Assembly: GCA_021783235.1 (NCBI GenBank) | Contig: JAJXUD010000014.1 | Location: 1-64,000 of the forward strand | Length of the DNA: 64,000 bases | Source: Myxococcales bacterium | GTDB taxonomy: Bacteria; Myxococcota; Myxococcia; Myxococcales; JAKAPL01 | Reading direction: 5' to 3' | Shown here: positions 1 to 64,000 of the stretch, one piece after another | How positions within the stretch are numbered: position 1 is the stretch's first letter | Layout: every line of letters begins with the position of its first letter | Translations under genes and position numbers: made by a program | Notes under the pieces: model-generated | Databases searched by the model: none | Told to the model about the DNA's origin: nothing | Seen by the model: only the letters and a program-made list of their open reading frames with translations

Positions 1-162
1 GAGGCGGCGCCACCTGCTCCATCCGCCGCCGCCTAGTAACACGCGGCCCACCGCCTGATCTACGCCAACCCTCTGGATCTACGCCCGGATTCCGCCTTCT
101 CGTGTGCCCAGGTTTGTCAAAGTCGGGACTACGCCTGGGGCGCGAACTCCGAGCTGCTCGGG

Positions 163-2295
163 ATGACGTACCCGGACGGCGAGCAGGTGACGTACGACTA
201 CCCGAGCGCCGGGGGGATGGCGCCGGTGCCGCGGCCGAGCGAGGTCGACGTGGGCTACCAGGGCGGGCAGTCGGTGATCGCGAGCGGGGTGAGCTACTTC
301 TCGGACGGGGTGGTGGCCTCGCTGACGTACGGCAACGGGAGCCTGCGGCAGCTCACGCGCAACAAGCGGGGCGAGTGGACCCACCTGGTGTCGGGCCCGG
401 CGGCGGCGCCGGTGCTCGACCAGGCCTACCAGTTCGACGGGAACGGGATGGGGCTCGTGACCGCCGTCCACTGGTTCGAGAACCAGTACAACGCCTGGGA
501 CTGGACGTTCGGCTACGACGCGCTCAATCGGCTGACGAACTACACCACGAACGTGACGGGAACGGCGCAGAGCTGGGCGTGGACGTACGACGAGGTGGGC
601 AACCGGCTGTCGGACAGCTACAACGGAGGCACGCCGAACGCGTACACGTACGATTCGAGCGGCGCGACGAGCCAGCTTTCCTCGGCGGACGGCGTCAACT
701 GGAGCTACGACGCCAACGGGAACGTTCAGGGGGCAACCCCTGGGATTGACTATGTAGCGTCTGCTTACGACACGCGGAATCGCTACTCAGGGTTCGAATC
801 TTACAACATCTTCACGGGGTGGCTCGACGACGAGGATTCTCGCAGCTACGACGCCCATGGTCGCCTCTGGCAGGACACGACGGGTGTTTCACAGGCCAAC
901 TGGACGCAGTACTACTACGACCTCCGCGGCCGCATCTTGCAGGAGTACTCGTACAGCGGCCAGCAGGTGAACGGCGCGCCGGCCTACCAGGTGATCGATC
1001 ACTTCTACCTGCGCGAGGGCGCGGGCGAGGTGGGGCGGCTCGTGCGGATGTACGAGGAGCTCACGACCGGCGTGTACGCCTTCGTCGATCAGGACCTGCA
1101 CTACGTCCACGAGGACTACCGCCACTCGCCGTTCGCGATCGAGGGATACGTGGAGAAGGGGCTCGTCTGGGAGGGCGAGCTCGACCCCTTCGCGAACATG
1201 GTCGCCCAGGGCCTCCCCGGCCCGGACGGCAAGATCGGGACCTCGGACGACACGGCCGCGCTGACGAGCCAGGTCTACAGCTCGATGAAGAGCCGCATGC
1301 AGTACGGCAACTACTTCACGAGCATGGGCCGCAACAACTGGCGGGGTCAGTACGGCGAGATGGGCAGCGGCATGGGCGACAGCCTCCTGGACATCGGAGG
1401 CCCGTCGAGCTACGCCCCGAACGGCGGCCCCGACACGCTCCTGTCGATCGGCGGCAGCGGGAACGCCCACGGCGGCTCGCCGTGGAGCCAAGGGCTCGGC
1501 GGCGCGGGGAGCTTCTCCGGGGGCCCGATGACCGGGAACGCCGGGGGAGGCTCCGGCTGGAGCCAGAACCTCGGCGGGGCGAGCGGCCTCACCAACCCCG
1601 GCAGCGGCAACCCCTTCAGCCAACTCGGCGGCGGCGGCCTCCCCTACAGCGGCCTCTTCAACGCCGGAGGCGTGAACCAGTCCCCGCTCCAGACCAACGG
1701 CGCCCTCATCGCGGGAGGGCAGGGGCTCGTGTCGGATGGCTCAAGCTCCGGCTTCATCGTCCCCTTCGAAAGTTCGGATGATCCCTCCGATCCGTCTTTT
1801 TTTGGAGGCGGAGACGGATCCTCGGGCGCCAGTTCGGCGCCGAACGAGGGGTCCTCGCCCACTCCGGCGCCGAACGAGGGGTCCTCGCCCACTCCGACGC
1901 CGGCTGACGCTGTCTCGCCTCCCTCCTCGCCATCGGGCGGGGCGAATTCAGGCAATACGGGCGGCCAATTCAATGGGCCGTTCTGCGTCGGCACGCCCGC
2001 CAAGTCGGTCTCCTCCTCGGGTCAGCCATCTAGGCAATTCGGTGTCGTCTGCGTCGGCCGTTGGGAACCCGGCGATGACGATGGCCAGATCTCTGCGGTG
2101 CCCGTCCAAGTGGTCTTGGGCCCAAAGCTCGACGTCATGCCATCAGACAACGCGTCTGGTGGCGGTGCTGTGGATCCAAGCTGGGTCATCGGGCGGGTAT
2201 GTGAACCCGGCGACGATTCCACTTGGGTATCGGCAGCCTCGCCGAGCGAGATGCGTGGGCCCTATGGCGGGGGCGCGCGGGGGGACAATCTGTGA
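163..2295 (+). CDS. RHS/YD-repeat protein, C-terminal part (5'-truncated)
   Basis: This 710-aa ORF encodes YD repeats of the RHS family, large surface or secreted proteins that often carry variable toxic C-termini. Repeats such as FGYDALNRLTNY, WTYDEVGNRL, YDANGNV and YYYDLRGRI lie at about residues 115-270. RHS-like sequence (YAWGANSELLG) continues in frame upstream of the chosen ATG, up to stops at 34-39, so the gene has lost its N-terminal region, including any signal peptide, and may be an orphan tip. After a DPFANM motif (canonical would be DPFGN) the protein becomes Gly/Ser/Pro-rich with a duplicated 10-aa APNEGSSPTP unit. The last 110 residues match nothing I recognise and could be a specific tip. 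The usual RHS autocleavage motif (DPxGL-like) is not visible. Confidence 0.7.
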   Translation: MTYPDGEQVTYDYPSAGGMAPVPRPSEVDVGYQGGQSVIASGVSYFSDGVVASLTYGNGSLRQLTRNKRGEWTHLVSGPAAAPVLDQAYQFDGNGMGLVTAVHWFENQYNAWDWTFGYDALNRLTNYTTNVTGTAQSWAWTYDEVGNRLSDSYNGGTPNAYTYDSSGATSQLSSADGVNWSYDANGNVQGATPGIDYVASAYDTRNRYSGFESYNIFTGWLDDEDSRSYDAHGRLWQDTTGVSQANWTQYYYDLRGRILQEYSYSGQQVNGAPAYQVIDHFYLREGAGEVGRLVRMYEELTTGVYAFVDQDLHYVHEDYRHSPFAIEGYVEKGLVWEGELDPFANMVAQGLPGPDGKIGTSDDTAALTSQVYSSMKSRMQYGNYFTSMGRNNWRGQYGEMGSGMGDSLLDIGGPSSYAPNGGPDTLLSIGGSGNAHGGSPWSQGLGGAGSFSGGPMTGNAGGGSGWSQNLGGASGLTNPGSGNPFSQLGGGGLPYSGLFNAGGVNQSPLQTNGALIAGGQGLVSDGSSSGFIVPFESSDDPSDPSFFGGGDGSSGASSAPNEGSSPTPAPNEGSSPTPTPADAVSPPSSPSGGANSGNTGGQFNGPFCVGTPAKSVSSSGQPSRQFGVVCVGRWEPGDDDGQISAVPVQVVLGPKLDVMPSDNASGGGAVDPSWVIGRVCEPGDDSTWVSAASPSEMRGPYGGGARGDNL
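179..284 (+). repeat. RHS sequence repeat, copy 1
   Basis: Encodes MAPVPRPSEVDVGYQGGQSVIA inside the RHS gene. A degenerate second copy lies at 3779-3871, with about 15 bases missing near its left end. The two copies share long identical runs such as gatggcgccggtgccgcggc. Confidence 0.8.
1835..1894 (+). repeat. 30-bp tandem direct repeat (2 copies)
   Basis: Two adjacent identical 30-bp units (1835-1864 and 1865-1894) encode APNEGSSPTP twice in the low-complexity tail of the RHS protein. This is slippage-type length variation within the coding region. Confidence 0.85.
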
Positions 2296-2340
2296 GCACG
2301 ACGGCGTGCTCCTGCCTGCGGTGTCGCCTCGAAGAGGAAC

Positions 2341-3768
2341 GTGCGCTTGGTTGAAAGACACCGCTTCGCGAGCTTGCGGGTGAACCTGCGCGGGCTCCTC
2401 GTGGGGCTCGCGATTAGCTGGGCCGGCTGCAGCCACGGGACGGTGCGGCCGCCCTCCTCGAACGATCGAACGCTCGCGGAGCGGGTGCGGGCCTTCCAGG
2501 CGCGGCTGGCGCGGGATGGTTCGAAGGCGTGGCCGGGCTTCAAGCTGGTGCCCGGGACGTTCGTCGTCATCGACGAGCACCAGGCCGAGTGCTTCGGGGC
2601 CGACTGTCCGGCGCCGTTCCGACAGGAGGGGGGAGTGGCCGGAAGACCGTTTTGCTTCAAGTATGTCTTCCCAGACGAAGAGGCGTGGGACTGGACGGAG
2701 GTGCCGCCAGCGCCCGCGGAACGAACGGCGATCGAGAGATCGACGGCGACTGAGACCTACGCGACGGGCAGGCTCCCGTTCGAGCTCGCGATGGCGGAAG
2801 ACGCCTTTGATCGGTTCGTCGGTGGTTGGCCCACGCAAGGGGAGCGGATCGTCGGGCTCTTCTTTCTCGGGTTCAGGCAACTCCCCTTGTCCGAGCCGGG
2901 GCGACTTGAGGAGGCCAGGAGCGAGGAAAAGATCCTCTCGTCTATCCTGAGGGCGCGGGCCGACGAGCGGCTCGTCCCGTCCGCGGCGTGGGCGAAGATC
3001 AGCGAGCGCCTTGCGGCGCTGCCCCACGGCGACGACGAGGAACGCCTGACCACGTACCTGGGCCTGGATCGCTACTTCGCCGCCCGGGTCATCGAAGGGA
3101 GGGAGCGGGCGGCCTCGTCCGTCGCCGCAGACCTGGCCGCGGGACTGGGCGACCTGTGGCCGGAGTACTGGCTCCTCTACCAGAGGCCGTTCGTCGTCGG
3201 AGAGGCCCTCGCCGTCATGCTCGACGGCCTGGAGCCGGGCTGGAAGAGGACCTTCGCCACCGATCGCGTGACGCTCGCCGAGAAGGCGCGCGCTCGGATC
3301 GCGGGCCTTGGGACGAGCACGGAAGGCCGGCGGGCGAGCCCGTGGGTGAGGTCGTTCTCACCGGAGAACCAAGGCGGCGAGGAGTGCGAGCAGGTCTCGA
3401 GCCCGGGCTCGGCCATCGTGCTTGTCGCCGGTCGCCACGGCGACCGGTACTTCTTCACGCCCCTTCGTGCGACGAGCGACCCGCGGTTGACCGCGAAGGC
3501 GCTCGGCGACGCCTTTGTGCTCGGCCCGGGGTACGCCGCGCGCCTCTCCGGCCGGGTCCAGGCGGACGTGGCCACGCGGGAGGCCTGCCTGCACCTGGAT
3601 GGGAAGAGGGCCATCGAAGCCGTCGCGCGGGCGCTGGCCTCGATCCCTCCGAACGAGCCCGCGAAGCTTCGCTTCGAGACCCCTCAGCTCGGGATCGAGA
3701 GCTCGAAGGCGAAGGTGACGTCGCTGCCCTCGGGCCGAGGCTGGCGGATCGAGTTCTCGCCGCCGTGA
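2341..3768 (+). CDS. Putative lipoprotein, RHS-associated paralogue A
   Basis: 475 aa starting at GTG behind GAAGAGGA. A basic N-terminus and hydrophobic stretch (LVGLAISWAGC) end in a lipobox, so export and lipidation are likely. I recognise no named domain. It is a clear paralogue of the gene at 3897-5357: both have a KAWPGFKL/RAWPGLAL block near the N-terminus, a DLWPExW motif near residue 275 and similar length. It starts 45 nt after the RHS tip, the usual position of a cognate immunity or accessory protein, but it is longer than most immunity proteins, so that role is inference. An alternative GTG at 2380 would give a shorter signal peptide. Confidence 0.7.
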   Translation: MRLVERHRFASLRVNLRGLLVGLAISWAGCSHGTVRPPSSNDRTLAERVRAFQARLARDGSKAWPGFKLVPGTFVVIDEHQAECFGADCPAPFRQEGGVAGRPFCFKYVFPDEEAWDWTEVPPAPAERTAIERSTATETYATGRLPFELAMAEDAFDRFVGGWPTQGERIVGLFFLGFRQLPLSEPGRLEEARSEEKILSSILRARADERLVPSAAWAKISERLAALPHGDDEERLTTYLGLDRYFAARVIEGRERAASSVAADLAAGLGDLWPEYWLLYQRPFVVGEALAVMLDGLEPGWKRTFATDRVTLAEKARARIAGLGTSTEGRRASPWVRSFSPENQGGEECEQVSSPGSAIVLVAGRHGDRYFFTPLRATSDPRLTAKALGDAFVLGPGYAARLSGRVQADVATREACLHLDGKRAIEAVARALASIPPNEPAKLRFETPQLGIESSKAKVTSLPSGRGWRIEFSPP

Positions 3769-3778
3769 GTGAATGCGA

Positions 3779-3871
3779 CGAGCAGGTGGGCAGCGCCGGA
3801 CGGATGGCGCCGGTGCCGCGGCCGGGCGAGACCGACGTGGGCCACCAGGGCGGGCAGTCGGTCATCGCGAG
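3779..3871 (+). pseudogene. RHS fragment, copy 2 (remnant)
   Basis: This short stretch between the two paralogous secreted proteins translates as GRMAPVPRPGETDVGHQGGQSVIA, nearly identical to residues in the RHS gene at 179-284. It has no start codon or RBS of its own and runs straight into the N-terminal region of the next gene. It looks like a scar left by duplication or recombination between RHS tips. Confidence 0.75.
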
Positions 3872-3896
3872 GAGGAGGAGCCGGAGGCGACTTCCG

Positions 3897-5357
3897 GTGA
3901 AGGTCGCGCGCGTGGCTGCACCTCTCTCGATCTGGTGGGCGATCTCCGCCCTCGCCTCCCCACCCCCAGGGGTGGTCCCGAGGATGGTTCAGCCTCCGGA
4001 GGGCGCGGTCGAGAGCGCTCGGCAGGTTCACGATTGGCTCGAGGGGGCCGCCGCGGCGCAACGACGCGCTTGGCCTGGCTTGGCGCTGGAGAGGCCGGTG
4101 GTCATCGCCAGCGACTCGTTCAGCCTGCTGTTCGACGCCGCGCCGCTCGAAGGGTTCATTCCACTCGAGGGGCGTGCGTGCCCTTGCTGGCGGCCGGAGG
4201 GCAGTCGAATCGGGCCTCGCCGCAACGCGAGAGTCTGGATCTTCTCGAACCACAGAGCCTGGAGGCCATGGTCGGAGGACGAGACCGCCTCGTTCGCGGC
4301 GAAACCGGACGCCCTGGTGGCGCTGGTCGTTCCATGGGTCGCGGATCCCGGGGCCGTACGCGTCGATCTCTTGGTGTCACTCTTTCGGATGGCGGTGAGC
4401 GGCTCCCCCCTGGAGGACAGCGGTCCGGCTCTGCTCGCACGGTTGAGGTCGAGCCGACCCGACGCGGAGGCCGTGGGATCGGATCTCCTGAAGGAACGGC
4501 GGTGGCTCGCCGATGCCTTGCGTTCCCCTCCGGGGACGCCGCAGCGCTGGAGAGCCATCTGGAACTGGCAGGCCGAGCGGCATCTCCTCCGAGACGAGGG
4601 CGTGATCGACCGGCTGGTCGAGGCGAGCGAGCGATGGGCGGGACTGGAGTGGCTGTTCTACCTCGATGCCACCGAAGGAGAGGGGAACGCCCGAGATCGC
4701 GAGCTCAGGCTTGCCGGGGCGCTCGAGGCCGAGCCGAGAGATCTCTGGCCGGAGGCGTGGTTCGGTCAACGGAGGTCGGTGGAGACCGGGCTCGCGATGC
4801 TGTTGCTCATCGAGGATCTCGCTCCGCGAACGATGCACACCGGAGGACGTTACTTCGGGGTGCAAAAACTCGATCGACTGCTTGGGGGAACCTCGACGTG
4901 GATCCGCCGTCCCGGGCTGGAGAGAGAGGCCCTCATGAGCTCGATGGAGGTCCGGGCGAGGATCGGGGAGCCGCCGCCGCCATTTCGTCCATTCGCCGCG
5001 GTGGATTTCGACGCCTCGCTCCGGGAGCTGGAAGGCCAGGCTCGCGCGGTGGTTCGGACCAAGCTCGGCGATGGTCGAGGGGGAGACGTCCTGTTCGATC
5101 GCGCGTGGGGCATCGGAGCCGAGAGCATCGTCATCGGAGAGGTGACCCTTTGGAACGAAACGGATGCGCTGGTCTGGAACGGGCTGGCCGCTGCCGATTC
5201 CAGCCCTGGAAACCCATGGATAGATCTCTTCGCCTTCTCGGGGAGAGGCGCGAGCGGCGGGAGGCCCGACAACTTGAGCCTTCCTCCCGGGGCGAAGCTA
5301 ACGAACGGACCGGGGAACCGCTGGACTCTCGAACTTCCACGGGCCGAGGCGCGGTGA
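3897..5357 (+). CDS. Secreted protein, RHS-associated paralogue B
   Basis: 486 aa. The track ORF opens at 2988, but the first part overlaps paralogue A and the RHS scar. I chose GTG 3897 because GGAGG lies 9 nt upstream and a clean signal peptide follows (VKVARVAAPLSIWWAISALA). It is paralogous to 2341-3768 (RAWPGLALE and DLWPEAWF blocks in equivalent places). No catalytic motif or known domain was recognised. The order RHS tip, paralogue A, RHS scar, paralogue B suggests duplication of a tip-plus-partner module. The function is unknown. Confidence 0.7.
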   Translation: MKVARVAAPLSIWWAISALASPPPGVVPRMVQPPEGAVESARQVHDWLEGAAAAQRRAWPGLALERPVVIASDSFSLLFDAAPLEGFIPLEGRACPCWRPEGSRIGPRRNARVWIFSNHRAWRPWSEDETASFAAKPDALVALVVPWVADPGAVRVDLLVSLFRMAVSGSPLEDSGPALLARLRSSRPDAEAVGSDLLKERRWLADALRSPPGTPQRWRAIWNWQAERHLLRDEGVIDRLVEASERWAGLEWLFYLDATEGEGNARDRELRLAGALEAEPRDLWPEAWFGQRRSVETGLAMLLLIEDLAPRTMHTGGRYFGVQKLDRLLGGTSTWIRRPGLEREALMSSMEVRARIGEPPPPFRPFAAVDFDASLRELEGQARAVVRTKLGDGRGGDVLFDRAWGIGAESIVIGEVTLWNETDALVWNGLAAADSSPGNPWIDLFAFSGRGASGGRPDNLSLPPGAKLTNGPGNRWTLELPRAEAR

Positions 5358-5423
5358 GTTCCCTCGGCTCCTCTCCGATAGGGGTGCCCGAGGAATGAGG
5401 AACGGGAGAGGAGCGGACCTGGA

Positions 5424-6572
5424 ATGACCGCCAGCGTGCTGGGGCTGCTGCTCATGTTCTCATCGGGCGTCTCCTTGCGGGGCGCTGCCGATGCCGTGGC
5501 GGTCTGCGACCTGAACGGAGACGGCCGACCGGACGTGGCGGTGGCGGTGAGCGGTAGCTGGGAATGGGCGCTGCTCATCAACGAGGGCGAGGGGCGGCTC
5601 CGCCAGCCGGTCTATTCGAAGGCGGGGACGGTCCCCGTCGCGATCGCTTGCGCGGACCTCTCGGGGAGAGGGCGATCGGACGTGGTGTTGATCCCAATGG
5701 CAGCCAAGCGAGGGTGGGTCGAGCAGAACCTTGGCGTTCGCTACGGCGAGGGGAACGGCTTCGAGAGCAAGCCGTTCGGCAATGCCGCCGGGATGTCGGG
5801 CGTGGCGGCCGCCGATCTGAACCGAGATGGCCGCCTCGATCTCGCCGTGACGAACGCGGCCACGGACTCGTTGGAACTCTTCTTCGGCTTGGGGAGCGGG
5901 ATGCTCGTGGAGCCCGACTGGGAGGCCTCGGGCTGCGGCGCGTCGATCAAAGAGGCGAGCAGCCCCTCGCGATGCTACGCGACGGGAAAATCCCCGGAGG
6001 CCGTCGCCGTGGGCGACTTCAACGGCGACGGCAAGCCGGATCTGGCGGTGGCGAACGGCCTCGACGCGACGGTGGGGATCTTCCTGAACAAGGGCGACGG
6101 GACGTTCCGCGACATGGTTGCCTACCCGGTGGGAAAGGGGCCGATGTGGCTCGCGGTGGGGGACTTCGACGGGGACGGCAAGCCGGACCTCGCGGTCGCT
6201 GACTTCTACGGCGAGGACGAGCACGGGCGGCTGAGCCTCCTCCGGGGGAAGGGCGACGGGACGTTCGAGCCGGAGCTGAAGCTTGCGGCGGGGCCGGCGC
6301 CGGTGGCGGTGGTGTCGGCGGACTTCGACGGGGACGGGAGGCCGGACCTGGCGGTGGCGGAGAACGGCGGCGGCGTGGGGAAGACGGTGACGGTCCTGCG
6401 GGGGCTCGGGGGGATGAAGTTCGCGGCGCCGGTGGAGGTCGAGGTGCCGCAGAGCCCGAACGCGCTGGCGGTGGGCGACATGGACGGCAACGGCAAGCCG
6501 GACCTGGTCGTGGCGACGACGCAGGGGCTGGTGATCCTGCACAACCTCGGGGCGAAGGGGTTCGAGCGGTAG
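5424..6572 (+). CDS. Secreted FG-GAP/VCBS repeat protein
   Basis: 382 aa with a short signal peptide (VLGLLLMFSSGVSL). It contains seven calcium-loop FG-GAP units of the form (D/N)xNxDGxxD: DLNGDGRPD, DLSGRGRSD, DLNRDGRLD, DFNGDGKPD, DFDGDGKPD, DFDGDGRPD and DMDGNGKPD. Seven units are what an integrin-alpha-type seven-bladed propeller needs, so the domain seems complete. The second unit has lost its acidic residues. The start at ATG 5424 is preceded by GGAGAGGAG. Such proteins are usually extracellular or outer-surface binding modules; the ligand is unknown. It follows the RHS-associated genes on the same strand. Confidence 0.8.
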   Translation: MTASVLGLLLMFSSGVSLRGAADAVAVCDLNGDGRPDVAVAVSGSWEWALLINEGEGRLRQPVYSKAGTVPVAIACADLSGRGRSDVVLIPMAAKRGWVEQNLGVRYGEGNGFESKPFGNAAGMSGVAAADLNRDGRLDLAVTNAATDSLELFFGLGSGMLVEPDWEASGCGASIKEASSPSRCYATGKSPEAVAVGDFNGDGKPDLAVANGLDATVGIFLNKGDGTFRDMVAYPVGKGPMWLAVGDFDGDGKPDLAVADFYGEDEHGRLSLLRGKGDGTFEPELKLAAGPAPVAVVSADFDGDGRPDLAVAENGGGVGKTVTVLRGLGGMKFAAPVEVEVPQSPNALAVGDMDGNGKPDLVVATTQGLVILHNLGAKGFER

Positions 6573-6690
6573 GGCGTGTCAGCGAGCAGCGCCCTGTGGC
6601 GTCTCCCGCCCGGCTCGTCGCGTCCCGGGGCCGGCCTGGGGCCAGTGTGCCCCGAATGCCGAAACGCGCCGTTCTTTCCGGCGGGGCAGG

Positions 6691-8433
6691 CTAGCGGCTC
6701 GCGAGCGTCCGCAGGATGGCGCGGACCTCGCCGTCGTGCGAGCCGTTCGCGTCGAGCTTCAGGTACTCCTCGTATCGGGCTCGGGCGCGGGTGGCGTCGC
6801 CGAGCTCCTGGTAGACGGCGCCGAGGAGCAGGGAGGCGCGGGGGTTGTGGGCGAGGGCGCGGGCCTGCTCGAGCGGCCCGACGGCGTCCTGGAGCTGGCC
6901 GTGGTCGTAGCGGGCCATCCCGAGCGAGAGGAGGGCGTTCGGATCGGTCGGCGCGAGCGCCACCGCCTGCTCGAAGGCGGCGAGGGCCTCGGCGAGCTTG
7001 CCGGCGTCGTAGGCCTTCTGTCCCGAAACCACGAGATCGGCGGCCTTCTCCGCCGGGGTCGGCGCGGGCGGAAGGGCGGGCAGCGGCTGGAGCGCGGGCG
7101 CGGGCTTCGGCGCGACGGCGACGGAGGGCGGCGCGACGACCGGCTTCGGGGCGTTCGGCCAGGCCGCGAGGACCAGCGCCCCGACGAGGGCGACGCCGCC
7201 GAAGCCGAGCCAGAAGGCGCCGGCGTTGGAGAGGGCCGGGCGAGGGACGTCCGCCGTGGGCTCCTCCAGCGCGCCCCCCGCCTCGGACAGCTCGGAGGCG
7301 AAGAAGCTCTCCTCGAGGTCCCCCACGGGCACGTCCTCCGTGGGGAGGGGCACGGCCATGGAATCGGACTCGGCCGCCGTCTCCCCGGCGACGGCCGAGG
7401 CGACGGCCGCGAGGTCGCCCGACGCGCGCTCTTCGGCGGAGACGATCTCGTCGATGGTCGTCTGCTCCACGGGCTCCGCGGTGGGGGGCATCCCCTCCGC
7501 GGGCTCCGCCACCGGGGTCAGCGGCTGCTCCGCGGGCGAGAGCGGCTCGCGCAGCAGGCCGAGCGAGCGGGCGTACGCGACGGCGCCTGCCGCCGCGAGG
7601 TCTCCGGCCTCGCTCGCGCCCAGGATCTCGGCCACCGTGCAGCGGCCGTCGAACCGGTCGAGCAGCGGGTGGAGGGCGGCCGGCACCTCCTCCGACGAGC
7701 CCGCGAGTCGCTCGCGATCGAGCTCGTAGACCGCTTCGAGCGAGCCGAGCGCGGGCGCGATCTCGTCCCAGCGGCGCACGTGGGCGGAGCAGCGGCCGGT
7801 CAGCTCGGTGAGGTCGATCGAGAGCGTCGTGGGCCGGTCGAACTCGCCGAGCTCGAGCCGGTAGCGGCCGGCCGAGAGGGTGAGGAGCCGGAGCAGCGCG
7901 CGATCCGCGGCGAGGGGCGGCAGGACGGCGTCGACGATGCGCCCGTCGCGGAAGTAGAGGCGGCCCCCCGCCGGGTCGAAGCGGAGCTGGCCGGTCCGCC
8001 CACCGGCGAGCAGGCCGCGGACGAGCGCCTGGCAGCGCAGCTGGCCGAGGTCGCCGACGAAGGTCTCCTGGGCCGCGTGGTGACCGGCGTGGAGTCGGCC
8101 GAGCACGGCGACGTCCTGGACGTAGAGCGGCTTCTGGAGGAACTGCGTGGCGCCGAGGGCCACCGCCGCCTCGCCCGGGTCGCGCCGCTTGCCGAGCGCG
8201 ACGATGGGGACGGCGGCGAAGCGCGGATCCTCGCGCAGCCGCTCGAGCAGCGAACGGCCGGGCGCGCCGTCCTCGACGTTCGCGACGACGAGCGCGGGCA
8301 GCTCGGTTCGCACGGCCTCGAGGGCCTCGTCGGCGGCGAGGGACACCACTCGGAGCCCCTGGCGGGCCAGCCCGTGGGCGATGACACCTGCCGCGGAGCC
8401 ATCCGATTCGACCAGAAGAACGTCGACGCTCAT
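6691..8433 (-). CDS. Receiver-like/DUF4388/TPR membrane regulator
   Basis: 580 aa from ATG 8433, chosen over the track start because AAGGA sits 9 nt upstream and MSVDVLLVES opens the receiver fold. Domain order: receiver-like domain (1-120), DUF4388-type domain (about 130-230, FRDGRIVDAV), a mid region with a second similar helical block, an acidic linker, one transmembrane helix (FWLGFGGVALVGALVLAAW, near 420) and C-terminal TPR repeats. The expected phospho-acceptor Asp appears to be Asn (VVANVEDG), although the conserved Lys (QKP) is kept, so phosphorylation is doubtful. DUF4388 regulators are typical of myxobacterial motility and polarity networks. It probably links cytoplasmic signalling to the envelope. 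Confidence 0.75.
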   Translation of the reverse strand: MSVDVLLVESDGSAAGVIAHGLARQGLRVVSLAADEALEAVRTELPALVVANVEDGAPGRSLLERLREDPRFAAVPIVALGKRRDPGEAAVALGATQFLQKPLYVQDVAVLGRLHAGHHAAQETFVGDLGQLRCQALVRGLLAGGRTGQLRFDPAGGRLYFRDGRIVDAVLPPLAADRALLRLLTLSAGRYRLELGEFDRPTTLSIDLTELTGRCSAHVRRWDEIAPALGSLEAVYELDRERLAGSSEEVPAALHPLLDRFDGRCTVAEILGASEAGDLAAAGAVAYARSLGLLREPLSPAEQPLTPVAEPAEGMPPTAEPVEQTTIDEIVSAEERASGDLAAVASAVAGETAAESDSMAVPLPTEDVPVGDLEESFFASELSEAGGALEEPTADVPRPALSNAGAFWLGFGGVALVGALVLAAWPNAPKPVVAPPSVAVAPKPAPALQPLPALPPAPTPAEKAADLVVSGQKAYDAGKLAEALAAFEQAVALAPTDPNALLSLGMARYDHGQLQDAVGPLEQARALAHNPRASLLLGAVYQELGDATRARARYEEYLKLDANGSHDGEVRAILRTLASR

Positions 8434-8656
8434 GGGGTCCGTCCTTGAAGAGAGGTTGCCAGCAGGCATGCAATGCCTGGGCCGAAGTTGGCCGTTCGGA
8501 CGAGGCGAGCGTATTCGATGGCTTGGCGAGCGCGGCCAGCCTCTCCGCCCGCCGATCGCACAGTTGTTGGGCAGTATTGTCGCCTCGATGCCGCAGTTCC
8601 GAGCAGCTCCGAAGCAATCCTCTCGCGCCGGGCGATCCCGGTGGTATCATCGCCGC

Positions 8657-9085
8657 GTGGCCGCCGATGATCCCAACCGGTTGATCACGGAGCTGATCGG
8701 GGACGCGGAGGCGCGCCGGGGCAGCGGGCAGCGGCTCGGCGGGGCGGCGCTTCGCGCCGACGACTTCGGCGCCTCGAAGCCGCTCGACGTGGGCGATCGT
8801 TACTCGCGGCTCCTGCTCGAGGAGGAGGCCCTTCGCGCCGGGGATCGCCGTCCTCTCCCGCGGCGTCAGACGCGGCTCAGCGGGCTCGCCGCGGCGCTGG
8901 CCTTTCTCGGGATCGTCGTCCTCGCGGGAATCGGCTGGTTCGTCTTCGAGGCGCACGAGCGGGACAACGCCGCGGCTCGCCTGCGGATCGTCCAGGCCGC
9001 CCAGCGGCGCGAGGACGAGGAGCGCGTGCTGCGGCTCGGGCGGAAGGCCAGCGCGCCGCCGCCGGCGGCGGCCGGCGCTCGATAG
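8657..9085 (+). CDS. Small single-pass membrane protein, unknown
   Basis: 142 aa. The track ORF opens far upstream over the divergent regulator. GTG 8657 is preferred because TATCAT lies 6 nt before it with no Shine-Dalgarno, the leaderless pattern seen elsewhere in this window. The N-terminus is soluble and charged (LITELIGDAEARRG). One transmembrane helix (LAAALAFLGIVVLAGIGWFVF) is followed by a basic helical tail. No family was recognised. It sits alone between two minus-strand regulators, so a link to them is possible but unproven. Confidence 0.55.
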   Translation: MAADDPNRLITELIGDAEARRGSGQRLGGAALRADDFGASKPLDVGDRYSRLLLEEEALRAGDRRPLPRRQTRLSGLAAALAFLGIVVLAGIGWFVFEAHERDNAAARLRIVQAAQRREDEERVLRLGRKASAPPPAAAGAR

Positions 9086-9089
9086 CCTC

Positions 9090-10577
9090 TCAGCCGGCGC
9101 GCGGGGCGGGCGGCGCCGCGAACGGACGCCCTCCTAGCCGCGAGGCGCGGATCAGGATCTCCCGCAGCGCCTCGACGGCCCCGCCCGTCACCGCGGCGGC
9201 CTCGGGCGGGAAATCGCCGGGCAGCTCGGACCGCCCCGGCACGATCACCACGGCGCCAATTCGGCGCGCCGCGAGGGTCGCGAGCTCGGCGTGGGCCGGG
9301 CCGATCGGTTCGGGCAGCAAGAGAAGGCAGCCGATCGCTCCGGCGCCGAACGGGGCCCAGAGCGGGCGCAGCTCGGCCGCCGCGGGCAGCGCCAGGAGGT
9401 CGATCACGAGCCCCTCGGCCAGCTCGAGCTGGCCGACCGTGCCGATCCCCACCGCCGGCGCGAACGTCGGATCGCCGCGCAGCTCCCGCACGGCGCCGAG
9501 CTCGCGCAGGCACGCCGACAGGAGCGCGGCGTCCGTCCAGCCGAGGAGCAGCTTGCCGCTCCCCGCGGCCCGACCGGGCGAGAGCCGCTGTAGCCTCGCC
9601 CGGAGCGTGTGCAGCGTCGCGGCCGGCACGAGCGGCCGCGACTCCCGCCGCGCCGGGGCCGCGGCCGGGACCACGATTCCCTTTTCGATGAGCGTCCCGA
9701 GCTCCTGGAGCAGCGCATGGTCGGTGGCCGGCGAGCGGTCGAGCAGCTCGGCCAGGGTCGCGCCGCCGCGCACGAGGGCGAGGAGCTCGGCCGTCAAGGG
9801 CCGTTGCTCCCCGTCGAGCAGCTCGGCGCGCGGGGTGAGCCGCAAGGGGAGCGTCGGGTCCGGCAGTCGGGCGCGGAGGCCGGCGATTTCGTCGGCCTGC
9901 CGCAGCCCTTCGAGCAGGAGCTCCCCGACCGATCGCCCGATCTCGCCCGCCGGGCCCGGCTCGCCGGGGGCGAAGGCGAAGCCTCCCTCGCGCCAGAGGA
10001 GCAGCCGGAAGAGCGCCTTGATGCCGCTCGCCCCCTCGGCCTCGGCCTCGGCGACGACGCCCGCCGAAAGGCGCAGCCGCGCGATGCCGAGCGGCCCCGC
10101 GACGCGCAGGACGCCGCTCTTGCGGTTCTGGCCGAGGATCTGGAGGAGGTCCGTCAGCGGAAGCTGCCCGAGCGTCCCCTCCATCGCCTGGTCGCCCCGC
10201 CGCGCCTTCTGGGCGGCCTCGAGCCGGCGGAAGGTCTGGCCGATCCGGGAGAGCAGCTCGTCGACGTTGAACGGCTTGCGCAGGAACGCGTCGTGCGGCG
10301 CCGCCGGCTCCCCGGTCGGCTCGCTCGCGCCGGTCACGAGGATGGGCACCTGCTCGGTGTGCGGGTTCGCGCGGAGGATCTGCCGGAAGGTCGCGAGGTC
10401 GAGCAACGGGCAGGCGGTGTCGAAGAGGACGAGGTCCGGCGGGCGCATGACGCAGAGCTCGAGGGCCCGCGAGCCGGTCCGGACCGCCGCCACCTTGTAA
10501 CCGCGCCGCCGCAGCTGCGGCGCGAGCAGCCGGGCGGTCTGCGGATCGGGATCGGCGATGAGGAGGTGGCGCGCCAT
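9090..10577 (-). CDS. Response regulator with DUF4388 domain
   Basis: 495 aa from ATG 10577, behind GAAGGAGTC. The N-terminal receiver (MARHLLIADPDPQTARLL, phospho-acceptor in LVLFDTACP, Lys in LRKPF) looks intact. A classic DUF4388 domain follows at about 150-230 (EGTLGQLPLTDLLQILGQNRKSGVLRV). The C-terminal half is helical, with a degenerate domain rich in Leu and Ala. DUF4388 (PatA/FrzS-type) domains occur in polarity and motility regulators. The gene lies 13 nt downstream of the receiver/GAF/GGDEF-like gene, so they are probably co-transcribed and may work in one relay. Confidence 0.8.
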   Translation of the reverse strand: MARHLLIADPDPQTARLLAPQLRRRGYKVAAVRTGSRALELCVMRPPDLVLFDTACPLLDLATFRQILRANPHTEQVPILVTGASEPTGEPAAPHDAFLRKPFNVDELLSRIGQTFRRLEAAQKARRGDQAMEGTLGQLPLTDLLQILGQNRKSGVLRVAGPLGIARLRLSAGVVAEAEAEGASGIKALFRLLLWREGGFAFAPGEPGPAGEIGRSVGELLLEGLRQADEIAGLRARLPDPTLPLRLTPRAELLDGEQRPLTAELLALVRGGATLAELLDRSPATDHALLQELGTLIEKGIVVPAAAPARRESRPLVPAATLHTLRARLQRLSPGRAAGSGKLLLGWTDAALLSACLRELGAVRELRGDPTFAPAVGIGTVGQLELAEGLVIDLLALPAAAELRPLWAPFGAGAIGCLLLLPEPIGPAHAELATLAARRIGAVVIVPGRSELPGDFPPEAAAVTGGAVEALREILIRASRLGGRPFAAPPAPRAG

Positions 10578-10590
10578 GACTCCTTCGGAC

Positions 10591-12423
10591 TCAGTAAGGT
10601 TGCAGGTCGAACGCCTGCTGCAGGCGCGAGACGAGATGGTCGACGAGGAAGCGGTCGTCGGTGTGGAGCGCTTGGGTGGCGCCTTTTTCGTGGAAGAAGC
10701 CGTAGGCCCCACCGGCCGAGAGGAAGAGGGCGAAGGCGTGGTCCGCCGCCCGGGGCGCCGCCGCGGGATCGACGCAGACCGGCGTCACGCTGGGGTGGGA
10801 GATCTCGGCGGGGCCGCGCCGGCCGAGGACGTAGATCCGGGGGACGAGCTCGCGGCCGGGGAGCGCCTGGAGAAGCGGCAGCTCCGCCCGCAGCTCCGGG
10901 ACGCCGAGGTAGAGCAGCGCACGGCTGCTCCCGAGCCGGGAGACCTCGCGGCCGAGCTCGCGCTGGACCGCGGAGAAGAGGGCGGGATCGACCCGGGCGA
11001 CGCTCGGGTTCGCGCCGCGCCCCGCCGTCGCCGAGGGGCCGCGCAGCGCGTCGAGCGTCTGCCAGAAGTCGAGCTCATCGAGCTGCAGCCGGCGGCAGAG
11101 CGTGCCGCGCGATTCATCGATCCGCGCCCGGCAGCGGTCGAGCAGCTCGTCGAAGTCGTGGCCGTCGCCCGGAAACGTCGCCCCGCCCACCGTGACCCGC
11201 AGCGCGGGGCCGTCGTCCGTCGCGGTCGCCTCGAGCTGGCGCGCGAGATCGAGCACGCGTCGCTCGAACACCATCCCCCCGAAGCGGTCGGTCTCGGGGA
11301 GGACCGCGTAGAACTCGGCCTCAGCCACCTTCGAGAGGATGTCCGCGTCGCGCGCGAGACCGGCGAGCCGCGCGACGAAGCCCCGCAGCGCCTCGGCGAT
11401 GGCCTCGGGGGGCCGCTCGCGGCGCAGCGCCTCGAGGTTCTCGACGCGAACCGAGACGAGCGAGAACTCCCGGCCGTAGCGCTGCGCCTTGTAGAGCTCC
11501 TTCCCGGCGTAGTCGATGAAGTAGGAGAGGTTGTAGGCGGGGGAGTCGCGGTCGCGCAGGCCGATGCGCTCGAGCTCGGCGAAGCGGCGGGCGTTGCGCA
11601 GGGCGATGGCGGCGAGCTCGCCCACCGCCTGGGCGCGGCCGAGGTCGGCGCTCGTGAAGGGGCCCGCGAGCCGGTCGCCGAGGAAGAGCAGGCCGACGAG
11701 CCGAGACTGCGCCGAGAGCGGCACGTAGCAGCCGCCGTCCGCCCCGGAGGAGAAGGGAGCGCTCCCCTCGAGCCGCGCCGCGAACGGCCCGTCGCCCGGG
11801 TCGAGTCGGAGGGGCAGCGAGGCCCGGTCGACGAGGCCGCGGTGCGAGCTGAGCAGCAGGGCGCCGCCCTCGGAGCGCAGCCAGAGGGCGGCGCTCTGGG
11901 CGTCGACCAGCTCGGAGAAGAGCGCGAGGACGAGCTTCTGCAGCGGCTCGAGGTCGACGACCGCGAGCATGTCGAGGCAGCGTCGGTAGAGCGCCTGCGC
12001 GTGCAGCCCCTCGATGTTCTCGGTGAGCAGCCGGCGGTGCTCTCGCCGCAGCCGGCCTCGATCGATGCCGCGCGCGACGAACGAGCGCAGCTCCTCCGGC
12101 CCGGCCGGCCAGGCGACGAAGTCGGCGCAGCCGGCGCGCAGCGCGCCCGCGCCGAGCTTCGGGCGGTCGGCCGGGACGATGGCGACGATCTCGAGGTCGG
12201 TGTCCAGCTGGCGCAGCCGCTCGATCGCCGCGGGCGCGGCGGCCGCCTCGGCGTCGACGAGGCAGAGCTCGAAGCGGCGAGCCTCGAGGATCGGGAGGGC
12301 GGTCTCGAGGCTCGCCGCCGTGGCGGGCTCGCCGGCGCCGCCGAGGAGCTCGGCCATCTCGCGCGCGATCCGCTCGTCGGGGTGGATGAAGAGGATCGGG
12401 CGGGCGCCGGCGATCTCGCTCAA
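10591..12423 (-). CDS. Receiver-GAF-degenerate GGDEF signalling protein
   Basis: 610 aa. The start is TTG 12423: it overlaps the dapF stop as TTGA and has GGAGAAGGG upstream. Domains: receiver (1-120, LCLVDAEA), a coiled linker, a GAF domain (about 165-315, GLLFLGDRLAGPFTSADL) and a C-terminal GGDEF-like domain (about 340-480) in which the signature has decayed to AEAEF, so diguanylate cyclase activity is unlikely. A further 110 residues at the C-terminus are unassigned. Degenerate GGDEF domains often act as c-di-GMP or partner sensors. Sharing a transcript with dapF seems to be organisational rather than functional. Confidence 0.75.
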   Translation of the reverse strand: MSEIAGARPILFIHPDERIAREMAELLGGAGEPATAASLETALPILEARRFELCLVDAEAAAAPAAIERLRQLDTDLEIVAIVPADRPKLGAGALRAGCADFVAWPAGPEELRSFVARGIDRGRLRREHRRLLTENIEGLHAQALYRRCLDMLAVVDLEPLQKLVLALFSELVDAQSAALWLRSEGGALLLSSHRGLVDRASLPLRLDPGDGPFAARLEGSAPFSSGADGGCYVPLSAQSRLVGLLFLGDRLAGPFTSADLGRAQAVGELAAIALRNARRFAELERIGLRDRDSPAYNLSYFIDYAGKELYKAQRYGREFSLVSVRVENLEALRRERPPEAIAEALRGFVARLAGLARDADILSKVAEAEFYAVLPETDRFGGMVFERRVLDLARQLEATATDDGPALRVTVGGATFPGDGHDFDELLDRCRARIDESRGTLCRRLQLDELDFWQTLDALRGPSATAGRGANPSVARVDPALFSAVQRELGREVSRLGSSRALLYLGVPELRAELPLLQALPGRELVPRIYVLGRRGPAEISHPSVTPVCVDPAAAPRAADHAFALFLSAGGAYGFFHEKGATQALHTDDRFLVDHLVSRLQQAFDLQPY

Positions 12424-13232
12424 GGGCCCTTCTCCGGCAGCTCGATCTCCCCATGGAAGACGGCCGCCGCAGGGCCGCGCAGCGAGACGGAGGCGAGGTT
12501 CTGGGCGACCGTGGCCCAGAGCCGGCCACCCGGCAGGTCGATCCGAATCTCGTCGCCCGGCCGGGCGATCCCCTTCGCGCAGGCTGCCGCGGCGGCGGCC
12601 GCCGCCCCGGTGCCGCAGGCGAGCGTCAGCCCGGCCCCGCGCTCCCAGACGACGAGCCCGAGCCCCTCGGGCCGAACCGCGCAGAGCTCGACGTTGGTGC
12701 GGCGCGGCGCGAAGCGCGGGTGGCGCTCGATCGCGGGTCCGAGGGTCCGGGCGGTCGCCTCGTCTGCCTCGCCCGCCTGGGCGAAGACGACGAAGTGCGG
12801 GTTGCCGAGCGAGACCGCGATCCCCTCGACGCGCCGCCCGGCCGCCTCGATCGTCTCCGGCTCGCCCAGCCGGGGGCGGCCGATCTCGGTGACGACCGCG
12901 CCCGCTCCCCCGTCGTCGCAGCGCAGCGGCCCGGCGTCGGTGTCGACACAGAAGGGCCCGGCCGCCTCGGCGAGGAGCCGCGCCGCCGCGCAGCGCAGCC
13001 CGTTGCCGCACATCTCGGCGACGCTGCCGTCGGGGTTGTAGATGTGCAGCCTCGCCCGCGACCGGCCGTCCCGTGGCGGTAGCAGCGTGAGGACTCCGTC
13101 GGCGCCCACCCCGAGGTGCCGATCGCAGAGCAGGCGCGCCTCGTCCGGGGTGACGAGCTCGCCGCCGGAGCGGGAGTCGACGAGGAGAAAGTCGTTCCCG
13201 AGCCCCTGGACCTTTTCGAACGACAGCCGCAT
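12420..13232 (-). CDS. dapF: Diaminopimelate epimerase
   Basis: 270 aa, the normal family length. It interconverts LL- and meso-diaminopimelate in the cytoplasm for lysine and peptidoglycan synthesis. The N-terminal KVQGLGNDFLLVD signature and both catalytic cysteines are present (EMCGNGLRC and LACGTGAAA), as is the GNPHFV substrate motif. The start ATG 13232 lies 72 nt from the divergent amidohydrolase start. The stop overlaps the TTG start of the downstream signalling gene, so dapF leads a three-gene minus-strand operon. Confidence 0.95.
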   Translation of the reverse strand: MRLSFEKVQGLGNDFLLVDSRSGGELVTPDEARLLCDRHLGVGADGVLTLLPPRDGRSRARLHIYNPDGSVAEMCGNGLRCAAARLLAEAAGPFCVDTDAGPLRCDDGGAGAVVTEIGRPRLGEPETIEAAGRRVEGIAVSLGNPHFVVFAQAGEADEATARTLGPAIERHPRFAPRRTNVELCAVRPEGLGLVVWERGAGLTLACGTGAAAAAAAACAKGIARPGDEIRIDLPGGRLWATVAQNLASVSLRGPAAAVFHGEIELPEKGP

Positions 13233-13304
13233 CGGAGGGCAGCATACCGCGCCGGCCTCGAGATCCGAGCGGGGAGGGGTGGCGCTGGGGTACGTTCCCC
13301 ACCG

Positions 13305-14252
13305 ATGCGGCTCGACCTCCACGTCCACCTCGCCGCCGCCGGCGTCCACGGCGCCGAGCTCTCCGACGCCTTTCGCCGCTCGGTGGCCTACCGCTTCCTC
13401 CTCCGCTCCCTCGGCCTCCCCCGCGGCGACGACGGCGCCCTCACCGAGGCCTACGCCGCTCGAGTCGTCCAGGCGGCCGAGACCGCCCGCGAGCTCGACG
13501 GCTGCGTCGTCCTCGCCCTCGATCGCCCCCACAGCGAGGTCGGTCTGCCGCTGCCGGGAGACCTCTTCGTCGGAAACCGCGTCGCCGCCGAGGTCTGCCG
13601 GAAGAGCCCTCGGCTCTGGCTCGGCGCGAGCGTCCACCCCTACCGGCAAGACGCGCTCGAGGCGCTCGACGAGGCGAGGGCGCTCGGCGCCGTGCTCGTC
13701 AAATGGCTCCCGAACGTCCAGCGGATCGATCCCGCCTCCCAGCGCTGCCGCCCCTTCTACCGGCGGCTGCGCGAGCTCGGCCTGCCGCTCCTCTCGCACA
13801 CGGGGCGCGAGCACACGATCCCGCGCTGGCGGCAGGCGCTCGGCGACCCCGCCCGGCTCGAGTCGGCCCTCGCGGAGGGGGTCACCGTGATCGCGGCCCA
13901 CGCGGGCACGGGTGGCGAGCGCGGCGATCTCGCCACCGTCGTCGATCTCGCCCGCCGCCACCCGCGCTTCTTCGTCGAGTGCTCCGGCTGCTGGACCCCC
14001 GGCCGCTTCGGCGAGCTGCGCGAGCTCCTCTCGATCGCCGAGCTGCGCGACCGCTGGGCCTTCGGCTCGGACTTCCCCGTCCCGGTCTTCTGGCCGCTCC
14101 TCTGGGGTCGCAGCGATCCCGCGCTGCGGCGACGAGGCCGGGAGGCGGAGAACCCGCTCGACGCGCGCGCGCTCGCCGCGCTCGCGTCGGGGCTGCCGGC
14201 AGAGGCCTTCGAACGCTCCGCGCGCCTCCTCGGCCCACGGGACGGGGTATGA
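13305..14252 (+). CDS. Metal-dependent amidohydrolase (TIM-barrel)
   Basis: 315 aa. It opens with the metal-ligand motif LDLHVHLAAAG and keeps further barrel motifs: VLVKWLPN (position of the bridging Lys strand), LSHTGREH, VIAAHAGTGG and the terminal FGSDFPV Asp. This is the amidohydrolase-related superfamily; the substrate cannot be told. ATG 13305 follows TACGTT by 8 nt with only a weak ribosome-binding sequence (GGGG) further up, again suggesting a very short leader. The ORF track start at 13116 overlaps dapF and is rejected. The stop overlaps the start of the GGDEF gene (ATGATG). Confidence 0.8.
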   Translation: MRLDLHVHLAAAGVHGAELSDAFRRSVAYRFLLRSLGLPRGDDGALTEAYAARVVQAAETARELDGCVVLALDRPHSEVGLPLPGDLFVGNRVAAEVCRKSPRLWLGASVHPYRQDALEALDEARALGAVLVKWLPNVQRIDPASQRCRPFYRRLRELGLPLLSHTGREHTIPRWRQALGDPARLESALAEGVTVIAAHAGTGGERGDLATVVDLARRHPRFFVECSGCWTPGRFGELRELLSIAELRDRWAFGSDFPVPVFWPLLWGRSDPALRRRGREAENPLDARALAALASGLPAEAFERSARLLGPRDGV

Positions 14253-15211
14253 TGGCGCCGATGCCCTCCGAGCTCGCCGGCCGATCGATCCTGCTCGTGG
14301 ACGACGACCGGGCCAACGTGGCGCACCTGCGCGGCGAGCTCGCCGCCGAGGAGTACCGCTTCCTAGAGGCCTACGACGGGGCCGCCGCGCTCTCGGCCGT
14401 CCGCGACTCATCCCCGGACCTCGTGCTCATGGACGTCGAGATGCCCGGGCTCGGCGGCATCCAGGTCTGCCGGATCTTGAAGAGCAGCCAGCCGCAATTC
14501 GGCTTCGTGCCGGTCATCCTCATGACCGCGCGCGGCACGCAGGGGAAGGTCGAGGGGCTCGAGCTCGGCGCCGACGACTACCTCGTCAAGCCCATCGACG
14601 CCGCCGAGCTGCGCGCCCGCGTCAAGTCGATGCTCCGGCTCAAGGCGTCCAACGACGGCCTCCAGGCGGCGAACCGAAAGCTCGCCGAGTTGAACGCGAG
14701 GCTCGAGGAGCTGTCGGTCACCGACGCCCTCACCGGCCTGCACAATCGCGGCTTCTTCGATCGAAGGTTCGAATACGAGTTCAATCGGGCGCGCCGCTAC
14801 CGCTCCTCGCTCGCGCTGCTCATGATGGACATCGACCACTTCAAGAAGCTCAACGACGCCCATGGCCACCAGTTCGGGGATCTGGTCCTCCAGGGGGTCG
14901 CGAAGGCGCTCCAGGCCTGCCTGCGCGACGTCGACACCATCGCGCGCTACGGCGGCGAGGAGATCGTCGCGATCCTCCCCGAGACTCCCCAGGCCGAGGT
15001 GGCCGGGGTCGCCGAGCGGCTGCGGCTCGCCGTCGAGAGCGCCGAGTTTCTGGACCAGGGCGGGCGCGTTCCCGCCACGATTTCCATCGGCGCCGCCCTC
15101 TACCCGAACCGGGTGGCCCAGTCCCGCGCCGACCTGCTCAAGCTCGCGGACGACGCCCTCTACCGGGCGAAGGAAGGCGGGCGCAACCGCGTTCGTTTCT
15201 ATGAGGAGTGA
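14252..15211 (+). CDS. PleD-like response regulator diguanylate cyclase
   Basis: 319 aa. The N-terminal receiver (SILLVDDDRANV, phospho-acceptor in LVLMDVEMPG, Lys in YLVKPID) is complete. A short coiled linker (LQAANRKLAELNARLEEL) leads to a GGDEF domain (about 165-315) with an active GGEE signature (YGGEEIVAI) and an upstream RDVD that fits the product-inhibition I-site RxxD. It should therefore make c-di-GMP on phosphorylation. The start overlaps the preceding stop; ATG 14249 and ATG 14261 are alternatives. Its gene is co-linear with the amidohydrolase and the lipoprotein. Confidence 0.9.
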   Translation: MAPMPSELAGRSILLVDDDRANVAHLRGELAAEEYRFLEAYDGAAALSAVRDSSPDLVLMDVEMPGLGGIQVCRILKSSQPQFGFVPVILMTARGTQGKVEGLELGADDYLVKPIDAAELRARVKSMLRLKASNDGLQAANRKLAELNARLEELSVTDALTGLHNRGFFDRRFEYEFNRARRYRSSLALLMMDIDHFKKLNDAHGHQFGDLVLQGVAKALQACLRDVDTIARYGGEEIVAILPETPQAEVAGVAERLRLAVESAEFLDQGGRVPATISIGAALYPNRVAQSRADLLKLADDALYRAKEGGRNRVRFYEE

Positions 15212-15218
15212 TGACCAC

Positions 15219-15632
15219 ATGAGACGCCCCCTCGCCGCCCTGCTCGGCGCCGCCGCAGTTGCCCTCGCGCCCGCCTGCCACGGCCGGGAGGCTCCCGACG
15301 ACGCCTTCCGCGCGTTCACCGCCGCCGTCATCGCCCACCGCGCGGACGACGCCTGGAGCCGCCTCACGAAGGAGAGCCAGGAGGCCATGACCGCCGCCGC
15401 CGCGAAGGTGGCGGCGCTCTCGCCGAAGGGCTCGGTGCCGACCGACCCGAAGCAGCTGCTCTTCGGAGAGGACGTCGGCCTCGCCCAGCCCGTCGACGAG
15501 ATCAAGGTCGAGGATGAGAAGGGCGCCGCCGCCACGCTCGAGGTCGTCACCGGCCCCTCCCACCACGAGGTCCACATGGTGCGCGAGGACGGTCGCTGGA
15601 AGCTCGACCTGACCGACGGGTTGAAGCTCTAG
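15219..15632 (+). CDS. Small lipoprotein, unknown
   Basis: 137 aa with a lipoprotein signal (LLGAAAVALAPAC, Cys at about 20). The mature part (AFRAFTAAVIAHRADDAWSRLTKES, later REDGRWKLDLTDG) resembles NTF2-like/DUF4878-type lipoproteins in pattern: helices first, then beta strands ending in a short W-K-(L/I) strand. GAGGAG, which overlaps the end of the GGDEF gene, serves as its ribosome-binding site, so it is co-translated with the cyclase. The function is unknown. Confidence 0.7.
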   Translation: MRRPLAALLGAAAVALAPACHGREAPDDAFRAFTAAVIAHRADDAWSRLTKESQEAMTAAAAKVAALSPKGSVPTDPKQLLFGEDVGLAQPVDEIKVEDEKGAAATLEVVTGPSHHEVHMVREDGRWKLDLTDGLKL

Positions 15633-15679
15633 CAGGCCGCCGGGCAGTTGCCGTTCACCCTTCGGCGATAGCCGGAGTT

Positions 15680-16717
15680 CTACCGCCGCGCGCGCGCCTT
15701 GAGGTACGGGTCGAGCTGGAACCGCTTCACGTTCGCGTTGTGGCAGACGAGCGTCGGGCAGAAGGCGTGGGTGCCGTCGCCCTTGGCCACGAAGTAGAGA
15801 TCCTGGCACTGGCTCGGGTGGAGGGCGGCCTCGAGGGCGGCGGCGCCGGGGCTCGCGATGGGGCCGGGGGGGAGGCCCGCGGTCGTGTAGGTGTTGTACG
15901 GGTGGGGCGTCAGCAGCATCTTCTTCGTCAGGTTGCCGTCGAAGTGGCCCTGGGCGAGCCAGACCGCGTAGATGACGGTGGGATCGGTCTGCAGCCGCAT
16001 GCCGATCCGGAGCCGGTTGTGGAAGACGCAGGAGATGCGCGGCCGCTCCTCGGCGCGGCCGGTCTCCTTCTCGACGATGGAGGCGAGCGTGACCGCCTGC
16101 AGCTCGTCGAGCTTCGGGTCGCCACCGGGGAGGGCGCGCACCTTCGCCCAGGCGCTCTGGAAGTGCTGGACCATCTCGGCGACGAGCTTCGCGGGCCGTC
16201 GCCCCTTGGGCTCGAGGTAGGTGTCGGGGAAGAGGAAGCCCTCGGCGGTGGGGGCGGGGACGCCGAGCTTGTGCATGAGCTTCGGGTCGCGCATGGCGGC
16301 GAGGAGCGCCTGCGGATCGGCGAGGCCGGCCCTCCCCCAGAGCTCTGCGATCTCGTCCATCCGCAGCCCCTCTGGGATGGTCACCCTGTAGAGCTTCACC
16401 TTCCCGGAGAGCAGCTCGGCGAGGACCTGCTCGGGGCTCAGTGCACCGTCGAAGCCGTATTCGCCGCGTTTGAGCCTGCGGTCGGCGTGGCGGAGGCGAC
16501 CGTAGAGGTAGAAGCGCGCGCCGTCCGAGACGACCCCCGCGGCCTCGAGGGCGTGGCTCAGCTCGGCGAGGGTCTCGCCGGCGGCCACCTCGACGTCCCG
16601 TTCGCCGGGGCCGCCGAACGGCGTGTGGACGAAGGCCTGGAAGCGGAGCCCGACGACGCCCGCGGCCGCCACAGCGAGGAGCACGAGCACGGCGAGGACG
16701 GCGAGGAGTCGTCTCAT
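15680..16717 (-). CDS. mltG: Endolytic murein transglycosylase MltG (YceG)
   Basis: 345 aa: one N-terminal transmembrane helix (LLAVLAVLVLLAVAAAGVVGL), a LysM-like subdomain (ERDVEVAAGETLAEL), then the catalytic YceG domain. The catalytic Glu lies in SIVEKETGRAEERP, followed by VFHNRL, LQTDPTVIYA and YNTYTTAGLPPGPI, all family hallmarks. It cleaves nascent glycan strands at the inner membrane and is thought to end glycan elongation. It overlaps ruvX by ATGA and is last in the six-gene operon, a ruvX-mltG order also seen in many other bacteria. Confidence 0.95.
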   Translation of the reverse strand: MRRLLAVLAVLVLLAVAAAGVVGLRFQAFVHTPFGGPGERDVEVAAGETLAELSHALEAAGVVSDGARFYLYGRLRHADRRLKRGEYGFDGALSPEQVLAELLSGKVKLYRVTIPEGLRMDEIAELWGRAGLADPQALLAAMRDPKLMHKLGVPAPTAEGFLFPDTYLEPKGRRPAKLVAEMVQHFQSAWAKVRALPGGDPKLDELQAVTLASIVEKETGRAEERPRISCVFHNRLRIGMRLQTDPTVIYAVWLAQGHFDGNLTKKMLLTPHPYNTYTTAGLPPGPIASPGAAALEAALHPSQCQDLYFVAKGDGTHAFCPTLVCHNANVKRFQLDPYLKARARR

Positions 16718-17148
16718 GCGGGGTCGACCTCCGGCGAGCCCGCGTCCAGCCAGCCCTGGAGGATGATCTGGGCCGCGAGCGTGTCGATGACTTCCTTGCG
16801 CCGGCGCCGCGAGACGTCGGCCTGGATGAGGACGCGCTCGGCCTCGGCGGTGGAGAGCCGCTCGTCCCAGAGGAAGACCGGGAGCCCCAGCCGTTCGTGG
16901 ATCTTGCGCGCGAAGGCGCGGGTCTTCTCGGCGCGCGGCCCCTCGCTGCCGTCCATGTTGAGGGGGAGCCCAACGACGACGCGGAGGACCTCGCGCTCGG
17001 CGCAGAGGGCGGCGAGTCGCTCGAGGTCCTTCCGGTCGCCCACTCGGTCGAGCGAGCCGGCGCCCTGGGCGGTGAGACCGAGCGGATCGCTCACGGCGAG
17101 ACCGATGGTCCCATCGCCGTAGTCGACGCCCAGCGCGCGGCCGATCAC
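16714..17148 (-). CDS. ruvX: Putative pre-16S rRNA nuclease / Holliday junction resolvase RuvX (YqgF)
   Basis: 144 aa, normal family length. An RNase H-like fold with acidic residues in ALGVDYGDGTIGLAVSD, VVVGLPLNMDGSEGPRA and FLWDERLSTAEAE. YqgF proteins process the 5' end of 16S rRNA precursors in E. coli and were earlier proposed as alternative Holliday junction resolvases. GTG 17148 overlaps the stop of the TPR lipoprotein gene (GTGA), and the end overlaps mltG. Confidence 0.93.
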   Translation of the reverse strand: MIGRALGVDYGDGTIGLAVSDPLGLTAQGAGSLDRVGDRKDLERLAALCAEREVLRVVVGLPLNMDGSEGPRAEKTRAFARKIHERLGLPVFLWDERLSTAEAERVLIQADVSRRRRKEVIDTLAAQIILQGWLDAGSPEVDPA

Positions 17149-18401
17149 GGCGAGACCCCTGCCGGGTCGCCGGGGAGGGGGGCGGACGAAGCTTTCGCCT
17201 GGCCCGAAAGGGGAACGGGCTGGGCCTTGGCCGCGCGAGGGGCCGGAGCTCCTTCCGCGGCCCCGCCGGGGGCGGCCGGGTGGGGCGGCGCCGGGGGCGC
17301 CCCTCCCGCCGCTGGCTCGAGCAGGAGCGACTTGAGGCGCGCGAGGCTCTGCTTCGTCTGGGACACGAACGGATTGTCCTCGCCGATCCGGTCGGCGGCG
17401 GCGAGCGTCTCGTCATAGACGTTGATGGCCTTGGTGACGAGCACCCGGACGCGCTTCCTCAGCTCCTCCCGGTAGATCGCCTGCTGCTCGGCGTCCAGCT
17501 TCGGCGGGAGGGGGGCGGAGACCAGGGCGTCGTACATCTCCTCGTAGAGCGAGCCGATGCGGAAGCCGGCGGCGGTGGCCCAGTGGCCGCTGCCGCTGCG
17601 GATGGCGCGCAGGTAGTGGCCCTGCGCCGAGAGCAGCTCCTCGGCCTTCTGCTCGAGCTCCTTGCCGAGGCCGTCGAGGTCGCCGCTCGACGGATCGAGC
17701 TTCACGGCGGAGAAGTAGGCCCGGTAGATCTCGCCCAGGAAGAACTCGGCCTTGCCCGCGATCTCCTCGGGGAGCCGCTCCTCGTCGGAGGCGCGGTCCC
17801 AGCCCTGCACCGACAGCCGCAGGTCGTGCTCGGCCTCGGTGAGCTTGCCCTGCTCGACCTCGCAGACGGCGAGGTCGACGCGGGCGCCGATCCGCTGCTC
17901 GGGCGGCAGGTCGGTCCGCGCCGCGACCACCGAGAGGATCTTCGCGGCCCCCTCGTAGTCCTCGAGGAAGTAGCGGCAGGTCGCCGCCTGCATCGCGGCG
18001 TCGAGCGCGTCCCCCTGGCCCGCAGCGGGGTTCGCGAGCGGCTCGAAGCGCTCGAGCGCCTTCGACCACTGGTGGAGCTGGAGGTGCGCGAGCCCCGAGT
18101 CGTAGGCCATTTCGGCGTGAAGGTGGCCTTCGGGGAAGGCGTCGACGCCGCGGTCGAAGGAGCGCGCGGCGAGCTCGTAGTCGGCCGAGGCGAAGGCGGC
18201 CTTGCCCTTCGCGAGGAGCTCGTCCTCGTTGAGCTGCGCGAGCGCGAGGTCGGCGGGCGACCCGGCGTGGATGGTCACCGGTGGGAAGACCATCGTCTGC
18301 ACGGGCTCCGCCTTCGGCTTCGCGGTCGCGCAGGCGGCGAGCGCGGCGAGGAGCGCGAGGCGGGCAGGCCCCCGGCGGGACTTGCGGCGGAGGGCCCTCA
18401 C
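17145..18401 (-). CDS. TPR-repeat lipoprotein
   Basis: 418 aa with a lipoprotein signal (RLALLAALAACATAK). Residues 60-330 are helical TPR-type repeats (LLAKGKAAFASADYELAARSFDRGVDAFPEG and similar). A Pro/Ala-rich tail ends the protein. Such lipoproteins usually act as periplasmic scaffolds in envelope complexes, here encoded between a YjbQ protein and ruvX. The start is GTG 18401, overlapping the upstream stop as GTGA. No enzymatic motif was seen. Confidence 0.8.
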   Translation of the reverse strand: MRALRRKSRRGPARLALLAALAACATAKPKAEPVQTMVFPPVTIHAGSPADLALAQLNEDELLAKGKAAFASADYELAARSFDRGVDAFPEGHLHAEMAYDSGLAHLQLHQWSKALERFEPLANPAAGQGDALDAAMQAATCRYFLEDYEGAAKILSVVAARTDLPPEQRIGARVDLAVCEVEQGKLTEAEHDLRLSVQGWDRASDEERLPEEIAGKAEFFLGEIYRAYFSAVKLDPSSGDLDGLGKELEQKAEELLSAQGHYLRAIRSGSGHWATAAGFRIGSLYEEMYDALVSAPLPPKLDAEQQAIYREELRKRVRVLVTKAINVYDETLAAADRIGEDNPFVSQTKQSLARLKSLLLEPAAGGAPPAPPHPAAPGGAAEGAPAPRAAKAQPVPLSGQAKASSAPLPGDPAGVSP

Positions 18402-18802
18402 TTGTCCGCCTGGAGCTTCACCTGGACCTCGCGGCGTCGCGGGCCGTCGAACTCGCAGAGGTAGACGGCCTGCCAGCTGCCGAGCTGGAGCTTCCCGTCC
18501 GAGACGACGAGCGCGGTGGAGTGACCCACGAGCGACGACTTCACGTGGGCGTGGGCGTTTCCCTCTGCGTGGGTGTAGTGGCCAGAGGAGGGGACGGCGC
18601 GCTCGAGCGCCGCGAGGATGTCGTCGCGGACGTGGGGGTCCGTGTTCTCGTTCACGGTGATCCCGGCGGTGGTGTGCATCACCGCGACGACGCAGATACC
18701 CTCTCGGACTCCGCTCTGCCGCACGAGCCCCTTGAGCTTCGCGGTCAGGTCGACGAGCTCCATCCGCTGCTGCGTCGAGATCTCGAGGCGATGAAGGCTC
18801 AC
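18398..18802 (-). CDS. YjbQ family protein (UPF0047)
   Basis: 134 aa, the usual family size. The family signature is present: MHTTAGITVNENTDPHVRDDI, followed by HAEGNAHAHVKSSLVGHS and a C-terminal LGSWQAVYLCEFDGPRRR. Conserved His and Asp residues form the active site. Some members have weak thiamine phosphate synthase activity, but the physiological role is unsettled. GTG 18802 overlaps the stop of the ArsA-like gene. Confidence 0.9.
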   Translation of the reverse strand: MSLHRLEISTQQRMELVDLTAKLKGLVRQSGVREGICVVAVMHTTAGITVNENTDPHVRDDILAALERAVPSSGHYTHAEGNAHAHVKSSLVGHSTALVVSDGKLQLGSWQAVYLCEFDGPRRREVQVKLQADK

Positions 18803-19935
18803 GCGGCGTCTCCCTTCGCGGCGAGCGGCTCGGTGAGCGACCAGAGCGCGCCGAGGTCGTGGACGTCGCGATCCCGGCGCATCAGCGCGAAGGGCTCGAT
18901 CCCCGCGCGGCGCAGCCGGGCGAGCTGCTCCTCGTCGCCGTGGCGCAGCGCGCGCGCGTCCGAGAGCGCCCGATCGATCCGACGGACGAGATCCTCGGGC
19001 AGGCCGTCCGAGCGGCCGGCCCGAGCGAGTTCGTCGCCGCCAGCAGCGCGGATGTCCGCGTGGACGCGGTTCGCGATGACGGCGCCGACGGCGAGCCCCG
19101 ACTTCTCGAGGGCGCCGTGGAACTGCAGCGCCTCGCCGACGGTGAGCGGCTTTGGGGTCGTCACGAGGACGAAGCCCGCCTCGGGGCTCGCGAGCAGCTT
19201 CTTCACCTTCCCGGCCCGCTCCTTGAAACCTTCGTACATGCCGGAGAGGGAGAGCATGAAGTCGGCGAGCTCTCGGAGGGTCTCGGCGCCGGTCAGCTCG
19301 CTGATGCCTCGGAAGAGCCGACCGCCGCCGCGGCCGAAGAGCCCGAGTCCAATCTTGCCGGCGGCCAGCGCGGGGGTCAACAGCCAGCGGGCGGCGTCGT
19401 TGTCGAGGAAGTCGACCACGCGGTTCGGGGCGTCCAAGAAGTCGAGCGCGTGGGCGGTCGGCGGCGTGTCGAGCACGATGAGGTCGTAATCGGTCGTCTG
19501 CGACAGCTCGTAGAGCTTCTCGACCGCGATGTATTCCTGCGAGCCCGCGAGCGCGCTCGAGAGCTGCCGGTAGAAGCGGTTCGCGTAGATCCGGTCGCGC
19601 TGCTCCACGGACGGCGCGTGGCGCGCGATGAGCTCGTCCCAGCTCCGCTTGAGGTCGAGCATCATCGCCCAGAGCTCGCCTCGCGGCTCGAGGCCGGCGG
19701 CCGCGAAGCGCTCGACCGGAACGCGGCGCCGATCGTGGCCGAGCTCGGGGAGCCCCAGGCTGTCGGCGAGGCGACGGGCTGGGTCGATGGTGCAAACGAG
19801 CGCCTTGCGGCCGGCCACGGCGGCGCGCAGCGCGATGGCGGCGGCGAGCGTGGTCTTTCCGACCCCGCCCGCGCCCACGCAGACCTGGAGCCGCCGCGAG
19901 GCGAAGGGCAGCTCGCCCGGCAGGAGCGGTCTCAC
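18799..19935 (-). CDS. ArsA/Get3-type ATPase (second of pair)
   Basis: 378 aa. Deviant Walker A (GAGGVGKTTLAAAIA) with the signature Lys, switch II-like DTPPTAHALDFLDAP and A-loop-like VTTPKPLTVGEA. This is the soluble ArsA/Get3 branch of the SIMIBI NTPases. It starts at GTG 19935, overlapping the partner gene stop. Bacterial paired ArsA-like proteins may form a pseudo-heterodimer like the two halves of ArsA. No arsenic-resistance genes (arsB, arsR) are near, so arsenite export is unlikely. In myxobacteria such pairs are common housekeeping genes of unknown client. Confidence 0.85.
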   Translation of the reverse strand: MRPLLPGELPFASRRLQVCVGAGGVGKTTLAAAIALRAAVAGRKALVCTIDPARRLADSLGLPELGHDRRRVPVERFAAAGLEPRGELWAMMLDLKRSWDELIARHAPSVEQRDRIYANRFYRQLSSALAGSQEYIAVEKLYELSQTTDYDLIVLDTPPTAHALDFLDAPNRVVDFLDNDAARWLLTPALAAGKIGLGLFGRGGGRLFRGISELTGAETLRELADFMLSLSGMYEGFKERAGKVKKLLASPEAGFVLVTTPKPLTVGEALQFHGALEKSGLAVGAVIANRVHADIRAAGGDELARAGRSDGLPEDLVRRIDRALSDARALRHGDEEQLARLRRAGIEPFALMRRDRDVHDLGALWSLTEPLAAKGDAA

Positions 19936-20870
19936 GCCGCGACCCCGAGCTTCCCCTCGAGGAGGAGCGAGAGCCGTTCGATCGCGGGCGGCCCGAAGGG
20001 CGCGTCGAAGAGGTAGGGCAGCTCGATGACGGGCAGGTCGGTGCCACGCCGCAGCCGCCCCGCCTCCGACAGCGCGAGATCCGCGCGCGCCTCGAGGTGG
20101 CTCACGGCGGCCCGGACCTCGGTCCAGGGCGGCCGCGGGGGAAGCTGGTCCAGCTCGCCCGGGGCGAAGCGGTGCGGCCAGACGCCGTTCAAGAAGCAGA
20201 CGCCGAGCGGCAGCCCGACGTCCCTCAGCGCTCGCTCGAGCTGGAAGGTCTCGTTGACGGGCATCTCCTCGGGCAGCGAGACGAGGTTGATCGCGGTCTG
20301 GGCCGGGTCCTCGAGCAGCGCCCGCATCCAGCGCATGTCGTCGGCCAAGGCGCCGGGCGGCACGGCCGCGCCGACCACCTCTGGGACGCGCAGGAGCGCC
20401 AGCGCGTGGCCGGTGGCGGGTGCGTCGACGAGCACGAGGTCGAAGCGCGGCCGCTCGCCCTCGCGCTCGCGTGCGTGGAAGAGGATCTTGCCCAGGATCA
20501 CGACCTCGGCGAGCGACGGGATCGCGCGGAGGAAGTAGCGCATGAGCCGGTTCTCGAAGACCGCCCGCACGATCGCCGGGAGGTGGAGCTTCATCTGTGC
20601 GTACTCGAGCATCGCCTCGTGCGGGCGGACGTCGACCGACCAGAGGTTTGGCCGCAGCTCCGCGAGGCTCGGCCCCGCTGGGGGCGCACCGAGGAGCGCG
20701 GGGAGCCGATCGTTCGCGTTGACCTCGCATGCGAGGACCCGCTTGCCACGGCGGGCGGCGAGCGCGGCGAGCGCGGCCGTGACGCTGCTCTTGCCGACGC
20801 CCCCCTTGCCGGTCAGGACGAGGACGCGCCGATCGAGCAGCCGGTCGAGTGCTTCGATGGGTTCGGGCAT
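19932..20870 (-). CDS. ArsA/Get3-type ATPase (first of pair)
   Basis: 312 aa. Walker A GKGGVGKSSVTAALA, DAPATGHALALLRVP as the switch II/ADP motif, and conserved VSLPEEMPVNET. It is shorter than its partner but has the same fold. The ATG 20870 was chosen because TATGCT lies 13 nt before it and the ORF upstream enters the terminator. It is the first gene of the run arsA-like, arsA-like, yjbQ-like, TPR lipoprotein, ruvX, mltG, in which each junction overlaps by 4 nt. Confidence 0.85.
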   Translation of the reverse strand: MPEPIEALDRLLDRRVLVLTGKGGVGKSSVTAALAALAARRGKRVLACEVNANDRLPALLGAPPAGPSLAELRPNLWSVDVRPHEAMLEYAQMKLHLPAIVRAVFENRLMRYFLRAIPSLAEVVILGKILFHAREREGERPRFDLVLVDAPATGHALALLRVPEVVGAAVPPGALADDMRWMRALLEDPAQTAINLVSLPEEMPVNETFQLERALRDVGLPLGVCFLNGVWPHRFAPGELDQLPPRPPWTEVRAAVSHLEARADLALSEAGRLRRGTDLPVIELPYLFDAPFGPPAIERLSLLLEGKLGVAA

Positions 20871-20898
20871 CGGCGGGGAGCGCAGCATACCCGCGCGC

Positions 20899-20933
20899 AA
20901 AAAAAGAGGGGAGGGCCATCGGGCCCTCCCCTC
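20899..20933 (-). terminator. Rho-independent terminator
   Basis: A perfect 12-bp stem (GAGGGGAGGGCC / GGCCCTCCCCTC) with a 4-nt loop is followed on the minus strand by seven T. It lies 21 nt after the stop of the lipoprotein gene at 20955 and just before the ArsA operon, isolating the two minus-strand units. Confidence 0.93.
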
Positions 20934-20954
20934 GAAGACCGCCTCGGCGTCGGG

Positions 20955-21965
20955 CTAGCCCTTGGTGAGCTGCTCGCTGACGCTGAAGCTCATCGGCGTG
21001 CTCTGGCCGCCGCTCGCGATCATCATCTGCCCGGTGACGTTCACCGTCATGCTCGTGCCCGCGACGCTCGCCGTCCCGGTCTGGAAGGACCACTGATTCT
21101 GCTGCGAGTCGGTGCAGCTCACCGGGCTCTGGAGGAAGGCGGTGTTGCCGCTCGCCTGCATGGAAAGCTGGCAGCCGAGGCCCAGGTAGTTCGTGAAGTC
21201 CACCGTCGAACCCGACTCCTGGACGTTCTCCGTGTCGGTCGCGGTCTTCGAGCCGCTGGATGTGGTGACGGTCGCCGGGCCCGTCCAGACGCCGGCGAAG
21301 GACTGCGGCCCGCTGCCGCCGCTCGAGCCGCCGCCGCTCGATCCGCCGCCGCTCGATCCGCCGCCGCTGGTCCCGCCCATGCCGCCGGTCCCGCCCGTGC
21401 CGCCCGGAGGAAGGCCGCCCGACTGGGACGCAGCGCCGGCGCCGGCCTGAACGTCGTGCTGCTGCTGCACGTTGGTCACCGGGATGGCCGTGAATGCGGT
21501 CGTCTGAGAGCAGTCGAAGCTGCTGTGCCCGTCGCCGCCGCCCTGGCAGGGGGCGTTGTTCGTCGCGGTGCAGCTCGCCTCCGTCGTCACGCTGCCCGTG
21601 TAGCCCGGTCCCTGGGTCGCCGGCGCGAGGCTCACCGTCATCTTCTGGAGGGCGCCGTAGCCGCCGGTGACCGTGATCTGCTGGACGCCCGAGAAGTTGT
21701 AGCCGCCGTTCACGGCCGAGCCCGCGAGCAGATCTCCGCTCATGGGTCCTTCGAGCAGGTACTGGTTCGATGGGGCCGGGTAGATCGCCCAGTTGGTCAG
21801 CCCATCGATGTTGACGTCGGTGACGACCACCGGCGAGGCGGGGGGGCAGTTCGTGCCCGAGAAAGCGGATGGCTGGCCCATGGCGATCTGGAGGTACTGG
21901 GCGCCGTTGCCGGGGGAACAGGCCGTGCCCAGGAGGGCGAGGGCCATGAGAGCGAATTTGCGCAT
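20955..21965 (-). CDS. Secreted lipoprotein with Gly/Ser linker, paralogue 2
   Basis: 336 aa from ATG 21965, with AAAGGAG 6 nt upstream. Lipoprotein signal MRKFALMALALLGTAC. The N-terminal half parallels the upstream gene product (IAMGQPSAFSGTNCPPAS versus GALGQISPPTGNNCPNAG, then AIYP and a TGSVTTEASC/TGTITQELSC block), so the pair is a tandem duplication. A Gly/Ser linker of GGGSS units then leads to a second beta-rich domain (FAGVWTGPATVTTSSGS) that the paralogue lacks. Cysteines suggest disulfides. The function is unknown. Confidence 0.8.
   Translation of the reverse strand: MRKFALMALALLGTACSPGNGAQYLQIAMGQPSAFSGTNCPPASPVVVTDVNIDGLTNWAIYPAPSNQYLLEGPMSGDLLAGSAVNGGYNFSGVQQITVTGGYGALQKMTVSLAPATQGPGYTGSVTTEASCTATNNAPCQGGGDGHSSFDCSQTTAFTAIPVTNVQQQHDVQAGAGAASQSGGLPPGGTGGTGGMGGTSGGGSSGGGSSGGGSSGGSGPQSFAGVWTGPATVTTSSGSKTATDTENVQESGSTVDFTNYLGLGCQLSMQASGNTAFLQSPVSCTDSQQNQWSFQTGTASVAGTSMTVNVTGQMMIASGGQSTPMSFSVSEQLTKG
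21314..21370. repeat. 15-bp tandem repeat encoding GGGSS linker
   Basis: Several near-identical units of ccgccgccgctcgat encode the Gly/Ser linker of the lipoprotein on the minus strand. This is slippage-prone coding sequence, not a CRISPR array. Confidence 0.75.
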
Positions 21966-21999
21966 GTCGGGCTCCTTTGGATTCGTCAGGTTGGAGGGC

Positions 22000-22563
22000 T
22001 CAGCCGCCATTCTGGCCGGGGGGGGTCGGGGAGCTGGTCTGGGCTGGAGTCACCTGCACGACGCCCGAGATCTGCGAGGCGACGAGCTGGGCCGTCTGGG
22101 TGCAGTCGTAGGGGCCGCTGCTCGCCCCGCCGGTGCAGGTGGCGCCGTTCTGGCCACCGCTGCAGCTCAACTCCTGCGTGATGGTCCCCGTGGCGCCGGG
22201 CCCCTGGGGGGTGATTTGGAAGGTCGTCTTCTGGATCTGGACCACCCCGTTGCTCGTGTCGTTGCTCTGGCTCGTTCCGGTGAAGGTGTAGCTGCCCCCG
22301 TTCATGGTGCCGAGGATGCCCACGCCCATGCCGTAGTCGAGCAGGTACGGGTCCGCCCCCGGCTGCGGGTAGATGGCGAAGGTGCCGTCGCCGTCGATCC
22401 CCGTGAAGGTGAGGGTGGCGCCCTGCCCGGCGTTCGGGCAGTTGTTCCCCGTCGGTGGGCTGATCTGGCCCAGCGCTCCCTTGTAAAAGATGCCGTTGGT
22501 CGAGCCGCCGCCACAGCTGGCGAGGGCCAGCGCGGCAAGCGTTCCCCAGAGCTTCGTTCGCAT
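22000..22563 (-). CDS. Secreted lipoprotein, paralogue 1
   Basis: 187 aa. Start ATG 22563 is preceded by CGGAGGAG. Lipoprotein signal (LWGTLAALALASCGGG). One beta-rich domain with paired cysteines (NNCPNAG, TQELSC, GATC, PYDC) matches the N-terminal domain of the downstream gene, which starts 34 nt later, so the two form an operon. No known family was recognised. Confidence 0.78.
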   Translation of the reverse strand: MRTKLWGTLAALALASCGGGSTNGIFYKGALGQISPPTGNNCPNAGQGATLTFTGIDGDGTFAIYPQPGADPYLLDYGMGVGILGTMNGGSYTFTGTSQSNDTSNGVVQIQKTTFQITPQGPGATGTITQELSCSGGQNGATCTGGASSGPYDCTQTAQLVASQISGVVQVTPAQTSSPTPPGQNGG

Positions 22564-22606
22564 CGCTGCTCCTCCGGTGTAGAGAAAGGTGGTCAACAGG
22601 GCGCGC

Positions 22607-22635
22607 AAGCTGCCCGCTGGCGGAGGGGTTGTCAA
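22607..22635 (-). promoter_or_regulatory. Possible sigma-70 promoter for lipoprotein pair
   Basis: Minus strand TTGACA, 17 nt, CAGCTT. The -35 is perfect and the -10 poor. It sits about 45 nt upstream of ATG 22563. Confidence 0.4.
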
Positions 22636-22679
22636 GCCGCCGACCGCCGAGGTTCTCCGGGGGCGTCGACACGGGAGCG

Positions 22680-22708
22680 TTGACCGAGCGCCCGGCCTCG
22701 GATACGAC
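22680..22708 (+). promoter_or_regulatory. Promoter giving a leaderless transcript
   Basis: TTGACC, 17 nt, TACGAC, then the ATG of the YbjQ-type gene 7 nt after the -10. The expected transcription start falls on or next to the A of ATG, and no Shine-Dalgarno is present. Confidence 0.7.
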
Positions 22709-22714
22709 CCTCTC

Positions 22715-23071
22715 ATGCCAAACGACGGCGCGCGGACCCATTCGATCCCCATCCTGACGACCTTCGAGCCGCCGCCCGGCCGGACGATCGAACGGGTCAT
22801 CGGTCCGTCCTGGGGCATCACGGTCCGCTCGCGGAGCGTCGTCGGCACCGCCTGCGCCGGCTGCCAGATGTTCTTCGGCGGCGAGGTCTCGATGCTCACG
22901 AAGCTCGCCGCCGACTCGCGCAACGAGGCGATGGATCGGCTCGAGCGGCACGCGCTCGAGTTGGGTGCCGACTGCGTGCTCGGCATGCGCTTCGACTCGG
23001 GCGAGCTGATGCAGAACACGAACGAGATCATCGCTTATGGCACGGCGGTGAAGCTCTCGCACGGTCCGTGA
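22715..23071 (+). CDS. YbjQ/UPF0145 family protein
   Basis: 118 aa, family-typical length. Contains TTFEPPPGRTIERVIGPSWGITVRSR, an AGCQMFFGGEV loop and a conserved RNEAMDRLERHALELGADCVLGMRFD segment of the YbjQ fold, which forms pentamers and is suspected to bind metals. ATG 22715 is placed by the adjacent promoter. The stop overlaps the GTG start of the membrane-protein gene (GTGA). The cellular role is unknown. Confidence 0.85.
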   Translation: MPNDGARTHSIPILTTFEPPPGRTIERVIGPSWGITVRSRSVVGTACAGCQMFFGGEVSMLTKLAADSRNEAMDRLERHALELGADCVLGMRFDSGELMQNTNEIIAYGTAVKLSHGP

Positions 23072-23670
23072 GCCCAATCGCGGGGCCGCTCGCCCGCCGG
23101 ATAGACCGGCTCGCGCGGCGCGCCCACGCGTTTCATCGCTTCGCCCATCACCCGCTCTGCGACCGCTACGCGGGAGAGTTCGTGCCGCTCGGCCGGCGCG
23201 TCCGGGTCTGCCGCGGCTGTGCGCTCGCGCTCGCGGGCCTGGGGGCCGGGCTCGCCGCGGGCCTCGCGCCGTGGCGCGCCGGCGCGCCCGCGCTCGCGGT
23301 CCTCGGCTTCCTACTCTGGCTCGTCGATCGCCTGGGAAGCCAGCGCCCGTGGGGCCGGCGCCCGTCGAAGTCGGTCACCCGCTTCGCGCCGGCGGCCCCA
23401 ATCGGCCTCGCGATCGGTGAGGCCGCCCGGCTTCGCAGCCAGCTCTCGCTCGCCCTCGCCGTCGCGGCCGTCGCGGCGGCGATCTCCGTTCTCGCGCGTT
23501 ACCGCCGCCGCGGCCCGAGCCGCGCCCCCTGCCTCGACTGCCCCGAACGGACGCTCTCGATCTGCTCGGGCTTCCGTCCGATCGCGCAACGGGAGCGGGC
23601 CTTCCAGCGGCTCGCGGGGAGCTGGATCGCGCGGGGGGAGCAGAAGGATTTTTCGCCCCGTTCGGAGTGA
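23068..23670 (+). CDS. Membrane protein with cysteine/histidine clusters (DUF2085-like)
   Basis: 200 aa, GTG start overlapping the YbjQ gene. An N-terminal HRFAHHPLCDRYAGEFVPLGRRVRVCRGCALAL segment recalls the paired Cys motif of DUF2085 membrane proteins (CxxRx...CxxC). About four transmembrane helices follow (residues 50-80 and 105-145). A second cluster, PCLDCPERTLSICSGF, lies near the C-terminus. The two clusters could bind a metal such as zinc. Family membership is tentative and the function unknown. Confidence 0.65.
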   Translation: MSPIAGPLARRIDRLARRAHAFHRFAHHPLCDRYAGEFVPLGRRVRVCRGCALALAGLGAGLAAGLAPWRAGAPALAVLGFLLWLVDRLGSQRPWGRRPSKSVTRFAPAAPIGLAIGEAARLRSQLSLALAVAAVAAAISVLARYRRRGPSRAPCLDCPERTLSICSGFRPIAQRERAFQRLAGSWIARGEQKDFSPRSE

Positions 23671-23751
23671 CGGCGGAGGCGTCCTGGGACGACGGCGGCT
23701 GCCGGGACGCGGGCGGGCCGAGGCGGACGTCGAGCGCCGGCCCGCCTGCCG

Positions 23752-24846
23752 TCACCCAGAGCGGGGCGAGGGCTCTGCCTCGGGGGGCTGCGCGCGCGCG
23801 AGCCTCACCTCGAGCTCGGCGAGCCGCCGCTCGAGCGCCTGTTGCCGCTTCAGGATCTCCGGCAGCCGCCAGTACGCGGCCGAGCTGCGGAGCCAGGCGG
23901 CGTGCCCGCGCGCCGGGGAGCCGCTCCAGCTCTCCCCGGCCGGCACGTCGTCCATCACGCCGGCCTGGGCGCCGACGCGGGCGAGGTCGCCGATCGATAG
24001 GTGGCCCACGACGCCCACCTGCCCCCCGAGGATCACGCCGTCGCCGAGCTGCGTGCTCCCGGCGACGCCCGCCTGGGCGCAGAGCAGGCAATGGGCGCCC
24101 AGCCGGACGTTGTGGGCGATCTGGACGAGGTTGTCGACCTTGGAGCCGCGGCCCACGACCGTCTCGCCGAGCGTCGCCCGGTCGACGCAGGCGCAGGCGC
24201 CGAGCTCCACGTCGTCCTCGAGCCGGGCGATGCCGGCCTGCGGAACCTTCACATGGGCGGGGCCCGCGGGGTCGAACGCGTAGCCGAAGCCGTCGCTGCC
24301 GACGATCGCGCCCGGCTGGAGGCTCACCCGGTCGCCGAGGACGCAGCGCTCGCGGACGACGGCGCCCGGCTGGAGGAGGCAGTCGGCGCCGATCACGGCC
24401 TCGCGTTCGACGATGCTCCCGGGGCGCAGCACGCTGCGCGGCCCGATTCGGGCGCCCGGCCCCACGTAGGCGAGGGCGCCGATCTCGGCCGTGGGGTCCA
24501 CCTCGGCCGTGGCTTCGATGACCGCCGATGGGTGCCGGCCGGGACGGGGCGCTGCCGCTGGCTGGAAGAGCGCGCTCAGCCGGCCGAAGGCGAGGTAGGG
24601 GTTGTCCGCGACGAGGAGGCTCGCGCCGGCGGGGCGAGTCGACTCGGCCGCCGGAGCGACCACCACGGCGCCCGCGCGCGTCCGCTCGAGGGCGGCCCGG
24701 TAGCGCGCGTTGTGAAAGAAGGCGAGCTCCTCGGGTCCGGCGGCCTCGAGCGAGGCGACCCCGCGGACGAGCAGCTCCGGGTCGCCCACGACGCGACCGC
24801 CGACGAACTCGGCGAGGTCGCCGAGCCGGCGGGAGGTCCTCGTCAC
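23752..24846 (-). CDS. lpxD: UDP-3-O-acylglucosamine N-acyltransferase
   Basis: 364 aa. The third step of lipid A synthesis: transfer of a hydroxyacyl chain from acyl carrier protein to UDP-3-O-acylglucosamine. An N-terminal uridine-binding domain (about 1-100, with [14 protein letters not shown]) is followed by many hexapeptide repeats forming a left-handed beta-helix. Key motifs are SDGFGYAF and the catalytic His in [11 protein letters not shown] coiled C-terminus ([18 protein letters not shown]) is typical. GTG 24846 begins 8 nt after the ompH stop. It implies a Gram-negative outer membrane with lipopolysaccharide. Confidence 0.95.
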
Positions 24847-24853
24847 CGAGGCC

Positions 24854-25387
24854 TCAGTCGTTCTTCTTCTTCGCGGCCTGCGAGTTGTAACGCCGAATCA
24901 GCTCGTTCGTCAGGTCGAGGGAGGGGAGCGCGTAGAGCAGAGTCGAGTCGCTCTTCTCGAACACCATCGTGAGCCCCTCTTGCTGAGCGATGGTCTGGAT
25001 GATGGCGTTCATCTTGGCGAAGATCCCCTGGAGCGCCGTCTTCTCCTTCTCGGCGAGCTCCTTCTGGAGGGTCTGGTAGAGGCGTCCCACCTCGATGACC
25101 TTCTGGTCCATCTCCTGCTGCGACTTGTGGCGGGCCTCGTCGCTCATGGCGTCGCCGCGCGCCTGCAGCTCGGACTGCATCTGCTTGACCTCCTCCTGCT
25201 TCTCGTCGAGCTCCTTCTGGCGGAGGTCGTACTCCTTCTTGAGCTTGGCCTTGGCGGCGCGACCGTCGGCCACCTCGTTGACCGCCCGGTGCAGGTCGAC
25301 GAAGCCGAGCCGAACGTCGGCGTGAGCGGCGGGAGCGGCGAGGACGGCGGCGAAGCCGACGGCGAGGGCGATCGAGGCGCGGCGCAT
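24854..25387 (-). CDS. OmpH/Skp family periplasmic chaperone
   Basis: 177 aa with a signal peptide ending AAPAAHA. The mature N-terminus [26 protein letters not shown] is the family signature, followed by long helical arms ([21 protein letters not shown]) and a core strand ([16 protein letters not shown]). Skp chaperones unfolded outer-membrane proteins across the periplasm. AAGGAG precedes ATG 25387. The skp-lpxD order is conserved in Gram-negative bacteria, where bamA often precedes it. Here bamA is absent and the pair has its own promoter. Confidence 0.92.
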
Positions 25388-25423
25388 GGGTCGCTGACTC
25401 CTTGCAGGGAAAAATCCGCGCGG

Positions 25424-25453
25424 AACCTAGCGGCATCGCTCGAAGACTGTCAA
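25424..25453 (-). promoter_or_regulatory. Sigma-70-type promoter for ompH-lpxD
   Basis: Minus strand TTGACA, 18 nt, TAGGTT. The leader is about 30 nt and contains the Shine-Dalgarno AAGGAG. It lies back to back with the promoter of the divergent glycosyltransferase. Confidence 0.75.
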
Positions 25454-25499
25454 GCAAGCGATGGAGGGCGATCTCGTCGGGCGGACGGCTGGCCGCTCC

Positions 25500-25528
25500 T
25501 CGACGGAGGATCCCGATTTCGGTAGGCT
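25500..25528 (+). promoter_or_regulatory. Promoter giving a leaderless transcript
   Basis: TCGACG, 17 nt, TAGGCT, then GCCC and the ATG of the glycosyltransferase gene. The spacing puts the transcription start at the ATG. No Shine-Dalgarno is visible. Confidence 0.6.
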
Positions 25529-25532
25529 GCCC

Positions 25533-26906
25533 ATGACCTCCTCCGTGCCCGCCTCCGAATCCAGCTCCCCCGCGTCAGTCCCGGCGTCGCCGCGGCCAGC
25601 GCGGCGTCCGATCATCGTCGCCGCCGACATGGGCTACGGTCACCTGCGCGCGGCGCTTCCGCTCGCCGAGGCGTTCGGCGTTCCGGTCCTCTCCGCCGAT
25701 GGCCCCGAGCTCTCGAGCGACTCGGAGCGCGAGATCTGGCGGCGCACCCGCGTCTTCTACGAGTTCACGACGCGTGTCTCGACGTTCCCCTGGATCGGGG
25801 GGCCGCTCCACGCGCTGGTCCAGGCCTTCACCTCCATTCCCCACCTCCACCCCTGGCGCGACCTGTCGGCCCGGACCCTGGGGACGCGTGGCCTCGAGCG
25901 GCTCGTCGCCGAAGGGCTCGGCGCCGGGCTCATCGCGCGGCTCAAGGCAGAGCGGGTTCCGCTGATCTCGACCTTCTACGCACCGGCGCTCGCGGCCGAC
26001 TGGGCCGGCTGCGAGGACGTCTACTGCGTCGTCACCGACAGCGACGTCAACCGAATCTGGGCCCCGTTCGACCCGGCGCGCAGCCGGGTTCGCTTCCTCG
26101 TCCCGAGCCGCCGGGCCGGCAGGCGGCTCGAGTCCTACGGCGTCCCGCGGCGGAACATCCTCTTCACGGGCTTTCCGCTCCCGGGGGAGCTGCTCGGGGG
26201 TCCTGATCTCGGGGCGCTCGAGGCGAACCTCGCCCGGCGGCTGGTCCGACTCGATCCCGACGGGAGCTTTCGGGCGGAGTGCCGCGAGGAGATCGAGCTG
26301 CTCCTCGGTCCGCTTCCGGCCGAGGAGGAGAGACGGGCGCCGCTCGTCGTCTTCACCGTGGGCGGCGCGGGGGCGCAGGCCACGATGGCGAGCCAGATCC
26401 TGCCGAGCGTTCGCGGGGCCGTCGAGGCGGGTCGCCTGCGATTCGCGCTCGTCGCCGGGCTCCGGCCCGCGGTCGCCCAGATCTTCCGCGAGGCCCTCTC
26501 GAAGGCGGGGCTCGCCGAGGGGCACGGGGTCGAAATCCTGGAGGCGAACGGCCACGCCGACTACTTCGCGAGGTTCAACCGGCTCCTCGCGGGGGCCGAT
26601 GTGCTCTGGACGAAGCCGAGCGAGATGAGCTTCTTCGGCGCGCTGGGGCTTCCGGTCGTCTGCTCGGCCCCCGTCGGCGTCCACGAGGGCTACAACCGGC
26701 GCTGGCTCCTCGAGGCCGGCGCCGGCCTCGCGCAGCGCGACCCGCGCCACACCGGCGACTGGCTCGTCGAATGGCTCGAGGACGGGACGCTCGCCGGCGC
26801 CGCCTGGGCGGGCTTTCGGCGGCTGCCGAAGCGCGGGCTCTACCGGATCGTGGAGCAGCTATCGGGCGCGCCGGCCGCCGCCGGGCCCATCGCCGCGGCG
26901 TCTTGA
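25533..26906 (+). CDS. GT-B fold glycosyltransferase-like protein
   Basis: 457 aa from ATG 25533 (the track start at 25461 lies upstream of the promoter). The N-terminal half has ADMGYGHLRAALPLAEAF, like the G-rich loop of MurG and diacylglycerol glucosyltransferases. The C-terminal half has FTVGGAGAQATMASQIL, EANGHADYFARFNRLLAGADVLWTKPSEMSFFGALGLPVV and a VGVHEGYNRRWL donor-site region. It fits family GT28-like retaining or inverting transferases acting on lipid acceptors. No signal peptide; peripheral membrane work is likely. Substrate not predictable. Confidence 0.75.
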   Translation: MTSSVPASESSSPASVPASPRPARRPIIVAADMGYGHLRAALPLAEAFGVPVLSADGPELSSDSEREIWRRTRVFYEFTTRVSTFPWIGGPLHALVQAFTSIPHLHPWRDLSARTLGTRGLERLVAEGLGAGLIARLKAERVPLISTFYAPALAADWAGCEDVYCVVTDSDVNRIWAPFDPARSRVRFLVPSRRAGRRLESYGVPRRNILFTGFPLPGELLGGPDLGALEANLARRLVRLDPDGSFRAECREEIELLLGPLPAEEERRAPLVVFTVGGAGAQATMASQILPSVRGAVEAGRLRFALVAGLRPAVAQIFREALSKAGLAEGHGVEILEANGHADYFARFNRLLAGADVLWTKPSEMSFFGALGLPVVCSAPVGVHEGYNRRWLLEAGAGLAQRDPRHTGDWLVEWLEDGTLAGAAWAGFRRLPKRGLYRIVEQLSGAPAAAGPIAAAS

Positions 26907-26916
26907 GGCACGGTCG

Positions 26917-28191
26917 TCAGGCGCGGTTCTTCTCGATCTTGATCCACTTGTCGAGATCCTCGCGGTCGATGAGCCGCAGGACCTCGATGACGTTGCCCTT
27001 CTCTCCCCGCCGGTAGAGCAGCCGCACGTCGGTGGCGACGCGGATCCGGTAGAGGTTCGGCAGCCCTTCGAGCGGGATGGCGCGCAAGCTCGGGTGGCGA
27101 TGGTCCTGGGCCAGCATCATCGCCTTCTGGAACGCCGCGCGCTGCAGCCGGCGGTCCCAGCCCTCGATCGAATCGTAGAACTCGCGCGTGAAGAGCGGCA
27201 TCAGCCAGCTCGGCGGCGCCTCCTCCGGCTGCTCTGGCTCCGCCTCGGCCGGCGGAGGCGCGGGGCGCGGTGGCTCCGGGTGCGCGTGATCCCCCTGGGC
27301 GCGCGCGAGCGCGACCTTCAGCCGGGCCTCTTCCGAGCGGAGCAGCTTCCGCTCGGCCTCCAGCCGATCGATCCGGTCCTTGAGCTCCTGCGTCTCCTTG
27401 CGGAGCCGCTGCTCGGCGGCGCTCGGGGCTCCAGAGAGCGTCCCCTGCAGGGTCGCCCGCAGCTTCTCCCGCTCGGCCTCGGCCGCGGCGAGCGAGCGCC
27501 GCAGCTCGCCGACCGCGGCATGGGTCTCGGCGAGCTCGCGTCGCGCCGCCTGGAGCTGCTCGCGGATCGCCCCCCGCTCCCGCTCGGCCCCCTCGGCCCG
27601 TTCGCGCGCCCGCTCGGCCTCGCGCCGCAGCGCCTCCGCCGGATCGGGCGGGGGCGCACCCGGCGCCCGAGGCTCCGCCTCCTCGGGCGCGGCCTCGGGG
27701 CTCGGCTCGACGGGCTCGCCCAGGTAGTAGTCGGCGAGGGCGTTCAACACCTCGAGCCCGGTCTGGCGGACCGACAGCTCGGGATCGACGAGCAGCCGGG
27801 CGATCGCCTTCGCCGTCCCTCCCTCCGCCGCGAAGAGCGGACCCAAAACGAGGGCGCCGCGGCCGAGGCTCTCCTCCGGCGAGGGGAGCTCGCCGAGCTC
27901 CTTCTCGACCGCCTGGAGGATAGGCTTCCGGTGCTCGGGGTAGCCCAGGTACTCGTCGGCGAGGAGGTCGCTCTTCTCGACGTCCCCGAGCGCCTCGGGC
28001 CGGTAGCCCGTGAGCGAGAGGTTCAGCCGTTTGAGGAGGGCGATCGCCTCCGCCGGCCGCAGCGCGAGGTAGAGAAAGATCGACAGCTGATCCCGGTCGA
28101 GCGTCTCAATCCGGGCCGCCCGAAGGTCCGCCCGGCTCTCCTTGGCCGGCGCTCCCGCGGCACCCTTCGATCCCTTCTTCTTCGTCGTCAT
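26917..28191 (-). CDS. Coiled-coil protein with C-terminal RelE-like domain
   Basis: 424 aa. Residues 1-25 are Lys/Ala-rich, 30-160 form a helical domain (FLYLALRPAEAIALLKRLNLSL), 180-305 a long Glu/Arg-rich coiled coil, then a Pro/Glu hinge and, from about 335, FYDSIEGWDRRLQRAAFQKAMMLAQDHRHPSLRAIPLEGLPNLYRIRVATDVRLLYRR...VLRLIDREDLDKW. This tail has the helix-helix-beta pattern and the YRIRV...RLLYR strands of the RelE/ParE superfamily, like the RelE-like modules fused to some UvrD-type helicases. There is no antitoxin gene beside it. It starts directly at the MBL gene stop (TAAATG). The function is unknown. Confidence 0.7.
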   Translation of the reverse strand: MTTKKKGSKGAAGAPAKESRADLRAARIETLDRDQLSIFLYLALRPAEAIALLKRLNLSLTGYRPEALGDVEKSDLLADEYLGYPEHRKPILQAVEKELGELPSPEESLGRGALVLGPLFAAEGGTAKAIARLLVDPELSVRQTGLEVLNALADYYLGEPVEPSPEAAPEEAEPRAPGAPPPDPAEALRREAERARERAEGAERERGAIREQLQAARRELAETHAAVGELRRSLAAAEAEREKLRATLQGTLSGAPSAAEQRLRKETQELKDRIDRLEAERKLLRSEEARLKVALARAQGDHAHPEPPRPAPPPAEAEPEQPEEAPPSWLMPLFTREFYDSIEGWDRRLQRAAFQKAMMLAQDHRHPSLRAIPLEGLPNLYRIRVATDVRLLYRRGEKGNVIEVLRLIDREDLDKWIKIEKNRA

Positions 28192-28962
28192 TTAGATCTC
28201 GACCGACAGGAGGTCCTCGCCGACGATGAGCTCGATTCCCGTGCTCGCGCCGAGCTCCCGCAGCTCGCCCGCGTGCAGCCGCGCCTCCTCGCCGAGGTGA
28301 GTGAGGACGATGCGCCGGCAGGGAATCGAGGGGAGCTTCTCGCGGAGGATCCGGTGGCTCAGGTGCCGGTCGTAGTCGCTATCGAAGAAGGAGCACTCGG
28401 CCACGAGGAGGTCGGCGCCCCGCGCGAGCTCGCGAAGCTCCTCGCTCCAGCCGGTGTCTCCCGTGAAGGCGACCTCGCGGCCGTCCAGGGAGAGGCGGAG
28501 GAGGAAGGCCCGCTCGGGTAGATCCTGGTGGTAGGCCGGCCGGGGCAGCACGGAGCGGCCGGACAGGTCGACCGGCCGGCCCACCTCCCACTCGACGAAG
28601 CGCAGCTCGAACGGCAGCGGCTTGCCGAAGATGTCGGGGTAGCAGGCGCGGGCGAGCGCACGCACCCGCTCCTCGACGCCCGGAGGCCCCCCGACGACGA
28701 GCGGACGGCCGCGCGGGTGCTCATAGCAGCCGTCGAGGAGCAAGAAGGGCAGCCCAGCGAAGTGGTCGCCGTGGAGGTGGGTCAAGAGGACATGATCGAG
28801 GTCGGCCGGGTTTCGACCGAGCCGCTTGAGCGCCGCGAGCGCGGTGGGGCCGAAATCGACGGTGAACGAGCCCTGGGCGTCGTCGAGCAGGTAGCACGAG
28901 TGGCCGCGCCCGGCCGCGTTGAAAGCGTCCCCGCTGCCGAGGAACGTCAGACGGGGAGCCAT
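28192..28962 (-). CDS. Metallo-beta-lactamase fold hydrolase (RNase Z-like)
   Basis: 256 aa. Metal motifs are complete: LTHLHGDHFAG (HxHxDH), FTGDTGWSEE (Asp ligand), an AEC motif in LVAECSFFD and a final LTHLGEE. The N-terminal FLGSGDAFNAAGRGHSCYLLD and the lack of the long exosite arm suit the RNase Z/ElaC-like branch, though a phosphodiesterase or other hydrolase role is equally possible. It sits in an operon with the outer-membrane protein upstream and the coiled-coil/RelE-like gene downstream. Confidence 0.85.
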   Translation of the reverse strand: MAPRLTFLGSGDAFNAAGRGHSCYLLDDAQGSFTVDFGPTALAALKRLGRNPADLDHVLLTHLHGDHFAGLPFLLLDGCYEHPRGRPLVVGGPPGVEERVRALARACYPDIFGKPLPFELRFVEWEVGRPVDLSGRSVLPRPAYHQDLPERAFLLRLSLDGREVAFTGDTGWSEELRELARGADLLVAECSFFDSDYDRHLSHRILREKLPSIPCRRIVLTHLGEEARLHAGELRELGASTGIELIVGEDLLSVEI

Positions 28963-28993
28963 CCAGCGTCCTCGGTCGGCGCGGCCGACGTCA

Positions 28994-29695
28994 TCAGAAG
29001 TAGGCGGCGAAGCCGTAGCCCACGCCGAAGCCGAAGAGGGCGGTGCCGTCGGAGGTGGCGTCGATGAGCGTCAGCGGCAGGTAGAGCGTGATGCCCCAGG
29101 TACGGGTCACGAGGAACTCGATGCCGACGTTCAGGTCGAAGCCCACGAGCCCCGTGGAGGCGGAGCCGTTGATGCTGCTGGCCGAGAACTCGCCGAGGAC
29201 GAGGCCGAACTGGACGAAGGGGTTGAAGTGCCCGCTCGTGGTCACCATGCGACCGAGGTTCGCCTTGATGAACGGCTCCGCGCCGAAGGCGAAGCTGTTC
29301 TCCGGCGAGATCCCGCTGTAGTCGATGGCGAGGGCGATGCCGCCCTCGAGGAGATCGGTGAAGCAGTAGCCGAGGCCGGCGTCGAGCCCGAGGCCCAGCG
29401 AGGTGAGGCCAGCGAACGAGGTCCCCGAGATCCCCCGGGTGCCGCTCCCGACGGCCTCGGCGCCAAACGGGTTGCTGGCCTCGAAGCCCGCGACCGCCGG
29501 GGGCGCGTTGAGGAAGAGCTGGAAGTCGCCGGTCTGCGGAAGATCGGCCGCGGTGGGGCCGCTCCCCGAGCTGCCGCTGCTTCCCGGCGATCCCGGGAGA
29601 GGCGGCAGCGGGGGCTCGCTCGCGCGCGCGCCCGAGGGGACGAGCGCGATGGCGGCGGTGGCGAGCGCGGCGAGCAGGGCGGGCGACAGGCGCAT
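28994..29695 (-). CDS. Outer-membrane beta-barrel-like protein
   Basis: 233 aa. Signal peptide MRLSPALLAALATAAIALVPSGARA, a Pro/Gly/Ser linker, then alternating hydrophobic strands with many Gly and aromatic girdle residues, ending in a C-terminal Phe (VGYGFAAYF), the typical sorting signal of outer-membrane barrels. GGGAGG precedes ATG 29695. No specific porin family was recognised. It leads the operon with the MBL hydrolase and coiled-coil protein. Confidence 0.75.
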   Translation of the reverse strand: MRLSPALLAALATAAIALVPSGARASEPPLPPLPGSPGSSGSSGSGPTAADLPQTGDFQLFLNAPPAVAGFEASNPFGAEAVGSGTRGISGTSFAGLTSLGLGLDAGLGYCFTDLLEGGIALAIDYSGISPENSFAFGAEPFIKANLGRMVTTSGHFNPFVQFGLVLGEFSASSINGSASTGLVGFDLNVGIEFLVTRTWGITLYLPLTLIDATSDGTALFGFGVGYGFAAYF

Positions 29696-29763
29696 GGAGA
29701 TCCTCCCATGACGAGAGATAGCAGATCGCTCGGACGCTGGGCGCCATTTTTCGAGGCGCCGCG

Positions 29764-29793
29764 TTGACCGCGGGGCGAAAGACGGACTAGAGC
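29764..29793 (+). promoter_or_regulatory. Promoter giving a near-leaderless transcript
   Basis: TTGACC, 18 nt, TAGAGC, with the ATG of the small membrane protein 7 nt after the -10. The -35 is strong and the -10 weak. No Shine-Dalgarno is present. Confidence 0.5.
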
Positions 29794-29799
29794 GAGCAG

Positions 29800-30009
29800 A
29801 TGCCCTCCCGACCGGCGCCGCTGCTCCTCGCCCACCGCGTCCTCGTGGCCTCCGCCATCGGCCTCGCCGCGCTCCTCGTCGTCCGGGGCGCCGCGCGCTA
29901 CGCGGCGCTGGGCGACGGGCGCGCCCTCGCCACCGCCGTGCTCGCTGCCGTGGCGGGGGTCGGCCTCGCCTTCTACCTGCGCTGGTTCTCGAAGAAGAAG
30001 ACGGTCTAA
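29800..30009 (+). CDS. Small two-helix membrane protein
   Basis: 69 aa, MPSRPAPLLLAHRV followed by two predicted transmembrane helices (VLVASAIGLAALLVV and ALATAVLAAVAGVGLAFYL) and a basic tail WFSKKKTV. The promoter and ATG spacing support it as a real gene. It ends 14 nt before the convergent end of the cytochrome c gene. The function is unknown. Confidence 0.65.
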   Translation: MPSRPAPLLLAHRVLVASAIGLAALLVVRGAARYAALGDGRALATAVLAAVAGVGLAFYLRWFSKKKTV

Positions 30010-30023
30010 GGCGTCGGCCGCGT

Positions 30024-31010
30024 CTACGGGGTCGCCGTCCCGCCGTCGGCCGAGGCGGCGTCGGGATCCGGCGGCGGCGTCCAGGGCGTCTTCTGCGCGA
30101 GCGCCAGCCTCTGGCGCAGCGCGTCCGCCTTCGGCGTGCCCTTCAGCTCCACGAGCGAGTGGACGTAGTAGGCGAGCGCCCAGACGTCCGGGTCGGGCAG
30201 GGAGCTCTTCCAGCTCGGCATCGCGGTGCCGCCGATGCCGGAGGCGATGATCCGGTAATAGTCCGCGACCGAGCTGCCCGAGCGGACATCGTTGTAGATG
30301 AAGTCCGGCGGCAGGAGCTTGATGTGTGGGTAGTTCCCGTCCTTGTCCGCCGGATAGTGTTTGTCGACGTAGTCGCTGTCCTTGAGCTCGGGCTGGTACA
30401 GGTTGGCCCGAAACTCGCTGGTGCCGGTGCCGGTCAGCTCCTTGCTGTCGTCGTAGATCTCCTGCTTGGTCTCGTAGGCGGCGTGGCACTGCAGGCACTG
30501 CGCGAGGCCGTGGTAGAGCTTCTTTCCGCGCGCGACGGCCTCGCTCGCCTTCGCCTCGCCCCACGGGTCCTTGTCCTTCGCCGGGTCGTAGGTCGGATCG
30601 CCCGGCGCCTCGCTCTTCCAGCGATCGGAGAAGGTCTTGAGGTACTGGACGATGTCGTGGAGCGTCGAGTCCGGCACGTCCCAGGCGAGCATCGCCGTGC
30701 CGTGCAGGCCGCCCTTGACGATCCGGTAGAAGTCCGCGTCGTTCGGCAGGTTGCCCGACGAGACGGCCGCGAACTTGAAGGTGGCCGTGGTGAAGTCTCG
30801 CGGGGGCGGCCGTAACCCGTAGGACGCGGGGCCCGTCCCGTCGCCCTTGTCGCCGTGGCAGGGCCGGCAGTACTGCGTGTAGGCCTCCTTGCCCGCGTTG
30901 AGCGTCTCTGCGGAGACCTCCTTGCCGCCGAGGCTCATCGGCTTCGTGAAGGCGGGCTGACAGCCCGCAAGAAGGCCCACGGCCAGGGTCCAAGACGAGC
31001 GCCGCACCAT
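30024..31010 (-). CDS. Dihaem c-type cytochrome lipoprotein
   Basis: 328 aa from ATG 31010, preferred over 31025 because GAGGAG lies 7 nt upstream and the signal is then compact (WTLAVGLLAGC lipobox). Two haem sites: CRPCH near residue 48 (with distal GLHGTAML Met region) and CLQCH near 173 (GIGGTAMPSW Met ligand). Both resemble small class I cytochrome c domains. As the last gene of the cox operon it probably delivers electrons to the CuA site of subunit II, taking the place of the fused cytochrome found in caa3 subunit II proteins. Confidence 0.9.
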   Translation of the reverse strand: MVRRSSWTLAVGLLAGCQPAFTKPMSLGGKEVSAETLNAGKEAYTQYCRPCHGDKGDGTGPASYGLRPPPRDFTTATFKFAAVSSGNLPNDADFYRIVKGGLHGTAMLAWDVPDSTLHDIVQYLKTFSDRWKSEAPGDPTYDPAKDKDPWGEAKASEAVARGKKLYHGLAQCLQCHAAYETKQEIYDDSKELTGTGTSEFRANLYQPELKDSDYVDKHYPADKDGNYPHIKLLPPDFIYNDVRSGSSVADYYRIIASGIGGTAMPSWKSSLPDPDVWALAYYVHSLVELKGTPKADALRQRLALAQKTPWTPPPDPDAASADGGTATP

Positions 31011-31021
31011 GATTCGTCTCC

Positions 31022-31645
31022 TCATGCGAGGTACACCGAGGCAAAGATGATCAGCCAGACCGCGCCGACGAAGTGCCAGTAGAGCGTCCAGAGCGAGAGC
31101 GCGAGGTGGCGGGCGGCGCCGATGCGGCCGGACGCGCAGCCGATCCAGAGGACGAAGAGCGCGGCGAGCCCCACGAGGACGTGGAGCGCGTGAAAGGCGG
31201 TCAGGCCGTAGAAGACCGACGGGTAGGGTCCACCCGTCACCGTCATGCCGGACTTCCAGACCTGCGTCCAGACGACGAGCTGAAGCGAGAGGAAGATGAG
31301 CCCGAGCGAGAAGGCGCCGAAGACCGCCAAGGCCGCCCGCTCACCCCGCCGGGTCCGCGAGAGGCCGAGTTGGAGGAGCGCCGACGAGGCCAGGAGCGCG
31401 AGCGTGTTGAGCGCCGGCAGGCCCAAGGGCAGCCGCGGGAGCCCGGCGGGCGGCCAGCGGGCAGTCGCCTCGCGGATCGCCCCGTAGGTGAAGAAGAGCC
31501 CCGCGAAGAGCATGGCCCACGAGCCGAGGAAGATCCACATCCCGAGCTTCGCGGTGTTCTCGTCCCGCAGCGAGGAGCCGCGGTCGAGCGGCACCGCCGT
31601 CCCCGTTCGCGAGAGATCCGCCATCTGGGCGATCGCCTCGGACAT
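31022..31645 (-). CDS. Cytochrome c oxidase subunit III (second copy)
   Basis: 207 aa with five transmembrane helices. Motifs include TAKLGMWIFLGSWAMLFAGLFFTYGAI, LTAFHALHVLVGLAALFVLW and the C-terminal LYWHFVGAVWLIIFASVYL, all typical of the CoxC/CyoC family. It lies 5 nt after the coxA stop. A second subunit III gene heads the same operon (34971-35633) and the two are clearly different, so they may be alternative or non-equivalent subunits. Confidence 0.9.
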   Translation of the reverse strand: MSEAIAQMADLSRTGTAVPLDRGSSLRDENTAKLGMWIFLGSWAMLFAGLFFTYGAIREATARWPPAGLPRLPLGLPALNTLALLASSALLQLGLSRTRRGERAALAVFGAFSLGLIFLSLQLVVWTQVWKSGMTVTGGPYPSVFYGLTAFHALHVLVGLAALFVLWIGCASGRIGAARHLALSLWTLYWHFVGAVWLIIFASVYLA

Positions 31646-31650
31646 GGGCC

Positions 31651-33426
31651 TTACGCGCGCCCGCCTTCCGCCGCCCTCGCGGGCTCAGCCACCGGCCGCT
31701 CGTCCGGCAGCGCCTCGGCCTGGCCGATCCAGTCGCGCCCGAGCGAGCGGATGACCTCGGGGTCCGACAGCTCGTGCGGCCCGCGCAGGACCAGCGGGAC
31801 GACGTCGAAGTTGTGGTGGGGCGGCGGCGAGGGGGTGGCCCAGTCGAGCGTCCCGACCTGCCAGGGGTTCTCCGCCGCCTTCTCGCCCAAGAACATGCTG
31901 GCGACGAAGTTGTAGACGAAGAGGATCTGCGTGAAGTAGAGCGCGAACGCGAAGTAGCTCGTCCACTGGTTCACGCCGAGCAGGTGGTGGAGGAACTGGT
32001 ACTGGTAGGGCTCGAAGAGCCGGCGCTGCTGGCCCGAGTAGCCCGCGACGAGCTGCCCCGTGAAGACCAGCGTGATGAAGACGGTCGAGAGCCAGAAGTG
32101 GGCGTAGCCGAGCGTCTTGTTCATCTCGCGCCCGAACATCTTCGGGTACCAGAAGTAGATCCCCGCGAGGCTCGCGAGGAACGACGCCGACGCCATGGTC
32201 AGGTGGAAGTGGCCCACCACGAACATCGTGTCGTGCAGGTAGAGGTCCATCGACATGATGGCGAGGAAGAGGCCGGTCAGGCCGCCGAGTCCGAAGACGA
32301 AGACCGTCCCGAGCGCGAAGAGCATCGGCGGCTCGAGCCGGATCGAGCCCTTCGTGATGGTGAGCAGCCAGTTGACGAAGAGGATCTCCGCGGGGACCGA
32401 GATCATGACGGTGAAGGTCATGAAGCCCTTGCCGAGCAGCGGGCTCATGCCGGTCACGTACATGTGGTGGCCGTAGACCACCGCCGAGAGCAGCGTCACC
32501 GCGACCATCGCGTAGACCGAGCCCTTGTAGAAGTAGGCGGGCTTGCGGGCGAAAAACGAGAGGAGGTCGCAGAGGATCCCCCAGGCCGGCAGGATGAGGA
32601 TGTAGACCTCCGGGTGGCCGAAGATCCAGAAGAGGTGCTGGAAGACCAGCGGGTCGCCGCCCCCGTTCACCGCCGAGGCGCCGGCGATGAAGAACTGCGT
32701 CCCGAACAGCCGGTCGAGCAGGAGGAGGAGTCCACCCGAGCCGAGCACCGGCACGAAGAGGATGTTCAGGATGGAGGTGAGCCAGAGGCCCCAGACCGTG
32801 AGCGGCATCCGCATGTACGTCATGCCGGGCGCGCGAAAGCGGATGACGGTGGTGACGTAGTTGATGCCGCCCATGATCGTCGAGACGCCGGTGACGAAGA
32901 TGGCGAGCACCGCGAGCGTCTGGCCCCAGCCGGGCGTGCCGACGCTGTCGGAGAGCGGCGGATACGTCGTCCAGCCGGCCGCCGCCGCCCCCATCTTCTG
33001 GAAGAAGGCCGCGATCATCAGCCCCTGCGAGACGAGGAAGGTCCAGAACGAGAGCATGTTCAGCGTGGGGAAGGCCATGTCCCGCGCGCCGATCATGAGC
33101 GGGATCGTGTAATTGCCGAACGCGCCGATGAGGATCGGCGTGATGGCGAAGAAGATCATGATGAGCCCGTGCATCGTGAAGATGGCCGGGTAGAGGGCGG
33201 GCGTGATGGCGCCGCCGGTCTTCGAGAGGAGCAGCGGCCCGAGGATGGGCACGGGCTTCATCGGGTAGGCCCACTGCCAGCGGATCATCATGGCGAGCGT
33301 GCCGCCGAAGAGGAGGAAGAGCAGCCCTGCCCAGAGGAACTGCTTCGCGATGACCTTGTGGTCGAGCGAGAAGACGTAGCGCCGGAGGAAAGACTTCGGC
33401 TCGGGGTGGATCGGTTGCAGGTCCAT
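31651..33426 (-). CDS. coxA: Cytochrome c oxidase subunit I
   Basis: 591 aa, 12 or more transmembrane helices. Ligands are visible: haem a His in FTMHGLIM, CuB His and cross-linked Tyr in WIFGHPEVYILILP, two CuB His in VVYGHHMYVTG, and the haem a/a3 His pair in VVGHFHLTM. The Glu in HPEVY and the GNYTIPLMIGARDMAFPTLN loop indicate an A1-type oxidase with a D proton channel. It forms the catalytic core in the inner membrane and reduces O2 to water. It lies 10 nt after coxB. Confidence 0.97.
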   Translation of the reverse strand: MDLQPIHPEPKSFLRRYVFSLDHKVIAKQFLWAGLLFLLFGGTLAMMIRWQWAYPMKPVPILGPLLLSKTGGAITPALYPAIFTMHGLIMIFFAITPILIGAFGNYTIPLMIGARDMAFPTLNMLSFWTFLVSQGLMIAAFFQKMGAAAAGWTTYPPLSDSVGTPGWGQTLAVLAIFVTGVSTIMGGINYVTTVIRFRAPGMTYMRMPLTVWGLWLTSILNILFVPVLGSGGLLLLLDRLFGTQFFIAGASAVNGGGDPLVFQHLFWIFGHPEVYILILPAWGILCDLLSFFARKPAYFYKGSVYAMVAVTLLSAVVYGHHMYVTGMSPLLGKGFMTFTVMISVPAEILFVNWLLTITKGSIRLEPPMLFALGTVFVFGLGGLTGLFLAIMSMDLYLHDTMFVVGHFHLTMASASFLASLAGIYFWYPKMFGREMNKTLGYAHFWLSTVFITLVFTGQLVAGYSGQQRRLFEPYQYQFLHHLLGVNQWTSYFAFALYFTQILFVYNFVASMFLGEKAAENPWQVGTLDWATPSPPPHHNFDVVPLVLRGPHELSDPEVIRSLGRDWIGQAEALPDERPVAEPARAAEGGRA

Positions 33427-33436
33427 GGGGGTCTCT

Positions 33437-34333
33437 CTAGCCTTCCTTGCCGTTCTGGCTCTTCGGCGCCTGCTCGGCCGCGCGCGGCACGTCGCCCTCG
33501 ACGGGCTTCGGATCCTTCCAGTCCCATCCCCAGTGCGCCACGACGTCGTCGGCGTCGAAGCCGCGCGCCGAGTTGGCGGAGGCCTCGGCCGCCCAGCGGT
33601 CGTAGGCCTCCTTCGGGAGCACCGTCAGCAGCGCGCGCATCTTGTAGTGGTTCACGCCGCAGTGCTGCGCGCAGCCGATCTCGTACTCGCCCGTCTCCAT
33701 GGGCTTGAACCAGAGCCGGTTCACCATGCCGGGCATGGCGTCCTGCTTCACGCGGAAGTTCGGCAGGTAGAAGCTGTGGATCACGTCGGTGGAGGTGAGC
33801 TGGATGAGCACCGGGGCGCCCTGCGGCACGCGGAAATCGTTCAGCGTGACGATGTCGTCCGCGGTGTTGAACCGGCCGTCGGGGCCGGCGTAGCGCGCCT
33901 GCCAGGCCCACTGGTGGGCGTTCACCTCGATGCGCACGACGTCCTTCGCCTGGTCGGCCGCCTCGAAGTTCCAGAAGGTGTCGTTCATGTCGAAGAGCGA
34001 CTTCAAGTAGAGCTCGGCGTCGGCGAGCACGAGCACGCCGACGATGGCCACCAGCAGCTTCTGTCCTCGCGGCGTCGTGTGCGCGTACTCGGCCCGGTGC
34101 TTGCGGCCGTGGATCAGGCAGGCCGTCACCATCCAGGCCACCATGATGGCGAACATGATCCCGATGAAGATCAGCGTCTCGTGGATGAGGCCGTCGATCT
34201 TGTGGCCGTCCTGCGAGGCGTCGGGCGGAAGCCCGAGGCCCTGAGCCACGACGACGCCGGCCCGCGCCACCGCCGGCAGGAGCGTCAGGGCGGACAGGGC
34301 CACCGCCTGGAGCGCGCGCTTCGCCTTCGTCAT
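33437..34333 (-). CDS. coxB: Cytochrome c oxidase subunit II
   Basis: 298 aa. Signal peptide, two transmembrane helices (LIFIGIMFAIMVAWMVTACLIHG and LLVAIVGVLVLADAELYL), then a periplasmic cupredoxin domain with the CuA site: His in TDVIHSFYLPNF and the CAQHCGVNHYKM box. The aromatic patch HQWAWQ is present. There is no fused cytochrome c domain; the separate dihaem protein in the operon may replace it. The acidic, Pro-rich C-terminal tail is dispensable-looking. Confidence 0.97.
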   Translation of the reverse strand: MTKAKRALQAVALSALTLLPAVARAGVVVAQGLGLPPDASQDGHKIDGLIHETLIFIGIMFAIMVAWMVTACLIHGRKHRAEYAHTTPRGQKLLVAIVGVLVLADAELYLKSLFDMNDTFWNFEAADQAKDVVRIEVNAHQWAWQARYAGPDGRFNTADDIVTLNDFRVPQGAPVLIQLTSTDVIHSFYLPNFRVKQDAMPGMVNRLWFKPMETGEYEIGCAQHCGVNHYKMRALLTVLPKEAYDRWAAEASANSARGFDADDVVAHWGWDWKDPKPVEGDVPRAAEQAPKSQNGKEG

Positions 34334-34394
34334 TGCGTTGCCTCCGTCTCTTCGAGAGCCCGCGCCGCGCGGCGCCGCTCGCCGCGTCGTCGCC

Positions 34395-34613
34395 TCAACG
34401 TCCCGGCGCCTGCAGGGCCGCCTCGCTCCGCTCGGCCCGGCGGACCGCGCGGGCGACGCTGGCGACGATGAGGAAGGGCAGGGTGAGGATGGCGGCGATG
34501 AGCGCCTGGGTCCACGGCCCGAGCTGATCGCGCCCCGCGCAGAAGGGGCAGGCCAGGGCGACCGCGGGGGAGAGCAGGATCGCGCCCAGCGCCGGGAGGA
34601 GCGGGAGCCTCAC
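34395..34613 (-). CDS. Small CPFC-motif membrane protein in cox operon
   Basis: 72 aa. GTG 34613 overlaps the coxD stop (GTGA); the track start further up is inside coxD. Signal-like helix RLPLLPALGAILLSPAVALA, then ACPFCAGRDQLGPW in the periplasm, a second transmembrane helix (ALIAAILTLPFLIVASVA) and a basic tail. The CPFC pair could bind copper or take part in disulfide exchange for CuA assembly. That is inference from position; no family was recognised. Confidence 0.7.
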   Translation of the reverse strand: MRLPLLPALGAILLSPAVALACPFCAGRDQLGPWTQALIAAILTLPFLIVASVARAVRRAERSEAALQAPGR

Positions 34614-34948
34614 GTCCGCCTCGCCATCGCGTCGGCGACGAGCACCACCGCGTAGATCGCGGGCAGGACGAGCGGGATCAGGACCATCCACTGGAGGATC
34701 TTGGTCTCCCACTTGAGGTGCATGAAGAAGAGGCCGACGAGCGCCGCCTTGGTGACCGCGAGCAAGACCAAGGCGAGGAGCATCGAGTGCTTGCCGATGC
34801 CGGGCGCCTTGGCGACGCCCACCTCGAGGAGCGTGAGGAGGGCGAGGGCGAAGAAGATCACGAAGTACTGCTTGCGCGTGGCGTGCGAGCCGTGGGCGCT
34901 CTGCCGTGGGGCGCTCGCGTGGGCTGTTTCGGCGTGCGGGTCGGACAT
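34610..34948 (-). CDS. coxD: Cytochrome c oxidase subunit IV
   Basis: 112 aa with a His-rich N-terminus and three transmembrane helices (FVIFFALALLTLLEVGVA, SMLLALVLLAVTKAALVGLFFMHL and VLIPLVLPAIYAVVLVADA). The LVGLFFMHLKWE motif is typical of prokaryotic subunit IV (CaaD/CtaF). It is an accessory subunit of the oxidase, 22 nt downstream of subunit III. Confidence 0.9.
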   Translation of the reverse strand: MSDPHAETAHASAPRQSAHGSHATRKQYFVIFFALALLTLLEVGVAKAPGIGKHSMLLALVLLAVTKAALVGLFFMHLKWETKILQWMVLIPLVLPAIYAVVLVADAMARRT

Positions 34949-34970
34949 GCGCTCTCCCGGATCCTGCTCC

Positions 34971-35633
34971 TTACGGCACGAGGTAGATGAGCGTGAAGAC
35001 GAGGATCCAGACGAGGTCGACGAAGTGCCAGAAGAGGCCCGCGATCTCGAGGGAGTTCGCGTTGCCGCCGTCGTACTTGCCGCGCAGCGTGTTGACGAGC
35101 ATCACCGTGAGGTAGCAGACGCCCGTGAAGACGTGGGCGCCGTGGAAGCTCGTCGTCACGTAGAAGGTGCTCGCGTAGGCCGAGTGGCCGAAGACGAGCC
35201 CCTCGCCCACGAGCCCGTGCGCTCCACCGCCGAGGAAGGGGAGGAAGCCGAAGTACTCGTGCATCTGGCCGCAGAGGAAGCCCGCGCCGCCGAGGACGGT
35301 GAGGAAGAGGAAGAGCGAGGCCTGCCGGCGCTTCCCCTCGACGAGGGCCTGGTGGGACAGCACCATCGTGACCGACGAGCAGATGAGGAGGAAGGTGAGC
35401 GCGGCGGTGAAGTTGATGCCGAGCTCGGGCTCGCCCGGATGGTGCCAGACGGTCGAGCCGCCGCGGAGGAGGCCGTAGCCGAGCAGGAGTCCCGAGAAGG
35501 AGAGGGCGTCCGAGAGCAGGAAGATCCACATCGCGATCTTCCCGGGGGTGGCGCTGCCGAACTGCGCGTCCAGCGGCCAGGCGATCGGGCCGTGCTGATG
35601 CTCTCCGTGGCTGGCCTCGGCGGCGGCGCTCAT
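34971..35633 (-). CDS. coxC: Cytochrome c oxidase subunit III
   Basis: 220 aa with about five transmembrane helices. Motifs: GKIAMWIFLLSDALSFSGLLLGYGLLR, STFYVTTSFHGAHVFTGVCYL and the C-terminal GLFWHFVDLVWILVFTLIYLVP, hallmarks of subunit III. It is first in the operon, with a promoter just upstream and GGAGGGAGG as ribosome-binding site. Confidence 0.94.
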   Translation of the reverse strand: MSAAAEASHGEHQHGPIAWPLDAQFGSATPGKIAMWIFLLSDALSFSGLLLGYGLLRGGSTVWHHPGEPELGINFTAALTFLLICSSVTMVLSHQALVEGKRRQASLFLFLTVLGGAGFLCGQMHEYFGFLPFLGGGAHGLVGEGLVFGHSAYASTFYVTTSFHGAHVFTGVCYLTVMLVNTLRGKYDGGNANSLEIAGLFWHFVDLVWILVFTLIYLVP

Positions 35634-35684
35634 GATCGTCGTCCTCCCTCCGGCGGGAGCTTGATCTGCATCATTGTAAGTCCG

Positions 35685-35713
35685 CCTGTAGCATTCACCC
35701 GAAAGGGATGCAA
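35685..35713 (-). promoter_or_regulatory. Promoter of the cox operon
   Basis: Minus strand TTGCAT, 17 nt, TACAGG. About 50 nt of leader separate it from the coxC ATG. It is divergent from, and 44 nt away from, the promoter of the SCO-like gene, so the two may share regulation. Confidence 0.65.
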
Positions 35714-35756
35714 GCGCCAGGGCGTGTGTCGCGTCGCTCGTCCTTGGCGCCCATGG

Positions 35757-35785
35757 TTGACCCGCCCGGGCGGGCTCGTTACGTT
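35757..35785 (+). promoter_or_regulatory. Promoter giving a leaderless transcript
   Basis: TTGACC, 17 nt, TACGTT, with the ATG of the SCO-like gene 10 nt after the -10, a leader of at most a few bases. No Shine-Dalgarno is seen. This is the clearest example of the window's recurrent promoter. Confidence 0.7.
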
Positions 35786-35794
35786 CCAGGGCCG

Positions 35795-36475
35795 ATGGAG
35801 TTCGCCGCAGCGCGCCAAACCCTCCCAGACCGCCTCCAGGCCGTCGCCGCGCGCGCCGTGGCGCGGCCGCTCTTCTGGCTCGCGGCGGTGGCGCTGCTCG
35901 CCGGCTTTCCCATCGTGCGCGCGCTGCGGGTCCGGCTACCGCCGCCTCCGCCGCTCCTCGGCGCGATGCCGGCCTTCTCCCTCGTCGATCCGCTCGGCCA
36001 GACCGTGCGCTTCACCCCCGGCGCCGCGGGCGCCTTCGAGGAGATCTCGGGCCGAGTCTGGATCGCGAGCTTCCTCGCCCCCAAGGAGGCGATCGCCTCG
36101 CCGTTCCTCGCCCGGCTGCAAGAGCTCCAGGACCGGCTTCGCAACCTGGGCGAGTCGTTCGCGCTCGTCTCGTTCTGCCGGGACGCCACCCCCGCGGAAC
36201 TCGCGGCGGTGGGCCGCGCGCGCCGCGCGAGCCCGCGGCTCTGGAAGCTGCTCGCGGGACAGCCGCCCGAGCTCGAGGCCGCCGCCGAGGCCGCCTTCGC
36301 GAAGGCCGTGGGCGGCAAGCTGTCCGACGTCGACCGCGAGAGCCTCACGCGCGGCAACTCGCTCTTGCTCGTGGACGGCCGAGGCCGGATCCGCGGCGTC
36401 TACGACGGCTCCGACAAGCTCGCGGTGGAGACGCTCATCGGCGAGGTCGGCCTGCTCGCGAACCACGTCCACTGA
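35795..36475 (+). CDS. SCO-like thioredoxin-fold protein lacking copper cysteines
   Basis: 226 aa. An N-terminal membrane anchor (PLFWLAAVALLAGFPIVRAL), then a thioredoxin-like domain ordered as in SCO1/SenC: LLGAMPAFSLVDPLGQTVRF, WIASFLAPKEAIASPFLARLQELQDRL and LLLVDGRGRIRGVYDG. The canonical SCO protein at 47947 has VADFVYTGCTGGCPLL where this one has IASFLAPKEAIASPFL, so both copper-binding cysteines are gone; the usual His was also not found. It is divergent from the cox operon and probably a derived, non-copper chaperone or structural assembly factor. Its last 236 bases recur at 38030. Confidence 0.8.
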   Translation: MEFAAARQTLPDRLQAVAARAVARPLFWLAAVALLAGFPIVRALRVRLPPPPPLLGAMPAFSLVDPLGQTVRFTPGAAGAFEEISGRVWIASFLAPKEAIASPFLARLQELQDRLRNLGESFALVSFCRDATPAELAAVGRARRASPRLWKLLAGQPPELEAAAEAAFAKAVGGKLSDVDRESLTRGNSLLLVDGRGRIRGVYDGSDKLAVETLIGEVGLLANHVH

Positions 36476-36513
36476 TCTCGAGGCGCCGCTGGGCCCAGCG
36501 TCCTGAGGCGTCG
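36240..36513 (+). repeat. 275-bp direct repeat, copy 1 (3' end of SCO-like gene)
   Basis: From ctggaagctgctcgcggg to tgaggcgtcg. Nearly identical to 38030-38305, the few differences including a one-base deletion in copy 2. The two copies flank the BNR-repeat gene. Copy 1 spans the functional 3' end and stop of the SCO-like gene. Confidence 0.9.
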
Positions 36514-36600
36514 AAGCCGGGCGAGGGTCCGGGACCGGCGGTGCGGATCGACGGCGCGCCGCGGCCACCGCCCCGACGGCTTCGTCAAGCGCCCGTTCCC

Positions 36601-36628
36601 TTGACCTTCGCTCTGCCCGCGTTGTTCA
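36601..36628 (+). promoter_or_regulatory. Possible promoter of BNR-repeat gene
   Basis: TTGACC, 16 nt, TGTTCA, about 25 nt before ATG 36653. Unlike the leaderless cases this leader contains a Shine-Dalgarno (CGGAGG). Confidence 0.5.
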
Positions 36629-36652
36629 GTGCAAGTCCCTCGGAGGCGTCCC

Positions 36653-37927
36653 ATGGCCCTGATCCGCACGCTCGCGCTCGCCGCCCTCGGCTTCACCGGC
36701 CCGACTGGGGTCGGGACCACCGGAGTCACCCGTGCTGACCGTGCGCTGAGCTGGACCGCGGTGACCGCCCCGACCACCGCCTCCGAGAACAGCGGCTACC
36801 TCGTCGATGGCGCCGGCGTCACGATCACCCTCCCCAGCGGCTGCACCGTCGGCGACCAGATCGACATCGTCGGCAAACGTGCCGGCTTCACCGTCGCCTC
36901 GAACGGCAACAGCATCAACAGCGCGCCAGGGATCTTTTCACACTGGGTCGACCGGACGTCCGCCGGCAGCCGCCACTGGCGCTCCATCGCCTCGGATTCG
37001 ACCGGCGGCCACCTCGCGGCCGTCGGTGGCGGCTCCGACGTCTGGACTTCGACGAACGGCGGAGCGACCTGGACCGACCAGACCGCCGCTGGCAGCCGCA
37101 ACTGGTACTCCATCGCCTCGGATTCGACCGGCAGCCACCTCGCGGCGGTGGTCTTCAACGGCGACATCTTCACCTCGGCGAACGGCGGGGCGACCTGGAC
37201 CGACCGGGCCGCCGCCGGCAGGCGCCAGTGGGTCAACATCGCCTCGGACTCGACCGGCAGCCGACTCGCGGCGGTGGTCTCTTACGGCGACATCTTCACC
37301 TCGACGAACGGCGGGGCGACCTGGACCGACCAGAGCGCCGGCGGTAGCCGTTCCTGGGGCTCCATCGCCTCGGATTCGACCGGCAGCCACCTCGCGGGCT
37401 TGATCGGCGGCCCCGGCGACATCTGGACCTCGACGAACGGCGGGGCGACCTGGATCGACCGGACCGCCGCCGGAACGCGCCAGTGGATCTCCATCGCCTC
37501 GGATTCGACCGGCAGCCACCTCGCGGCGGTGGTCTCCTACGGCGACATCTTCACCTCGACGAACGGTGGGGCGACCTGGACCGACCGGACCGCCGCGGGC
37601 GGGCGCGACTGGCGCTCCATCGCCTCGGATTCGACCGGCATCCACCTCGCGGCGGTGGTCCTCAACAACGGCGACATCTGGACCTCGACGAACGGCGGGG
37701 CGACCTGGACCGATGAGGTCGCCGCCGGAGGCCGCATGTGGAACTCCATCGCCTCGGATTCGACCGGCAGCCACCTCGCGGCCGCCGCCAGCAATGACGA
37801 CATCTGGACCTACGTCGGCAAGCCCGGCTCCGTCATCGGCGCCCCGGGGGCGACGCTCCAACTCGTCTGCTCTGGCGCCAACGCGTTCTACGTCCTCGGC
37901 ACGACGGGCAGCGTGAGCGCAGAGTAG
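36653..37927 (+). CDS. Secreted BNR/Asp-box repeat protein
   Basis: 424 aa from ATG 36653 with CGGAGG 7 nt upstream; a signal-like N-terminus. Seven repeats of about 43 aa run from residue 98 to 385: (T/I)DRTAAGxRxWxSIASDSTGSHLAAVVxxGDIxTSTNGGATW. TSTNGGATW fits the Asp-box (S/T-x-D/N-x-G-x-x-W), so a beta-propeller like sialidase/BNR or Ycf48-type proteins is expected. The flanks (YLVDGAGVTITLPSGCTVGDQIDIVGKRAGFTVASNGNSI and ATLQLVCSGANAFYVLGTTGSV) look like two halves of one tail-fibre-type beta domain with the repeats inserted in a loop. No catalytic residues were identified. Confidence 0.78.
   Translation: MALIRTLALAALGFTGPTGVGTTGVTRADRALSWTAVTAPTTASENSGYLVDGAGVTITLPSGCTVGDQIDIVGKRAGFTVASNGNSINSAPGIFSHWVDRTSAGSRHWRSIASDSTGGHLAAVGGGSDVWTSTNGGATWTDQTAAGSRNWYSIASDSTGSHLAAVVFNGDIFTSANGGATWTDRAAAGRRQWVNIASDSTGSRLAAVVSYGDIFTSTNGGATWTDQSAGGSRSWGSIASDSTGSHLAGLIGGPGDIWTSTNGGATWIDRTAAGTRQWISIASDSTGSHLAAVVSYGDIFTSTNGGATWTDRTAAGGRDWRSIASDSTGIHLAAVVLNNGDIWTSTNGGATWTDEVAAGGRMWNSIASDSTGSHLAAAASNDDIWTYVGKPGSVIGAPGATLQLVCSGANAFYVLGTTGSVSAE
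36944..37812 (+). repeat. Seven tandem ~130-bp coding repeats
   Basis: Seven units of about 126-132 bp, with long identical runs such as tcgcctcggattcgaccggc in nearly every unit. The low divergence at the DNA level suggests recent expansion or gene conversion. Confidence 0.9.
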
Positions 37928-38029
37928 CCGGCGAAGCTCGCCGTAGGCCTGGCGGCCCTCCCGGCAGGCGGCGTCGACAAGCGGGCGATCTCTTCAGCCA
38001 GTACCGCCTTCGTCTGCCGCATGGACAGT

Positions 38030-38283
38030 TCTGGAAGCTGCTCGCGGGAGCGGCGCCCGAGCTCGAGGCCGCCGCCGAGGCCGCCTTCGCGAAGGCCGTG
38101 GGCGGCAAGCTGTCCGACGTCGACCGCGAGAGCCTCACGCGCGGCAACTCGCTCTTGCTCGTGGACGGCCGAGGCCGGATCCGCGGCGTCTACGACGGCT
38201 CCGACAAGCTCGCGGTGGAGACGCTCATCGGCGAGGTCGCCTGCTCGCGAACCACGTCCACTGATCTCGAGGCGCCGCTGGGT

Positions 38284-38305
<22 letters not shown>
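38030..38305 (+). pseudogene. Duplicated 3' fragment of SCO-like gene (direct repeat copy 2)
   Basis: Second copy of 36240-36513. It translates as WKLLAGAAPELEAAAEAAFAKAVGGKLSDVD... in frame with the parent until one G is missing near 38240, after which the frame shifts (EVACSRTTSTD). It has no start of its own. Its right edge runs into the end of the hsdR remnant, which takes its stop codon from this copy. The 100 bp between the BNR gene stop and 38030 show no feature. Confidence 0.88.
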
Positions 38306-41126
<2,821 letters not shown>

Positions 41127-41440
41127 GACCGCGGGAGAGGCAAGCGGCGGACCGACGTACGAAGTGATCTATATTGGGGGCGCCTGACACGCGTGGGGAG
41201 AAATGGGTCATGCGACGCCGCAGCCCTGGGGAGGAATCGGGGATGCATCGTCCCTCATCCCACCTCACCCCACCGCTGGGTTACCCCACCGCCCGAAAAG
41301 TAGGAGGCCGTGTCATGCCTTTGTGGCATACTCACCCTCAAGATGCCGTCCGCACCGGCCAGGAGTTCCTTCGGGGCCGGTGCCCGTCGCCCTCCTGAAA
41401 GAACCTGATGGCGGGATCACGCCGAAGCGGAGGCGGCCGA
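41127..41440. other. Intergenic region between RAYT/hsdR remnant and defence operon
   Basis: 314 bp without a supported gene. It holds an AT-rich patch (tctatattggg, near 41170), a possible extended -10 (TGGCATACT, near 41325), a small palindrome ATGCC-tttgt-GGCAT and a 9-bp inverted repeat at 41352-41383. No tRNA or attachment site was seen. Confidence 0.5.
41352..41383. promoter_or_regulatory. Perfect 9-bp inverted repeat upstream of defence operon
   Basis: GCACCGGCC, 14-nt loop, GGCCGGTGC. It lies about 57 nt upstream of the first operon gene and downstream of the possible extended -10. It could be an operator, or a hairpin in the leader RNA. No T-run follows, so it is not a standard terminator. 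Confidence 0.45.
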
Positions 41441-43798
41441 ATGTTCTGGGCCCTGCTTGGGCTTCTCGTCTTTGGCCATTGTGCCGGGGAGCAGTGCGGG
41501 ATTGGTGGCGCGTCTGGCGTCTGGCTAACCGTCGCAGCGCTGGTGATCTTCGGCATCTCTTCTCTGATCTTTCGGAATCGCCAACGGGTCAAGGCGATGG
41601 AGGCGGGAGACCTCGGGGCGGCGGAGCAGACAGACATCGCTGTCGGAACGATCTCGGCCAGGCAGGGCCCTCAAGGCAGCAGGAGGCGAACCCCTGCTCG
41701 CTGGGTTCCCGCGGGTGAACAGGTCGAGGTCCAGGGGTATTCACTTCAGGGCGGCATGTTCTACGTCGGCAAGGCTCTGCAAGTCGGAAGCGTGCTTCGA
41801 TCTGACCCATCCCTGATCGATCCGGATCTCGCAGTTGCGACAAACTCGCCCAATTTCACTGCCGACGGCATGGGATATTGGCCCTCCTACAGCGACGTCT
41901 CCCCCGAATGCCGCGCCGCCTACCTGTGGTGGCTCGCCACCGATCGAAGCCAGCCGGCGCCCAACGTCGGGTACGCCTTCCTTTTCTACTATGGCCTGGA
42001 GAGGCGTGCTCTCGTCGACAAGCAGGATCTGCCGGCGATTCGCGCCGAGGTCCGAAGGCTCTTGTCACTGCATTCCTCGAGCCGTTCGTTTCGCAGCTAC
42101 GCCAGCAGCTTCCTAACGTACTCTGCCCTCCCCCAGCTCACCACAATCGATGAAGCAGGCCTCCGCGACTTGGTGGCCGAATCCGTGGAAGACGACCCTT
42201 CGATGGTCATTGCTGTGCTCGGCTGGTATCACCAACACGGCAGGCCCCTCCCCGCCGACTATGCGGCTCGCGTCGCAGAGATGATGCCAGATGCCAAGCA
42301 CGGCGTGGTTACGAAGAGGTCCCCAAGGGAATTCCAGGAGCTTTTTGCCCTGCGCTATCGGGAAGGGCTTGGCGAGGGGCTTGTTCTCGAAGCGTCGAAG
42401 CAAACAGCCATCATCCGCTACAGGCCAGCGAGCTCGGGGCTGCTGGGTGCAAGTGACCTGATTCCCGAGGTTCGACTTCCTGACGTCCTCCATAAGTCAT
42501 CTCAATTCAAGCCTCTGTCGAAGATCTGGAATGGATGCATCGAGGATCTAAGACGGTTCGCAACCAAGCAGAAGGGTTTGAGCGGCCAAGAGCCGCCGCT
42601 GACCTCCGCAATGTGGGAGGCAATGCCGGCGGAACTAAAGGCGCAGCACGACCACCCAGATCGCGACCAGTGGGACGCCGCCCTCTCAGCTGCCCCCCCC
42701 TGCGGCCGCGGCCAGGTTGTCTCTGCCGCACTCCTGGGCGAGCTAATTGGCGTTCCGGCTAGGGACAAGTACACCGTCTCACAGCTCCGCAAGGCCGCCG
42801 AAACCGCAGGACATCTTGGCCTCGCCATTGAACCAGACCCCCGGAGCGCTCCCGGGGGAGCACTAGCCAACCAACCGTTTGCGATCTGGCGATCCCGGAT
42901 CACCGACCCGCCCAATTGTCGATCTTATGGCCCCGTCGCCGCCGTGCTAAAGCTGGCTGCGTCCCTGACGACGGTGGATCCCGCCGTTCGGGGGCGAGAA
43001 ATGCAACGTGTCACGGAGCTGGCCACGTCCCTCTTCGCAATTGACAGCTCGGTGTGTGAGCGAGTCGAGGTACTTCGAGATCTGCTGGCGCAGCATCCGG
43101 CTCGTGCGTCGGGGATCGCGCGCAAGCTCGCCGCCACATGCAGCGTGGAGCAACGCGGCGCGATTGGGAAACTGCTCGTCGCCGTCTCGGCCGGCGATGG
43201 AATCCTGACGCCTCAGAAGAAACGCGCACTCCTAACCCTCTACAAAGGCCTCGAACTAGCACCTGCCGTTCTGGAGGTGACCCTCGCGGCATTGGATCTC
43301 CGGCTCTCCGAGACCGAACCGGTCATGGCCGTCGAGGGTCGCTCGCCGAAAGCTGGGAGCGCGGTCAAGGCCCCACCCTCGGGGAAGACACCCAGCGTCC
43401 AACTCGATCCCGAAGCTATTCGGGCTATTCTGGCGGACACCCGTGAGGTCACCGCGCTTCTCTCGACCGTCCTCGACACACCCGAAGGTCCTCCGGAGGG
43501 CGAGGCCCCGGGCGATGATGCCCACTCGGTCCCGCCTGCCGGCGCTGCTGCAAGCGGCGCACCCTCCTCCGTCGGAGAGGGCCTCGACGCGACCTATCAG
43601 CAGGTTCTCGCCGAGCTCGTCCTTCGAGAACACTGGTCACCGCAAGAGATTCGCGCCCTCGCCGAAACGCATCGTGTCATGCCGGGGGCGATCCTCGAGA
43701 CGATCAATAGCTGGGCGGACGACGCGCTCGGCGACTACCTGATCACCGGCACCGAACAATGGACGGTTCGAATGGATTTACTCCGAGGCCACGCGTGA
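41441..43798 (+). CDS. sngA: TerB-domain protein of Shango-type anti-phage system (SngA-like)
   Basis: 785 aa from ATG 41441 (GGAGG 7 nt upstream; the track start at 41408 lacks one). Two N-terminal membrane helices (FWALLGLLVFGHCAG and VWLTVAALVIFGISSLIF) anchor it. TerB-N-like region about 75-330 (GYWPSYSDVSPECRAAYLWWLA), TerB core about 500-620 (KLLVAVSAGDGILTPQKKRALLTLYKGL) and TerB-C at the end (DDALGDYLITGTEQWTVRMDLL). TerB domains are metal-binding modules linked to stress and phage responses. It heads a three-gene operon whose order (TerB, ATPase, helicase) matches the Shango system. The DNA is less GC-rich than the neighbourhood, a sign of transfer. Confidence 0.82.
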   Translation: MFWALLGLLVFGHCAGEQCGIGGASGVWLTVAALVIFGISSLIFRNRQRVKAMEAGDLGAAEQTDIAVGTISARQGPQGSRRRTPARWVPAGEQVEVQGYSLQGGMFYVGKALQVGSVLRSDPSLIDPDLAVATNSPNFTADGMGYWPSYSDVSPECRAAYLWWLATDRSQPAPNVGYAFLFYYGLERRALVDKQDLPAIRAEVRRLLSLHSSSRSFRSYASSFLTYSALPQLTTIDEAGLRDLVAESVEDDPSMVIAVLGWYHQHGRPLPADYAARVAEMMPDAKHGVVTKRSPREFQELFALRYREGLGEGLVLEASKQTAIIRYRPASSGLLGASDLIPEVRLPDVLHKSSQFKPLSKIWNGCIEDLRRFATKQKGLSGQEPPLTSAMWEAMPAELKAQHDHPDRDQWDAALSAAPPCGRGQVVSAALLGELIGVPARDKYTVSQLRKAAETAGHLGLAIEPDPRSAPGGALANQPFAIWRSRITDPPNCRSYGPVAAVLKLAASLTTVDPAVRGREMQRVTELATSLFAIDSSVCERVEVLRDLLAQHPARASGIARKLAATCSVEQRGAIGKLLVAVSAGDGILTPQKKRALLTLYKGLELAPAVLEVTLAALDLRLSETEPVMAVEGRSPKAGSAVKAPPSGKTPSVQLDPEAIRAILADTREVTALLSTVLDTPEGPPEGEAPGDDAHSVPPAGAAASGAPSSVGEGLDATYQQVLAELVLREHWSPQEIRALAETHRVMPGAILETINSWADDALGDYLITGTEQWTVRMDLLRGHA

Positions 43799-45123
43799 AC
43801 GTCGCACCGCAAGTCAACCGCATCAAAGAACGGGAGCGAACCGCGATCCTTCAATCGCTGCGCGCTGGAGTCGTTCCCCGCGTCGGCCTTCAGCATATCC
43901 AGGTTGGGCGAAAGGCCGAGGTAGGGGCGCTCCTCAAGGATCTCGACGTGGTCAAGGAGGGTGCCGCCTCTGTTCGCTTCGTCGTCGGCCGCTTCGGCTC
44001 CGGAAAGAGCTTCTTCCTCAACCTGATCAGCACTGTCGCACTCGAGAAGGGCTTCTTGACCACCCGAGCCGACGTCACCACGGACCGGCGCCTTCACGGC
44101 AATGGCGGGCAAGCGCGAGCGCTCTTTGCGGAGCTGATGCGCAACCTCTCGTCTAAGGCGAAGCCAGAGGGCGATGCCTTGGCTGGCGTGATCGACCGCT
44201 GGATTGGAAGCATCACGTCCACCGCGGTTGCCAACGACGCCGGGGTCGAGCAGGCCATACAAGACCGTTTACGACCCCTCCAGGATCTCGTGAGCGGCTT
44301 TGATTTTGCGACCGTGCTCACAAGGTACTTCAAGGCTTACCAGGCTGGCGACTCGGCAACTCAGCAGAACGCCATCCGCTGGATCAGGGCTGAGTACACG
44401 ACCAAGACGGAGGCCCATCGAGATCTCGGCGTTCGATCCATCATCGATGATGCCGACGTGTACGACTACCTGAAGCTCTTTGCTGCGTTCGCCCGGATCG
44501 CCGGTCACGCTGGCCTCGTCGTCAACGTCGACGAGTTGGTGGTCCTCTCACACCGGCTAGCGAGCGCTCGGAGCAGGGATGCCAATTACGAGATCATTCT
44601 GCAGATGCTCAACGACTGCCTACAAGGGAGCGTGGCCGGTCTGCAACTGCTCTTTGGGACCACCGACGAAGCACTCGAAGATCGGCGACGCGGTCTTTAC
44701 AGCTACGAGGCGTTGGCGACTCGGCTCGCCCCCAACGAGTTTGCCCGCGATGGGGTTCAGGATCTGTCTGGTCCGGTGATTCGCCTCAACAACCTGACCC
44801 CAGAAGATCTCTACGTTCTTCTCCTGCGAATTCGCGACGTCTTCGCCTACGGGGATTCGACCAAGTACCTCCTGCCAGACGAAGGGCTGAAGGCCTACCT
44901 CGACCACTGTGCCCGAACGCTGGGAGAGTCCTACTTCAGAACCCCGCGCGATGCAGTAACGCGCTTCGTAGGTCTTGTGAGCTTGCTCGAGCAGGATCCG
45001 ACACGCGACTGGCGAGCGCTCCTGGGGAGCGTTGAGCAGGTACCCCTCACCCCGAGCACCTCAGCCGAAGCCGCCCCGCCGGTGCCCGAGGTGGATGACC
45101 TCGCGCATTTCAAGCTCGGATGA
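43795..45123 (+). CDS. sngB: DUF2791/BrxD-like P-loop ATPase of Shango-type system (SngB-like)
   Basis: 442 aa from GTG 43795, which overlaps the previous stop (GTGA); ATG 43759 is a possible longer start. Walker A FVVGRFGSGKSFFLNLI near residue 65 and Walker B GLVVNVDELVVL near 240. Family-typical IVEKxRxGVVPRVGLQHIQVGR-like N-terminus (AILQSLRAGVVPRVGLQHIQVGRKAEV), as in BREX BrxD and related DUF2791 ATPases that partner with helicases. It likely forms a sensor or motor complex with the helicase encoded next, whose ATG overlaps its stop. Confidence 0.85.
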   Translation: MNVAPQVNRIKERERTAILQSLRAGVVPRVGLQHIQVGRKAEVGALLKDLDVVKEGAASVRFVVGRFGSGKSFFLNLISTVALEKGFLTTRADVTTDRRLHGNGGQARALFAELMRNLSSKAKPEGDALAGVIDRWIGSITSTAVANDAGVEQAIQDRLRPLQDLVSGFDFATVLTRYFKAYQAGDSATQQNAIRWIRAEYTTKTEAHRDLGVRSIIDDADVYDYLKLFAAFARIAGHAGLVVNVDELVVLSHRLASARSRDANYEIILQMLNDCLQGSVAGLQLLFGTTDEALEDRRRGLYSYEALATRLAPNEFARDGVQDLSGPVIRLNNLTPEDLYVLLLRIRDVFAYGDSTKYLLPDEGLKAYLDHCARTLGESYFRTPRDAVTRFVGLVSLLEQDPTRDWRALLGSVEQVPLTPSTSAEAAPPVPEVDDLAHFKLG

Positions 45124-47324
45124 CCTCGGGCTTTGACCTTCTTCACCCGGCCGTGCAGCGCCGGCTGTGGGAAATGAAGTGGACGTCGCTGCGCCCCATC
45201 CAGGACATGGCGATCGCGCACATCCTTGGCAGACGCGGGGATTGCGTCATTGGGGCACCCACAGCAGGAGGCAAGACGGAGGCCGCGTTCCTCCCGATCC
45301 TTTCGTTGATTGCGGAGGAGCCGCTGCCGGGCGCGAGAGCGGTCTACATCGGGCCGTTGAAGGCCCTCATCAACGACCAGTTCCGAAGGGTCGAAGAGCT
45401 TTGCTCGCGAATGGAGATGCCCGTCCACAGATGGCATGGGGACGTGGGCGAAACGCAGAAGAAGGCTTTCCTGACCCGACCGTCGGGGGTGCTTCTGATC
45501 ACGCCCGAATCGCTGGAGGCGATGTTCGTGCTTCGTCCGACCCAGATGACCGCCCTGTTTCAGCGGCTCGCCTTCGTCGTCATCGATGAGCTGCATGCCT
45601 TCATCGGCTCGGTGCGAGGAGCCCAGCTTCAGAGCCAGCTCTGGCGTCTGCGAAAGCGCACCGGCAGTGATCCGGCTCGAGTGGGGCTCTCGGCGACCCT
45701 CGGAGAACCAGGAGCCGCGTGTGCGTGGATCCGCCCCGACGGTCCTGACGCGGCCTACCTAACGGACAACGAGGCTGAGAGGCGCGTCGCGATTCGGGTG
45801 AAGGCCTACCGGGCGCAGGCGCCAGCGCCGCCCGCCAGCGGCAACCAGCAGGACCCGATGGCGCGAGAGTTGGCGCGGGACATCCTCCTCGCCTGCCACG
45901 ACAAGACCAACCTGGTCTTCGCCAACGCCAAGAGCGAGATCGAGGAACTAGCAGATTGCATGACGACGGAAGCGAAGGCCATGGGTCTCCGCAACGAAGT
46001 CCTCGTTCATCACGGCTCCCTCGCCAAGGAACAGCGAGAGTATGCGGAGGCGCGACTCCGGGGAGACCTCCCTTGCTCCGCGGTCTGCTCCAACACCCTA
46101 GAGATGGGCATCGACATTGGCGAGATCGACACGGTCGTCCAGGTTGCAGCGCCTTTGTCGGTTTCATCGCTCGTGCAACGGCTGGGGCGGAGCGGCCGCG
46201 GAGAACAAGGCGCCGCCGTCCTACGGGCATTCCTCGTCGAGCGAGCCCCGGACGGCCGCAGCACGGCGTGGGATGGTCTCTGCCTCGATCTGGTGCGGGG
46301 CGTTTCAGTGATTGAGCTCATGATAGGGCGGCCACAGTTCCTCGAACCGCCCACCGTCGGCGCACCCCAGCTGTCAACCTTGGTTCACCAACTGCTTTCT
46401 ACCCTGGCGGAGACCGGTGGGCTCCCCGCGGGGGATCTCTACGAGCGGCTGATGGCGTGCCGAGCGTTTGCTCGTTTGACGCAGACAGACTTCGCGACCC
46501 TCCTTCGAGCGCTGGGCGCCAACGAACTCATCGAGCAAATGGCGGAGGGCGACATTGTCCTAGGCGTTCGGGGGCAGAAGCTCTGCGACCACTACTCGTT
46601 CTACGCGGCTTTCGTCTCGCCGGACGAGTTTCGGGTCCTCTGGCGCACGGATGAAATAGGCACCCTCCCCGCGACGATGCTGCCGCCACAAGGCGACAGC
46701 TTCCTGCTCGGCGGAAGGCGATGGCTCGCCCAGGACATCGACGCGGAACGACGAGAGGTTCACGTGGTGCCGGGCAAGGGCCGGCGCAAGCCATGCTTTG
46801 GCTCGCTCTCCGCGAACATCCATCCGCGGATTCACGGTATGATGAAGGAGATCCTGCTCGGCACCGAGGTCCCGGCCTACCTCGACGAGACGGCCCGTTC
46901 CATCTTGGCGACAGCGCGCACGACCGCGCACCAACTGGCCGACTTCAAGCCGCCGCTTCAAGGCAGTGAAGAGCCGGGCCGAACGAGGCTCTTCCTCTGG
47001 GCCGGAACGCGCGTCCAGCGGACGTTCCACTTGCTGTTCCGGGGTCTTTCGATCCCAGTCGAGGACCATGAGGTGGGCCTCGATGTCAGCGCGTCGCTCG
47101 CGGACGTAACAGAGGCTCTCACCGCATTTGCGAATCAGCCGGGGGATGGGCTCGCACTGGCGGAGGTCGCGGAGAGCGAACTCTGTGCGAGGGTGGCGGG
47201 TGACAAATACGACTGGACGCTCCCTGATGCCCTCTGGCGAAGGGCCTTCGTCGCAGATCGCCTGGACCTAGCGGGGGCGACCGCGATGGCGCGACTCCTC
47301 GCGGCTCCAGCTCAACCGCGATAG
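45120..47324 (+). CDS. sngC: Lhr-like DEAD-box helicase of Shango-type system (SngC-like)
   Basis: 734 aa, ATG overlapping the sngB-like stop (ATGA). Superfamily 2 motifs in order: Q-like SLRPIQDMAI, I GAPTAGGKTEAAF, Ia YIGPLKALINDQ, II VVIDELHAF, III LSATLGEP, IV LVFANAKSEIEELA, V SNTLEMGIDIGEIDTV, VI QRLGRSGRGEQ. The Lhr-type C-terminal extension (about 450-734) follows. With the ATPase and TerB protein it completes the three-gene system; helicase action on phage DNA or replication intermediates is the likely role. Confidence 0.87.
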   Translation: MTSGFDLLHPAVQRRLWEMKWTSLRPIQDMAIAHILGRRGDCVIGAPTAGGKTEAAFLPILSLIAEEPLPGARAVYIGPLKALINDQFRRVEELCSRMEMPVHRWHGDVGETQKKAFLTRPSGVLLITPESLEAMFVLRPTQMTALFQRLAFVVIDELHAFIGSVRGAQLQSQLWRLRKRTGSDPARVGLSATLGEPGAACAWIRPDGPDAAYLTDNEAERRVAIRVKAYRAQAPAPPASGNQQDPMARELARDILLACHDKTNLVFANAKSEIEELADCMTTEAKAMGLRNEVLVHHGSLAKEQREYAEARLRGDLPCSAVCSNTLEMGIDIGEIDTVVQVAAPLSVSSLVQRLGRSGRGEQGAAVLRAFLVERAPDGRSTAWDGLCLDLVRGVSVIELMIGRPQFLEPPTVGAPQLSTLVHQLLSTLAETGGLPAGDLYERLMACRAFARLTQTDFATLLRALGANELIEQMAEGDIVLGVRGQKLCDHYSFYAAFVSPDEFRVLWRTDEIGTLPATMLPPQGDSFLLGGRRWLAQDIDAERREVHVVPGKGRRKPCFGSLSANIHPRIHGMMKEILLGTEVPAYLDETARSILATARTTAHQLADFKPPLQGSEEPGRTRLFLWAGTRVQRTFHLLFRGLSIPVEDHEVGLDVSASLADVTEALTAFANQPGDGLALAEVAESELCARVAGDKYDWTLPDALWRRAFVADRLDLAGATAMARLLAAPAQPR

Positions 47325-47508
47325 CTGCCTCCGAAACCCCCCTGTTGATGGCCTTCGCAAAGTCGAAGGGGGCTGGGTAGGGGGGGCTGGCTGGCGGTAG
47401 GCAAGCTGGCGTTCGGCAACTGCCTCTGCGCTGAACGTCGCGAGGGATGTCGCGCGCGTCGGGGACGAGGATCGGCATCGGGCGGAAAGTCGGTTTGCGG
47501 CCTGGCGC
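47325..47508. other. Right boundary of accessory island
   Basis: 184 bp with no supported gene. It contains C-runs and G-runs (aacccccctg, gtaggggggg) that could pair weakly. No copy of the 275-bp repeat, tRNA or integrase remnant was seen. Downstream, composition and strand return to the cox assembly genes. Confidence 0.5.
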
Positions 47509-47943
47509 TCAGCTCCAGCGCGCGGGGAAATGGTAGAGCATCAGGTAGACCACGACGCCGGTCACCGAGACGAAGAGCCAGATGGGGAAGGCGACGCGCG
47601 CGATGGCCCGGTGGCGCTCGAAGCGGCCCTGGAGCGCGTGGGAGAGCGCCCAGAGCGCGAGCGGCGCCACCGTGATCGCGAGCAGCATGTGCGGCAGGAG
47701 GATCGTGAGGTAGATCGCGTGCCAGGCGCCCGGCACGGGGAAGCGGCGCGTGCCGCCGAGCGCGGCGCGCGTCAGGTAGCCCGCGAGGAAGAGCGCCGAG
47801 GCCGCGAGGGCCGAGAGCATGCAGGCCCGGTGGAGCCCACGGCGCCCCGAGCGGATGGCCCAGAGGCCCGTCACGAGCAGCAGCGCCGAGAGGGCGTTGA
47901 AGCCGGCGTTGATGCTGCCGAGACTCTCGACGAAGGCGCTCAT
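47509..47943 (-). CDS. DUF420 family membrane protein (cox assembly)
   Basis: 144 aa with four transmembrane helices. Conserved His residues lie at the membrane edges (GLHRACMLSALAASALFLAGYLTR, AWHAIYLTILLPHMLLAITVAPL and FERHRAIARVAFPIWLFVSVTGVVVYLMLY), as in DUF420/CtaM proteins needed to mature the oxidase in some bacteria. It lies 3 nt after the SCO gene. It is the last gene of the ctaA-ctaB-ABC-SCO operon. Confidence 0.85.
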   Translation of the reverse strand: MSAFVESLGSINAGFNALSALLLVTGLWAIRSGRRGLHRACMLSALAASALFLAGYLTRAALGGTRRFPVPGAWHAIYLTILLPHMLLAITVAPLALWALSHALQGRFERHRAIARVAFPIWLFVSVTGVVVYLMLYHFPARWS

Positions 47944-47946
47944 CGG

Positions 47947-48549
47947 TCAGCGGGCCGCGACGGGGGCGGGGTGGGCGCTCGCGAGCGAGCGGGCGTCGCG
48001 GACCAGTCGCCGCTCGCCGTCGGGGTCGGCGGCGTAGTAGCCGCGGATCCGACCGGCGCCGTCGACGAGGACGAGGTGCCCGTCGTGGAGGATCTCTCCG
48101 GGATCGTCCGCCTCGGCCTTCCCCATCGTCACCTTGAAGCCGTGGACGACGAGATCCCGCACGGCCTCTGGGCTGCCGGTCAGAAAGCTCCAGCGCGAGA
48201 AGTCGGCGCCCGCCCTGCGGCCGTACTCGGCGAGCCTCGCTGGCGTGTCGCGCGCCGGGTCGACGGTCACGGTGACGAGCCGCACGGACGTCTCGGCGAG
48301 CTTCTCCTGGAGCGAGGCCATCCGGGCGGTGAGCAGCGGGCAGCCGCCGGTGCAGCCGGTGTAGACGAAGTCCGCGACGTAGGGGCGGCCGCGCAGCTCC
48401 GCCGCGCCGAAGACGCGGCTCGCCTCGTCGGTCAGCTCGAAGGCCGGCAGCGCGCCGAGGATCGGCGGCGGGGCGGGCGGCGCCGCCCGGCAGGCTGCCC
48501 AGAGGAGCGCGAGGGGTAGTAGGGGCGCGAGGGGCAGCGCGGGGCGCAC
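47947..48549 (-). CDS. SCO1/SenC/PrrC family copper chaperone
   Basis: 200 aa. GTG 48549 is chosen: a full promoter ends 6 nt before it and a tight lipoprotein signal follows (RPALPLAPLLPLALLWAAC). ATG 48594, which overlaps the upstream stop, would add 15 residues. The thioredoxin fold keeps both copper cysteines (VYTGCTGGCPLL) and the distal His (GEILHDGHLVLVDGAG). It inserts copper into the CuA site of CoxB. It is the functional counterpart of the cysteine-less paralogue at 35795. Confidence 0.93.
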   Translation of the reverse strand: MRPALPLAPLLPLALLWAACRAAPPAPPPILGALPAFELTDEASRVFGAAELRGRPYVADFVYTGCTGGCPLLTARMASLQEKLAETSVRLVTVTVDPARDTPARLAEYGRRAGADFSRWSFLTGSPEAVRDLVVHGFKVTMGKAEADDPGEILHDGHLVLVDGAGRIRGYYAADPDGERRLVRDARSLASAHPAPVAAR

Positions 48550-48555
48550 GCCGGC

Positions 48556-48584
48556 TAGATAGCGCCGGCCCCCCCGCCTTGCAA
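48556..48584 (-). promoter_or_regulatory. Internal promoter giving a leaderless SCO transcript
   Basis: Minus strand TTGCAA, 17 nt, TATCTA, then 6 nt to GTG 48549. It lies inside the operon, so SCO and DUF420 may be expressed separately from ctaA-ctaB. Confidence 0.6.
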
Positions 48585-48593
48585 CGCGGACCA

Positions 48594-49160
48594 TCAGCCG
48601 GCGTCGGGCGCGCTGGAGACGCAGCCGCCGTCCGCGTCCGCGGCGACCTGGGCGAGGAAGTCCGGCTCCGCGATCGGCCCGGCGAAGGGGCTCTCGAGCA
48701 GCGCCGGCTGGGCCTCCTCGCGGCGGAAGAGGCCGCCCGTCGGGACGAGCCAGCGGCCGCTGTCCTCGATCAGGAAGAAGTAGCCGCTCGCGAAGCCGCC
48801 GTCGGACTCCAGCACCGACACGGGGATGGAGCGCTGCATCGCCCCCGACTCGACGAGGGCGCCGAGCGTCGCGCCGGGCTTCGCGCCGACCGCGGCGGCG
48901 CCCAGCGGGACGGCCGTCACCTCGAGCGTGAGCGCGCTGAAGCGCTCGCTGGGCAGGACGGCGGTCGGGCCGTCCAGAGAGGCGAGGTTGAGCGCCTTCG
49001 CCTCCTCGGGAGGGCCGACGGCGGTCACCGTGGCGGCGACGAGGGCCCGGGAGTCGTGCGTCACCTCGCAAAGTCCGTAAGAGTAGATCACGGTGCCAGG
49101 GTGCGGGCCGCTTCCGCAGCCGCCCACGAGACAGAGGCTGGCGAGCCAGGCGCGTCGCAC
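48594..49160 (-). CDS. Lipoprotein, unknown, in cox assembly operon
   Basis: 188 aa. GTG 49160, lipoprotein signal RRAWLASLCLVGGC. The mature part is beta-rich (VIYSYGLCEVTHDSRALVAATVTAV, FASGYFFLIEDSGRWLVPTGGLF). No domain was recognised. It lies between the ABC permease and the SCO gene; TAGGCT, which includes the permease stop, sits 11 nt before the start and may act as a -10. A role in oxidase assembly is suggested by position only. Confidence 0.65.
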   Translation of the reverse strand: MRRAWLASLCLVGGCGSGPHPGTVIYSYGLCEVTHDSRALVAATVTAVGPPEEAKALNLASLDGPTAVLPSERFSALTLEVTAVPLGAAAVGAKPGATLGALVESGAMQRSIPVSVLESDGGFASGYFFLIEDSGRWLVPTGGLFRREEAQPALLESPFAGPIAEPDFLAQVAADADGGCVSSAPDAG

Positions 49161-49173
49161 GGTCCCGGGGAGC

Positions 49174-50019
49174 CTACCGCTTGCGGACGCAGACCGCCAC
49201 GGCCGCGCCCAGGCAGGCGAGGGTGAAGGCCGCGAGGAGCGCGAGGGAGGCGCCCGCGCCGGCGGGGACCGAGCTCGCGAGCGCCGGGGGGAGCGCGCCG
49301 CCGTAGAGCGCCTCGCGGGCGGCGCCGACGGCGTAGCCGATGGGGTTGTAGCGCAGCAGCGCCTGGAAGGCGGGGGAGCGGTTCGAGGCCGGGAACATCG
49401 CCCCCGAGACGATCCAGAGCGGAAGGAGCAGGGTCATCTGGATCGCGTGGTAGGCCTGGAGGTTGTCGAGCCACCAGGCGATGGCGAAGCCGAGCGCCGT
49501 GAGCGAAAGCGAGATCAGGGAGAGCGAGGCGACGAGCAGCGGCCAGTCGACGCGGGCGAGCGAGAAGCCGGCCCAGGGGGCGAGCAGGACGAAGAGCGCG
49601 GCCTGCAAGAGCGCGACGGTCGCCGCGCCGAGGCAGCGGCCGAGCACCAGCGCGCCGCGCGAACCCGGCGCGACGAGGACGGGCAAGAGGAAGCCCGCGT
49701 GCCGGTCCTCGATCACCGAGACGGTCGCGAAGATCGAGGCGAAGACCACGACCATCAGGATGACGCCCGGGAAGAAGTACTCGAGGTAGCCGACCGACGA
49801 GCCCGGCATCTTGAAGCTCGCCGCCATCCCGGAGCCGATGACGCCCCAGAAGATGATCGGCTGGCCGAGCGCCCCGACGATGCGGCTCGGCTGGCGGAGG
49901 AAGCGCAAGAGGTCGCGCCTCCAGAGGACGAAGACGACCGCGAGATCCTGGACGAGCGCGGAGGGGGCGCGCCGGTGGGCCGGGGTCTCGATCGGCTGCG
50001 CCGCCAGCTGGACCCTCAT
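49174..50019 (-). CDS. ABC-2 type transporter permease
   Basis: 281 aa with six transmembrane helices (GALGQPIIFWGVIGSGMA, YFFPGVILMVVVFASIF, GAATVALLQAALFVLL and others) and the ABC-2 motif DRHAGFLLPVLVAPGSRGALVLGR. It follows the ATPase gene without a gap (TAGATG). It pairs with that ATPase as an exporter within the haem A and oxidase assembly operon; such exporters accompany cox genes in many deltaproteobacteria, but the substrate is unknown. Confidence 0.88.
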   Translation of the reverse strand: MRVQLAAQPIETPAHRRAPSALVQDLAVVFVLWRRDLLRFLRQPSRIVGALGQPIIFWGVIGSGMAASFKMPGSSVGYLEYFFPGVILMVVVFASIFATVSVIEDRHAGFLLPVLVAPGSRGALVLGRCLGAATVALLQAALFVLLAPWAGFSLARVDWPLLVASLSLISLSLTALGFAIAWWLDNLQAYHAIQMTLLLPLWIVSGAMFPASNRSPAFQALLRYNPIGYAVGAAREALYGGALPPALASSVPAGAGASLALLAAFTLACLGAAVAVCVRKR

Positions 50020-51021
50020 CTATGCCGCCTCTTTCTTCTTCTTCGCGATGGCGGGCTCGTCCCGCTCGAGCTCGCGGCCCGTCAGCTTGAGGAAGACGTC
50101 CGCGAGCGAGGGGCGCCGGAGGCCCACCGAGCGGAGCGCGCCCTCGGGGAACGCCTCGACGAGCCGCGGGATCCACTCGTGCCCGGCGGTCAGCTCCACC
50201 GAGAGCGTCCGATCGGAGAGCCGGGGCTCGAGCCGAAAGCGCTCGCGCAGCAGCCGCGCATCCGCCTCGAGATCGCGCTCGGCCGAGAGTTCGAGCGAGA
50301 TCACGTCGCCCGAGAGCCGCCGGCGCAGGGCGTCGACCGTGTCGCAGGCGACCGCCTTGCCGTGCGAGAGGACGAGCAGCCGCCCACAGCGCTCGGCCTC
50401 CTCGGGCCGGTGGGTGGTGACGAGCACGGTGAGGCCCGTCTCGCGCACGAGCCCCTCGAGGGTGCGCCAGGTCCGCTGGAAGGCCGCTTCGTCGAGGCCG
50501 GCCGTCGGCTCGTCGAGCACGAGGATCTCGGGCTCGTGGACCAGCGCCCGGGCCAGCTCGAGCCGCCGCCGCATCCCCCCCGAGAAGCGCGAGACCGGCT
50601 CGTCCGCGCGGTCCGCGAGCTCCGCCTGCGCGAGCAGCCGCTCGGCGCGGGGGGCCGCCACGCGGCGGGGGATCGCGTAGAGCGCCGCGCCGAGCAGGAG
50701 GTTCTCGCGGGCGGTGAGCTTCAGATCCAGGCTCTGCGCCTGGAAGACGACGCCGAGGCGGCTCCGCAGCCGGCGGTCGCCGAGCCGCACCGGCACGCCG
50801 TCGAGCGCGAAGGTGCCCTGCTGGGGCGAGAGCAGGCCGGTCAGGACGTGGAAGGTCGTGGTCTTGCCGGCGCCGTTCGGCCCGAGGAAGCCGAAGACCT
50901 CGCCGCGCTCGATCGAGAACGAGAGCCCCGCGAGCACCTCGCGATCGCCGTAGGCGTGGCGCAGCTCTTGGGCGGAGAGAAGGGGCAGGGGAGAGTCTCG
51001 GTCGAGGATCGGGGAGGTCAA
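50020..51021 (-). CDS. ABC transporter ATP-binding protein
   Basis: 333 aa. TTG 51021 overlaps the ctaB stop (TTGA). Walker A GFLGPNGAGKTTT, Q-loop VVFQAQSL, signature SRFSGGMRRRLELA, Walker B ILVLDEPTAGLD, H-loop VLVTTHRP. The C-terminal 100 residues (SVELTAGHEWIPRLVEAF, LADVFLKLTGREL) are the usual tail of ABC-2 exporters (CcmA/DrrA-like). Partner of the permease encoded next. Confidence 0.93.
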   Translation of the reverse strand: MTSPILDRDSPLPLLSAQELRHAYGDREVLAGLSFSIERGEVFGFLGPNGAGKTTTFHVLTGLLSPQQGTFALDGVPVRLGDRRLRSRLGVVFQAQSLDLKLTARENLLLGAALYAIPRRVAAPRAERLLAQAELADRADEPVSRFSGGMRRRLELARALVHEPEILVLDEPTAGLDEAAFQRTWRTLEGLVRETGLTVLVTTHRPEEAERCGRLLVLSHGKAVACDTVDALRRRLSGDVISLELSAERDLEADARLLRERFRLEPRLSDRTLSVELTAGHEWIPRLVEAFPEGALRSVGLRRPSLADVFLKLTGRELERDEPAIAKKKKEAA

Positions 51022-51920
51022 CCGCGCAGCTTCGTCGCGTCGAGGAGGAGCGCGGCCGAGAGCACGAGGAGGTAGACGATGGAATAGGCGAAGACTCCGC
51101 GCGCCCAGGCGCCGCGGGCCGCCCGCTCGATCGCCCCCTTGCGCAGGCCCCGGACGGCGAAGCCGAGAAAGAGGAGGCCGAGGAGCGCGGCCACCGCGAG
51201 GTAGGCCCGCCCCGCGATCCCCATCGGCGTGAAGGCCAGCGAGACGGGGACGAGCGCGGCCGTGTAGGCGAGGAGGTGCCAGCGGGCCGTCCGCTCCCCC
51301 TTCACGAGCGGCAGCACGCGCAGGCCGCCGCGGCCGTAGTCCTCCTGCAGGTAGAGGGTGATGGCGAGGAAGTGGGGGAGCTGCCAGACGAAGAGGACGA
51401 GGAAGAGCCAGAAGCCCGGCAGGTCGACCCGGCCGGTCACCGCCGTCCAGCCGAGGAGCGGCGGGATGGCGCCCGGCACCGCCCCGACGACCAGCGCCTT
51501 CGGCGTGCGCCGCTTGAGCGGCGTGTAGATCCAGACGTAGGAGACGAGCGCGACGGCCGCGAGGAAGGCGGTCAACGCGTTGACCCAGAGGGCGAGCGCC
51601 GGCACCGAGAGCGCCGCGAGGGCGAAGCCGAACCAGAGCGCCGCGCGGGGCGAGAGCCGCCGCGCCGCGAGCGGGCGGTCGCGGGTCCTGAGCATCAGCG
51701 CGTCCACGTCGCGCTCGAGCCAGCAGTTGAGCGTGTTGGCGGCCCCGACGACCAGGGTCGTCGCGGCGAGCGTGAGCGCGATCCGCCAGCCGGCGAGGCG
51801 GCCCGGCGCGAGGAAGATTCCGGTCGCCGTGGTGGCGAGCACGAGCCCGGTGACGCGCGGCTTCGTCAGCGCGACGAGGTCGCGGAATCGGGGCTGCGGC
51901 TGGGCGAGCGCGGCTTGCAT
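51018..51920 (-). CDS. ctaB: Protohaem IX farnesyltransferase (haem O synthase)
   Basis: 300 aa, nine transmembrane helices. UbiA-family motifs: ANTLNCWLERDVDALMLRTRDRPL with the first Asp-rich site and YLQEDYGRGGLRVLP with the second; the ALTKPRVTGLVLATTATG start is typical. It farnesylates haem B to haem O for the oxidase. It lies 3 nt after ctaA. Confidence 0.95.
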   Translation of the reverse strand: MQAALAQPQPRFRDLVALTKPRVTGLVLATTATGIFLAPGRLAGWRIALTLAATTLVVGAANTLNCWLERDVDALMLRTRDRPLAARRLSPRAALWFGFALAALSVPALALWVNALTAFLAAVALVSYVWIYTPLKRRTPKALVVGAVPGAIPPLLGWTAVTGRVDLPGFWLFLVLFVWQLPHFLAITLYLQEDYGRGGLRVLPLVKGERTARWHLLAYTAALVPVSLAFTPMGIAGRAYLAVAALLGLLFLGFAVRGLRKGAIERAARGAWARGVFAYSIVYLLVLSAALLLDATKLRG

Positions 51921-51923
51921 GGC

Positions 51924-52886
51924 TCAGAGCCCCGCGGTCGCGGGCAGGCGCGCCGCCGCGGGTTCGTCCGCCTCGGAGTCCCGGGCCGCGGGGCCGAGGC
52001 CGAGGTAGAGCGAGAGGGTCGCGGCCCAGAGCAGCGCCCCAGTGGCGAGGTGCGCCGTCACCACGGGGATGGAGAGGTAGCTCCAGACGCTGAAGGCGCC
52101 GAGGCCGATCTGGACGAGGACGAGCCCCATCGCCGCGAGCGCGAAGGGGCGGGCGCGCGCGGCGCCGACGCGCAGGGCCCGGGCGGAGGCGGCGAAGGCG
52201 AGGGCTGCGACGACGAGCGCGAAGAGGCGGTGGAAGGTGACGAGCTCGGCCGCGCCGAGCGGCCCCGCGACGCCGCTGACCCGGGTCGGCCAGAGCTGTC
52301 CTCCGCACAGGAGCACGCTCGCGTTGCAGGCGAGTCCCGAGCCCGTGTGGCGCACCAGCGCACCGACGAGGAGCTGCAGGTAGACGGCCGCCGCCGCGAC
52401 CCCCGCCAGCGTCCGTCCGCTCCCCTCTCCCGGCCGAGGGTCGGGGCGAGGCCCCTTCGAGGTCTCGAACGCCACCCAGACGGTGGTGCCGAAGAACGCC
52501 TGCGAGGTGGCGAGGTGCGCCACGCGGATGAGCAGCGGAAGCCGGAAGATCACCGTGAGTCCGCCGAGCAGCGCCTGCGCCAGTACGAGGCCGAGCGCGA
52601 GGACGCCGAGCCGCCGAAGCCGGCCGCCCTGCCGCCAGAGGCCGAAGGCGAGGAGCGCCGTGAGCGTGGAGACCGCCGCGGCGATGAGCCGGTGGGAGTG
52701 TTCGAAGAGGACCCCTCCGACCATGTGGGGAAAGAGCTGGCCGTAGCAGAGCGGCCAGTCGGGGCAGGCGAGCGCGGAGCCCGTGGCCCAGACGAGCCCG
52801 CCCGCGACGACGAGGAGCACGGTCGCGCCGCAGGTGACCAGGGCGAGGCGGTGCAGCCAGTGTGGAGCGGCTGAGCTTACCGGCAT
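51924..52886 (-). CDS. ctaA: Haem A synthase (CtaA/COX15)
   Basis: 320 aa from ATG 52886 with eight transmembrane helices in two repeats. Conserved haem ligands are FEHSHRLIAA and RVAHLATSQ in the first half and VTFHRLFAL and VTAHLATGA in the second. Cysteine pairs CPDWPLC and CNASVLLCGG match the type with regulatory disulfides. It oxidises haem O to haem A. A TTGACC-type promoter precedes it. It heads the cox assembly operon ctaA, ctaB, ABC exporter, lipoprotein, SCO and DUF420. Confidence 0.94.
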   Translation of the reverse strand: MPVSSAAPHWLHRLALVTCGATVLLVVAGGLVWATGSALACPDWPLCYGQLFPHMVGGVLFEHSHRLIAAAVSTLTALLAFGLWRQGGRLRRLGVLALGLVLAQALLGGLTVIFRLPLLIRVAHLATSQAFFGTTVWVAFETSKGPRPDPRPGEGSGRTLAGVAAAAVYLQLLVGALVRHTGSGLACNASVLLCGGQLWPTRVSGVAGPLGAAELVTFHRLFALVVAALAFAASARALRVGAARARPFALAAMGLVLVQIGLGAFSVWSYLSIPVVTAHLATGALLWAATLSLYLGLGPAARDSEADEPAAARLPATAGL

Positions 52887-52932
52887 CGTGTCCAGGCCGA
52901 CGGCAGGCAAAGGGCGGCGCCGGGGCTCGGCT

Positions 52933-52961
52933 GATCTAACAAGCGCCGAAAAGGGGGTCAA
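52933..52961 (-). promoter_or_regulatory. Promoter of ctaA operon
   Basis: Minus strand TTGACC, 17 nt, TAGATC. The leader to ctaA is about 40 nt. It lies back to back with the region that drives the plus-strand gene at 53025. Confidence 0.7.
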
Positions 52962-53024
52962 GGTTGACGCGCGTCATTCCGAGGTCGGTTCGATTGTGGT
53001 AACTTTCAACCCGGGAGGCATCTG

Positions 53025-53783
53025 TTGATTGCTCAAAGGATCGGAGCGGCGGCCTTCGCCGTCTGGCTCGCGGCGTTGCCGGGCCGCGCGAAGGCCGAGC
53101 TGCACCGGCCGCGCATGGCGGTGCTGGCGCTCAAGCCCGAGGGCGTCGACCCCGCGCTCGCGAGCACCGTGAGCGACGCGCTGACCGAGGATCTCGGCCG
53201 GGGCGGCCACTACGACGTCCTCGGCCGCTCCGAGCTCGAGGCGATGGCCGGCTTCACCGCGGAGCGGCAGAAGCTCGGCTGCGAGGGGGACGCAGGCTGC
53301 CTCGCCGAGCTCGGCGGCGCCCTGGGCGCCCAGTGGCTCGTCGCCGGCTCGCTCGGCAGGGTCGGCAAGAGCTATGTGCTGAGCGTCCGCCTCCTCCAGA
53401 TCGAGAAAGCGCGGGTGGCCGGGCGAGACACCGAAGAGGTCTACAGCCAGGAGGCGCTCCTGCCGGCCGCCGACCGGGCCGCCCAGGTCCTCCTCGGGGA
53501 GAACCCCGCGCCGCTCTCTGCGACCACGGCGGGTCAGCGAAGGGGCGGCCCCCCCGCCTGGCTGGGGTATGGCCTGCTCGGCGCCGGGGCGGTCGCGGCC
53601 GCGGTGGGCGCGCTCTTCGGCCAGCAGGCCTCGAGCGACTACTACTCGCGCAACCCGGCCCTCGCCGGCCCAGGCGTCTCCGCGCAGAACACGGCGAACA
53701 CCCTCTTCGTCACCGGCGGCGTGCTCGCCGCCGCGGGCCTCGGGCTCCTGATCTACGGCGCCCTCGCCGGAGGTGGTTCGTGA
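53025..53783 (+). CDS. CsgG/FlgO-like secreted protein, pair A
   Basis: 252 aa. The TTG start is fixed by GGGAGG 7 nt upstream and the signal peptide (FAVWLAALPGRAKA). The N-terminal 150 residues look like the CsgG/FlgO-type periplasmic domain: RMAVLALKPEGVDPALASTVSDALTEDL, GRSELEAM, CLAELGGALGAQWLVAGSL, GKSYVLSVRLLQIEKARV. Then a transmembrane helix (WLGYGLLGAGAVAAAVGALFG), a YYSRNPALAGPGVSAQNTAN loop and a second helix. It is paralogous to 57363-58100. The stop overlaps the lipoprotein start. Confidence 0.75.
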   Translation: MIAQRIGAAAFAVWLAALPGRAKAELHRPRMAVLALKPEGVDPALASTVSDALTEDLGRGGHYDVLGRSELEAMAGFTAERQKLGCEGDAGCLAELGGALGAQWLVAGSLGRVGKSYVLSVRLLQIEKARVAGRDTEEVYSQEALLPAADRAAQVLLGENPAPLSATTAGQRRGGPPAWLGYGLLGAGAVAAAVGALFGQQASSDYYSRNPALAGPGVSAQNTANTLFVTGGVLAAAGLGLLIYGALAGGGS

Positions 53784-55183
53784 GGACGCTCGCCTCGCTG
53801 CTCTGCTGCCTCTCGGCCAGCGGCTGCTGCTACCAGTTCAACAGCTACTCCTTCGGCTCGGACGGAGGCGGCTCGACCGCGGGCGGGACCGGCTCGAGCG
53901 GCGGTACGACGGGCAGCGGCAGCTCGAGCGGCTCCACCGGCGGCTCGACCACGGGCGGTACGACGAGCGGTACCACGGGGGGCGGTACCACGGGCTCTCC
54001 CGATGGCGGCGCCGACGGCGGCGCTGCCTGCGTGCCTCCCGCGAGTTGGCCGATCCATTGCGGAACGCCGTTCCTGATTCAAGTCGACCCGCTGGACAAT
54101 GTCTCAGGGCTCTCCGTCGCGCCGCTTTACGGGGGCAGCTACCTCGTCAGCTACGCCAATTTCGCGACCATCGGCCAGAGCGCCGTGCTCCTCGTGGGTC
54201 CGGACGGAGGCGTCACCGACGCTGGAGGGCTCGCCTATCCGGTCGGGAGCGTCGCGCTCGCGGCCATGGACGGAGGGGTCGCGCTCGTCTCTGGCGGGGA
54301 GAGCGCGGCCCAGCAGAGCGGCTGCGGGGCGTCCTACGTCACCGGCTGCTACACGCAGATCGAGTGCGCCGCGCCCTACTCGGCCGCTCCCACGGTTCAC
54401 GACTACGTCTATGACTCGTCCGGGGACCAGACCGAGGTCGATTCGCTCGCGCTGGCCTCGGGCGCGGGCGGCCTCGCCGTCGCCTGGGCCGACGTCTCCA
54501 ACTCGAGCCCGGGGAGCAACGACACCGGGATCGCGCTCTTGGGCATCGATCCCGCCGGCGGTTGCGCGCTGAGGTTCCAGCCGCTCTCGGTTCCGGCCGC
54601 GGCGAGCGCCTCGCTCACGCTCTCGACCCTGGACGTCGCTGCCGTGGGGAGCGGCTTCGACGTCGTCCGCGCCTACAACGGCGGTAGCGGCGGCAGCATC
54701 GTCCTCGACCTCGGGCCCGACGGGGGGCAGGTCGTCCGGGCCTTTGGAGCCGGCACGGCCGAGGCGGCCTTCGGGGATCCGCCGTCCGTCTTCGCGCTCG
54801 ATGGGCAGGCAGGGGTCGAACTTCTCGCCCTCGACGGGGGCGCGCTCGAGACGGCGGCGACGCTCTCGAACCTCCCGGACGGCGGCTTCGTCCTCGCGGC
54901 GCGTAGCTGCGGCCCGGGCTGCGGCGTGGCGCTCTGGGCGGAGCCCGCCGGCCAGACCTCGACGGGCAGTAACCGGTTCTACTTCCGCTACGGCTTCGCG
55001 GCGCCCTCGGGGTGCGCCTTCAGCGGCGTGCTCCCCGGAATGCCGGTCTCGGCGCTCCCGCCCACCGGCGCGGCGCCGCAGTTCGCCACCGCGGTCGGCG
55101 CCCAGCCGGGAAGCGCGCTCCTCGTCTTCGCTCTCGACGATCAGGGTACGTCGTCGATCTACGCGAGCCGCTGCACCCCCTGA
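53780..55183 (+). CDS. Large surface lipoprotein with Gly/Ser/Thr linker, pair A
   Basis: 467 aa. GTG 53780 overlaps the previous stop; GGAGGTGG upstream. Lipoprotein signal LASLLCCLSASGC. Residues 27-75 are a low-complexity STGGTTSG linker of the kind that spans envelopes or holds surface lipoproteins away from the membrane. The rest is beta-rich with DGG turns (VGPDGGVTDAGG, DLGPDGGQVV), suggesting a propeller. It has the same build (lipobox, linker, propeller-like part) as the larger lipoprotein at 55192, which converges on it. Confidence 0.75.
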   Translation: MRTLASLLCCLSASGCCYQFNSYSFGSDGGGSTAGGTGSSGGTTGSGSSSGSTGGSTTGGTTSGTTGGGTTGSPDGGADGGAACVPPASWPIHCGTPFLIQVDPLDNVSGLSVAPLYGGSYLVSYANFATIGQSAVLLVGPDGGVTDAGGLAYPVGSVALAAMDGGVALVSGGESAAQQSGCGASYVTGCYTQIECAAPYSAAPTVHDYVYDSSGDQTEVDSLALASGAGGLAVAWADVSNSSPGSNDTGIALLGIDPAGGCALRFQPLSVPAAASASLTLSTLDVAAVGSGFDVVRAYNGGSGGSIVLDLGPDGGQVVRAFGAGTAEAAFGDPPSVFALDGQAGVELLALDGGALETAATLSNLPDGGFVLAARSCGPGCGVALWAEPAGQTSTGSNRFYFRYGFAAPSGCAFSGVLPGMPVSALPPTGAAPQFATAVGAQPGSALLVFALDDQGTSSIYASRCTP

Positions 55184-55191
55184 GCGTCGGG

Positions 55192-57366
55192 CTACCGGTA
55201 CTGGTAGGCGTGCACGAGGCCCGTGGCGTAGAGGGCCCCGTCCGGCGAGAAGCCGATCGCCTCGAGCGGATCGCCGGCGTTCGGGCTCGCGAGCAGGGCG
55301 CAGGTCGGCGGGGCCGTCGACGCGTCGATCTGGTAGAGGCCGTCATGGCCGACCACGAAGAGCGTGCCCGAGGGGGCGTAGGCGAGCGCCTCGACGTCGT
55401 CGGGCTCGGCGGTCGAACCGCAGGCCGCCCTCTCGAGCGCGCCTCCCGTGAAGACCGAGATCCCGGCGTCCGTCGCCGTGATCGCAGCGAAGCCGCCGTC
55501 GGGCCCGATCGCCGCGGCGATCGGGGCTGCGGCGAGCGAGGTCGCGAGCGGAGCGAAGCTCAGCCCGTCGTGGCTCGCGTAGACCTCGCCCCGGGTCCCG
55601 AAGGCGTAGAGGACCCGCGCGCCGGTATAGGGAGGCAGGCCCACGAGGAGCGCGATCCCGGCGTCGAGTCCGTTCGTCGGGATCCAGCCGCCGTCGGCGA
55701 AGGCGTAGACGCTCCCGCCTCCCGGCGCGGGGAGCAGGGCGTCGTAGCCCGAAAGCCCTCCGTCGGTCTCGGGGAGGGCCACGAGGCCGAGGCTGCTCGG
55801 GCCGCCGTCCTGGCCGGAGGCCAGCGCCGGCAGCTGGCTCCAGCCGGCCCCTTGCCAGCGCCAGAGCGTGCCGTCCGGCTCGCCGGCCACGAGGTCGTGG
55901 TCGGAGGCCACGGCGAGGGGCTGGCCCGAGGCAAGCAAGCCGAGCGACGGCAGCCGCGGCAGCGGGGTGAACGAGCCCGCGACGAGGCTCTCGTAGACGC
56001 GGCCGTCGCTGCCAGCCGCGAAGAGGTGGGCGGCCCCCGGGGCGTAACTTCCGAGGAAGACCCCGTCGAAGCCGTCGTTCGCGCTGTCGGGGACGAACGT
56101 CGGCAATCCTCCCACCGCCCCCTGGTAGACCGCCGCCTCGGTGACGTCGAAGACCCCCGTCAGCGTCCCAGCGACCATCGAGGGGCCGCGCGGCGCGAGC
56201 GCGAGGATGTCGAGGAGGGGCGTCTGCACCGAGGGGTTCGGGAGCGCGCACTCGGTGGGGCCGTTCGGAATCGGGATCGCCGAGAGCGGGAAGGCGGCGA
56301 TCTCCGAACCATGGGCGAGGTACTCGTAGCCCCCGAGGTGGGAGAGCGAACCGGCGCCGGGGCCGAACGCCGGCGGATCGAAGGCGAAGAGCGGGGCTGG
56401 GCCTCCGTCGGCCGAGAGGTCGTAGGCGATGGCGCCGCCTCCGCTGGTGACGGTGATCCCGAAGATCTGCGGACCGCCGTCGCCGGGCACCACGTCGAGC
56501 GCCGTCGCGCCTCCGGGGAGCGAGCAGGGCATCTGGGCGCTCGAGGAGCTCCCGGTGGCCAGATCCACGCGCACGAAGCTGCCGTCGCCGCTGATCGCGT
56601 AGAGCTCGGTGCCGTCGGGGCTCGCGGCGAGGCTCGAGGGGACGCCGCCGTCCCAGAAGCTCGCCGGGCGGTAGCCCGCGTCGGCCCCCACGGGGAGCTC
56701 CGCGAGCCCTCCCGGGGCCGCGCTCGTGCCGATGAAGAGCCGGGTGCCGCCGCTGGGCGTCGAGGCGCGCGCGAGGGCCGGGGCTCCGGTCACGGGGAGC
56801 GACGGCGCGACGAGGCTCCAGTGCTGGCCCTGGTCGACGCTGACGCTGAAGCCGCCATATTCGCGCCCGCCCTGCAGCATGACGGTCCCGGCGTACCAGG
56901 CGCCCTGCGGCCCCGGGTCGGCGTAGAAGAGCCCCGAGCCGAGGTACGTGCCGGCATCCCCAAGGTTCGCCGCGGCGTCGGAGAGCTCCGTCCAGGGCCC
57001 CCCGCTCACGCTCGCGAAGAGGCCGGCCTGCGAGAGCTGGCCGCTGGTCCCGCTCCCCGAGATCTGCCCGAGGAGCGTCACCTGCTGATCGGGCAACTCG
57101 CCCAGGGCCGAGACGAGGCCGCCCGGTCCCACGGCGATGGGCACGAGCGACGGACCGCCGCCCCCCGTCGGCGTGGCGGCGTCGCCGCCGCTGCCGCCGT
57201 CGGTCGTCGCCCCCGCGCCCGGCGTCGCCACGGCCGGCGCGGGGATGGGGATGCAGTAGAGCGCCGGGCCGCAGACGTAGCCCGAGGGGCAGGGACTCTG
57301 GTCGCAGGGGGGGACCGCGGGGCAGGCCGCGAGCGAGAGCAGCGCGAGCGCGGCGAAGAACCTCAT
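55192..57366 (-). CDS. Large surface lipoprotein, pair B
   Basis: 724 aa from ATG 57366 (GGAGGAG 6 nt upstream; overlaps the partner stop as ATGA). Lipoprotein signal FFAALALLSLAACP, a Cys-rich start (PPCDQSPCPSGYVCGPALYC), a Gly/Thr linker, then repeated beta modules with LFIGTSAAPGGL, LYAISGDGSFVRV and VYAFADGG patterns that resemble BNR/YCF48-style propeller blades. No catalytic site is evident. The convergent arrangement with the pair A lipoprotein leaves only 8 nt between their stops. Confidence 0.78.
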   Translation of the reverse strand: MRFFAALALLSLAACPAVPPCDQSPCPSGYVCGPALYCIPIPAPAVATPGAGATTDGGSGGDAATPTGGGGPSLVPIAVGPGGLVSALGELPDQQVTLLGQISGSGTSGQLSQAGLFASVSGGPWTELSDAAANLGDAGTYLGSGLFYADPGPQGAWYAGTVMLQGGREYGGFSVSVDQGQHWSLVAPSLPVTGAPALARASTPSGGTRLFIGTSAAPGGLAELPVGADAGYRPASFWDGGVPSSLAASPDGTELYAISGDGSFVRVDLATGSSSSAQMPCSLPGGATALDVVPGDGGPQIFGITVTSGGGAIAYDLSADGGPAPLFAFDPPAFGPGAGSLSHLGGYEYLAHGSEIAAFPLSAIPIPNGPTECALPNPSVQTPLLDILALAPRGPSMVAGTLTGVFDVTEAAVYQGAVGGLPTFVPDSANDGFDGVFLGSYAPGAAHLFAAGSDGRVYESLVAGSFTPLPRLPSLGLLASGQPLAVASDHDLVAGEPDGTLWRWQGAGWSQLPALASGQDGGPSSLGLVALPETDGGLSGYDALLPAPGGGSVYAFADGGWIPTNGLDAGIALLVGLPPYTGARVLYAFGTRGEVYASHDGLSFAPLATSLAAAPIAAAIGPDGGFAAITATDAGISVFTGGALERAACGSTAEPDDVEALAYAPSGTLFVVGHDGLYQIDASTAPPTCALLASPNAGDPLEAIGFSPDGALYATGLVHAYQYR

Positions 57367-58100
57367 GGTCGCTCCTCCGCGGGGCGCAACGCCGCCCAGG
57401 CGAGCCCGGAGATCAGGGCCACTCCGCCCGCGATGGCGATCCCCTCGCCGACGTCCCCGCGCAGGTTCGCCCGCGCGCCCGCCCAGGGGTTCTCGGCGTA
57501 GTAGTTCGGCGAGACGCCGACCCCCGCGCGGACCTGCAAGAACAGCCCGAGCCCCGCGGCGAGGCCGGCGGCTCCGGCCCCGGCGAGCCAGTAGGGGGCC
57601 GAACTCGGCTTTGGGACCGTGATCTCCGAGACCGAGGCGACCGGCGCCGGGGCGCCCTCGCGCGGGTAGAGCGCCGTCACCGCCTTCGGGATGACGTCGA
57701 GCAGCGCGTCGGGGTTCGCGTTGCGCAGCCGCCGCTCGACGTCGCGCAGGACATGGGCGTGGTGGACGTCGATCGCGCGCAAGAGCAGGACGTAGCTCTT
57801 CCCGAGCGCGCTCAGAGAGCCCGAGACCATCTGGTCGACGCCCAGGGCGCCGCCGACCTCGGCCAGGCACGAGACGTCCGCGCAGGCGAGCATCTGCTTC
57901 TGCTTCTCGAAGCCGAGCAGGTTCTGGATGTCGTCCTGGCTCGTCACGACGAGCGCGGGGTTCTGCCGCAGCTCCGAGGTGACCATGGCGGTCACGAGGT
58001 GGGCGACCTTCGGCTCGACGCCGACGCCGGCCTCGATCTCCGTCACCGCGACCTTCGTCGGGTGCGCGGCGGCGAGCAGCAGGGTGAGAAGCAGGGGCAT
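57363..58100 (-). CDS. CsgG/FlgO-like secreted protein, pair B
   Basis: 245 aa from ATG 58100, behind GGAGGG. Signal peptide PLLLTLLLAAAHP. The same domain plan as the pair A protein: TKVAVTEIEAGVGVEPKVAHLVTAMVTSEL, CLAEVGGALGVDQMVSGSLSALGKSYVLLLRAIDVHHAHV, then a transmembrane helix, a YYAENPWAGARANL loop and a second helix. The two proteins clearly share ancestry. Each is followed by a large lipoprotein gene overlapping by 4 nt. Confidence 0.75.
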   Translation of the reverse strand: MPLLLTLLLAAAHPTKVAVTEIEAGVGVEPKVAHLVTAMVTSELRQNPALVVTSQDDIQNLLGFEKQKQMLACADVSCLAEVGGALGVDQMVSGSLSALGKSYVLLLRAIDVHHAHVLRDVERRLRNANPDALLDVIPKAVTALYPREGAPAPVASVSEITVPKPSSAPYWLAGAGAAGLAAGLGLFLQVRAGVGVSPNYYAENPWAGARANLRGDVGEGIAIAGGVALISGLAWAALRPAEERP

Positions 58101-58177
58101 GGACCCTCCGGGACGGGAGCCTACCACGTCGGGTCGCATTGCTGGATTGCCGCCCGGGCGGGTGTTAAAGCCCACCC

Positions 58178-58372
58178 GTGCCCGCGACCCTCGCAGAGCT
58201 CGTCGTCCTTGGACTGCTCCTCGCCGGGCTCGTCTGGCTGCTCACGCCGATCCGGCGCCTCGTCACCGGCTTCGTGGCCCGCCGGACCATGCGTGGCCGG
58301 TACGGGGTGGTGGTCGAGGCCAAATTCCGGGAGCAAGAGCCTCCCAAAGGAGATCCCCATGGCAATGGCTGA
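58178..58372 (+). CDS. Small membrane protein
   Basis: 64 aa, GTG start. One transmembrane helix (LAELVVLGLLLAGLVWLL) and a basic tail with FVARRTMRGRYGVVVEAKF. Its last 14 nt overlap the SPFH gene start, and the SPFH Shine-Dalgarno lies inside it, so translation is probably coupled. The function is unknown. Confidence 0.6.
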   Translation: MPATLAELVVLGLLLAGLVWLLTPIRRLVTGFVARRTMRGRYGVVVEAKFREQEPPKGDPHGNG

Positions 58373-59291
58373 AGACCGCGTCTACCGCTCGAGACCACCG
58401 AAGCTCCCCGAGATCACCGGCTGGCTCGTCAGCGTCTTCCTCGCGCTGCTCGTGCTCGTCTCGGTCCTGAGTTCGTTCACCGTGGTGACGCCCGGCAACG
58501 TCGGCGTCGTCTTCAACCTCTGGACCGGCAGCCTGCGCACCGCGCCGCAGGGCATCGTCTGGCGCATCCCCTGGATGACGAGCGTTCAGTCGTACCCGGT
58601 GGCGCTGCGGACCTACACGATGGTGAAGCGGCAGAACGAGGGCTCCTCGTCCGACGACGACAGCATCGACCTGCCGACCCGCGAGGGACAGCACATCCGC
58701 CAGGACATCTCGGTCATCTACAACACGAGCATCGACAAGGCGGCGCAGGTCTACCAGTCGTTCCGGGGGGCCGACATCTCGGAGATCGAGTCGACCTTCA
58801 TCCGCCGCACCATCATGACCGCCGCGCAGAACGCCGCCGGTCAGATGTCGCTCACCGACATCATCTCCGACCGGCGCGGCGATCTGCAGCAGGCGGTGAC
58901 CGAGCGGCTCCAGTCGGATCTCGGCCGCATGGGCTTCAACGTGGACAAGGTGAACCTCGGCGCGAGCCACCTGCCGCAGGCCATCGAGGCGCAGATGCAG
59001 CAGAAGATGGCGGTGCAGCAGCAGGCGCTCCAGGCCGAGTACGAGCTGCAGCGGCAGACCACCCTCGCGAAGGCCAAGGTCGCCGAGGCCGAGGGCGACG
59101 CCAACGCCACGCTGGTCAAGGCGAAGGCCCAGTCGGAGGCGAACCGGCTCCTTCAGGTGACGCTGAACGCGCTGCTCATCCAGAACAAGGCCATCGAGAA
59201 GTGGAACGGCGAGCTGCCGACCTACAACGGCGGCGGCGCCATCCCGTTCCTCTCGATGGATCAGACGAAGGGGAAGACCTCCGCGCCGTAG
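58359..59291 (+). CDS. SPFH/prohibitin-family membrane protein
   Basis: 310 aa. AAAGGAG 6 nt before ATG 58359. One N-terminal transmembrane helix (ITGWLVSVFLALLVLVSVLSS), then the SPFH domain (VTPGNVGVVFNLWTGSLRTAPQGIVWRIPWMTSVQSYPVALRTYTM, later LTDIISDRRGDLQQAVTERLQSDLGRMGFNVDKVNLG) and a coiled tail (QQKMAVQQQALQAEYELQRQTTLAKAKVAEAEGDANATLVKA). It resembles prohibitin/HflK-like scaffolds organising membrane proteases or microdomains. No protease gene is next to it. Confidence 0.9.
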   Translation: MAMAEDRVYRSRPPKLPEITGWLVSVFLALLVLVSVLSSFTVVTPGNVGVVFNLWTGSLRTAPQGIVWRIPWMTSVQSYPVALRTYTMVKRQNEGSSSDDDSIDLPTREGQHIRQDISVIYNTSIDKAAQVYQSFRGADISEIESTFIRRTIMTAAQNAAGQMSLTDIISDRRGDLQQAVTERLQSDLGRMGFNVDKVNLGASHLPQAIEAQMQQKMAVQQQALQAEYELQRQTTLAKAKVAEAEGDANATLVKAKAQSEANRLLQVTLNALLIQNKAIEKWNGELPTYNGGGAIPFLSMDQTKGKTSAP

Positions 59292-59358
59292 AGCGGGGCC
59301 GCGAGAAGCGTTCGCGAGTCCCTGAGGGGGGCCTCGTTGCCGCGACCCAAACGGGCGG

Positions 59359-59387
59359 TTGGCGCCTTCGGGCAGCCGACCTACGTT
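59359..59387 (+). promoter_or_regulatory. Promoter of TRL lipoprotein pair
   Basis: TTGGCG, 17 nt, TACGTT. The leader has AAGGAGG 9 nt before ATG 59414, so this gene is leadered. Confidence 0.65.
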
Positions 59388-59413
59388 GGCTCGCCACAAG
59401 GAGGCTTCGCCCA

Positions 59414-59749
59414 ATGAAGAGACTCGTCCTCGCGGCCGCCGCCGCGCTCGGCTTCTCCGGCTGCATCTTCGCGAGCTACAACGTCCCGCTCTCGTTCCGC
59501 AGCGAGACCCGCTTCGACGTCGGCAACGTGCCGGCGGCGGGCGACGCCCACGGCGAGGCGTGCGCGAGCCAGCTCCTCGGCCTCATCGCCTTCGGCGACG
59601 GCGGCTACGACGCCGCCTACAAGAGCGCGCTCGTCGCCTCGGGCGCGACGGAGCTGTTCGACGTCCGATCGGACACGCACCTGCTCAACGTGCTCGGCAT
59701 CTTCTCTCAGGCCTGCACCGTCGTGACCGGAAAGATCGCGAGGAAGTAA
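59414..59749 (+). CDS. TRL-domain lipoprotein 1
   Basis: 111 aa, lipoprotein signal LVLAAAAALGFSGC. The conserved core LLGLIAFGDGGYDAAYKSALVASGATELFDVRSDTHLLNVLGIFSQACTVVTGKI fits the TRL-like family: small lipoproteins with a G-D-x-S/G-x-x-A-A block followed by a strand ending in C-x-V-x-G. The tandem gene 3 nt downstream is a paralogue. Role unknown; outer-membrane lipoproteins of this type are often co-expressed in pairs. Confidence 0.75.
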   Translation: MKRLVLAAAAALGFSGCIFASYNVPLSFRSETRFDVGNVPAAGDAHGEACASQLLGLIAFGDGGYDAAYKSALVASGATELFDVRSDTHLLNVLGIFSQACTVVTGKIARK

Positions 59750-59752
59750 GCG

Positions 59753-60358
59753 ATGCTCAGGCCACTCTGCTTTGTCCTGCTCGCGCTCGCGAGCGGGCCG
59801 GGCTGCGTGAACCCGCTCGCGGTGGCGGGTCGCGCGCCGTTCGCGGCGCCCGGGGCCCAGGTGGACATGCCGGACGTCCTCCCCGGCGGCTCCTACGCCA
59901 GCCAGAGCCCCATCGAGGCGCTCTCGCGGCCCATCAGCACCACCGTCGGCCTCAACTTCAACACGGCCCCGGCCTCGTACCAGACGGCCACCGGGCGGGA
60001 CGTGCGGGGGATGGCGCGCCTCGCGGCGCCGGCTGAGGCGGAGGCCTGCGCCTACGGGCTCTTTTTGCCCACCGGCGCGATTGGGGCGGCGCTCGGCCTG
60101 CCGATCCCGAACCTCGATCTGTCGTTCGGCGACGGCGGCTACCAGGCGGCCGTGGCCCAGCTGATGGGCGGCGCGGTCGACACGATCGAGGACGTGCGCG
60201 CCGACCTGCACGTGATCACGATCCTCGGGATCTTCGGGGCGCGCTGCACCGTGATCCACGCGAGCGCCTACGGGCGCGCGTCGGCCCCCGCCGTCCCGCC
60301 CGCGCCGCCTCCACCCGCGCCCCCGCCCGCCGTGCCGCCTCCGCCCCCGGTGAGGTGA
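59753..60358 (+). CDS. TRL-domain lipoprotein 2
   Basis: 201 aa, lipoprotein signal LCFVLLALASGPGC. The C-terminal half repeats the TRL core (LDLSFGDGGYQAAVAQLMGGAVDTIEDVRADLHVITILGIFGARCTVIHASAYG), and a Pro/Ala-rich tail (PPAPPPPAPPP) follows. The N-terminal extension (SPIEALSRPISTTVGLNFN) is absent from the shorter paralogue. It starts 3 nt after it, so the pair is an operon. Confidence 0.75.
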   Translation: MLRPLCFVLLALASGPGCVNPLAVAGRAPFAAPGAQVDMPDVLPGGSYASQSPIEALSRPISTTVGLNFNTAPASYQTATGRDVRGMARLAAPAEAEACAYGLFLPTGAIGAALGLPIPNLDLSFGDGGYQAAVAQLMGGAVDTIEDVRADLHVITILGIFGARCTVIHASAYGRASAPAVPPAPPPPAPPPAVPPPPPVR

Positions 60359-60391
60359 CGCGGGACTCTCGGGCGCACGGCGGCCGAGACG

Positions 60392-60421
60392 TTGCATCCG
60401 CTCGGCGAGCCGGGCGACAAT
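60392..60421 (+). promoter_or_regulatory. Possible promoter giving a leaderless transcript
   Basis: TTGCAT, 18 nt, GACAAT, then 6 nt to GTG 60428. The elements are moderate, but the geometry repeats the window's leaderless pattern. Confidence 0.4.
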
Positions 60422-60427
60422 GAAGTC

Positions 60428-60895
60428 GTGCGCCTGCGAGCCCTCGTCGCCGCGTGGTTCGGGATTGCCCTCTTGGGCGCCACGCCGCCCAGCGCCTCCG
60501 ACGCCGACGCCGACGGCGTGACCAACTGGAGCGACAACTGCCCCGGGGTCTACAACCCCGACCAGAAGGACAGCGACCAGGACGGCATCGGCGACGCCTG
60601 CGAGGTCCGTTCGGTCCGCTTCCTGGACGGCGGCCTCTCGCCCAAGGTGGAGCTGACGCTCTGGCGCCCCGCCCCCAAGGGCGGCGCCAGCGTGCAGATC
60701 ACCGTCGACGCCCCAGCTCAGCTGCGCCCCGGGGATCCCAAGGTCGAGGCGCCCGTGCGCGTCGTCGTCCCCGAGGGGCAGCGCCGCGCGACCTTCGTCG
60801 TCCGCGCGAGCCGCCCGACCCCCTCGATGCTCAGCGTCTGGTTCGGCCCACAGCGGCTCCAGATCCGCCACGTCTTCGGCGCCGCGCGCCGGTGA
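60428..60895 (+). CDS. Secreted protein with thrombospondin type 3 repeats
   Basis: 155 aa from GTG 60428 ([25 protein letters not shown] signal). Residues 25-60 hold the calcium-binding TSP3 repeat [34 protein letters not shown]. The rest is a beta domain ([25 protein letters not shown]). It is probably extracellular and calcium-stabilised. The track start at 60392 lies upstream of the signal peptide. Confidence 0.8.
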
Positions 60896-60930
60896 CCCAG
60901 GCGTGGCCCCCGGCGTGTTACCCTGCGTCG

Positions 60931-61149
60931 ATGCGCCGTCGCTCCAAGACGCCGACGCCGGAGGAGTCCGTGCGGGCCTTCGTGGAGCTGCTCCGCTCCG
61001 GCGAGGGGCTGCGGCGGCTGCTCGCGCTCATGCCGCCCGGCTCGACGCTCGACGACGCGCTCCGGCTTCACGAGCGGACGAAACAGCGCTTCCGGCGGCC
61101 GTGCAGCTTCCTCGATCGCGAGCTCGGGATCCGGCGTGATTCCCGCTGA
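60931..61149 (+). CDS. Small helical protein upstream of nucleotidyltransferase
   Basis: 72 aa, ATG 60931 with TACCCT 6 nt before it. Sequence MRRRSKTPTPEESVRAFVELLRSGEGLRRLLALMPPGSTLDDALRLHERTKQRF is basic and helical. It overlaps the nucleotidyltransferase gene by 14 nt, so they are translated together. A toxin-antitoxin relationship is conceivable (nucleotidyltransferase partners are often small and encoded first), but no antitoxin family was recognised. Confidence 0.6.
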   Translation: MRRRSKTPTPEESVRAFVELLRSGEGLRRLLALMPPGSTLDDALRLHERTKQRFRRPCSFLDRELGIRRDSR

Positions 61150-61675
61150 GCTGCTGGCCGATCTCTCGGAGCGAGGGCTCCCGGTCTGCCTCATCGGGGC
61201 CGCCGCCCTCTCCGTCCATGGCTTCTCGCGCTACTCCGTCGACGTGGATTTGCTGACGGTGGACCGCCGCGCTCTCTCCGAGCTCTTCTGGCGCGGTGCC
61301 CCGTTCCTCCCCGAGGTGCGTCGCGGCGACGACGACGACCCGCTCGCGGGCGTCGTCCGCTGGAAGGTGGATCCTCCCGTGGATCTCGTCGTCGGCAAAG
61401 GTCACGCCGCCCGGTTCGCCATCGAGACCGCCGAGGCTCGAGCGGGCGTCCCCTGCCTGGTGGCAACGCCGCTCGCCCTCGCGCTTCTCAAGCTCGAGGC
61501 GGGCAGCCCGCAGGATTGCGCCGATGTCCTCTCGCTCGCGGTCGCGCAGCGGGAGCTGAACGGGGCGCCGTGGATCGGCGAGATCGATGGACAGTTGACC
61601 GGGCTGTCGAAGGAGGCGCGTCGGGCCTGGGAGTCGCTCCGGCCGGAGCTCGCGCGGCTGGAGGCCGAACGATGA
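61136..61675 (+). CDS. Nucleotidyltransferase-fold protein (AbiEii/MNT-like)
   Basis: 179 aa, GTG start overlapping the upstream small gene. The N-terminal nucleotidyltransferase signature is visible: LIGAAALSVHGFSRYSVDVDLLT (Gly/Ser loop and the D-x-D pair) and a later acid in DPPVDLVVG. Residues 110-140 (VATPLALALLKLEAGSPQDCADV) match the helical part of AbiEii/AbiGii-like proteins. The gene opens an overlapping run that ends with the DUF2252 gene. Substrate unknown. Confidence 0.75.
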   Translation: MIPAELLADLSERGLPVCLIGAAALSVHGFSRYSVDVDLLTVDRRALSELFWRGAPFLPEVRRGDDDDPLAGVVRWKVDPPVDLVVGKGHAARFAIETAEARAGVPCLVATPLALALLKLEAGSPQDCADVLSLAVAQRELNGAPWIGEIDGQLTGLSKEARRAWESLRPELARLEAER

Positions 61676-62148
61676 CCCCGAACGAGATCGTGGAGCGGGC
61701 CCGCGAGAAGGCGCGCGTGCTCTACCAGGGCAAGCAGGTCGCGCACCGGAGCTGCAGCCTCGCGCTCGCCGAGACGTTCAACGTGCCGAGCCGCCCGTAC
61801 GAGCCGCTGCGGCGCGGCGGCCTCACCGGAGAGGGGCGGTGCGGCGCCGTCAAGGCGGGCGAGCTCATCCTGGGCGAGATCTTCGGCGCCCCGGACCCCA
61901 ACGGCCCGATGCCGCCGAGGCTGCGCGACGCCCTGGCGCACTACCAGGCGGAGATCGCAGAGCGCCTCGAGCGGTGCGACAGCCCGACCCTCGTCTGCAA
62001 CGACCTCACCCGCCGCTTCCCCATCTTCCGGTCCGAGGAGCGGCTCTCGTTCTGCTCCGACCTCGTCGCCTCCGTGACCGAGCTCGTCGCCGAGACCATC
62101 CTCCGCTTCGGCGGCCCGCTCGAAGTGGGCCCGCTCCCGGAGCGGTAG
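61672..62148 (+). CDS. C_GCAxxG_C_C-like redox protein
   Basis: 158 aa. ATG overlaps the previous stop (ATGA). The segment GGLTGEGRCGAVKAGELILGEIFG, followed by Cys in LERCDSPTLVCNDL and LSFCSDLV, resembles the C_GCAxxG_C_C family, whose cysteines may bind a metal or take part in redox reactions. Four or more cysteines are conserved in spacing. No cofactor gene is nearby. Tentative family call. Confidence 0.6.
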   Translation: MTPNEIVERAREKARVLYQGKQVAHRSCSLALAETFNVPSRPYEPLRRGGLTGEGRCGAVKAGELILGEIFGAPDPNGPMPPRLRDALAHYQAEIAERLERCDSPTLVCNDLTRRFPIFRSEERLSFCSDLVASVTELVAETILRFGGPLEVGPLPER

Positions 62149-62151
62149 GCC

Positions 62152-63318
62152 GTGCGCCCCTCCCATCGGGAGCTCGCCGAGCGCCAGATCGCCCGCGATC
62201 GGCTCGCGACCCGCCGCTTTCCGTCGCTCCTCGCGCGAAAGCAGGGCCGGATGCTCGCCTCCGCGCACGCCTTCCTGCGGGGCAGCGCGCCGCTCTTCTA
62301 CGAGCTGCTCCGCGAGCGGCCCGACCTCCTGCCGTCGCTCGCCGGCGACGGGATCATCGTCGGCGACATGCACCTCGAGAACGTCGGCGCCTACCGGGCC
62401 GACGACGACGAGGTCGTCTTCGGGCTGAACGACTTCGACGACGCCGCGCAGGGGCCCTGGGCCCTCGACGTCCTCCGGCTCGCGGCCAGCGCCTTCCTCG
62501 CGAGCCGCTCGTTCGGCGCCGACGGCCCCCTTCTCGTCCGGCTGGTCGAAGGGCTCGCCCACGCCCACGCCCGTTCCGCGGGCGGCGCCGCGCGCGCGCT
62601 GCCCATGCCCGCCGTCGTCCAGGAGCTGCTCGAGCGCGCCGCCCGCCGCACCGGCGCCGAGCTGCTCGACGAGCGGGCCCCGCGGCTCCGCGGCCGCCGC
62701 CGCATCTCGCGGGGCGAGCGCTACATCGAACTCCCCGCCCGCGTGCGGCGCGCCGCGCCCGGCCTCGTTGCGAGCTACCTGTCGGATCGCCCCGGAGGCT
62801 TTCGCATCGAGGACTGCGCCCAGCGCATCGCCGGGACCGGGAGCCTCGGCGTCGTTCGCGTCGCCGTCCTGCTCTCGCTCGAGGACGGCCGCGAGCGGCT
62901 GCTCGACTTCAAGGAGGCGAGGCCGTCCGCCGTCGCCGCCCTCGTCCGCCAGCCGCCGGGCGACGACGCCGAGCGGATGGTCCGCGCCGCTCGCGCGCTC
63001 TCCGAGCGGCCGCCGAAGCGGCTGCGGGCGGTCCGCGTCGCGCCGCTCGGCCTCTCCTTCGTCGGGCGCCGCTTCACCCCGCAGGAGGACAAGCTCGACC
63101 TCGCGCGGCTCCACCCCGGCCACCGGCTCGACGAGCTCTTCGCGTTCGTGGGGCAGCTTCTCGGCCGCGCCCACCGGCGGGCCGCGCGCACGCCGCCGCG
63201 CCGCTCGTGGAGCGATCGGGAGATCCGCGCGCTCGTCGGCGCCGCGGCCGAGCTCGCCGCCGAGGTCCTCGGAGTCCATCTGGCCTACGCGCTGCGGCTC
63301 GGCGACGGGCCGGGCTGA
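62152..63318 (+). CDS. DUF2252 family protein (kinase-like fold)
   Basis: 388 aa, GTG start 3 nt after the previous stop. Contains AFLRGSAPLFYELL, the DUF2252 hallmark IIVGDMHLENVGAYRADDDEVVFGLNDFDDAAQGPWALDVLRLAAS (D-x-H-x-x-N and N-D-F-D) and later GVVRVAVLLSLEDGRERLLDFKEARPS. The DxHxxN and DFD pair resemble the catalytic and metal-binding loops of aminoglycoside-phosphotransferase kinases. Function unknown. Confidence 0.88.
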   Translation: MRPSHRELAERQIARDRLATRRFPSLLARKQGRMLASAHAFLRGSAPLFYELLRERPDLLPSLAGDGIIVGDMHLENVGAYRADDDEVVFGLNDFDDAAQGPWALDVLRLAASAFLASRSFGADGPLLVRLVEGLAHAHARSAGGAARALPMPAVVQELLERAARRTGAELLDERAPRLRGRRRISRGERYIELPARVRRAAPGLVASYLSDRPGGFRIEDCAQRIAGTGSLGVVRVAVLLSLEDGRERLLDFKEARPSAVAALVRQPPGDDAERMVRAARALSERPPKRLRAVRVAPLGLSFVGRRFTPQEDKLDLARLHPGHRLDELFAFVGQLLGRAHRRAARTPPRRSWSDREIRALVGAAAELAAEVLGVHLAYALRLGDGPG

Positions 63319-63465
63319 AGCGCGCCTTCGGGCGTTGCCGCGACGCGGGGGCGTCGCGCCAGCTCGAACGCCCGTCCCGAGGCGGCGGCGCTTTACGTTC
63401 GTTCACGCGCCCGCAATCAGCGTGAAGCAGCGCCGCGGGAACCTCCGGCCTGAAGGAGGCGCTCC

Positions 63466-64000
63466 ATTCGACCGCGTGCGCTCCGGCGTTCCATCGTGCT
63501 GCTTGCGCTCGCGGGGACGGCCGCCTGCGGCGCGCCGCGCCCGAGCGGCCACCCCGCGCCGGACGCGGGCACCGCCGCCGACTTCATCCGCCACGTCGTC
63601 GTCATCATGCAGGAGAACCGCTCCTTCGACGACTACTTCGGGACCTTCCCCGGGGCCGACGGCATCCCCATGGACGACGCGGGGGTCCCCACGGTCTGCG
63701 TGCCGGTCTCCGGCGACGGCGGCTGGGACTTCGCCGACTGCGTCCGTCCCTTCCACGATCCGCACGACTACAACGCGGGCGGCCCCCACGGAGAAGCGGA
63801 CGCCATCGCCGACGTGAACGGCGGGGCCATGAACGGCTTCCTCGTCCAGCTCGGAGTGGGCGGCATCGGCTCGAGCGGCTGCACGGGGCAGACCAACCCC
63901 GCGGCCTGCGCGGACGCGATGGACGCCGGCCTGGCCCGCGGCGACGCGGTCGGCTACCACACCGAGGCCGAGATCCCGAACTACTGGGCCTACGCGCGCG
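63466..64000 (+). CDS. Phosphoesterase family lipoprotein (5' part, runs off window)
   Basis: The ORF track misses this gene since it is open at the window end. The frame opens after a stop at 63451; AAGGAGG at 63453-63459 is followed 7 nt later by ATT (63466), then RPRALRRSIVLLALAGTAAC, a textbook lipoprotein signal. No ATG or TTG lies in between, and the in-frame GTG at 63496 is inside the hydrophobic core. The mature protein DFIRHVVVIMQENRSFDDYFGTFPGADGIP is the N-terminus of the phosphoesterase family (acid phosphatase AcpA / phospholipase C type). TACGTT at 63394 may be its -10. The 3' end is outside the window. Confidence 0.82.
   Translation, partial: MRPRALRRSIVLLALAGTAACGAPRPSGHPAPDAGTAADFIRHVVVIMQENRSFDDYFGTFPGADGIPMDDAGVPTVCVPVSGDGGWDFADCVRPFHDPHDYNAGGPHGEADAIADVNGGAMNGFLVQLGVGGIGSSGCTGQTNPAACADAMDAGLARGDAVGYHTEAEIPNYWAYAR

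Follow-up and report, generated by a model that had tools for sequence, protein, structure and literature searches.

When a gene directly follows a displaced piece of an RHS gene, are the two a toxin and its immunity protein, or has RHS-type rearrangement carried something else? The question is raised by the beginning of a 64,000-nucleotide stretch of Myxococcales DNA (the window), in which a truncated RHS gene, a gene for an exported protein, a degenerate RHS copy and a second gene for an exported protein follow one another. It covers the first 64 kb of contig C61, which is 71 kb long and has its end at base 1; the source genome (G000) is a draft in 133 contigs. The reading favoured here, with a probability of roughly 60%, is that this region forms the right end of an array in which RHS, pseudopeptidase, in some cassettes peptidase, and FG-GAP genes recur in tandem; its cassettes would have been reshuffled, and it would hold no cognate toxin/immunity pair. 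The features of the window module are as follows.

128..2295, + strand: RHS (YD-repeat) gene fragment, 5'-truncated; open from base 40, ATG at 163
2068..2292, + strand: C-terminal 75 residues of the RHS fragment, a conserved tip element present four times in the genome
2341..3768, + strand: partner A1, exported protein or lipoprotein, putative pseudopeptidase paralogue, 475 aa, no HExxH; paralogues A2 and A3
about 3773..3890, + strand: decayed RHS scar; 3792-3871 is 91% identical to 205-284
3897..5357, + strand: partner B1, secreted putative pseudopeptidase paralogue, 486 aa, no HExxH; paralogues B2 and B3
5424..6572, + strand: FG-GAP (beta-propeller type) exported protein, last gene of the module; PF13517, E = 7e-55
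5973..6575, + strand: homogenised 3' half of the FG-GAP gene, near-identical between modules

The RHS piece, A1, the scar and B1 all lie where the original prediction had placed them, and its notion of a duplicated RHS-associated module with truncated or displaced RHS pieces is borne out by the RHS copies and the scar. Its limits for the module, 163-5357, hold less well: RHS homology begins at 128, and the end at 5357 is too early. The FG-GAP gene at 5424-6572 belongs to the module, as its counterparts also come after partner genes on contig C16, twice on contig C12, and in a second genome (G002). Between the end of B1 (5357) and the start of the FG-GAP gene (5424) the HExxH gene found in other modules is absent, so that only dead paralogues are kept in the window module.

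The window RHS frame is open from 40 to 2295, and stop codons occupy bases 34-39. Since stops lie just upstream of base 128, where similarity to the other RHS copies sets in, this copy is 5'-truncated. Bases 1-127 match none of the other RHS copies and may mark a true breakpoint or a contig-end artefact. Two other RHS scars, on C16 and C99, begin at the equivalent of base 139, close to the window's 128, which suggests that a breakpoint near bases 128-139 is real and recurrent. The fragment is 91% identical to the C16 copy over 128-1312 and matches PF05593 at residues 118-157. Its start corresponds to residue ~1098 of a full-length relative in another genome (G001), which begins about 1,000 codons earlier and has a signal peptide; the window thus holds a piece of RHS core that lacks both the N-terminus and an export signal, as is characteristic of orphan rhs-CT modules. 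The match between scar and fragment is far above chance (E = 9e-26). The scar has a small internal deletion; longer versions, 96-97% identical, occur on C16 and C99, and the RHS start scar on C99 contains frame breaks. Scars also reach into coding sequence elsewhere in the genome. Paralogue D (L029:4672-4720) opens with the fused RHS start sequence VEMGNWVYDHDGA, so that the scar supplies its N-terminus, read from the first start codon. A2 and A3 end in RHS scar read in another frame, which provides their final codons and stop (L028 ~5718-5742; L003 ~1860-1884).

The other three copies of the RHS tip are 46-76% identical to that of the window. Each of the four stands directly 5' of a partner-family gene; in the three cases where the gap was measured, it spans 2-74 bases. 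This gene is of the dead type all four times, insofar as F, which is truncated, can be read. Purifying selection acts on the tip region, with dN/dS of 0.32-0.43. The partners after the four tips range from 76% down to about 21% identity, and tips that share 59% identity precede partners that share about 21% (A1 and B3). Among the other 144 genomes of the order the tip had no strong match; weak matches were found in G008, G024 and G054 (E = 0.004-0.008). The DPxG core end is absent from the window RHS and present in RHS of the same genome on C63 (three times) and C50. On C63 a separate classical RHS locus consists of three successive pieces (L030: 2-1312, 1665-3749 and 4207-6057), each with a DPxG core end and its own, different tip; the first of these tips contains YDEVIVHELSHAED, a metallopeptidase-like motif. 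Treating the RHS genes of C61, C63, C50, C103 and C116 as one family was rejected, their YD repeats being only about 25-36% identical.

The two partners are large exported proteins of no catalogued family, as had been predicted. A1 has a GTG start and a cysteine at position 30 after a hydrophobic stretch, in a weak lipobox (WAGC), while B1 has a signal peptide without a lipobox cysteine. A1 is 76% identical to A2 and 69% to A3; B1 is 33-35% identical to B2 and B3. The predicted kinship of A and B also stands: they are genuine paralogues, if distant ones (BLASTP E = 1e-5; profile-profile 95.4%, E = 1.8e-8). Neither A1 nor B1 had a match above cut-off in Pfam, NCBIfam, PHROG or PADLOC, a Kelch_2 match of A1 (E = 0.23) being at chance level, and a search of the PDB by sequence gave nothing, or a meaningless receptor match at E = 2.

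Their ancestry can nevertheless be traced, so the expectation of an unknown family holds for the catalogues and fails for descent, which points to a zinc-metallopeptidase-like family. The neighbouring paralogues of types C and E carry HExFH and, some 80 residues further on, ExxEGxA; in the active group the two motifs lie about 75-90 residues apart. The B profile matches these HExxH paralogues (99.85%, E = 1e-30), and they in turn match distant homologues with profile E values of about 1e-22 (1.3e-22). Ten such relatives (L045-L054) were found among 84,980 species genomes, in Bacillaceae, Chloroflexi (Anaerolineales), Acidimicrobiia, Bacteroidales, Treponema and Leifsonia. All of them retain the zinc-peptidase signature, and across 13 aligned active-type members H145, E146, F148, H149, E228, G229, A231, Y278 and G281 are invariant. 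None of the ten belongs to a Pfam or NCBIfam family either: the XopG match of a Neobacillus homologue (E = 0.075, chance level) and the DHH_CID match of another relative (E = 0.11) are under the cut-off, and a homologue on a Priestia plasmid is annotated only as hypothetical. The family is rare nearer home, with members in 2 of 145 genomes of the order and 2 strong matches among 195 genomes of the phylum, where G155 and G180 gave weak profile matches.

By sequence, the partners belong to an uncatalogued HExxH...ExxEGxA zinc-metallopeptidase-like family. Going by its motifs, the conserved-site members would be catalytic and the fold would be that of a zincin; no solved or curated relative supports a peptidase fold. 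Two AlphaFold runs, on alignments of 12-13 sequences that excluded the closest paralogues (C12, C16, C99), were poor overall (pLDDT 55 and 52), with good confidence only around the central helices, and Foldseek returned nothing with E <= 0.001 for these poor models. The model of the G002 homologue places both motifs on helices of locally good pLDDT, in a structure that is poor overall and has no PDB match. A peptidase-like family spread over several phyla is thus absent from the curated libraries searched. It splits cleanly into conserved-site and dead paralogues that are kept side by side.

No HExxH occurs in A1, B1 or any other A, B or D paralogue. In A1-A3, B1-B3, D and the first gene of the G002 pair both histidines are lost, and A1 and B1 are probably catalytically dead members of the family. 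A single branch of the tree sets the dead paralogues apart (support 81/79, 86% of bootstraps), and the smallest number of changes needed is 1. Their grouping suggests one ancestral loss of HExxH, probably before the two genera split, at moderate support. With dN/dS values of 0.33-0.35 for A, 0.29 and 0.45 for B and 0.35 for C, dead and conserved-site genes are constrained alike.

The source genome contains at least four modules, on contigs broken at repeats. C16 (reverse strand) reads RHS tip, A2, RHS scar, B2, C1, FG-GAP, RHS; C12 reads RHS tip, B3, C2, FG-GAP, D, E, FG-GAP; and C99 reads FG-GAP end, RHS start scar, A3, scar with tip, F. These contigs are short and most of their ends lie inside repeated parts, so the array is spread over draft contigs with an incomplete module order. 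Repeated elements standing in tandem on single contigs indicate true duplication; with two RHS segments on C16 and two FG-GAP genes on C12, a strain-mixture artefact was rejected as the sole cause. In G002 (DAIDIT010000062.1) a dead paralogue, an HExxH paralogue and an FG-GAP gene succeed one another as on C16 and C12, and this order is therefore kept in two genera. No RHS tip lies in the 160 bases available upstream of the G002 pair. The G002 FG-GAP gene (L044:3059-4143) is divided between two reading frames, which may reflect a frameshift or an error in sequencing. Repeats of another kind were also seen: close to the end of C61 (L031:10665-11412) and inside C116 (L094:9388-10134) lie ~85-base tandem repeats rich in inverted motifs that resemble CTGATCGGTCGA, and C132 opens with repetitive sequence (L096:1-540) of similar appearance.

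Sequence identity between the modules is a mosaic. RHS segments are 91-97% identical (RHS scars 96-97%) and FG-GAP 3' halves 92-100%, whereas FG-GAP 5' halves are mostly 43-65% identical (82% in one 100-base bin), that of the window being about 43-64% identical to the two other copies, and the partner genes roughly 55-80%, with about 50-80% for the cargo. Near-identical ends around divergent cassettes are the expected trace of recombination or gene conversion between them, with the cargo being reshuffled; the mechanism itself is deduced from this pattern. The complete modules have a dead paralogue (B or D type) immediately before a zinc-site paralogue (C or E type), and then the FG-GAP protein. 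In the favoured reading, recombination or gene conversion through the RHS segments and the FG-GAP 3' halves would reshuffle this cargo and leave RHS scars behind. In the likeliest working model, drawn from gene order only, the products would form an extracytoplasmic peptidase complex. Its dead paralogue would be a subunit for regulation or binding, and the surface scaffold or adhesive parts would be provided by the FG-GAP protein together with the conserved RHS tip. More tentatively, the whole could be a surface system that shuffles cassettes: RHS-style recombination would diversify an exported peptidase/pseudopeptidase pair with its FG-GAP protein rather than toxins, and the dead paralogue would be a conserved working subunit. 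This extension is possible but less likely than not.

A model of displaced RHS toxin tips, each with its cognate immunity protein in the manner of orphan rhs-CT/rhsI modules, would explain why RHS core fragments without an N-terminus are carried along, as they are in those modules (PMC3967940), and why a partner gene comes directly after the tip. The original prediction had read the tips as displaced RHS tips with cognate partners, immunity being one of the roles it offered; a toxin/immunity pair is now very unlikely. The tips are conserved and carry neither a catalogued toxin domain nor a DPxG boundary, related tips precede unrelated subfamilies, and the partners are peptidase-derived exported proteins of about 475 aa that do not vary with the tip. 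Nor do homologues always follow RHS tips, as that prediction had wanted checked: a regular expression and tblastn with four RHS proteins detected no YD-repeat gene in flanks of up to 10 kb around the ten distant homologues. Homologues occurring mostly away from RHS genes had been named beforehand as the outcome that would speak against the idea, and that is largely what was found. A role of the window proteins as immunity proteins for an RHS toxin is not supported.

The partners may still have a delivery or scaffold role alongside RHS. If the exported dead paralogue served the RHS protein specifically, as chaperone, surface receptor or delivery factor, with the tip as its docking element, the invariable position of the four tips just before a partner-family gene, apparently of the dead type, and the purifying selection on the tip region would follow naturally. 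However, conserved tips stand before very different subfamilies (A, B and F), and the two components occur apart: in G001, a draft, an RHS gene cut at the contig end was found and no member of the partner family, and in G002, a draft 69% complete, the partner pair was found and neither RHS nor tip. We consider this arrangement unlikely, though a better prospect than a toxin/immunity pair. Simple decay, by which fragments and paralogues persist without constraint in a repeat-rich region, would suit the truncated RHS gene, the decayed scar, the missing HExxH gene and the frame breaks on C99. It is hard to reconcile with complete partner genes open over 450-530 codons, their dN/dS of about 0.3-0.45, and intact frames in the tips and the FG-GAP genes of the source genome, and is likewise very unlikely. 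The reshuffled peptidase-type array remains the preferred account.

Gluzincins are HExxH zinc metallopeptidases with a downstream glutamate. The C and E paralogues show this combination, and in the active group HExFH and ExxEGxA are invariant or nearly so; unlike gluzincins, A and B lack both histidines and no curated family or PDB sequence matches, the fold being suggested by motifs.

SitA proteins of myxobacteria are polymorphic lipoprotein toxins with immunity genes (PMC5562445). Compared from the literature only, they resemble the partners in being lipoprotein families with signs of repeated duplication, but SitA joins a conserved lipoprotein N-terminal part to a variable C-terminal toxin, whereas the partner family is homologous over its whole length. 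In polymorphic toxin systems (Zhang et al. 2012, PMC3482391) RHS filaments likewise co-occur with HExxH peptidases. Their peptidase, however, forms part of the toxin polypeptide itself, as a domain that is either the releasing peptidase or the C-terminal toxin; in the window array it is a protein of its own, exported separately and accompanied by a dead paralogue.

The closest parallel in architecture is with orphan rhs-CT modules, in which variable toxins lie behind a DPxG boundary (Koskiniemi et al. 2014, PMC3967940). Shared features are a 5'-truncated RHS core with a tip, repeated downstream, with another gene directly after, and recombination through the shared core. Where those modules have small variable immunity proteins, the window array has a conserved tip without DPxG, followed by large exported peptidase-derived proteins and an FG-GAP protein. 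RHS-type rearrangement may thus move cargo other than toxin/immunity pairs, so that an RHS fragment plus the next gene is not automatically a toxin plus its immunity protein.
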